Below are positions 1 through 20,471 of a stretch of 20,471 bases of DNA, one piece after another. The first letter of the stretch is position 1. Every line of letters starts with the position of its first letter. This stretch comes from a virus. Below the pieces are notes generated by a model, which saw only the letters and a list, made by a program, of their open reading frames with translations, made no database searches and was not told where the DNA came from. The stretch covers positions 1 through 20,471 of IMG/VR virus record IMGVR_UViG_3300018424_000334. One strand, given 5' to 3'. The position numbers and the translations under genes were made by a program.

Positions 1-1
1 T

Positions 2-277
2 ACCTGCAGAACCGACGATGGCGTAACCAATAACAGCGCAGGAACTTCTAAAAAATTAGTGTTTCAGATTTATTGGAATGATAACCATTTTCCACTAGGT
101 GGAAGTTCGGCAACTGGAACGCCAGTACAGCCAGGCGGATTTGGACCGGATACTGTTGACGGAACAGTTTCATTGACAGTACAAACAGTCAAGGCGTCGG
201 GCGTTTTGGAACCAACAGGTTCTGGTAACTTTAATATAGAAACCCCAACGGTTACAATAAGTTCTATCACTAATTAA
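2..277 (+). CDS. C-terminal part of a probable virion structural protein (partial)
   Basis: The reading frame is open from the left edge and ends with TAA at 275-277, so only the last 91 or so residues are visible. A GTG at 59 could be taken for a start, but the frame continues upstream without a stop and there is no good ribosome binding site, so I treat this as the tail of a longer gene. The residues are rich in Thr, Ser, Gly, Val and Pro, with alternating hydrophobic stretches such as LVFQIYWNDN and VSLTVQTVKASG. That is typical of beta-rich fibre or Ig-like domains in tail, neck or fibre proteins. It lies just before a late promoter, which fits a structural gene. The family was not identified; the virion role is an inference from composition and context. 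Confidence 0.6.
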   Translation, partial: TCRTDDGVTNNSAGTSKKLVFQIYWNDNHFPLGGSSATGTPVQPGGFGPDTVDGTVSLTVQTVKASGVLEPTGSGNFNIETPTVTISSITN

Positions 278-300
278 TTTTTCGCACCCTTACAACCCTC

Positions 301-308
301 GATAAATA
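301..308 (+). promoter_or_regulatory. T4-type late promoter (GATAAATA)
   Basis: GATAAATA matches the NATAAATA late-promoter box of T4-like phages, recognised by the gp55 sigma factor with gp33 and the sliding clamp. It lies in the only spacer between the structural gene and the gene at 337. The expected start of transcription is near 314, leaving a 23-base leader that holds AGGAGGT. It probably drives the plus-strand glycan cassette late in infection. Confidence 0.7.
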
Positions 309-336
309 ATATGCTACTATAATTATAGGAGGTATT

Positions 337-687
337 ATGCAAGAGGAATTCCAAAAAGCATTGGATTTTTCTAACTACAGAAAGACATTTGCTGTTCAGA
401 GAAAAACCCTTAAAGAAAAAATTGAAGCCAAATTAACCTACGGTCATAACGGAGGAGTCTTCAAGATTGATAGAACACTTCTTAACTTTGTGGAAATGTT
501 AATATACAAGGATAGATCGGAGGATGTTGTAATATTGGATGCAAACGAAAATCCAATTTTGATAAAAAATTTGGTAGAGTTTAGAGAAGAAATTTTTGAT
601 AGATACTTTACAGCAACCAATGAATATTTTGAAGAATATCAAAAGATTAAGAAAGCGAGATCAGTAGAATCTCTATTGGAAGTATAA
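337..687 (+). CDS. Small conserved-type phage protein, unknown function
   Basis: This 116-residue protein starts with ATG preceded by a strong AGGAGGT at about 327-333, the best ribosome binding site on the plus strand. It is charged and largely helical, with Lys- and Glu-rich N-terminal (residues 15-35) and C-terminal (80-116) segments. There is a short hydrophobic middle around VVILDANENPILIKNL. I see no signal peptide, membrane segment or catalytic motif. It resembles small proteins I recall from cyanophage genomes, but I cannot name a function. It is the first gene behind the late promoter, and its stop codon is three bases from the next start, so it is co-transcribed with the glycosyltransferase genes. 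A chaperone, assembly or anchoring role would fit but is speculation. Confidence 0.8.
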   Translation: MQEEFQKALDFSNYRKTFAVQRKTLKEKIEAKLTYGHNGGVFKIDRTLLNFVEMLIYKDRSEDVVILDANENPILIKNLVEFREEIFDRYFTATNEYFEEYQKIKKARSVESLLEV

Positions 688-690
688 CAA

Positions 691-1548
691 ATGAATAAGG
701 GTATAATCCTATTTGCTCACAACAATAGGCAGATTGATTATGCCTTGATGAGCCTCCTAACAGCAAAATTAGCAAAGAAACATTTAGATGTTCCGGTAAG
801 TCTAATAACTGATCCTTCAACAGTTGATTGGATGAAAGAATCGGACATTCTTAAGAAAGCAACTGAAATCTTTGAACAGATAATAATTACTCAGCGTCCG
901 GAAGATGGAAACATGAGAAATTTTTCCGACGGTAAAAATATTAAACCAGCACCATTTAGTAATGGTAATAGATTTTCTGCTTATGATCTTACACCGTACG
1001 ATAGAACATTATTAATTGATACGGATTATCTAGTGCTATCAAATAATCTAAATGAGTATTGGGATGTCGATAGTGACTTATTAATGTCTCCTAAATATAA
1101 TGATATTATAGGTAAGGAAAGAATAGGTTATTTAGATTCACACATATCAGATACTGGAGTTGAAATGTATTGGGCAACAACAGTAATGTTTACGAAGAAC
1201 GAGTATAGCAAAATGTTTTTTGATTTAGTAGAATACATTAAAACCGAATACAAGATGTTTGCTGATGTTTTTAGATTTGATCCTAGAGTTTACAGAAATG
1301 ACATATCCTTTAGCATTGCCAAACACATTCTTAATGGTTATCAGAAAGTAAATGAATACAATCTTCCTGATGTATTTTCAACTACAGATAAGGATATCTT
1401 ACACAATGTATCTGACAATAAATTACAATTTTTAGTTTCAGATAAAGATAATTTTATTGCTGCTTCTGTTAATAATAAAGATGTGCATGTTATGAATAAG
1501 TTTAGCATAGTTCGTAATTACGAAAAGTTGATGGAGTTAGCAGAATGA
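691..1548 (+). CDS. GT-A type glycosyltransferase-like protein (GT8-like), copy 1
   Basis: This 285-residue protein has the layout of a GT-A fold nucleotide-sugar transferase. An N-terminal strand and helix (GIILFAHNNRQIDYA) is followed by VPVSLITD. A DxD motif lies at D110-T-D112 in YDRTLLIDTDYLV, the expected metal and nucleotide-sugar site. A C-terminal VHVMNK (about residues 265-270) is placed like the late metal-ligand His of GT8 enzymes. The donor and acceptor are unknown. No signal peptide or membrane segment is visible, so it probably acts in the cytoplasm. It begins three bases after the previous stop and overlaps the next gene by ATGA. The following protein shares the same order of elements and is likely a diverged paralogue. 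Assignment to a specific GT family is by motif pattern only. Confidence 0.72.
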   Translation: MNKGIILFAHNNRQIDYALMSLLTAKLAKKHLDVPVSLITDPSTVDWMKESDILKKATEIFEQIIITQRPEDGNMRNFSDGKNIKPAPFSNGNRFSAYDLTPYDRTLLIDTDYLVLSNNLNEYWDVDSDLLMSPKYNDIIGKERIGYLDSHISDTGVEMYWATTVMFTKNEYSKMFFDLVEYIKTEYKMFADVFRFDPRVYRNDISFSIAKHILNGYQKVNEYNLPDVFSTTDKDILHNVSDNKLQFLVSDKDNFIAASVNNKDVHVMNKFSIVRNYEKLMELAE

Positions 1549-2387
1549 CGTTTGGATATCTATTGATTGTATCAGAAAAAGACGATACTAATTATGCAAG
1601 GCTTGCTTATGCTCTTGCATTGAGCATAAAGAATACCCAGAAAGAAGGATACGATAAAGTAGCATTAATAATCAACGACAAGAAAAGACTAGAAGGATTC
1701 ACATCAACATGGGTATTTGATGAAATTATCGAATGGAACGAAGCAGACTTCTGGGATGGAAGATCTCACATGGACTTGTTAAGTCCTTGGGACCAAACGA
1801 TATGCCTTGATGCTGACATGCTGTTCCTTAGGGATTACAGCCACTGGGTAGAATATTTTATTAAGAATTGTGAATTATATGTTGCTAACAAATCCTATAC
1901 CTATCGAGGAGAAGTTGTAAAAGATGAATATTACAGAAAAACTTTTTTAGCAAACGAGTTGCCTAACTTATATTCCTTTTACACATTTTTCGTTAAAGAT
2001 AGTCAGTTAGCAAAAGAATTTTTTAACTTGCAAAGAGAAATTATCAAGAATCCTAAGGAATTTAGTAATCTATTCCTAAACAATTATAAACCTAAGATAG
2101 TAGGAACAGACGAAGCCTTTGCACTGTCGGCTAAGATACTAGATATAGCAGATGAAATTTCTTATCATTTAGAATTTCCTAGAGTAGTACACATGAAAGG
2201 AATGATACAGAAGTGGCCTTATCCTGCAGACAGTTGTTATGATCATGTTGGTTTTTATTTTAACAGACAGGGTAAATTAAAACTAGGAAACTTTGAACAA
2301 ACTGATATTGTCCATTACGTAGATAAGGACAAGATCACTCTAGAAACAATAAACATATTGGAGGAAATAGCATGGAAGAAAAAATAA
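1545..2387 (+). CDS. GT-A type glycosyltransferase-like protein (GT8-like), copy 2
   Basis: This 280-residue protein starts at the ATGA shared with the previous stop. It repeats the scheme of its neighbour: an N-terminal strand (GYLLIVS), a helix rich in Ala and Leu, KVALIINDKKR, and a DxD motif at D89-A-D91 in WDQTICLDADMLFL. In the C-terminal third, RVVHMKGMIQKW contains a His suited to metal binding, as in GT8 enzymes. It carries no transport signal. It probably transfers a sugar from a nucleotide-sugar donor; the substrate is unknown. Placement beside a similar enzyme suggests successive sugar additions or subfunctionalised duplicates. The only part I would call certain is the GT-A-like core with DxD. 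Confidence 0.72.
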   Translation: MTFGYLLIVSEKDDTNYARLAYALALSIKNTQKEGYDKVALIINDKKRLEGFTSTWVFDEIIEWNEADFWDGRSHMDLLSPWDQTICLDADMLFLRDYSHWVEYFIKNCELYVANKSYTYRGEVVKDEYYRKTFLANELPNLYSFYTFFVKDSQLAKEFFNLQREIIKNPKEFSNLFLNNYKPKIVGTDEAFALSAKILDIADEISYHLEFPRVVHMKGMIQKWPYPADSCYDHVGFYFNRQGKLKLGNFEQTDIVHYVDKDKITLETINILEEIAWKKK

Positions 2388-3016
2388 AACTTCCGGATTT
2401 TGACGAGTGGATCAAGAACTACAAACCAGAGCCGGTAGTCTATTGTGCTGCTTTTGATCCAGAATCAGGAAAGGTATTAGCAGTAGGTCCTAATCACGCT
2501 GTTAATGAAAAACAATATAGCAATGTAATAGAATTAGATTCTGATGTTGCTGAAAAAATTATATCTGGTGATATAAGGATGAGCAAGTGTTTTGTTGATC
2601 CGCATGAAGGAAAACTAGAAATAGTAGAAGTAAAAGATCTATTCAAGATTGACGATATGTTGCATAGAATTATTGTCAAGGAATGGTCAGACATTAAGAA
2701 GCCTGATATTCACTTGACACACTATGCTGATGGTAATACACTAATAATACAATTATCAGAAGAATATGGCGGAACATATAAGCAAGATGAGGAACACCAG
2801 CCAGTGGCAAAAAGAAAAATGTTTTGGGACGGTGATACGGTATTAGACTTTACTATAACTGATTACAATGATCCTAATGTTATTGCTGATAACTTTAGCA
2901 TTAAAATTAACGAATTAGTTGGAAATAAGGTTATTAAGTCCGAACTAAACATTCCAAAGTATTTTAGTGTATACACTAGAAGACTATTTAAAAATTACAT
3001 GATTGAGGAAAAATGA
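2372..3016 (+). CDS. Unknown protein inside the glycosyltransferase run
   Basis: This 214-residue protein starts at an ATG with GGAGGAAATAGC in front of it and overlaps the previous gene by 16 bases. The N-terminal part (residues 20-70) reads PVVYCAAFDPESGKVLAVGP and then a run of mixed strands. The C-terminal part (about 110-180) is beta-rich with Asp, Tyr and Asn. There is no DxD glycosyltransferase core, no Cys cluster and no membrane segment. I do not recognise the family. A PAS-like or fibre-type beta domain could be imagined but is not supported by a motif. It overlaps the next start by ATGA, so it is translated with the glycosyltransferases around it. It might be the acceptor protein being modified, or a scaffold; both are guesses from position. 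Confidence 0.75.
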   Translation: MEEKIKLPDFDEWIKNYKPEPVVYCAAFDPESGKVLAVGPNHAVNEKQYSNVIELDSDVAEKIISGDIRMSKCFVDPHEGKLEIVEVKDLFKIDDMLHRIIVKEWSDIKKPDIHLTHYADGNTLIIQLSEEYGGTYKQDEEHQPVAKRKMFWDGDTVLDFTITDYNDPNVIADNFSIKINELVGNKVIKSELNIPKYFSVYTRRLFKNYMIEEK

Positions 3017-3918
3017 AAAAAGTAGTTGAGTTTGATGTTTTCTTTTTGAGTTACGATGAGCCTAATGCAGATTTGCATTACGCTGATCTATGTAACAAAG
3101 TGCCTTGGGCCAAAAGAATACACGGTGTAAAGGGTTCAGATCATGCACACAAGGCAGCAGCAGAACAATCAGAAACTGATTGGGTTTTAACTGTTGATGC
3201 TGACAACATTGTATATCCAGAATTCTTTGACATAGAAATAGACATGGACAATCCGGACATTCGTGCATACAGTTGGTGCGGTCGCAACAATGTTAATGGC
3301 CTGCGCTATGGAAATGGCGGATTAAAACTGTGGAACAGAGAGCATGTGCTTAATATGAAGACGCATGAAAATGCAGACAGTGAAAGAGCTCAGGTTGATT
3401 TTTGTTGGGAAGATGGTTATAGAAATTTTCCTAAAACATTTAGTGACACGGTAATTAATGCAACACCCTTTATGGCATGGCGTGCTGGATTCCGCGAAGG
3501 TGTAAAAATGACACTGGATGGCGGATTAAAAGTTCCTTCACAAGAAATTGAAAAACGTATTTGGTGGCACAATATGCACAGGCTAAGAATGTGGAGCACA
3601 GTTGGAAGTCATGTTGAAAATGGTTTGTTTGCTGTATATGGAGCACGTCTAGGAACATATCTTACAAACTGTACGGACTGGGATCATGTTCAGGTTAGAG
3701 ATTTTGAATGTTTGCGTGATCTTTACAATGAAAAATGTAAACAATACGAAGACGGTTTTGGTCTTGAACAAGAAATTAAGTGGTTAGGAAGTGAACTAAG
3801 ACATGAACTAGGATTTAACTATCCTAATTTAGATCCATCGATGAGCAAATATGTAATGGATTTATATGAGGAATCTATTAATTTAGGAAAAACATACTTC
3901 AGTCAAATTTATGTATGA
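3013..3918 (+). CDS. Phage glycosyltransferase-like protein, single DxD domain
   Basis: This 301-residue protein shows one complete copy of a domain that recurs in the next gene. The order is FDVFFLSYDEPNAD (7-20), a helix ending in a GVKGSDHAHKAAAEQSETDW run (38-57), the DxD motif LTVDADNIV (D62-A-D64), YGNGGLKLW (99-107), and a C-terminal MAWRAGFREGVKM block with Trp, Arg and Glu. This is the pattern of a GT-A sugar transferase, with D62/D64 as likely metal ligands. I recall similar proteins, usually uncharacterised, in marine T4-like phages. No signal peptide or membrane helix is present. The ATGA start overlap ties it to the previous gene. Donor and acceptor are not readable from the sequence. 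Confidence 0.7.
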   Translation: MKKVVEFDVFFLSYDEPNADLHYADLCNKVPWAKRIHGVKGSDHAHKAAAEQSETDWVLTVDADNIVYPEFFDIEIDMDNPDIRAYSWCGRNNVNGLRYGNGGLKLWNREHVLNMKTHENADSERAQVDFCWEDGYRNFPKTFSDTVINATPFMAWRAGFREGVKMTLDGGLKVPSQEIEKRIWWHNMHRLRMWSTVGSHVENGLFAVYGARLGTYLTNCTDWDHVQVRDFECLRDLYNEKCKQYEDGFGLEQEIKWLGSELRHELGFNYPNLDPSMSKYVMDLYEESINLGKTYFSQIYV

Positions 3919-4966
3919 TATATTTTTTGTCAGCAAGGGAGAAATCAACATTAATGCTTGGACTAAGTTCAAGCAATTAGTACCCCATGCACAAAAAATA
4001 GAAAACTGTGATACTTTTGAAAAGGCAGCAGACAAATCCTTAACAAAACATTTTTGGGTAGTTTGGGATAATATCACGATTAATCCAGATTTTGAATTTA
4101 ATTATAGAATTCCGGAGTGGGACGAAAAATACATTCATGTGTTTAAGAACGGATTATATCATGATGGCATTTGCATTTTCCCCAAGCGTGCTAAGATCCT
4201 ACAGAGAGAATGGGACTATCGTTTTTTCACAAATAAAAAAGAAATGGATATGATAGCAAGCCAACCTGTTCCGTATGATGTTGCATTTATTTCATACCAC
4301 GAAGAAAACGCAGAAAAGAATTTTAATAAATTGCTTGAAAAAGCACCTCATGCACAATGGACACGCGATGTCAAGGGCATACACCAAGCACACATTGAAG
4401 CAGCAAGAAAGGCAACCACGGACATGTTCTACATAGTTGATGCGGATGCTGACGTGTTGGAAGATTTTAACTTTGACATGCAGATACCCTACTATGATTT
4501 CAATGCAAGAAAGAGCGTGTATGTTTGGCGCAGCAGAAATCCAATAACGGATTTGGAATATGGATACGGTGGAGTAAAACTGTTTCCGAGAGAAGCAACG
4601 CTAAACATGGATACTAATACTCCAGACATGACCACGAGCCTTTCTGACAGTTTCCGTGCAATGGAACAAGTAAGTAACATAACAGCGTTTAACACAGATG
4701 CATTCAGCACCTGGAAGAGCGCATTTAGAGAGTGTTGCAAATTGGCAAGCAGAACCATAAGGGGACAGAACGATGATGAAACGGATCAAAGGCTTAGCAA
4801 GTGGTGTTCGGACTATGGGCGTGACAGACCTTTTGGCGACTATGCGATCAATGGCGCCCGTGCTGGCAGGGTTTATGGTGTGGCTAACAGTGCTAATCCT
4901 GATGCTCTTAGGTTAATAAATGATTTTGATTGGTTAAAGGAACAGTTTGATGCAGGACAAGGATAG
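3911..4966 (+). CDS. Two-domain glycosyltransferase-like protein with a degenerate first domain
   Basis: This 351-residue protein contains the family domain twice. Residues 1-112 are a shortened copy beginning YDIFFVSKGEININAW. Where the metal motif should be it reads FWVVWDNITINP (about 48-59), so the DxD is lost. Residues 122-350 are a full copy: YDVAFISYHEENAEKNF, then KGIHQAHIEAARKATTDMF, then IVDADADVL (D177-A-D179), then EYGYGGVKLFPRE (216-228), then TWKSAFRECCKL. The second half is therefore the likely catalytic unit, and the first may bind substrate or a partner, or pair with the gene before it. It overlaps the previous gene by 8 bases and the next by 17. Base composition rises in G+C in the second half, from about 4250 on. 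Confidence 0.7.
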   Translation: MYDIFFVSKGEININAWTKFKQLVPHAQKIENCDTFEKAADKSLTKHFWVVWDNITINPDFEFNYRIPEWDEKYIHVFKNGLYHDGICIFPKRAKILQREWDYRFFTNKKEMDMIASQPVPYDVAFISYHEENAEKNFNKLLEKAPHAQWTRDVKGIHQAHIEAARKATTDMFYIVDADADVLEDFNFDMQIPYYDFNARKSVYVWRSRNPITDLEYGYGGVKLFPREATLNMDTNTPDMTTSLSDSFRAMEQVSNITAFNTDAFSTWKSAFRECCKLASRTIRGQNDDETDQRLSKWCSDYGRDRPFGDYAINGARAGRVYGVANSANPDALRLINDFDWLKEQFDAGQG

Positions 4967-6311
4967 AATACAGAGTTTTGAGCCTATTATGGACGAGATA
5001 TCGCCTACCTTCTGCATGGCCAAATGGCACCATACCACAATATATCTGCAGACGGGCGAAACGCACAGTTGCTATCATCCCGCACCACACAAGATTCCGC
5101 TGGAAGGATTGGAAGAGAATCCAAGCCAACTGCATAACACTCCACAGAAGAAAGCGGAGCGACAGCAGATGATCAATGGCGAAAAGCCGAGCGGTTGCCA
5201 ATACTGCTGGAACATTGAATGCATGGGCAAGGATTATATAAGCGATAGGAAGGAAAGAAATGCGAGTATCCATACTGAAGAAAGATTTGCTGCAATTAAG
5301 GCAGACCCTATGGCTGATGTTAATCCGCAGTATGTAGAAATTTCATTTGGTAATGAGTGTAACTTCAAGTGCGGCTATTGCCATCCCAAGCACAGCAGCA
5401 CATACCACAAGGAGATTAGGGATCACGGTCCATACACCATGGTTAAGAATCATCGCAATGACATTGACTGGTTCAAGATACACAAGGAAGAGGACAATCC
5501 ATACGTAAAAGCGTTTTGGAAATGGTGGCCCGAACTGCGTAAGACGCTTACAATTTTACGCATCACGGGAGGCGAGCCTCTGCTACAGCAGAGCACGTGG
5601 CGCATGTTTGATGAGTTGGAAAAGAATCCAATGCCCAACCTTGAACTAAACATCAATTCAAACTTTGGTGTCAAGCACATACTGATAGAACGCTTTGCTG
5701 ACAAGGTTAATAGTCTTGTTGAGAAAGGTTGCATCAAGGACTTCAAGGTATTCACCAGCATGGACACCTGGGGCGAACAGGCGGAATACATACGCACTGG
5801 ATTGGATTTGGAGTTATGGGAAAAGAACTTTGACACATACATGACCAAGACCAATCATCCACTAACGTTCATGGTCACTTTTAATATACTAACCGTTACC
5901 AACTTCCACAAACTACTAGAGAAGTTTCTATACTGGCGCAAGAAGTATAACGTAGATAATCAAACCAAGTGGCAGAGAATACGCTTTGATACACCCTACC
6001 TAAAGGAGCCACTACAGTATGACATGAACATACTGCCCAAGGAATACTTCATGCCCTACATGGAAAAGCATTTAGAATTCATTAAGGACAACATGGATGA
6101 TACAGATAGGCACAAGTTTAGCGAACTTGAATATGAAAAGTTTCGCCGCGTGGTTGATTACATGCGAACAACAAATTACTCTGCTGAGAAACTCGCAGAA
6201 GGTCACAAGGACTTTTTCAATTGGTTCACGGAATATGACCGCAGACGAGGTCTTGACTTCGTCAAGACTTTTCCTGAACTAGAGGAATTTTATTTTGACT
6301 GCGCCCAGTAA
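4950..6311 (+). CDS. Radical SAM protein with N-terminal twitch-like cysteines, copy 1
   Basis: This 453-residue protein has a radical SAM core. CNFKCGYC at 137-144 is the CX3CX2C that binds the 4Fe-4S cluster and S-adenosylmethionine, and ITGGEPLL (205-212) is the SAM-amino-group motif. Before the core lie C22, C41, C83, C86 and C91, arranged like the auxiliary-cluster cysteines of twitch/SPASM enzymes but N-terminal. Such enzymes modify peptides, sugars or nucleosides; the substrate here is unknown. I use ATG at 4950, eight bases after AAGGA, not the TTG just before it. The gene overlaps both neighbours. Two lines from its 5' part count at about 48% G+C, against 22-33% in lines from adjacent genes, and Lys is mostly AAG, so it may be a recent acquisition. 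No partner precursor peptide was found. Confidence 0.8.
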   Translation: MQDKDRIQSFEPIMDEISPTFCMAKWHHTTIYLQTGETHSCYHPAPHKIPLEGLEENPSQLHNTPQKKAERQQMINGEKPSGCQYCWNIECMGKDYISDRKERNASIHTEERFAAIKADPMADVNPQYVEISFGNECNFKCGYCHPKHSSTYHKEIRDHGPYTMVKNHRNDIDWFKIHKEEDNPYVKAFWKWWPELRKTLTILRITGGEPLLQQSTWRMFDELEKNPMPNLELNINSNFGVKHILIERFADKVNSLVEKGCIKDFKVFTSMDTWGEQAEYIRTGLDLELWEKNFDTYMTKTNHPLTFMVTFNILTVTNFHKLLEKFLYWRKKYNVDNQTKWQRIRFDTPYLKEPLQYDMNILPKEYFMPYMEKHLEFIKDNMDDTDRHKFSELEYEKFRRVVDYMRTTNYSAEKLAEGHKDFFNWFTEYDRRRGLDFVKTFPELEEFYFDCAQ

Positions 6312-7482
6312 AACATTCTGCATATTGCCTTGGATACACCTGTATGCCAATCCTGACGGAAATGTATTGCCTTGTTGCGTAGGAGATTGGCAAAAGCCAA
6401 TGGGTAATGTTCAAAACAAAAAATTAGAAGATGTCTTTAACAATGAAAAGTTTAAGCAGATGCGTACGAATATGCTAAAAGGTAAACGCTGCGAAGAATG
6501 CACTGCCTGCTATAGAGACGAAGATGCTGGTAATAGCAGTTTTAGAAAACATTCAAATGAGCAATTTGAAAAATATATTGATGATGCAGTGCTAAACACT
6601 AATGATGATGGCAGCATGGACGACTTTAGGTTGCGATATTTAGATGTTAGATGGAGTAACATTTGTAATTTTAAGTGTCGATCGTGTGGCGGAACATATT
6701 CATCTAGTTGGGCAAAAGAAGATGGAAAGTCAAATGCTTACACGTTTGCCGGTGGTGATTCAAATGATGATCTGTATAAGCAGTTCGAACCTCACTTTGA
6801 TACCATAGAAGAATTTTACTTTGCAGGCGGTGAGCCTTTACTTACGGATAAACATTACGAAATATTAGAATATCTAATTGATCACGGTCGGACAGATGTA
6901 AAGTTAAGATACAACACAAACATGAGTGTATTAAAATATAAAGGAAAAAATATTTTAGACTTATGGAAAAAATTTAGTAATGTTGTAATTGGAGCAAGCC
7001 TGGATCATTATGGATCTAAGGCTGAATACATACGGCACGGGACAGATTGGTCTTTGGTTGAAAGTAATTTAAAATTAATTCGCAAGGAAACTCCTCATGT
7101 AGAATTACATACAAACACGGTGGTATCTATTTTTAATATAAAGACCTTGCCTGAGTTTGTTCAATATATTATTGATAACGATCTAGTTAGTATAGAAAAC
7201 TATAATCCTAACTTTTATAACATAATGAATCCAGACTATTATAGTTTTAAGATGATACCAGAAGAGGACAAGATAGACATCATAAAATCCTTGGAAGAGT
7301 TTGCTTCAAAGCATAAAGGAAACATCGAATACGGAATACAGGGTGTTATAAACGGACTAAGGTCATCGGTATATTCACCTGAACTTAAAACAAAGTTGCA
7401 GATAAAAACAAAATACTATGATCATTTGCGTAAGGAAAATGTAGAAGAAACTTTTCCCGAAATACAAGGATGGTTTAAATGA
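6295..7482 (+). CDS. Radical SAM protein with N-terminal twitch-like cysteines, copy 2
   Basis: This 395-residue protein starts at TTG (6295), supported by AGAGGA eight bases upstream and by conserved sequence beginning almost at once. FCILPWIHLY (8-17), DGNVLPCC (21-28) and CEECTAC (66-72) form an auxiliary-cluster set of the twitch/SPASM kind, here ahead of the core. The core motif CNFKCRSC (124-131) is CX3CX2C, and FAGGEPLL follows at 176-183. The family acts on diverse substrates, often peptides or sugars; which one is not known. It overlaps the preceding radical SAM gene by 17 bases and the next gene by ATGA. It is strongly AT-rich with AAA for Lys, unlike its partner, so the two are not a recent duplication. 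They may act in sequence or as a complex. Confidence 0.82.
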   Translation: MTAPSKTFCILPWIHLYANPDGNVLPCCVGDWQKPMGNVQNKKLEDVFNNEKFKQMRTNMLKGKRCEECTACYRDEDAGNSSFRKHSNEQFEKYIDDAVLNTNDDGSMDDFRLRYLDVRWSNICNFKCRSCGGTYSSSWAKEDGKSNAYTFAGGDSNDDLYKQFEPHFDTIEEFYFAGGEPLLTDKHYEILEYLIDHGRTDVKLRYNTNMSVLKYKGKNILDLWKKFSNVVIGASLDHYGSKAEYIRHGTDWSLVESNLKLIRKETPHVELHTNTVVSIFNIKTLPEFVQYIIDNDLVSIENYNPNFYNIMNPDYYSFKMIPEEDKIDIIKSLEEFASKHKGNIEYGIQGVINGLRSSVYSPELKTKLQIKTKYYDHLRKENVEETFPEIQGWFK

Positions 7483-8705
7483 AAATTTACTTCGACACAT
7501 TAAAAAAAGATGAATCAAATCAGAATCATCTGACCTCAAATGGAAATAACGACTATTGGCTAATCGCACCAGGTGCGCCCATTAAAAAAAAGTGCATAGA
7601 AATGAAACTGGATCTTTCGGAGTTAACAGATGTTAACGAAACAGGAATATATTTTGTGGACGTTAGAAATGATCCCCAATGGTGGGCAGGCGTATTAACA
7701 AACGATGGTGTTCCTCACACTCACATACTGCATTGCTTAACCGAGGAAATAAGAAAACTAGCCAAGGAAAAGAAGATTAGGATCGTAATCAATGCGGATA
7801 GAGAAGGTGGCCCAATGGTTACACAGCATTGGGATTGCTTTTTAACCACGCATACCGCAATGGTTGAACTTGGATTGCCCAAGGACAGCGTTCTAATACT
7901 ACAGGGCAACAAGAAGGTAGAGCACCAGTATCGCAGATGGCTAAAAGCCAAGGGTGTTGATAGGCTCTATGATGTAATGTATAGCAATCACTTCGGAAAC
8001 ATATTTGGAGATGATAAATTACCAACTGCTCCTGTCATAAAATACGCCATGGCGAACCCTGCCAGCAAGGATTACAACAGCCTTAACAGAGTTTATCGTC
8101 CGCAAAGAGGTGCACACCTATACAGGCTCATGAAGGACGGAGTATTGGACAAAGGTATAGTAAGTGGCAATGAAATAATATTACGAAATGTAGAAACAGA
8201 AATGCTTGTGGGAGATTATTCGGACATAGACAAGGAGTTTCCTAGGTTCATAGATGGAGATTGGAGCAAGATAAATGCTGCCAATCAATACAATGTTGAC
8301 ATTTATAAGAATAGTTTGCTTTCAGTCATTACAGAAACTATGTTTCTGGAAGACGTTGCATTCATCACGGAAAAGATATTCAAACCCATCACAATGGGAC
8401 ATCCACTCATACTGTTTGCCAGCCAAGGAACTCTAAGATGCCTGGAGGACATGGGATTTAGAACGGACTGGTGCGGTATAGATCCTGCATACAATGATAT
8501 ACAAGATAATGTTGAACGATTCAATGCTACGCAGCAGGTTCTCAACGACTGGATAGCACTGCCACAGGAAGAAAAGATAGCAAGATTAGAAAAGAGCATG
8601 GATACCATACAGCATAATTTTGATTTAATAAGGCGTAGTGACTTCTATGCTGATGCCATCAATGAAGCAGTTGCCAGGACGGAGAAGTATTATGAAACCG
8701 TTTAA
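7479..8705 (+). CDS. GT10/fucosyltransferase-like glycosyltransferase, copy 1
   Basis: In the C-terminal half of this 408-residue protein, SLLSVITETMFLEDVAFITEK (279-299) leads into IFKPITMGHPLILFAS (300-315). This has the layout of the GT10 alpha-1,3-fucosyltransferase signature (an E/ENS stretch, then TEK, then a Gly-Pro loop) that binds the GDP-sugar. An earlier block, LNRVYRPQRGAHLYRLMKDG (202-221), recurs in the gene at 9450. The N-terminal third is mixed alpha/beta and unassigned. A GT-B transferase using a nucleotide-sugar is likely; fucose itself is not established. The start is the ATGA shared with the radical SAM stop, with AAGGA upstream. G+C is higher than in the radical SAM gene just before it. 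Confidence 0.65.
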   Translation: MKIYFDTLKKDESNQNHLTSNGNNDYWLIAPGAPIKKKCIEMKLDLSELTDVNETGIYFVDVRNDPQWWAGVLTNDGVPHTHILHCLTEEIRKLAKEKKIRIVINADREGGPMVTQHWDCFLTTHTAMVELGLPKDSVLILQGNKKVEHQYRRWLKAKGVDRLYDVMYSNHFGNIFGDDKLPTAPVIKYAMANPASKDYNSLNRVYRPQRGAHLYRLMKDGVLDKGIVSGNEIILRNVETEMLVGDYSDIDKEFPRFIDGDWSKINAANQYNVDIYKNSLLSVITETMFLEDVAFITEKIFKPITMGHPLILFASQGTLRCLEDMGFRTDWCGIDPAYNDIQDNVERFNATQQVLNDWIALPQEEKIARLEKSMDTIQHNFDLIRRSDFYADAINEAVARTEKYYETV

Positions 8706-9453
8706 TCAATATAAACGTTTTTTTGCGTTTGGTTGCAGCCTAACCAAATATAATTGGCCCACATGGGCTGACATAATAGCAACTGAAGTTCCAGAGTATT
8801 ACAATTATGGACAGAGTGGCGGCGGGAATCTATTCATAGCCAACAGCATTGTGGAAGCAAACCTTACCCACAAATTTACGGAAGATGATTTGGTTATTGT
8901 AATGTGGAGCAGCGTAAGCAGAGAAGATAGATATAGGAATGGAAAGTGGCAAACCCCAGGTAATATATACTCTCAAGGAGAAATAGACATGGAGTTTGTT
9001 TATAAATGGAGCGATGATAGATTTTACCTAATGAGAGATTTAGGGTTGGTTGAACAGACCAGAGCTTATCTTGAAAATCTACCATGCGACTCGGACATGC
9101 TGAAGATGGTGGACTTCGAGGAAATAAAAATATCCGACAACATAAAGGGAAATCATCTAGAGGACATATTAAAACTATATTCATCTACTATTAATAGTGT
9201 TAAACCTGCAATAGTTGATGTTGTGTATGATGGTGTATGGCCTATTATTCCCATAAAGGGTTGGGGAGGTGAAGGGCAGACAGCAGACTATCATCCCACA
9301 CCATTGGGTTATCTCAAGTATCTTGAAAAGTTTTATTCGATTACCGAAGGCATGAGAAAATATGCAGAGGAATATGATGCAAGGGTCTTGGAGTGTAAGA
9401 CATTGGATGATACTGTAAAGTTTTGGTCCGCACCAGGAGTGGCAAGGCTATGA
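8692..9453 (+). CDS. SGNH/GDSL hydrolase-like protein
   Basis: This 253-residue protein has the blocks of an SGNH esterase in order. Block I is FFAFGCSLTKYNWP with Ser16 as candidate nucleophile. NYGQSGGGN (38-46) supplies the Gly/Asn oxyanion residues. MWSSVSRED (71-79) stands at block III. ADYHPTPLGY (198-207) is the block V D-x-H with D199 and H201. Such enzymes remove or transfer acyl groups on sugars and lipids, which fits a glycan cassette. No signal peptide is visible. I chose ATG at 8692, after GGAG at a 7-base distance, because the longer frame from 8638 lies inside the previous gene and the conserved part begins at residue 10. It overlaps the previous gene by 14 bases and ends in ATGA with the next. 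It sits between two related transferases. Confidence 0.68.
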   Translation: MKPFNQYKRFFAFGCSLTKYNWPTWADIIATEVPEYYNYGQSGGGNLFIANSIVEANLTHKFTEDDLVIVMWSSVSREDRYRNGKWQTPGNIYSQGEIDMEFVYKWSDDRFYLMRDLGLVEQTRAYLENLPCDSDMLKMVDFEEIKISDNIKGNHLEDILKLYSSTINSVKPAIVDVVYDGVWPIIPIKGWGGEGQTADYHPTPLGYLKYLEKFYSITEGMRKYAEEYDARVLECKTLDDTVKFWSAPGVARL

Positions 9454-10607
9454 TGGCGTGTGTTAACACAAGGAATTTGTTGTATGTTATTACCTATGAC
9501 CCTAATAATCCCAAGGTTGAGGTTGTTCAAAGCAGTGTAGCCATTACTGAGTTTCATAAATCCGACAAAGATTTTTTCTACATTCAGTTTTCTGATCCTA
9601 GCAGTTTTAGGATAGTTGATGTAAAGGGTTTAATCCCAGAAGAGGAATTTGAACAGATTAAGGATCCTAATTCCAATCTTCATCTGATGCTGGACAATGC
9701 ATTGGAATTTTATCTCCTGAGTGCTGATACGATATACGAGGAAATTGTAATCAAGCACGGCGTTCCTGCAGAAAAGATAATCTTTCTTAGTGCCATTCCA
9801 ACCATGCACGAATACATTAAAAAGTTATCAGAAAAATATAAATTGCCCGAGATTAAACTAGAATGGTTTAACCTATTTGAACACACGGGTCGCAATGCAA
9901 GACTGCTATCAAAGGATGTGGAAACTCTTAATAAGAAACAATCGTATGAACGATCATTCCTTTGCTTAAACAGAAGATGGAGAATGCATCGTCCTTTAAT
10001 GTTCACTCTGCTCAAGGACAGGGGATTGGTAGACAAGGGGTTTATTAGCCTTGCACCCTCCGATGACGGTATGGATTGGAATAAAGTTTTTCCGAGATTG
10101 AGATTGATGTATCAAAATCATGCACTGATAGATCCTATACTGGAAAGAAATTCTGATGTCATAAACACTCCACCTTTATATTTGGATCTGGAGGATCTCG
10201 TCACGAACAGGGCAGAACCAGAAGTGTCAATAAATGAATATTACAAGAAAACATATTTCAGCCTAATTAATGAAACCACGTATCATGAGAATGTTCCCTT
10301 CTTCAGCGAAAAGATTTTTAAGGCAATAGGCATGGGGCATCCGTTCCTAGTTGCAACGGCAGCAAACAGTTTACAGTATCTAAGAAAGTTAGGATATAAA
10401 ACTTTTCATCCTTTCATTGACGAATCATATGATAATATTTCGGACGACGGAAAGAGAATGTTAGCGATCGTTGATGAGGCTAAACGACTCTGTAATTTGG
10501 ACAAGGCTGAGTTCAAATCCTGGAGAGCGAGCGTGGAACCAATAGTTAGGCACAATCAAAGATTAATCGAATCAAAAAGAAGCATATCGCAGCGAATGAA
10601 CTATTAG
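9450..10607 (+). CDS. GT10/fucosyltransferase-like glycosyltransferase, copy 2
   Basis: This 385-residue protein is a relative of the one at 7479. FLCLNRRWRMHRPLMFTLL (170-188) followed by LVDKGFIS corresponds to the earlier NRVYRPQR block. YFSLINETTYHENVPFFSEK (269-288) and IFKAIGMGHPFLVATA (289-304) correspond to its ETMF...TEKIFKPI...GHP signature. A GT-B nucleotide-sugar transferase is the likely function. The N-terminal 140 residues differ from the paralogue and may set acceptor choice. The start is the ATG of the ATGA overlapping the hydrolase stop; a second ATG follows directly, and an upstream in-frame start at 9423 has no ribosome site. It is the last gene of the overlapping run. A 10-base palindrome lies at its start and again just after its end. 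Confidence 0.65.
   Translation: MMACVNTRNLLYVITYDPNNPKVEVVQSSVAITEFHKSDKDFFYIQFSDPSSFRIVDVKGLIPEEEFEQIKDPNSNLHLMLDNALEFYLLSADTIYEEIVIKHGVPAEKIIFLSAIPTMHEYIKKLSEKYKLPEIKLEWFNLFEHTGRNARLLSKDVETLNKKQSYERSFLCLNRRWRMHRPLMFTLLKDRGLVDKGFISLAPSDDGMDWNKVFPRLRLMYQNHALIDPILERNSDVINTPPLYLDLEDLVTNRAEPEVSINEYYKKTYFSLINETTYHENVPFFSEKIFKAIGMGHPFLVATAANSLQYLRKLGYKTFHPFIDESYDNISDDGKRMLAIVDEAKRLCNLDKAEFKSWRASVEPIVRHNQRLIESKRSISQRMNY
9460..9469. repeat. Perfect palindrome GTGTTAACAC, copy 1
   Basis: GTGTTAACAC followed by AAGG lies four codons into the gene starting at 9450. The same palindrome, with AAGG two bases further on, is at 10656. The function is unknown; it could be a recombination or protein-binding site, or coincidence. 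Confidence 0.55.
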
Positions 10608-10655
10608 TAGCACCGAATTAAGGCGTCTAAAACGCATTTTAAGCGTCATACAGCG

Positions 10656-10665
10656 GTGTTAACAC
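10656..10665. repeat. Perfect palindrome GTGTTAACAC, copy 2
   Basis: This is the second copy of the palindrome found at 9460, here in the spacer 49 bases after the transferase gene ends and followed by ACAAGG. The two copies flank nearly the whole gene at 9450-10607. Confidence 0.55.
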
Positions 10666-10729
10666 ACAAGGTGTTATAGTTGAACCCTGTAAGAAACAAT
10701 CAGGTTTAAAAGGTGTTTAACTGCGTTTT

Positions 10730-10737
10730 TGTAAATA
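10730..10737 (+). promoter_or_regulatory. Possible late promoter, one mismatch (TGTAAATA)
   Basis: TGTAAATA differs from the NATAAATA late box at its second base and lies about 30 bases before the start codon of the dehydrogenase, the usual distance. The spacer suggests a separate transcription start is needed. The match is imperfect, so this is tentative. Confidence 0.35.
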
Positions 10738-10766
10738 CTTTTGGTTATAACAGTAGAGGAAAAAAT

Positions 10767-11948
10767 ATGAAAATTGGATTTATTGGACTGGGTAAATTAG
10801 GTCTGCCCTGTGCTGAAGTGGTTGCCCAAAAAGGTCATGATGTTACAGGATATGATATTGTTGATGTCCAAACTGATAAAGTTCAATTTAAAACTACCAT
10901 AGAGGATTGTGTTAAGGATAGAGAGATAGTTTTTATAGCAGTTCCTACACCGCACGATCCAGCATATGATGGTAGGGCACCAACAGCACACCTACAACCA
11001 AAAGATTTTTCATACGATATTGTTCACAGTGTTCTTAAGGAAGCAAACGAACACATGAACAAGGATCAACTGCTTGTTCTTATTTCAACAGTATTGCCAG
11101 GAACGGTCAGAAGAGAATTTATACAGCACATTACTAATCCGAGATTCGTTTATAACCCATATCTAATTGCAATGGGAACGGTAGCATGGGACATGGTTAA
11201 TCCTGACATTGTCATGATTGGAACAGAAGATGGCAGCACAACAGGTGATGCCAAACAACTGGTAGAATTTTATAAAACCATTATGGAAAATGATCCAAGT
11301 TATGAAATTGGAACATGGGATGAATGTGAGTGCATCAAGGTATTCTACAATACATTCATATCAACAAAACTTGGATTGGTTAACATGATGCAGGATGTTG
11401 CCGAAAGGCAAGGCAACATTAATGTTGATGTTGTTACTCGTGCGTTAGTGAATAGCACACAGAGAATAACAGGCCCTGCATATATGAAAGCAGGTCTTGG
11501 CGATGGAGGTGGATGCCATCCGAGAGATAACATTGCATTGCGTTTCATGGCAGACAAATTAAATTTGGGTTATGATTTATTTGATGCAATAATGAATGCA
11601 AGAGAAAAGCAAGCCAAGAACATGGCCTCAAAATTAGTTTCTATTTCCAAAGAAAGAAATCTTCCTATCTTACTAAATGGTGTTGCATATAAACCAGGCG
11701 TTCCGTACCAGGACGGTAGTTACAGTTTATTGGTAGGACATTATTGTCACGAATTAGGTAGAGGTCCAATGACCATTGATCCTGCGATTGACTTGGGCGG
11801 CGGAATGGAATTTAGAGCAGTTGTGTTACTCGCCCATCCTACACTTTATATTAAACTAACTGATGATAGTGTTGTAGTTGATCCTTGGAGACAATACACT
11901 TCGGATAAGCATTTGGTTATTCACTACGGAAATACTAGAAAAAGTTAA
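10767..11948 (+). CDS. UDP-glucose/GDP-mannose dehydrogenase family protein
   Basis: This 393-residue protein follows the nucleotide-sugar 6-dehydrogenase plan. The NAD-binding motif GFIGLGKLGLP is at 4-14, FIAVPTP at 56-62 and STVLPGT at 107-113. A central helix has K191 and N195 (CIKVFYNTF). The active-site loop is LGDGGGCHPRD with C250, and the C-terminal GVAYKPGVPYQDGS lies in the nucleotide-binding domain. The family oxidises UDP-sugars or GDP-mannose to uronic acids, feeding surface glycans. An oddity is that where the family has NPEFLxEG the sequence is NPYLIAMG (130-137), so both usual Glu residues are missing. ATG 10767 is chosen because AGAGGA sits six bases before it and the Rossmann strand starts at residue 2. 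The stop shares bases with the convergent gene. Confidence 0.82.
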   Translation: MKIGFIGLGKLGLPCAEVVAQKGHDVTGYDIVDVQTDKVQFKTTIEDCVKDREIVFIAVPTPHDPAYDGRAPTAHLQPKDFSYDIVHSVLKEANEHMNKDQLLVLISTVLPGTVRREFIQHITNPRFVYNPYLIAMGTVAWDMVNPDIVMIGTEDGSTTGDAKQLVEFYKTIMENDPSYEIGTWDECECIKVFYNTFISTKLGLVNMMQDVAERQGNINVDVVTRALVNSTQRITGPAYMKAGLGDGGGCHPRDNIALRFMADKLNLGYDLFDAIMNAREKQAKNMASKLVSISKERNLPILLNGVAYKPGVPYQDGSYSLLVGHYCHELGRGPMTIDPAIDLGGGMEFRAVVLLAHPTLYIKLTDDSVVVDPWRQYTSDKHLVIHYGNTRKS

Positions 11949-12250
11949 AGAATATTATTAGTTCTTTTCTTGATATCTGCTTTAAGCATTTCTATATCAA
12001 TTTTAAAATCTAACTTTTTGATTGTGTCTTTATACTCTGAAAGAGTACCTAAAAGTTTTTTGGCAACGGCATCTGGTTGATTTGATTTCAATTGCTCCTT
12101 GATATCAATCTCCCATATCCTTCCATCTTTAAATTCCAAAATCATCACGTCAACATAAGCGACCGGCATGGTGTCCATGTATAAATCCTCGAACACCTCC
12201 GGCCACTCTTTGACTAAATGTTTTGGCGGTTTAAAATATTGCCTATGCAC
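11945..12250 (-). CDS. Small phage protein, unknown (YFKPPKHL type)
   Basis: This 101-residue protein begins at GTG (12248-12250), four codons before YFKPPKHLVKEWPEVFEDLY, the part I recall as conserved in marine T4-like phages. The middle, DVMILEFKDGRIWEIDI, looks like two beta strands, and the C-terminal 50 residues are a Lys-rich helix. No catalytic motif is seen. It starts three bases after the preceding stop with only a poor ribosome site, so translation is probably coupled. It is the last gene of the minus-strand train, and its TAA shares bases with the stop of the convergent dehydrogenase gene. The function is unknown. Confidence 0.78.
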   Translation of the reverse strand: MHRQYFKPPKHLVKEWPEVFEDLYMDTMPVAYVDVMILEFKDGRIWEIDIKEQLKSNQPDAVAKKLLGTLSEYKDTIKKLDFKIDIEMLKADIKKRTNNIL

Positions 12251-12253
12251 GGC

Positions 12254-12883
12254 TTACGCTTCTGCAGAGGCCTTTTCTTTCGAAGAAGTTTTCTTCTTCG
12301 GTGGATCTAGTTCATCTGCTTCTCTACGCAATCTCGCTGCTTCTTTGTACATAGCATCTGCTTGGCTGCGATAAGATCTAGCAAGATCCGAATCAGAAAG
12401 AACACCGTCGGTTGCTGGTGCCGCTACTGGTTCTTCGCTAGGTAATGTTTCAGTTGCTGGAGTAGCAGTTTCATCTGATTTAGGTGCGCCACTTACGAAT
12501 GTATATAATTCGTCAACGCTCACATTGCGCTGTTCTGCAATTAGAACATTAAGTTCTGAAAGTAAAATTTCACTTACTGGAGTAGGTGTCATTTTAACTG
12601 TATCAGTCGCAACTTTTTTCAAACGTCCTTCTGCCTGAACTGCTGTTAGCATATTAGTTCCGTTAGCAAAAGATCTAGTGAACATAATTTCACCAAGTTC
12701 GTTTGCCTGTTGTCCCTGTTCAGAATCAATTAATTCCATTAAGGAATTGTGTTGATCGTCTCTTAATGTTGCTGTAGGTAAAACTAACGCCATGTTAGAT
12801 TCACCAAGAACGGTTCTAAATACAACGGCAACTTTCTCACCGGTGTTTACAATCTTTCCTACGTGTTTAGTTTCTTTAGCCAT
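12254..12883 (-). CDS. Conserved phage protein with low-complexity linker, unknown function
   Basis: This 209-residue protein starts at the ATG of a TAATG overlap with the gene before it. Residues 1-130 form a compact-looking domain (HVGKIVNTGEKVAVVFRT, then ILLSELNVLIAEQRNVSVDE). Residues 133-160 are a Pro/Ala/Thr/Glu linker. Residues 165-190 are a helix with regular Ala, Arg and Glu (YRSQADAMYKEAARLRREAD). The end is Lys-rich with PPKKK. I recall such proteins from cyanophages without a function. The shape, a folded head with a flexible linker and a helix, suggests an adaptor that tethers another protein. The Lys-rich end is encoded by a perfect 8-base inverted repeat. Confidence 0.8.
   Translation of the reverse strand: MAKETKHVGKIVNTGEKVAVVFRTVLGESNMALVLPTATLRDDQHNSLMELIDSEQGQQANELGEIMFTRSFANGTNMLTAVQAEGRLKKVATDTVKMTPTPVSEILLSELNVLIAEQRNVSVDELYTFVSGAPKSDETATPATETLPSEEPVAAPATDGVLSDSDLARSYRSQADAMYKEAARLRREADELDPPKKKTSSKEKASAEA
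12281..12300. repeat. 8-base inverted repeat with 4-base loop inside a coding end
   Basis: CGAAGAAG at 12281-12288 and CTTCTTCG at 12293-12300 are perfect complements around TTTT. Neither strand has a U-run after it, so it is not a standard terminator. It lies in the Lys/Ser-rich end of the 209-residue protein gene and may be a by-product of its codons. Confidence 0.5.
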
Positions 12884-13170
12884 TATTTTTCACCTTGTTG
12901 TGCTTGTTGTTGTTTGGTAACATGTTCTAAGAATGCAGTTAACTTATTATAAGTTTTTCCAACTGCTTCTAATTCATTTGCTTTAAATGCGCCTCTAGTT
13001 GTGGCAATATCAATAATGCTACGTACAGCATTTAGATCGTTTACATTTAAATCAGGACTTGATGCTGTAGCATCTGCACCTGGTGTTGGGACAGGACCGC
13101 TTGCCGGCGCTGCCGTTGCTTCAGAAGCGGGTGCTTCCGTTACATTTTCGTTTTTAGTTTCTTCCGCCAT
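12883..13170 (-). CDS. Small acidic phage protein with disordered N-terminus, unknown function
   Basis: Residues 1-40 of this 95-residue protein are Ala, Pro, Glu and Thr rich and probably disordered. Residues 42-88 (LNVNDLNAVRSIIDIATTRG, then KANELEAVGKTYNKLTAFLE) look like two or three helices. The end is Gln-rich. It starts immediately after the upstream stop, with AAGGAG eleven bases before the ATG inside that upstream gene, and its own stop overlaps the next ATG in TAATG. It resembles a small conserved marine T4-like phage protein, but no function is known to me. Tight coupling to the 209-residue gene, which also has a linker, suggests the two work together. Confidence 0.78.
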   Translation of the reverse strand: MAEETKNENVTEAPASEATAAPASGPVPTPGADATASSPDLNVNDLNAVRSIIDIATTRGAFKANELEAVGKTYNKLTAFLEHVTKQQQAQQGEK

Positions 13171-13443
13171 TTAGTTTCTCCTTAGGTATGGACATGCTAA
13201 CATAAAGTATGTTAGTTCTTTTTGTTCTTCAAACCCCACAAACGTGGATGTATGAAATTTATTTTCCTCGTTAACAGAAGGATAAGTCACAATGCAATAT
13301 CGTCCTGTTAGTTTAGATTTAATCCAATCAATAATGTTTTGATCAGCCCTTTCGCTATTTCCAATTTTAATTTTTGAAAAATGCGGAGGCATGGTTTTTA
13401 GTTGTCTTGAATTCAAAACGTCAAGTGGATTAAGTTCTATCAT
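13171..13443 (-). CDS. Small phage protein, unknown function, directly behind a late promoter
   Basis: This 90-residue protein starts at ATG 13443. It has short basic and hydrophobic stretches (IIDWIKSKLTGRYCIVTYPS, then TYFMLACPYLRRN) that suggest a small alpha/beta domain. No motif is recognised. The late box TATAAATA ends five bases before the ATG, which puts the expected first base of the late transcript on the A of the start codon. No leader or ribosome site would then exist. Either the message is leaderless or translation begins further in, for example at residue 18 (MPPHF), though no ribosome site is seen there either. Transcripts from upstream genes could also supply it. Confidence 0.75.
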   Translation of the reverse strand: MIELNPLDVLNSRQLKTMPPHFSKIKIGNSERADQNIIDWIKSKLTGRYCIVTYPSVNEENKFHTSTFVGFEEQKELTYFMLACPYLRRN

Positions 13444-13448
13444 GTAAT

Positions 13449-13456
13449 TATTTATA
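13449..13456 (-). promoter_or_regulatory. T4-type late promoter (TATAAATA), perfect match
   Basis: Read on the minus strand this is TATAAATA, the exact T4 late consensus, in the 24-base gap between two genes. The late start is expected about six bases downstream, at about 13443, the first base of the next start codon. It would drive the genes from 13443 down to 11945. Confidence 0.7.
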
Positions 13457-13467
13457 AAGTGCTACTA

Positions 13468-13866
13468 TTACTCTGATAATTCTTGGCTTAGTCTTTTGGA
13501 CAATGCTTTATTATATCCCATTTTTTGGACATCACCGCTGAATAGATACAGTTCAAAAGCAGATTTCTCCTTTAATACAGTTATTGCTCTTTTAGTAATA
13601 TAATACGGCGATTCTATAAAATTGTCAAGCCATAAAAGCACTTGCGGTGTCACGGAAAATTTTTTTGGAAAATCCACTTTATAGGTTTTGATTTGTGCAG
13701 TTAACTGTATAAAGTTGAGTGCTTCGTCTGTTAAACGAAGTCCTCCGGATTCTTTGGATCTAACATTCCACCACCAGAGAGATCTTTTTTCTTTTATAAT
13801 ATCTTCTGTGATGTCTTGGTTTGCGGCTTTTAGAAAAACTCTCGTATAATTATCTTTAATGTCCAT
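13468..13866 (-). CDS. Small phage protein, unknown function (WWWN type)
   Basis: This 132-residue protein has a striking SLWWWNVRSKESGGLRLTD block at residues 29-47. It is followed by a Lys/Thr stretch, LLWLDNFIESPYYITKR, and a C-terminal LYLFSGDVQ with a basic helix. The Trp cluster and basic residues could bind nucleic acid or protein, but no family is identified. I recall similar proteins in cyanophages. It starts at ATG 13866, four bases after the previous stop, with only a weak GTGGA upstream. It is followed by the late promoter at 13449. The function is unknown. Confidence 0.77.
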   Translation of the reverse strand: MDIKDNYTRVFLKAANQDITEDIIKEKRSLWWWNVRSKESGGLRLTDEALNFIQLTAQIKTYKVDFPKKFSVTPQVLLWLDNFIESPYYITKRAITVLKEKSAFELYLFSGDVQKMGYNKALSKRLSQELSE

Positions 13867-13870
13867 TCCA

Positions 13871-14152
13871 CTATTCTTTATCTCCGGTAGTAAGTCTGTA
13901 CACTGAAAAATCAGTTGTATTAAAGAGTTTGTTAAGTTTCTTGGCTAAGTTTCTAGCATGTCCTGGATTTGAAAATGAGACCTTCTTATATTTAGGACCA
14001 GGATAACTAGCAACAGCACTTCCGCTTTTTAGATTGAAAGGTTTGTTCTGATAAAACACTGCCCAAATGGCTTCGCTCTCGAGAATCTGTTCTACTTTAT
14101 ATGTTTCTCGATTAGTATGTTCGAGAATTATTGTTGGTTTTGGTCTACTCAT
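13871..14152 (-). CDS. Small phage protein, unknown function, behind a late promoter and hairpin
   Basis: This 93-residue protein starts MSRPKPTIILEHTNRETYKV. It continues with AIWAVFYQNKPFNLK and SYPGPKYKKVSFSNPGHARN, an alternation of strands with basic loops, and ends in a short acidic tail. I recall the SYPGPKYKKVSF block from marine T4-like phages, with no function. The start codon lies at the edge of a perfect 11-base inverted repeat, and a late promoter overlaps the other arm, so expression is probably late only. AGGA lies 11 bases before the ATG, in the loop. No enzyme motif is seen. Confidence 0.8.
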   Translation of the reverse strand: MSRPKPTIILEHTNRETYKVEQILESEAIWAVFYQNKPFNLKSGSAVASYPGPKYKKVSFSNPGHARNLAKKLNKLFNTTDFSVYRLTTGDKE

Positions 14153-14185
14153 ATATACGTAATTCCTAGTTAACTACGTATATAT
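14151..14185 (-). promoter_or_regulatory. Inverted repeat over the start codon, probable early-off/late-on translation switch
   Basis: The arms at 14151-14161 and 14175-14185 are perfect 11-base complements with a 13-base loop. In minus-strand RNA the 3' arm includes the first two bases of the AUG at 14152, and the loop holds AGGA. The late promoter at 14183-14190 should start transcripts near 14177, removing most of the 5' arm. Read-through RNA would fold and hide the start codon; late RNA would not. T4 genes e, soc and 49 use this design. Confidence 0.6.
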
Positions 14186-14190
14186 TTATC
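14183..14190 (-). promoter_or_regulatory. T4-type late promoter (GATAAATA)
   Basis: Read on the minus strand this is GATAAATA, in the 43-base gap before the gene starting at 14152. The expected start of transcription is about 14177, giving a leader of roughly 25 bases that keeps the AGGA ribosome site. It overlaps the right arm of the inverted repeat. Confidence 0.7.
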
Positions 14191-14195
14191 CTTTT

Positions 14196-14444
14196 TTAAA
14201 AGGAACCTCCATCAAACTTTACATCAACTTCAGTACTAGACTTCTGTAATTCCTTTAGAAGTGCGTGTATTTCGCCTATAGTGCTGCCTAGTTTTGTTGT
14301 AAGCAGTGATAATTCTGTTGTAAGATCACGTGCTTCTTGTATTGTAATTCTAACTTCTTTTTGTTGTGATCTTTCCGCAACAGCAATGCGCTGTAGTAGT
14401 TTTTCAACAGTTGCTAAATTTGCAGGGACGTTATTTTGAGACAC
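14196..14444 (-). CDS. Small helical phage protein, unknown function
   Basis: This 82-residue protein begins at GTG (14442-14444), overlapping the previous gene by 14 bases. Residues 10-72 have Leu, Ile and Val at helical spacing (LATVEKLLQRIAVAE, then LTTELSLLTTKLGSTIGEIH), so a coiled coil is likely. The end is acidic with DVKFDGGSF. No signal peptide or catalytic residues are seen. In T4 the rnh gene is followed by small late-transcription genes (dsbA, 33). This gene holds a nearby slot, but I see no sequence likeness and do not assign that role. The ribosome site is weak, suggesting coupled translation. Confidence 0.75.
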   Translation of the reverse strand: MSQNNVPANLATVEKLLQRIAVAERSQQKEVRITIQEARDLTTELSLLTTKLGSTIGEIHALLKELQKSSTEVDVKFDGGSF

Positions 14445-14907
14445 TTGACAATACCTGTTTCATTTCTAGTTCAGTCTTAAAAGGACCACGATATTCATAA
14501 CGCTGTAGAGTAATTAATTTAGGACAGAAACTCTTTACCCAGCCCTTTTCAAATCTAATTGTGTAGTAACCTGCGCAGTACAAACTCTTTGAATCCTTAC
14601 TCTTTGTAAAAAGTGGAAGTTTCTTCTGTATATCATACATTGCATTATGAGGAATAGTACTTGATGCAAATCCATGTACTTCCTTAGGATTAGAATTATC
14701 CGCTTCCTTGATAATTTTAGCAACGAAAAAATCATTTCCAAATTGTTCAGTAAGATTTTTCTTGGTATTGAATATTGTAATTCCTTCTTCATTGCTTAAA
14801 ATAAATTTATTTTCTTCATTTTTTCTTAGTGTTGCAACTCTCACACCGTCATTTTCAACGATCCAAAATTTATTATCAATAATAGGTTTCGCTTGAATTG
14901 ATGCCAT
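14431..14907 (-). CDS. Conserved-type phage protein, unknown function
   Basis: The N-terminal half of this 158-residue protein is beta-rich (FWIVENDGVRVATLRKNEEN, then NDFFVAKIIKEA). The C-terminal half, KEVHGFASSTIPHNAMYDIQ followed by KKLPLFTKSKDSKSLYCAGYYTIRF and FCPKLITLQRYEYRGPF, contains a run of aromatic and basic residues that I recall as conserved in cyanophage proteins. It starts at ATG 14907 with GGAGGT five bases before it, inside the last codons of the nuclease gene. One base separates the two genes. It may bind nucleic acid, given its basic and aromatic surface and its neighbour, but that is inference. Confidence 0.8.
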   Translation of the reverse strand: MASIQAKPIIDNKFWIVENDGVRVATLRKNEENKFILSNEEGITIFNTKKNLTEQFGNDFFVAKIIKEADNSNPKEVHGFASSTIPHNAMYDIQKKLPLFTKSKDSKSLYCAGYYTIRFEKGWVKSFCPKLITLQRYEYRGPFKTELEMKQVLSSVSK

Positions 14908-14908
14908 A

Positions 14909-15919
14909 TTAACCTCCTAGAACTTTTTCGACCGCATCGTCATATCTTGCATTTAGTGGCTCAGCATAAGCCTGTGCTTGATCTGATATTTTCTTTAGAT
15001 CATAAAGATTGCAGAACTTCATTAGTCTAATACCAACTTGGCTTACATTCTTATTTGAGTTAGTTGCAGTTGAAACTGTTTCTTTAATGATATTCTTAAT
15101 GTCGTCTGGTTGATGCTTAAGATCAATCAATTGTCGATTTCTTTCATAATCTTCTAGCACACGATGCTCTTTGCCCTCGTGATCAACCCAACGCTGTAAC
15201 ATTAAGTTATTCCAATTAAATCCTTTTGTTTGCCTATCGGCAAACGCCTCAGACAAACCTACCTTGTTCTTAGTGCCTTTCTTACGAACACCTGGATATG
15301 CGCTGAACACGTTATCGCTTGTGTCACCACGCATACATTTTTCAAACAATAGCCACTCTGGATCAGGAGCAGGCTTTGGTTGCTTAGTTTTTTTGTCTAT
15401 CACAGGAAGTCCTTTCTTGTCAAAGAATCCTTCGTGTGTAGTTGTCACTTCTTGTACACCATTATATAATTTTACATTAGGTGCAATTAACTGTTGGAAA
15501 TCGGTATCTGTACTAATAACAACATGTTCTGTATCTGGATGTTGTTGAATCCATCCAGCAATTAAATCATCTGCTTCAAGTTGTGGGTGTTGTAATACAG
15601 TACAGTTTGTTTTATCTGTAACAAATTCTTTGAATGTGTCAAATGCTTCCCAAAATACTGTTTCTTCTTCCTGTTGTTTCTCATTTAGAGCAGCACGAGC
15701 ATCACTTCTGTTACGCTTGTAAGGCTCGTAGTAGTCTTTACGCCAACTACGTCCTTCTAAACAGAACACAACATGAGTGCCGTTAAAGTCCTGCCATGCC
15801 TTCTTAATGCTGTTTAGTGTGATATGGAACGCCATACCTAACTTAATATCAGCATCTCCATTGATTACATGCCTCGCTCTAAAGAACGTGTTCGCAGTAT
15901 CTACTATTATATGACACAT
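14909..15919 (-). CDS. rnh: 5'-3' exonuclease / RNase H (T4 rnh-type, FEN-like)
   Basis: This 336-residue protein has the metal-binding acids of the flap endonuclease superfamily. They are IVDTANTFFRARH with D7, a basic RKDYYEPYKRNRSD arch (60-73), LEADDLIAGW (E115, D117, D118), ISTDTDFQQL (D138, D140) and GDTSDN (198-203) before the helix-hairpin-helix region. The T4 homologue removes RNA primers from lagging-strand fragments and trims flaps. The length is slightly above the 305 residues of T4. I chose the ATG at 15919; another ATG at 15928 adds three residues (MNK), and AGAGA lies awkwardly for either. The start is one base after the upstream stop. The gene after it has its ribosome site inside the last codons of this one. 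Confidence 0.9.
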   Translation of the reverse strand: MCHIIVDTANTFFRARHVINGDADIKLGMAFHITLNSIKKAWQDFNGTHVVFCLEGRSWRKDYYEPYKRNRSDARAALNEKQQEEETVFWEAFDTFKEFVTDKTNCTVLQHPQLEADDLIAGWIQQHPDTEHVVISTDTDFQQLIAPNVKLYNGVQEVTTTHEGFFDKKGLPVIDKKTKQPKPAPDPEWLLFEKCMRGDTSDNVFSAYPGVRKKGTKNKVGLSEAFADRQTKGFNWNNLMLQRWVDHEGKEHRVLEDYERNRQLIDLKHQPDDIKNIIKETVSTATNSNKNVSQVGIRLMKFCNLYDLKKISDQAQAYAEPLNARYDDAVEKVLGG

Positions 15920-15920
15920 T

Positions 15921-16271
15921 TTATTCATTATCTCTTTTAACAGCACTAGCATCAATAGAGCCAGTGTCTAGTGGTCCTCCATAGTCACCATCGACTACAA
16001 CGTTTGCACAAAGTTCACGGAACCAACGATCAACAATTTCTTCATCCTTGTCACCTTCTACACCGTATCCTTCATTTCTTAATTGTACTATGAAATACTC
16101 GTTCCAGTCAAGTTCAAAGAATCCATTTCGGACATTTTCTTTGTTAACATGAGTATTCAAAACACTTATCCAAGGTTCCTTCTTCATGGTAGCCTTTTCC
16201 TTGTCTGTAAGACCTGGCTTAGATGTGTCTGGTTCCTTGTTCTTTTTAAACAACTTCTTAATAAAGTCCAT
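15921..16271 (-). CDS. Small acidic phage protein, unknown function, upstream of rnh
   Basis: This 116-residue protein starts at ATG 16271, after AGGGA at a good distance. A longer frame reaches back into queE but has no support. Residues 1-35 are Lys-rich. The middle, KEPWISVLNTHVNKENVRNG with FFELDWNEYFIVQLRNEGYG after it, and EIVDRWFRELCANV form what looks like a helical, acidic domain. I recall this block from cyanophage genomes, next to the nuclease. No enzymatic motif is seen. It is ten bases after queE and one base before the chosen start of the nuclease gene. The function is unknown. Confidence 0.8.
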   Translation of the reverse strand: MDFIKKLFKKNKEPDTSKPGLTDKEKATMKKEPWISVLNTHVNKENVRNGFFELDWNEYFIVQLRNEGYGVEGDKDEEIVDRWFRELCANVVVDGDYGGPLDTGSIDASAVKRDNE

Positions 16272-16281
16272 ATTGTTTTCC

Positions 16282-17202
16282 CTATGTTCCGATAGCATTA
16301 CCAAACAAGTATACATGCACTCTTGCAGCCACATTGTATCCCCTTTGGAAAGCCATCTTAGCAACAGAACCGGCTGTTGCAGTTTGCTCTTCTTCTCTAG
16401 CACCAACAGGCATTACCCAAATCGGATAATCTATTCCTTGTGCCTTAAATTGTGAGATTACTTGTTCCATTTCATCCCACTGTTGTTGTTCGGAACCAAC
16501 AACAAATTTTAGTTGTCCTCTGTTACTTAAATTTCTATATTCTGCTACCACTTCAGGCTTAATTGCTTTCTTTGCAGTTTCACCTGCTACACTCCATAGT
16601 TTAGGACTTACACTAAAGAATAGTTCGACATCCTTAGTAATTTCGTTATCAACATACCAGAATTCTTTAAACTCCTGTGTAAGTTCTTGTGTGCCATTAG
16701 TTTCAAATGTAACACTAGCAGGCATGTTGTTTAATCTTTTAAATTCTGTCATGATACCAATGAATGCTTCTTGACCATGTTTCATTAGAGGCTCACCACC
16801 CGTAACACAGAAATGTTGTCTCTGTCCTGTAACGGGATGTAAAAATTTACCCTCTGGATTGGAATCTGTCTTTAATATATTAATAATATCATGTGCAAGT
16901 TCAACAGCAGTTTTCTGACCCATTAAGTGTTTAAACTTCTTGCTCCAAGTATAACTGCTATCACAACCTTTTTCCCATACAGGCAAGTCTTCAACTCTTT
17001 TAACTTGGCTCACATCATAATCTTCGAATGGTAAATCATATGTGTCCGGATTCGTAGGATCAACCTGACCAAAACCGTTACACTGTAGATTACATAGGAA
17101 GAAACGTATCCACGCAGTGGGCACGCCTGTATAATGTCCTTCACCCTGTATGCTGTGAAAGATTTCGCTATAGTAGTATTTCTTGTCAGTTGCTATTGTC
17201 AT
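16282..17202 (-). CDS. queE: QueE-like 7-carboxy-7-deazaguanine synthase (radical SAM)
   Basis: This 306-residue protein makes, by family, 7-carboxy-7-deazaguanine from 6-carboxytetrahydropterin on the path to preQ0, queuosine or deazaguanine DNA bases. The visible signatures are YYSEIFHSIQGEGHYTGVPT (10-29), WIRFFLCNLQC (31-41), FCVTGGEPLM (131-140), FETNGTQEL and VSPKLWSVAG. The cluster motif is altered: C37 and C41 are followed by a 38-residue insert before C80 (GCDSSYTW), where a standard enzyme has CX2C. Phage and some bacterial QueE have extended loops here, so it may still bind a cluster. The start at ATG 17202 overlaps the previous gene by 17 bases. A perfect sigma-70 promoter ends seven bases before it. 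No queC, queD, folE or dpdA is in the window. Confidence 0.86.
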   Translation of the reverse strand: MTIATDKKYYYSEIFHSIQGEGHYTGVPTAWIRFFLCNLQCNGFGQVDPTNPDTYDLPFEDYDVSQVKRVEDLPVWEKGCDSSYTWSKKFKHLMGQKTAVELAHDIINILKTDSNPEGKFLHPVTGQRQHFCVTGGEPLMKHGQEAFIGIMTEFKRLNNMPASVTFETNGTQELTQEFKEFWYVDNEITKDVELFFSVSPKLWSVAGETAKKAIKPEVVAEYRNLSNRGQLKFVVGSEQQQWDEMEQVISQFKAQGIDYPIWVMPVGAREEEQTATAGSVAKMAFQRGYNVAARVHVYLFGNAIGT

Positions 17203-17392
17203 TGTCTTTATTATACGCTTTCTCTTGATGATTGTCAACCTTTTTAGACAGCGAAAATGTGCCATTAAAGTTGTCAGTCCAAACCAAATCGTCACCTATA
17301 TCCCAGCCCATTTGGTTCAATAATTCTGTGGGTAGAGGAAGAACCAAATCACCAGTATCCGGATCTTCCTCAACTTTTACGGTAAGTTCCAA
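17186..17392 (-). CDS. AbrB/MazE-like small protein
   Basis: This 68-residue protein starts at TTG (17390-17392), with TAAGGAG (the stop of the gene before, plus its own ribosome site) six bases upstream. Residues 8-50 read DPDTGDLVLPLPTELLNQMG then WDIGDDLVWTDNFNGTFSLS. This is the swapped-hairpin pattern of AbrB/SpoVT/MazE DNA-binding domains: strand, Pro, helix, Gly-Asp turn, strand. The C-terminal tail is Asn/Asp/Lys-rich. Proteins of this type bind DNA as dimers. A regulatory role is possible but unproven, and it could be a structural relative without DNA binding. The promoter of queE lies inside the end of this gene. Confidence 0.7.
   Translation of the reverse strand: MELTVKVEEDPDTGDLVLPLPTELLNQMGWDIGDDLVWTDNFNGTFSLSKKVDNHQEKAYNKDNDNSN
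17210..17238 (-). promoter_or_regulatory. Perfect sigma-70 promoter, TTGACA-17-TATAAT
   Basis: On the minus strand TTGACA (17238-17233) is followed by 17 bases and TATAAT (17215-17210), a 12 of 12 match with ideal spacing. The expected start is near 17203, one base before the queE ATG. It lies inside the end of the AbrB-like gene. It is probably an early promoter read by unmodified host RNA polymerase, driving queE and the genes after it. Confidence 0.8.
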
Positions 17393-17402
17393 AGTAATCT
17401 CC

Positions 17403-17609
17403 TTAGAAATATTTCTTCAAAACTTCAATTTCGTCATGATATTTTGCAATGATATCCAACTCTTTTTCAATCGCTTCCAAAATGTCTGGATGTTCTCCAA
17501 TCCCTGCCGGATTGTTAAGATACACTTCAACATTCATCTTGTGCTTTTGAATATGGCCTTCTGCGTGTGATACTAATGCTTTTATCATTTCATCTCTATT
17601 AATTGCCAT
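17403..17609 (-). CDS. Small phage protein, unknown (SHAEGHI type)
   Basis: This 68-residue protein reads REEMIKALVSHAEGHI-like in form (RDEMIKALVSHAEGHIQKHK, then NVEVYLNNPAGIGEHPDI) and ends in a Glu- and Lys-rich helix. It is almost wholly helical and probably dimeric. I recall near relatives in many cyanophages, with no assigned role. The two His in SHAEGHIQKH could bind metal, which is speculation. It starts at ATG 17609 after AAGGAGAG, a strong ribosome site, and overlaps the HIT gene by 11 bases. Its stop TAA is part of the next ribosome site. Confidence 0.82.
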   Translation of the reverse strand: MAINRDEMIKALVSHAEGHIQKHKMNVEVYLNNPAGIGEHPDILEAIEKELDIIAKYHDEIEVLKKYF

Positions 17610-17964
17610 TCTTCTCTCCTTTTCTATAGTTTCCCTTTTCGGGTATCACGTGGCGAACACCGCCTCGTGGATCTTCCATGTCGCCGTTTCGGCGAGGAAT
17701 TAAGTGAACGTGCGGCCACATGACTGTCTGTCCTGCGGCTTCGCCGATGTTCTGCCCTAAGTTATAGGCATCACAGTATCCTTTCTGAACCCAATCATAC
17801 CCCCAAGCATATGCTGCCTTGTAACAGGCCGCCAACTTATCCCAGGTTTCTTCCTTGGGCACGAAAAGAATGTGTCCTTCCGTTACCGGAAAGCCATCCT
17901 TGAACACGGTAAAATCTCTAGTGTCTATTAACACATCCTTCCAGGGGATATCCTTAAACTCCAT
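17599..17964 (-). CDS. HIT-family protein with an altered His triad
   Basis: HIT proteins hydrolyse or transfer nucleotide phosphoramidates and dinucleotide polyphosphates. In this 121-residue protein, GHILFVPKEE (30-39) and NIGEAAGQT (72-80) lead into VMWPHVHLIPRRNGD. Aligned with the usual Q-x-V-x-H-x-H-x-H-x-IPRR, the first His is Trp83, while His85 (the nucleophile position) and His87 are kept. Activity is therefore plausible but the site is unusual. The length is typical for the family. The start is the ATG of a TAATG overlap with the previous gene. The 3' end overlaps a small gene by 11 bases. The substrate is unknown; in a phage it might clean up nucleotide metabolites. Confidence 0.85.
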   Translation of the reverse strand: MEFKDIPWKDVLIDTRDFTVFKDGFPVTEGHILFVPKEETWDKLAACYKAAYAWGYDWVQKGYCDAYNLGQNIGEAAGQTVMWPHVHLIPRRNGDMEDPRGGVRHVIPEKGNYRKGEKNGN

Positions 17965-18287
17965 TATTCTTCTTCGCTTTCTTCAATGTGCTCTTGGAAT
18001 TCTTCTTCGCCATACCAGCATTTAAAATCAACAGCCCATTCGTCATCCTCTTTTGCATACTTCCAAATTGCATTTTGTTGGTCCACAGGAAGTGCGTGAA
18101 ATGCTGCTCTGAAGTAACCAGCCTGTTCATCGGATGCTTCTACTCGCATTTCCTCGGCACGAGTCCAATCCTCTTCATCATCACTCTCACTTAGTTCGTC
18201 AGCCTCTACCCATGTATCCCATGCGGATGAATGCGCATCTTCATTTAAATCACTGATAATATCGTATGCTTCTTCTTTGGTAATCAT
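17964..18287 (-). CDS. Small highly acidic protein, unknown function
   Basis: This 107-residue protein has more than a third Asp and Glu. Residues 25-55 (WVEADELSESDDEEDWTRAE) and the tail EEEFQEHIEESEEE are strikingly acidic. The middle, FHALPVDQQNAIWKYAKEDD, is probably helical. Acidic small phage proteins often mimic DNA or bind and block basic host proteins, but nothing here proves that. It starts in a TAATG overlap, after GAGGGGG. The stop overlaps the HIT start the same way. No family is recognised. Confidence 0.8.
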   Translation of the reverse strand: MITKEEAYDIISDLNEDAHSSAWDTWVEADELSESDDEEDWTRAEEMRVEASDEQAGYFRAAFHALPVDQQNAIWKYAKEDDEWAVDFKCWYGEEEFQEHIEESEEE

Positions 18288-18517
18288 TAATACCCCCTCA
18301 GTCTGTTTACTTGGTATATTTTGGGACCTGGTGTAGTAAATTCAAATCCCATCTTGTTTCCCACATATACCTTACCATTGTATTGCATATGAATTTTATT
18401 GCCTGCTAAAAAAATATCTAAAAATTGTTTATCGTTGAATCTATCAACTTCCGCTTCTGCTACCTTGTCATTGTCAGTGCAGGTTACGGTGCAGGTCTTA
18501 TCGTATTCTGTTGCCAT
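18287..18517 (-). CDS. Small phage protein, unknown function
   Basis: This 76-residue protein starts at ATG 18517, in a TAATG overlap with the phosphoribosyltransferase stop and with GGGAG upstream. A longer frame to 18562 runs back into that gene and is not supported. The residues FNDKQFLDIFLAGNKIHMQY and GKVYVGNKMGFEFTTPGPK suggest an all-beta small domain; I recall a similar block in cyanophage proteins. The N-terminal half has two Cys (TCTVTCTD). The function is unknown. Confidence 0.8.
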   Translation of the reverse strand: MATEYDKTCTVTCTDNDKVAEAEVDRFNDKQFLDIFLAGNKIHMQYNGKVYVGNKMGFEFTTPGPKIYQVNRLRGY

Positions 18518-19080
18518 TAAAATCTCCCTGTTGATACATTTTCCCAAGGATAAACCAACCAACAGTCTTCCTCAGCCTTGTTAACTTCATCACAGTGGTA
18601 TGACACTCCGTCAAATTCGCTTGATAAGTTTTCTGTTAATACTGCGAACCGAACGTTGTCACCCCAAATTTGATCCCATACAGGAGAATGAGGTAAACAA
18701 CTGCTCTTCCAATCTTCCTTGATCCAATTAAATGTGGCACCGGTATCGTTAATATCATCTACAATTAGAATGTTTTTACCCAATGGTTTATTTTTAAAGA
18801 ATCCCATCTCTGGAGCATATGAACCGTGTTCATCGTAGCCGTAGGCATCTTCACTCATCCAAGCATTACTTTCTAAATGACTATCACCATCACGTAATGC
18901 TACCTTAAGTGCTTCGCAACGAATACCTGTCATGTTTGAAATGATTGTAGCAGGAACATTGCCACCGCGTGTGATGCCAACGATGTAGTCTGGTTTCCAA
19001 TTGTCCTTGTACATTTGTGTGACTATATTTACACACATTTTTTCCACGTCCTGCCACGTGTAATAAACTTTTTTAACCAT
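18517..19080 (-). CDS. Phosphoribosyltransferase-like protein
   Basis: The PRPP-binding loop ILIVDDINDTGATF (104-117) of this 187-residue protein is the type I phosphoribosyltransferase signature, and IVGITRGGNVPA (33-44) is the pyrophosphate loop. Such enzymes join a base to PRPP to make a nucleotide. In a phage this would salvage purines (xanthine/guanine type) for DNA synthesis, but the base-binding hood is not clear enough to name one. I start at ATG 19080 after GGAGA, because the longer frame lies in the previous gene. It overlaps that gene by 8 bases and the next by 1 base in TAATG. It may also be a diverged regulator without catalysis. Confidence 0.85.
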   Translation of the reverse strand: MVKKVYYTWQDVEKMCVNIVTQMYKDNWKPDYIVGITRGGNVPATIISNMTGIRCEALKVALRDGDSHLESNAWMSEDAYGYDEHGSYAPEMGFFKNKPLGKNILIVDDINDTGATFNWIKEDWKSSCLPHSPVWDQIWGDNVRFAVLTENLSSEFDGVSYHCDEVNKAEEDCWLVYPWENVSTGRF

Positions 19081-19390
19081 TTTGTTTCTCCAGACTAAAC
19101 TCAACTTGCTTAACATTTGCCCAAAGAAAACTTCTCCAACCCTTGGCGTTCACATCATAAACAGCCAATGATGTAGGAACCTTTTCAAACTCTAATTCCA
19201 GTTGATTAGTATCCACTTGAGTCTTTGGATGAAACTCTTCCGGTATTAGACTAAAGTTAAGAGTGGAGGTCATCTTTCTTTCCTCACCGTCCTTCTTGGT
19301 AAAGGTAACAACAACTTCTCTTTCTTTCAAAAGTCCTAGTAACCAATCTCGCCCCTCAGGCGTATCTATTTCATTTTTAATGTTTTCCAC
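19073..19390 (-). CDS. DUF2693-like SH3 beta-barrel protein
   Basis: This 105-residue protein starts at GTG (19388-19390), with GAGGAG seven bases before it. The pattern LLKEREVVVTFTKKDGEERK MTSTL, then SLAVYDVNAKGWRSFLWANV is that of the small phage family described as an SH3 beta-barrel fold (DUF2693 type), in which a WRSF- or WRSFR-like end is usual. The role is unknown, but such proteins are common in phage DNA-metabolism regions. It overlaps the cupin-like gene by 14 bases and the phosphoribosyltransferase by 8 bases. Confidence 0.78.
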   Translation of the reverse strand: MENIKNEIDTPEGRDWLLGLLKEREVVVTFTKKDGEERKMTSTLNFSLIPEEFHPKTQVDTNQLELEFEKVPTSLAVYDVNAKGWRSFLWANVKQVEFSLEKQNG

Positions 19391-19871
19391 TTAAATACTC
19401 CTCATTATGTACCCACTTGTAACCACGTTCTTCCATCGTCTTACCACCATGCCAAGGAAGGAATCCCCATTCTTTAGTTTTTCTACCCATGAAGAACAAA
19501 CTCCAGCAAGGAATCTCATTTCCTGCTTCGTCCTTCTCCAGTTCAAGCCAGTGTAAATCTTCTGCTGATCTAATACGGAAGTGTCCCGGACCTCTCCATA
19601 CTTTAGTAGAACCTACAACACCTCCTGTTGTGCTGTTGGTTAATGGAATGTGTTCCCAATAACCGCCCTTAAGAATTAGAGTTGCATACCCCCATGGATG
19701 ATCATGTAGTGTGGGTTCGTCACTTACAAGAACTTTGTGTAGTGTGATATTAAAAGGAAAGTTCTTGCGTTCCTTTAAAAATAGATAATAACGGATGAGG
19801 TAAGGTACCTTTCCGTCTCTATCATATATAATTCTCTTCCTATCCAGTTTCTCAAGCAGTTTCAGTAACAT
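19377..19871 (-). CDS. Cupin-like phage protein
   Basis: This 164-residue protein reads NITLHKVLVSDEPTLHDHPW (41-60), a double His (H56, H58) as in cupin metal sites, followed by GYATLILKGGYWEHI. Then RGPGHFRIRSAEDLHWLEL holds a further His (H107). The C-terminal CWSLFFMGRKTKEWGFLPW is Trp-rich. Cupin-fold proteins are dioxygenases, isomerases or sugar-binding proteins; the family here is not fixed. The ribosome site GAGG is five bases from the ATG. It overlaps the glycosylase gene by 20 bases. No signal peptide is seen. The metal ligands are likely but the activity is unknown. Confidence 0.75.
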   Translation of the reverse strand: MLLKLLEKLDRKRIIYDRDGKVPYLIRYYLFLKERKNFPFNITLHKVLVSDEPTLHDHPWGYATLILKGGYWEHIPLTNSTTGGVVGSTKVWRGPGHFRIRSAEDLHWLELEKDEAGNEIPCWSLFFMGRKTKEWGFLPWHGGKTMEERGYKWVHNEEYLSGKH

Positions 19872-20286
19872 CTATGCCTCTTTCTTTTAGATAGCGTTTC
19901 AGTTCCTTGTCAGTTGGCTGAACACTATAGTTTTGTTTGAAAAATATTTCATAACTATCAGAACCATATTTTCCAATACCATATAACATAGTAGCATCAT
20001 TTCCATCCCATGTCAAGTAGTCTTTTGACATGTTACGCAAGGCTTTTTCACGCCTATTATAAAAGCCCAATTCTCTTATAACGTCTATTACTTCTTCTGT
20101 GGTGCTCTTAAGGAATTTTTTGGGTGTATTCCATTTTGATAGAAAGTTTGGAAGCACCCTTTTTACCTGCACTCGATCCGTTTGGTTGAGCATTATAACT
20201 CCTACCATGTGTTGCCAGGAACCATCAATCTGTTCCTGTACCATTAGATCCTCAGAAAGGATTGTGCCAGGGCTGAACTTTTTCAT
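19852..20286 (-). CDS. MBD4-like HhH-GPD DNA glycosylase
   Basis: This 144-residue protein has the helix-hairpin-helix glycosylase core. GVIMLNQTDRVQVKRVLPNF (29-48) and IRELGFYNRREKAL (70-83) fit the N-terminal helices. LYGIGKYGSDSYEIF (101-115) is the hairpin with the catalytic Asp, D110, and is nearly the motif of vertebrate MBD4. The latter removes T or U from G mispairs. No 4Fe-4S cysteine cluster is present, as in MBD4. In a phage it may repair deaminated or modified bases, or act with deazaguanine changes. It starts at ATG 20286 after AAAGGAAA and overlaps the small gene before it by 35 bases. Catalytic residues are visible; the substrate is inferred. Confidence 0.86.
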   Translation of the reverse strand: MKKFSPGTILSEDLMVQEQIDGSWQHMVGVIMLNQTDRVQVKRVLPNFLSKWNTPKKFLKSTTEEVIDVIRELGFYNRREKALRNMSKDYLTWDGNDATMLYGIGKYGSDSYEIFFKQNYSVQPTDKELKRYLKERGIDVTETA

Positions 20287-20449
20287 AAATTTCCTTTACT
20301 CTCTTGTTGTATTCATCTTCATTAACAGCAAGATTATTTAGGTGCTGTCTCCAAATTCTTTTCATGTCTTCCGATAACTTTGGATTAGCAAGAATAAGTT
20401 TCAGTGCTTTACTACGCTTCTGCTGTAGTTCTTCCGAATAAGGTCCCAT
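20252..20449 (-). CDS. Small basic helical protein, unknown function
   Basis: This 65-residue protein starts at ATG 20449 with AAAGGAA six bases upstream. It is rich in Lys, Arg, Glu and Gln (SEELQQKRSKALKLILANPK, then KRIWRQHLNNLAVNEDEYNK) and probably two or three helices. The coding end overlaps the glycosylase start by 35 bases, a larger overlap than elsewhere, but the ribosome site supports it. It may bind nucleic acid. No family is recognised. Confidence 0.68.
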   Translation of the reverse strand: MGPYSEELQQKRSKALKLILANPKLSEDMKRIWRQHLNNLAVNEDEYNKRVKEIYEKVQPWHNPF

Positions 20450-20471
20450 AGTCTATTCCTTTCATTGGACA

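Follow-up and report, generated by a model that had tools for sequence, protein, structure and literature searches.

A conserved gene row of putative glycosyltransferases and N-twitch radical SAM proteins behind the tail-fibre region of uncultivated aquatic T4-like phages, a candidate cassette for late virion glycosylation

The window, by which we mean the whole 20,471-nucleotide stretch of viral DNA analysed here (IMG/VR record IMGVR_UViG_3300018424_000334), carries a row of ten consecutive same-strand genes, g1 to g10, at positions 691–10607, in which neighbours overlap by 4 to 17 bases; a 159-base gap sets g10 apart from a dehydrogenase gene, g11 (10767–11948). This is the arrangement reported by an earlier reading of the sequence alone (the sequence-only reading), which overlooked a further member of the unit, g0 (337–687), a conserved 116-amino-acid protein of no known function. 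It is the first gene after a T4-type late promoter motif, GATAAATA (301–308), which lies 28 bases before it, and positions 2–277 encode the C-terminal end of a u0-type protein, a family that lies directly 5' of g0 in relatives. All of these features are on the + strand. The 214-residue product of g3 (2372–3016) has no recognised family, and u13 takes the place of g3 in 4 loci. Consistent transmembrane segments were found in none of the cassette gene families.

Relatives of the cassette are present in hundreds of contigs from uncultivated aquatic viruses. Among loci retrieved by g2 or g0 alone, the order g0-g1-g2-g3-g4-g5 has no exception, and among loci retrieved without the use of g6 each g0–g5 adjacency is kept in all cases (116–125 of 116–125) and an N-twitch radical SAM gene adjoins g5 in 77 of 78. 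The g0–g6 order is kept even where identities fall to 37–50%. Homologues are not scattered singly, which would have spoken against the sequence-only reading; they form one conserved, linked unit. No isolated phage searched was found to carry the exact fixed core, and in these phages neither DNA megablast nor tblastn with g2, g4, g5, g8 and u0 gave a match. No host can be inferred, because a scan of genome_contigs with g6 gave only one marginal match, to a Bacteroidetes MAG. The T4-like affiliation proposed for the phage holds by way of related contigs: a Gp23-type major capsid protein is encoded not in the window but in cassette-bearing records G007, G015–G019 and G021, and the one such capsid protein compared is nearest to those of jumbo T4-like phages.

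The row had been described as containing four pairs of similar genes, and profile comparison with hhalign shows all four to be real: g1 (691–1548) pairs with g2 (1545–2387) at E = 9e-13, g4 (3013–3918) with g5 (3911–4966) at E = 2e-36 and 34% identity, g6 (4950–6311) with g7 (6295–7482) at E = 7e-37, and g8 (7479–8705) with g10 (9450–10607) at E = 4e-36. The extra N-terminal segment of g5 is a degenerate copy of that protein's own nucleotide-binding half (N-part against C-part, hhalign 99.1%, E = 1.5e-18). Catalytic residues are invariant across all enzyme families of the cassette.

None of g1, g2, g4, g5, g8 and g10 reaches the cut-off of a glycosyltransferase model in Pfam or NCBIfam, and PDB profile searches with g2, g4, g8, g9 and g10 returned no credible match. 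The description of g1 and g2 as GT8-like survives at the level of motifs, namely an invariant DxD in both (D110-x-D112 in g1, D89-x-D91 in g2) and the C-terminal H..G motif HMKGMIQ.WP of g2; the Pfam GT8 model itself matched none of the 18 g1 and 18 g2 members, and the sole PDB lead for g1 is the GT8 enzyme glycogenin, over the DxD region with E = 0.6. A DAD motif is invariant in g4 and g5 (D62-A-D64 in g4). The structure model of g4 is poor (pLDDT 53) and its matches are mostly GT-A enzymes (best E = 3e-3), and the model of g8 is confident (pLDDT 91), with all six PDB matches of E <= 1e-3 being GT-B enzymes. A GT-B fold is therefore supported by the model for g8, and g10 is predicted to share it by homology to g8 alone; of the sugar-transferase folds that had been anticipated, that of g8 is predicted with confidence and that of g4 only loosely, as a putative GT-A enzyme. 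The label "GT10-like" given to g8 and g10 is not supported: Pfam GT10 matches neither and no GT10 fucosyltransferase structure is among the 50 g8 model matches listed. Motifs, weak matches, a poor model and paralogy together make g1, g2, g4, g5 and g10 putative glycosyltransferases.

The identity of g6 and g7 as twitch-type radical SAM proteins is secure: against a curated cut-off of 170 bits, they match the full NF033640 model ("twitch domain-containing radical SAM") with 329 bits (E = 4e-98) and 398 bits (E = 3.5e-119), respectively. The CX3CX2C SAM motif and the N-terminal auxiliary-cluster cysteines are invariant in 62 g6 and 36 g7 sequences, those of g6 being C22, C41, C83, C86 and C137/C141/C144. 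No other gene of the cassette is as conserved as g6, whose median identity is 87%. In its auxiliary domain, g7 is nearest to BtrN, which oxidises a sugar-like aminocyclitol.

The proposal that g9 (8692–9453) is an SGNH hydrolase has backing at the level of motifs, from the invariant residues Ser-16, G43/45, Asn-46 and Asp-199/His-201; g9 has no family match of its own, and the last pair has DxH spacing in place of the DxxH of the textbook block. The protein that can stand in its place in relatives, u11, does match GDSL (E = 1e-4). Read earlier as a nucleotide-sugar dehydrogenase, g11 is probably of the UDP-glucose type, with the phage UDP-glucose-dehydrogenase family PHROG 9148 as its best match (E = 3e-94, nearly full length); against the NCBIfam nucleotide-sugar dehydrogenase model TIGR03026 it scores 153.7 bits, under the cut-off of 189.8. 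Apart from g11 no source of sugar nucleotides is fixed, and some relatives are without g11. A 788-residue phage protein in BFVD, annotated as a UDP-glucose dehydrogenase, has some 386 columns in which it aligns with the fold of g8, which suggests that it is a g11–g8 fusion.

Behind g6 the cassette is variable. The segment that g7 opens in the window, g7–g10, is swapped in relatives for epimerases, other GT-B proteins and GDSL/SGNH hydrolases among others, the alternatives taking in NDP-sugar epimerase/dehydratase, DegT aminotransferase, 2OG oxygenase, B12 radical SAM (B12-rSAM) and GDSL hydrolase. When the window is set against one relative (L203 upstream, L032 downstream), nucleotide identity is 83–98% at the flanks and drops to 61–75% over g7–g10. 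These alternatives are sugar or tailoring enzymes that can be exchanged for one another, and they uphold the idea that the cassette carries out sugar chemistry.

The surroundings of g0 link the row to the tail region. A u0 gene lies directly 5' of g0 in 104 of 106 loci in one count and in 55 of 55 in another; the u0 relatives are Ser/Thr-rich proteins of 300–350 residues and are structural-like as judged from position and composition alone. In record G007 a single strand carries baseplate and tail genes, then tail fibres, two u0 genes and g0–g11, so that the row follows directly on the tail-fibre region through u0, and its supposed proximity to tail genes is supported. The motif ATAAATA stands 5' of g0, mostly at 25–31 bases, in 54 of 66 distinct sequences, and the other 12 have the one-base variants CTAAATA or GTAAATA; before g1–g6 the late motif was found in 0 of 356 cases. 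Within the window it occurs three times where 8.8 are expected, each copy in the right orientation just 5' of a gene, and sigma-70-type promoters and intrinsic terminators are at chance level. The late motif supports late expression, as the sequence-only reading had it.

We consider it somewhat probable that large aquatic T4-like phages use this cassette to glycosylate their virions late in infection, its core being fixed and its peripheral module exchangeable. In such a system a short, invariant core glycan would be assembled by g1, g2, g4 and g5 in the cytoplasm, on a virion protein that the same late region encodes; either the neighbouring u0 proteins, rich in Ser/Thr, or the tail fibres are candidate acceptors. 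A radical step on the core glycan or on the acceptor peptide would fall to g6, the exchangeable module (here g7–g10) would add and trim outer residues, and g11 would supply UDP-hexuronate. Exchange of the module would make the glycan vary among close relatives, as might be expected if host receptors or surface recognition exert selection. We propose only tentatively that, in a tail-fibre glycan, the N-twitch radical SAM proteins use radical chemistry to alter a sugar or the acceptor peptide, and that phages swap the outer part of this glycan by exchanging the gene module; these proteins could have a target other than a glycan. If these ideas are right, hundreds of abundant uncultivated phages devote some 10 kb in the late tail region to a virion glycan made with radical chemistry, a widespread and uncharacterised radical SAM family gains a function, and there is a defined, testable system of fixed core and exchangeable periphery by which phages vary the chemistry of host-recognition structures beyond protein sequence.

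The same genes might instead alter a host surface polysaccharide (O-antigen or capsule), excluding rival phages or aiding release, which we regard as rather unlikely. This is the published view of cyanophage and jumbo phage clusters (PMC7824862) and of pelagimyophages (PMC7029224), it agrees with the polymorphism of the module, and in cyanophage Bellamy and pelagiphage HTVC008M a related UDP-glucose dehydrogenase gene lies amid glycosyltransferase, epimerase and carbamoyltransferase genes. A late promoter and a position after the tail fibres would, however, be late for exclusion, and the row contains no flippase, polyprenyl-phosphate glycosyltransferase or other membrane protein, which makes a single cell-surface O-antigen (Gtr-type) system less likely; soluble glycosyltransferases could still work on lipid-linked sugars at the cytoplasmic face.

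It is improbable, in our judgement, that the radical SAM proteins mature a peptide or virion protein, g0 or u0, for later decoration by the glycosyltransferases, introducing a RiPP-like cross-link, an epimerisation or a dehydration. The N-twitch/SPASM-type architecture, the small conserved g0 at the head of the row and the place of g6 as its most conserved member would all fit, but g0 has none of the RiPP-precursor-like features tested for, and BtrN, nearest to g7 in the auxiliary domain, is an enzyme with a sugar-like substrate. Hypermodification of phage DNA has precedent in phage glycosyltransferases that glycosylate DNA, but it is very unlikely here given the position of the cassette in the late tail region and the missing hydroxymethylase-type genes, a thymidylate-synthase-like gene (dCMP/dUMP hydroxymethylase fold) not being found in 6 of 7 long, incomplete records. 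Equally hard to credit is a chance gathering of unrelated auxiliary genes as cargo: many unrelated enzymes are indeed swapped in and out behind g6, but the overlapping genes and the invariant g0–g6 order at identities as low as those given above largely refute this for g0–g6.

The architecture of fixed core and module appears to be undescribed, while polymorphic phage sugar clusters are already known. As described in PMC7824862, jumbo phage and cyanophage clusters such as that of P-SSM2 resemble the present one in their paralogous glycosyltransferases, epimerases and polymorphism between relatives; they carry kinases and nucleotidyltransferases, both absent from this cassette, and the section on them mentions neither radical SAM proteins nor a fixed tail-linked core. 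The clusters of Bellamy and HTVC008M have dehydrogenases 50–58% identical to g11, and no homologues of g0–g10 were detected in their 25-kb regions. The T4-like ocean genome TARA_ERS488813_N000010, with 12 radical SAM genes, shows a comparable expansion of this family, and the passages on it report no cassette or linkage to glycosyltransferases (PMC5332604). In KVP40 the radical SAM gene KVP40.0272 (24% identity to g7) adjoins KVP40.0274, annotated with a PF00534 glycosyltransferase domain; N-twitch-like radical SAM/glycosyltransferase pairs of this kind, in KVP40 and other Vibrio phages, are single and scattered near nrd genes and, unlike the cassette, are not tail-linked and lack g0–g5. The Vibrio natriegens phage nt-1 likewise encodes an N-twitch-like radical SAM protein. 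The host-recognition cluster of pelagimyophages also belongs to T4-like aquatic phages with glycosyltransferases near tail fibres; GT8 is the commonest glycosyltransferase there, UDP-glucose dehydrogenase and radical SAM cassettes lie near the tail fibres, and the glycosyltransferases are interpreted as acting on host LPS (PMC7029224). The present phages differ in having a fixed seven-gene core with two glycosyltransferase pairs and an N-twitch radical SAM protein behind one late-promoter motif, a bounded exchange module, and jumbo T4-like phages as the nearest relatives of the capsid protein compared.

The gene row in the window, in its entirety an IMG/VR fragment (20,471 bases), lies on the plus strand. 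Gene calls agree with the sequence-only reading of ten genes plus a dehydrogenase, to which a conserved 116-amino-acid gene, g0 (337–687, +), should be added; g0 precedes g1–g10 (691–10607, +), whose neighbours overlap by 4 to 17 bases, and the dehydrogenase gene g11 (10767–11948, +) begins 159 bases after g10. 3' of g11 the strand switches and replication and metabolism genes follow, for example those for an exonuclease and QueE. The QueE-like radical SAM gene (16282–17295, −), among the replication-side genes, has a possible link to 7-deazaguanine chemistry.

Alignments of each family, built from 14–21 relatives and then compared family against family, bear out the four gene pairs that had been proposed (g1/g2, E 9e-13; g4/g5, E 2e-36; g8/g10, E 4e-36; g6/g7, E 7e-37), and unrelated families compared in the same way gave no score. 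The first ~120 residues of g5 (3911–4270) are an extra stretch that duplicates, in degenerate form and with the DxD lost, the nucleotide-binding half of the same protein (120 residues, E 1.5e-18), and the g5 homologue in the 98-kb record G007 is longer still (546 aa).

Both g6 and g7, first read as twitch-type radical SAM proteins, score above the cut-off of the twitch-domain radical SAM family NF033640, and in both the cysteines of the SAM motif and of the auxiliary cluster are invariant. The nearest PDB match of the g7 auxiliary domain is BtrN (E 1e-3), a twitch-domain enzyme that oxidises 2-deoxy-scyllo-inosamine. The earlier GT10-like label found no support; the predicted structure of g8 (pLDDT 91) matches the GT-B enzymes BshA, SdgB, PimB' and MurG. 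The prediction for g4 is poor (pLDDT 53), though its structural neighbours are mostly GT-A enzymes, in agreement with its invariant DAD. In g1 and g2 the DxD is invariant and there is only a weak glycogenin lead; g9 has invariant SGNH-like residues without a family match; and g11 best matches the phage UDP-glucose-dehydrogenase family PHROG 9148 but scores less than NCBIfam requires for its general dehydrogenase family. For g3 no family was recognised.

Relatives of g6 occur in 331 virus contigs; for g2 the number is at least 581. So that the linkage counts would not be circular, they were taken from loci recovered with g2 or g0 alone. In these the five adjacencies from g0 to g5 are all unbroken (122/122, 124/124, 125/125, 120/120 and 116/116), and an N-twitch radical SAM gene lies near g5 in 77 of 78; the Ser/Thr-rich, structural-like u0 is immediately 5' of g0 in 104/106 and 55/55 loci. 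Such counts are not independent events, since the same or close viruses were sampled several times; even so, amino-acid identity to the window falls as low as 37–50%. One 53-kb record (G013; loci L068, L109–L111) has g0–g5 and g6–g11 as two separate blocks and eight radical SAM matches.

Behind g6 the order is looser: g7 follows directly in only 53 of 94 loci, and the SGNH-like gene u3 is inserted in 20 of the 94. In further loci g7–g10 are swapped for an NDP-sugar epimerase/dehydratase, other GT-B relatives, a GDSL hydrolase, a B12-radical SAM protein, a 2OG oxygenase or a DegT aminotransferase; the order of these genes varies, and at times they are inverted. A close relative, represented by contigs L203 (upstream) and L032 (downstream), which are identical in their overlap and probably come from a single virus, has 83–98% nucleotide identity to the window outside g7–g10 and 61–75% across them. 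This drop looks like module exchange; these genes may instead have diverged faster in place.

The T4 late-promoter core ATAAATA is rarer in the window than expected (3 versus 8.8), and each of the three sites lies just 5' of a gene that runs in the same direction. One is 28 bases 5' of g0; the others (13449–13455, −; 14183–14189, −) precede minus-strand genes at 13171–13443 and 13871–14152. Among 66 distinct sequences upstream of g0, 54 have ATAAATA and 12 CTAAATA or GTAAATA, and upstream of g1–g6 ATAAATA occurs in none of 356 distinct sequences. This distribution speaks for one late transcription unit, which would begin at g0. G007, which contains the T4-type major capsid protein Gp23, has on one strand tail and baseplate genes, tail fibres, two u0 genes and g0–g11; its capsid protein is nearest to those of jumbo T4-like phages, e.g. 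Phosso, Vibrio 2.275.O, CBB, GAP32 and PA5oct.

There is good support for sugar chemistry as the work of the cassette: the variable partner genes point to it, as does a phage protein of 788 aa in BFVD, annotated UDP-glucose dehydrogenase, whose alignment with the g8 fold spans about 386 columns. The predicted late timing and the position beside the tail fibres favour a virion component as acceptor, and we lean, by a little, towards a late cassette that makes a virion glycan; g6 and g7 would act on a sugar, the core glycan or a peptide. Modification of the host surface, the published interpretation of related clusters (PMC7824862, PMC7029224), seems to us rather unlikely here. A Gtr-like system is disfavoured, as no consistent membrane segments were found in the cassette families.

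Phage sugar clusters, their polymorphism, and glycosyltransferase and radical SAM genes in host-recognition clusters have already been published; we found no description of the fixed late core with an N-twitch radical SAM gene in the open-access literature, and no isolated phage carrying it. In the isolated Vibrio phage KVP40 an N-twitch-like radical SAM gene adjoins a gene annotated PF00534, a glycosyltransferase domain (KVP40.0274–.0272; L115, 6701–9023), and Vibrio phage K566 has four such radical SAM genes with unannotated genes between (L114, 4717–11459). The 353-kb record G015, also with Gp23, has g0–g5 and then four inverted N-twitch radical SAM genes in tandem (G015:C1:158837–163846), an inverted module behind g5 that is a feature of its clade (L225–L238).

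Follow-up and report, generated by a model that had tools for sequence, protein, structure and literature searches.

A conserved start-codon hairpin overlapping a late promoter predicts a T4-like early-off, late-on switch in a 93-amino-acid phage gene

At the start of a gene for a 93-amino-acid protein in a 20,471-nucleotide stretch of viral DNA (IMG/VR record IMGVR_UViG_3300018424_000334; hereafter the window), an inverted repeat meets both the start codon and a putative late promoter, which raises the question of whether the gene is kept silent early in infection and opened late. We consider an early-off, late-on translation switch of the type known from T4 genes e and 49 to be the probable answer, with a probability of roughly 0.85. 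Judged from its sequence, the site shares the features of the T4 e, soc and 49 hairpins, with a candidate late promoter just upstream and a predicted stem that would sequester the Shine-Dalgarno (SD) sequence and AUG. Under this mechanism, RNA from early or middle promoters far upstream would read through the site, carry both arms, and fold the AUG and the space between SD and AUG into the stem, leaving the gene untranslated. Late in infection, a gp55-type sigma factor would start RNA at GATAAATA, about 5 nt past the box. This point lies within the 5' arm, most of which would then be missing, leaving the gene's start open.

The minus-strand reading GGATAAATATATACGTAGTTAACTAGGAATTACGTATATATGAGT covers the late box, stem and ATG (Table 1). 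The 11-base perfect inverted repeat named in the original prediction is present, with 11 of 11 positions complementary and a 13-nt spacer; lengthened to 14 nt, the arms form 13 of 14 pairs as DNA and all 14 in RNA, with one G-U pair and a 7-nt loop. The AUG had been placed at one arm and a late promoter over the other, and both placements hold: the box overlaps the 5' arm by the arm's outermost 3 nt, and the 3' arm closes with the first two letters of the AUG, only the A and U of which are part of the stem because the ATG occupies 14152-14150 on the minus strand. An SD-like AGGA sits at the boundary of loop and stem. In T4 late promoters, roughly one helical turn separates the TATA box from the start downstream of it (PMC2988020). 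Because a T4-type start falls about 5 nt after the box, late transcription is predicted to begin within the 5' arm, of which 3-6 nt probably remain in the late RNA.

Table 1. Positions of the switch elements and flanking genes in the window
Feature	Position	Strand	Basis
T4-type late promoter box GATAAATA	14183..14190	-	Sequence; ATAAATA in 116/116 distinct leaders; motif statistics; gp55-like sigma in related phages
Stem 5' arm ATATATACGTA, extending to 14172 with one G-U	14175..14185	-	Repeat search, RNA fold, covariation
Hairpin loop AACTAGG, holding part of the SD-like AGGA	14165..14171	-	RNA fold
Stem 3' arm TACGTATATAT, extending to 14164, ending in AU of the start codon	14151..14161	-	Repeat search, RNA fold
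Region of the predicted late start (~14177), within the 5' arm	14176..14178	-	T4 spacing
93-amino-acid gene, ATG 14152-14150	13871..14152	-	ORF list; at least 597 relatives in viral contigs; 15 named jumbo phages
Same-strand upstream genes without ATAAATA on their own strand; presumed source of read-through RNA	14196..20449	-	ORF list

The bare repeat is weak evidence. No other perfect inverted repeat in the whole window reaches 11 bp with a loop of 3-20 nt, but such a repeat is only modestly unusual, as 11 of 60 dinucleotide-shuffled windows (18%) contain at least one. The leader folds at -13.3 kcal/mol (z -4.4), with 1 of 200 shuffles as low. What makes the repeat significant is its placement at the promoter and AUG, together with covariation in relatives.

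The late-promoter reading of the box is backed by motif statistics and by gp55-like sigma genes. Across six related contigs, ATAAATA occurs 106 times versus 170-385 times for its anagrams, and 53 of the 106 stand 15-80 nt upstream of a gene start versus 4-22% for the anagrams; among intergenic 9-mer cores, it ranks first in enrichment. Of 13 related records, 10 encode a gp55-like late sigma factor (phrog_234), with Paride, Atu_ph07, Phosso and SCTP-2 among them; this set lies apart from the 20-kb record of the window. Marine T4-like cyanophages have NATAAATA as their published late promoter (PMC2984593); these late promoters, from S-PM2 and other phages with g55, carry the same motif, and unlike for the window, the available text of that report describes no hairpin switch for them.

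The upstream genes share the strand of the 93-amino-acid gene and end 6 nt before the box (14196 versus 14190), which leaves no room for a terminator between them. Minus-strand ATAAATA occurs only twice in the window, at 14189 and 13455, and over 8 kb upstream in relatives its sense frequency is 0-0.05 per kb, compared to 1.05 at the gene. The upstream products (an HhH-GPD repair protein, a phosphoribosyltransferase, a HIT protein and a 5'-3' exonuclease) suit an early or middle unit, and we infer that transcripts of this unit run on across the hairpin.

We then folded both RNA forms, as the original prediction had proposed, and obtained the expected contrast. The opening cost, defined as the energy needed to open positions -16 to +6 in the long read-through RNA versus the late RNA, is 14.5 kcal/mol versus 4.1 kcal/mol in the window, close to the values that the same script gave for T4 e (14.2/1.6), 49 (17.8/3.8) and I-TevII (13.3/0.5). 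Median early and late costs were 11.1 and 3.5 in 120 relatives, compared to 5.7 and 3.5 for 46 other late promoters on the same contigs, where other late leaders are mostly unstructured. The early/late difference falls below 2 kcal/mol in about 6% of relatives, and the measure is imperfect because the contrast is small for T4 soc (9.8/8.0), an established example. The predicted release of the start codon in the window is large but incomplete, since a weak residual 6-bp stem may persist in the late RNA.

For comparative analysis, we searched viral contigs for relatives of the 93-amino-acid protein and obtained at least 597, of which 80 were kept; the collection was enlarged by a pattern scan and additional queries. 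The comparison covers 116 distinct leaders of the gene from uncultured phages. All 116 carry ATAAATA (preceded by G in 93), 23-35 nt from the ATG, and an SD-like motif is present in 128 late leaders, mostly at a spacing of 7-11 nt. Loss of pairing in relatives, named beforehand as an outcome that would speak against the switch, is not the general pattern: 112 of 116 leaders keep a stable stem, folding below -6 kcal/mol (the median is -10.2, with a median z of -3.75). Compensating changes, the other pattern sought in relatives, were found in both arms, with paired variants TACGTA/TACGTA, TACGTG/CACGTA, TGCGTA/TACGCA, CTACGCA/TGCGTAG and others. Swapping arms among 17 arm classes produced worse pairing, and 0 of 2000 permutations reached the real sum.

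In the stem-fitted register, core pairs are formed in 97-100% of leaders, with exchanges A-U/G-C/G-U, C-G/U-A and G-C/A-U, and one A-U/G-C/G-U pair changed 17 times on the coding-sequence tree. The covariance-model alignment gave a covariation score of 0.311 versus 0.222 +/- 0.012 (sd) for shuffled data and 0.17 for the best slid register. A plain MAFFT alignment placed some 3' arms wrongly, and the register-based count and covariance-model alignment were therefore added. Both the fitted register and the covariance-model alignment favour structure, and the pair counts are thus partly biased; the argument is therefore carried by the swap control, which is independent of both.

The element is confined to this gene. 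The pattern scan returned 118 sites, 117 of them before the 93-amino-acid gene and the last before the same MSRPKP start at a contig end. We rejected the idea that the stem module is a general repeat, as the covariance model matches only leaders of this gene, and TACGTAGTT as a genome-wide motif was ruled out by counts. An Rfam search of the site gave no family at the gathering score, and a nucleotide search of phage records gave zero matches. As separate observations, the loop GTTAATTA in leaders L001-L080 is conserved beyond the needs of pairing and would form the 5' end of the late mRNA, and an extra copy of arm and loop, TRCGTAG.TAACT, follows the upstream stop codon and precedes the late box in many relatives, among them L378, L462, L463 and L496.

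Some leaders without the common stem hide the same start in a non-homologous one (L065, L077, L377, L409 and L449), and two of the four leaders above the fold cut-off rebuild another stem with the same logic. The L065 stem joins GTTAACTCCT, which lies upstream of the box, to AGGAGTTAAC, which runs from the SD to -1; in L377, GGTCATAAAATT pairs with AATTTTATGGCC, which includes the AUG; in L409, whose box reads GTAAATA, CTCCGTAT pairs with ATACGGAG; and L077 and L449 have further stems, each unrelated. All replacement stems take in the SD or AUG, and each has its 5' side upstream of the predicted late start. When the 5' part alone was shuffled, occlusion was as strong in only 0-3 of 300 trials, with a weaker case in L431 (18 of 300). 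One lineage (L039/L041) keeps the box and has no clear stem. The stem is also absent from Paride, Phosso and SCTP-2; in Paride (L083) and Phosso (L082), a strong terminator-like hairpin stands directly upstream of the late box, where others have the occluding stem, and this hairpin could block early expression by stopping read-through. What is conserved, as far as the leaders indicate, is apparently the function, a start that would be hidden in long RNA and free in late RNA, rather than one sequence.

These data also bear on other readings of the repeat. It might be a DNA operator, a dyad spanning the late promoter to which a repressor binds, possibly the protein that the gene itself encodes. 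The repeat does overlap the promoter, the 93-amino-acid protein is basic (pI 9.8), and I-TevI represses itself through an operator over its own late promoter (PMC2988022). However, the spacer between the arms ranges from 5 to 19 nt across relatives, too variable for a protein dyad, and the replacement stems are unrelated in sequence and position; because loop length varies and G-U pairs occur, the element is better read as RNA than as a protein-bound DNA dyad, and we consider an operator unlikely. The conservation of GTTAATTA beyond pairing would suit a translational enhancer or a RegA/gp43-like protein-dependent switch in which a phage protein binds the conserved loop GUUAAUUAGGA, but the arms flank the SD on both sides, which normally blocks loading, most of the 5' arm would be missing from the late RNA, and loops differ in the replacement stems. 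We regard this reading as very improbable.

Hairpins near a 5' end can stabilise RNA or be cut, and the stem could accordingly be an RNA processing or stability element, either an RNase site or a 5'-end protector, that leaves the start unoccluded. We assign this little credence, as the late RNA would be without the 5' arm and every replacement stem takes in the SD or AUG, which processing would not need. A chance hairpin in AT-rich DNA, or conservation of the promoter and ribosome binding site only, is compatible with the AT-rich arms and with the frequency of such repeats in shuffled windows; it is already refuted by the comparative data (compensating changes, the swap test and the median z), and the mostly unstructured state of other late leaders on the same contigs also opposes it, so that its probability is close to nil.

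The occlusion switch that we favour has clear precedents. Early-off, late-on hairpins of T4 are textbook cases, found in a few genes of close T4 relatives. In T4 gene 49, encoding endonuclease VII, the AATAAATA box is likewise the outer part of the 5' arm and the AUG adjoins the 3' arm, although gene and sequence differ from those of the window, and we know of no family-wide covariation test of that leader. T4 e, soc and 49, cited as known examples in the original prediction, are established together with I-TevI as genes with inhibitory start structures whose late promoters lie in or beside the 5' arm (PMC3014915). In T4 e, encoding lysozyme, late promoters are similarly within the region encoding the 5' strand, the long early RNA is silent, with about 100-fold less lysozyme, and the structure is kept only among close T4 relatives and absent in others (PMC3014915); that switch was demonstrated experimentally, whereas the window site is known by computation. 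Inhibitory start structures of the same kind occur in I-TevII, I-TevIII, segB and mobE, and in I-TevI, I-TevII, I-TevIII, segB and Aeh1 mobE the late promoter is likewise positioned so that late RNA is without the 5' arm (PMC2988022). Those genes encode homing endonucleases in mobile contexts, whereas the window gene is conserved and looks immobile. The mechanism is thus already known; the target gene, the breadth of conservation and the repeated replacement are the new parts.

The 93-amino-acid protein is present in 15 named jumbo phages, with carriers including PA5oct/Paride, Atu_ph07, Phosso and SCTP-2. Searches against Pfam, PHROGs and NCBIfam gave no family match, a PDB sequence-profile search gave none, and viral-library matches at E ~1e-8 are uncharacterised phage proteins. 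AlphaFold confidently models a small alpha/beta protein (pLDDT 90.9), for which comparison with solved structures gave no convincing relative (best Foldseek E 0.23; best Z 5.2, for a chain of the Orf2971-FtsHi complex and Tic22); these weak hits were not accepted as signs of kinship. The predicted late-only expression is the sole clue to the protein's function.

Here covariation traces the same logic through more than 100 distinct leaders of a gene that is widespread and uncharacterised, and where the stem has been lost, unrelated sequences restore that logic. The switch therefore appears to be an evolutionary requirement of this gene, and producing the protein early probably carries a cost. 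Tentatively, aquatic and jumbo phages may be under strong selection to silence it until late, by several unrelated routes (the co-varying stem, at least four unrelated stems and the Paride/Phosso terminator-like hairpin), the protein may be harmful early, and together with a second, unrelated gene family whose MRDL-type leader is described below it may form a small promoter-in-stem regulon. Cultured relatives offer test cases: Atu_ph07 is predicted to have the stem (opening cost 12.2/3.3), and Paride has the terminator-like hairpin in its place.

A second leader of the promoter-in-stem type, ATAAATATAGTAT[C/G]...GATACTATG, whose 3' arm contains the AUG, occurs outside the window in at least 120 viral contigs (L241, L247, L252, L219 and L255-L334 in our numbering). 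Of its 70 distinct forms, 55 precede proteins starting MRDL or MRDI and a few precede other genes; this leader appears to be a similar switch of independent origin. Within the window, a second late box, TATAAATA (13456-13449, minus strand), lies 5 nt before the ATG (13443) of a 90-amino-acid ORF (13171-13443), and about 55 relatives keep a spacing of 3-9 nt. With a T4-type start, the late mRNA there would have no leader or almost none, and the sequence upstream shows no SD. On the plus strand (302-337), a late box ATAAATA lies 35 nt before the ATG of a 116-amino-acid ORF (337-687). Its homologues in L239 and L251 are arranged in the same way, and their leaders are predicted to form structure in the long RNA.
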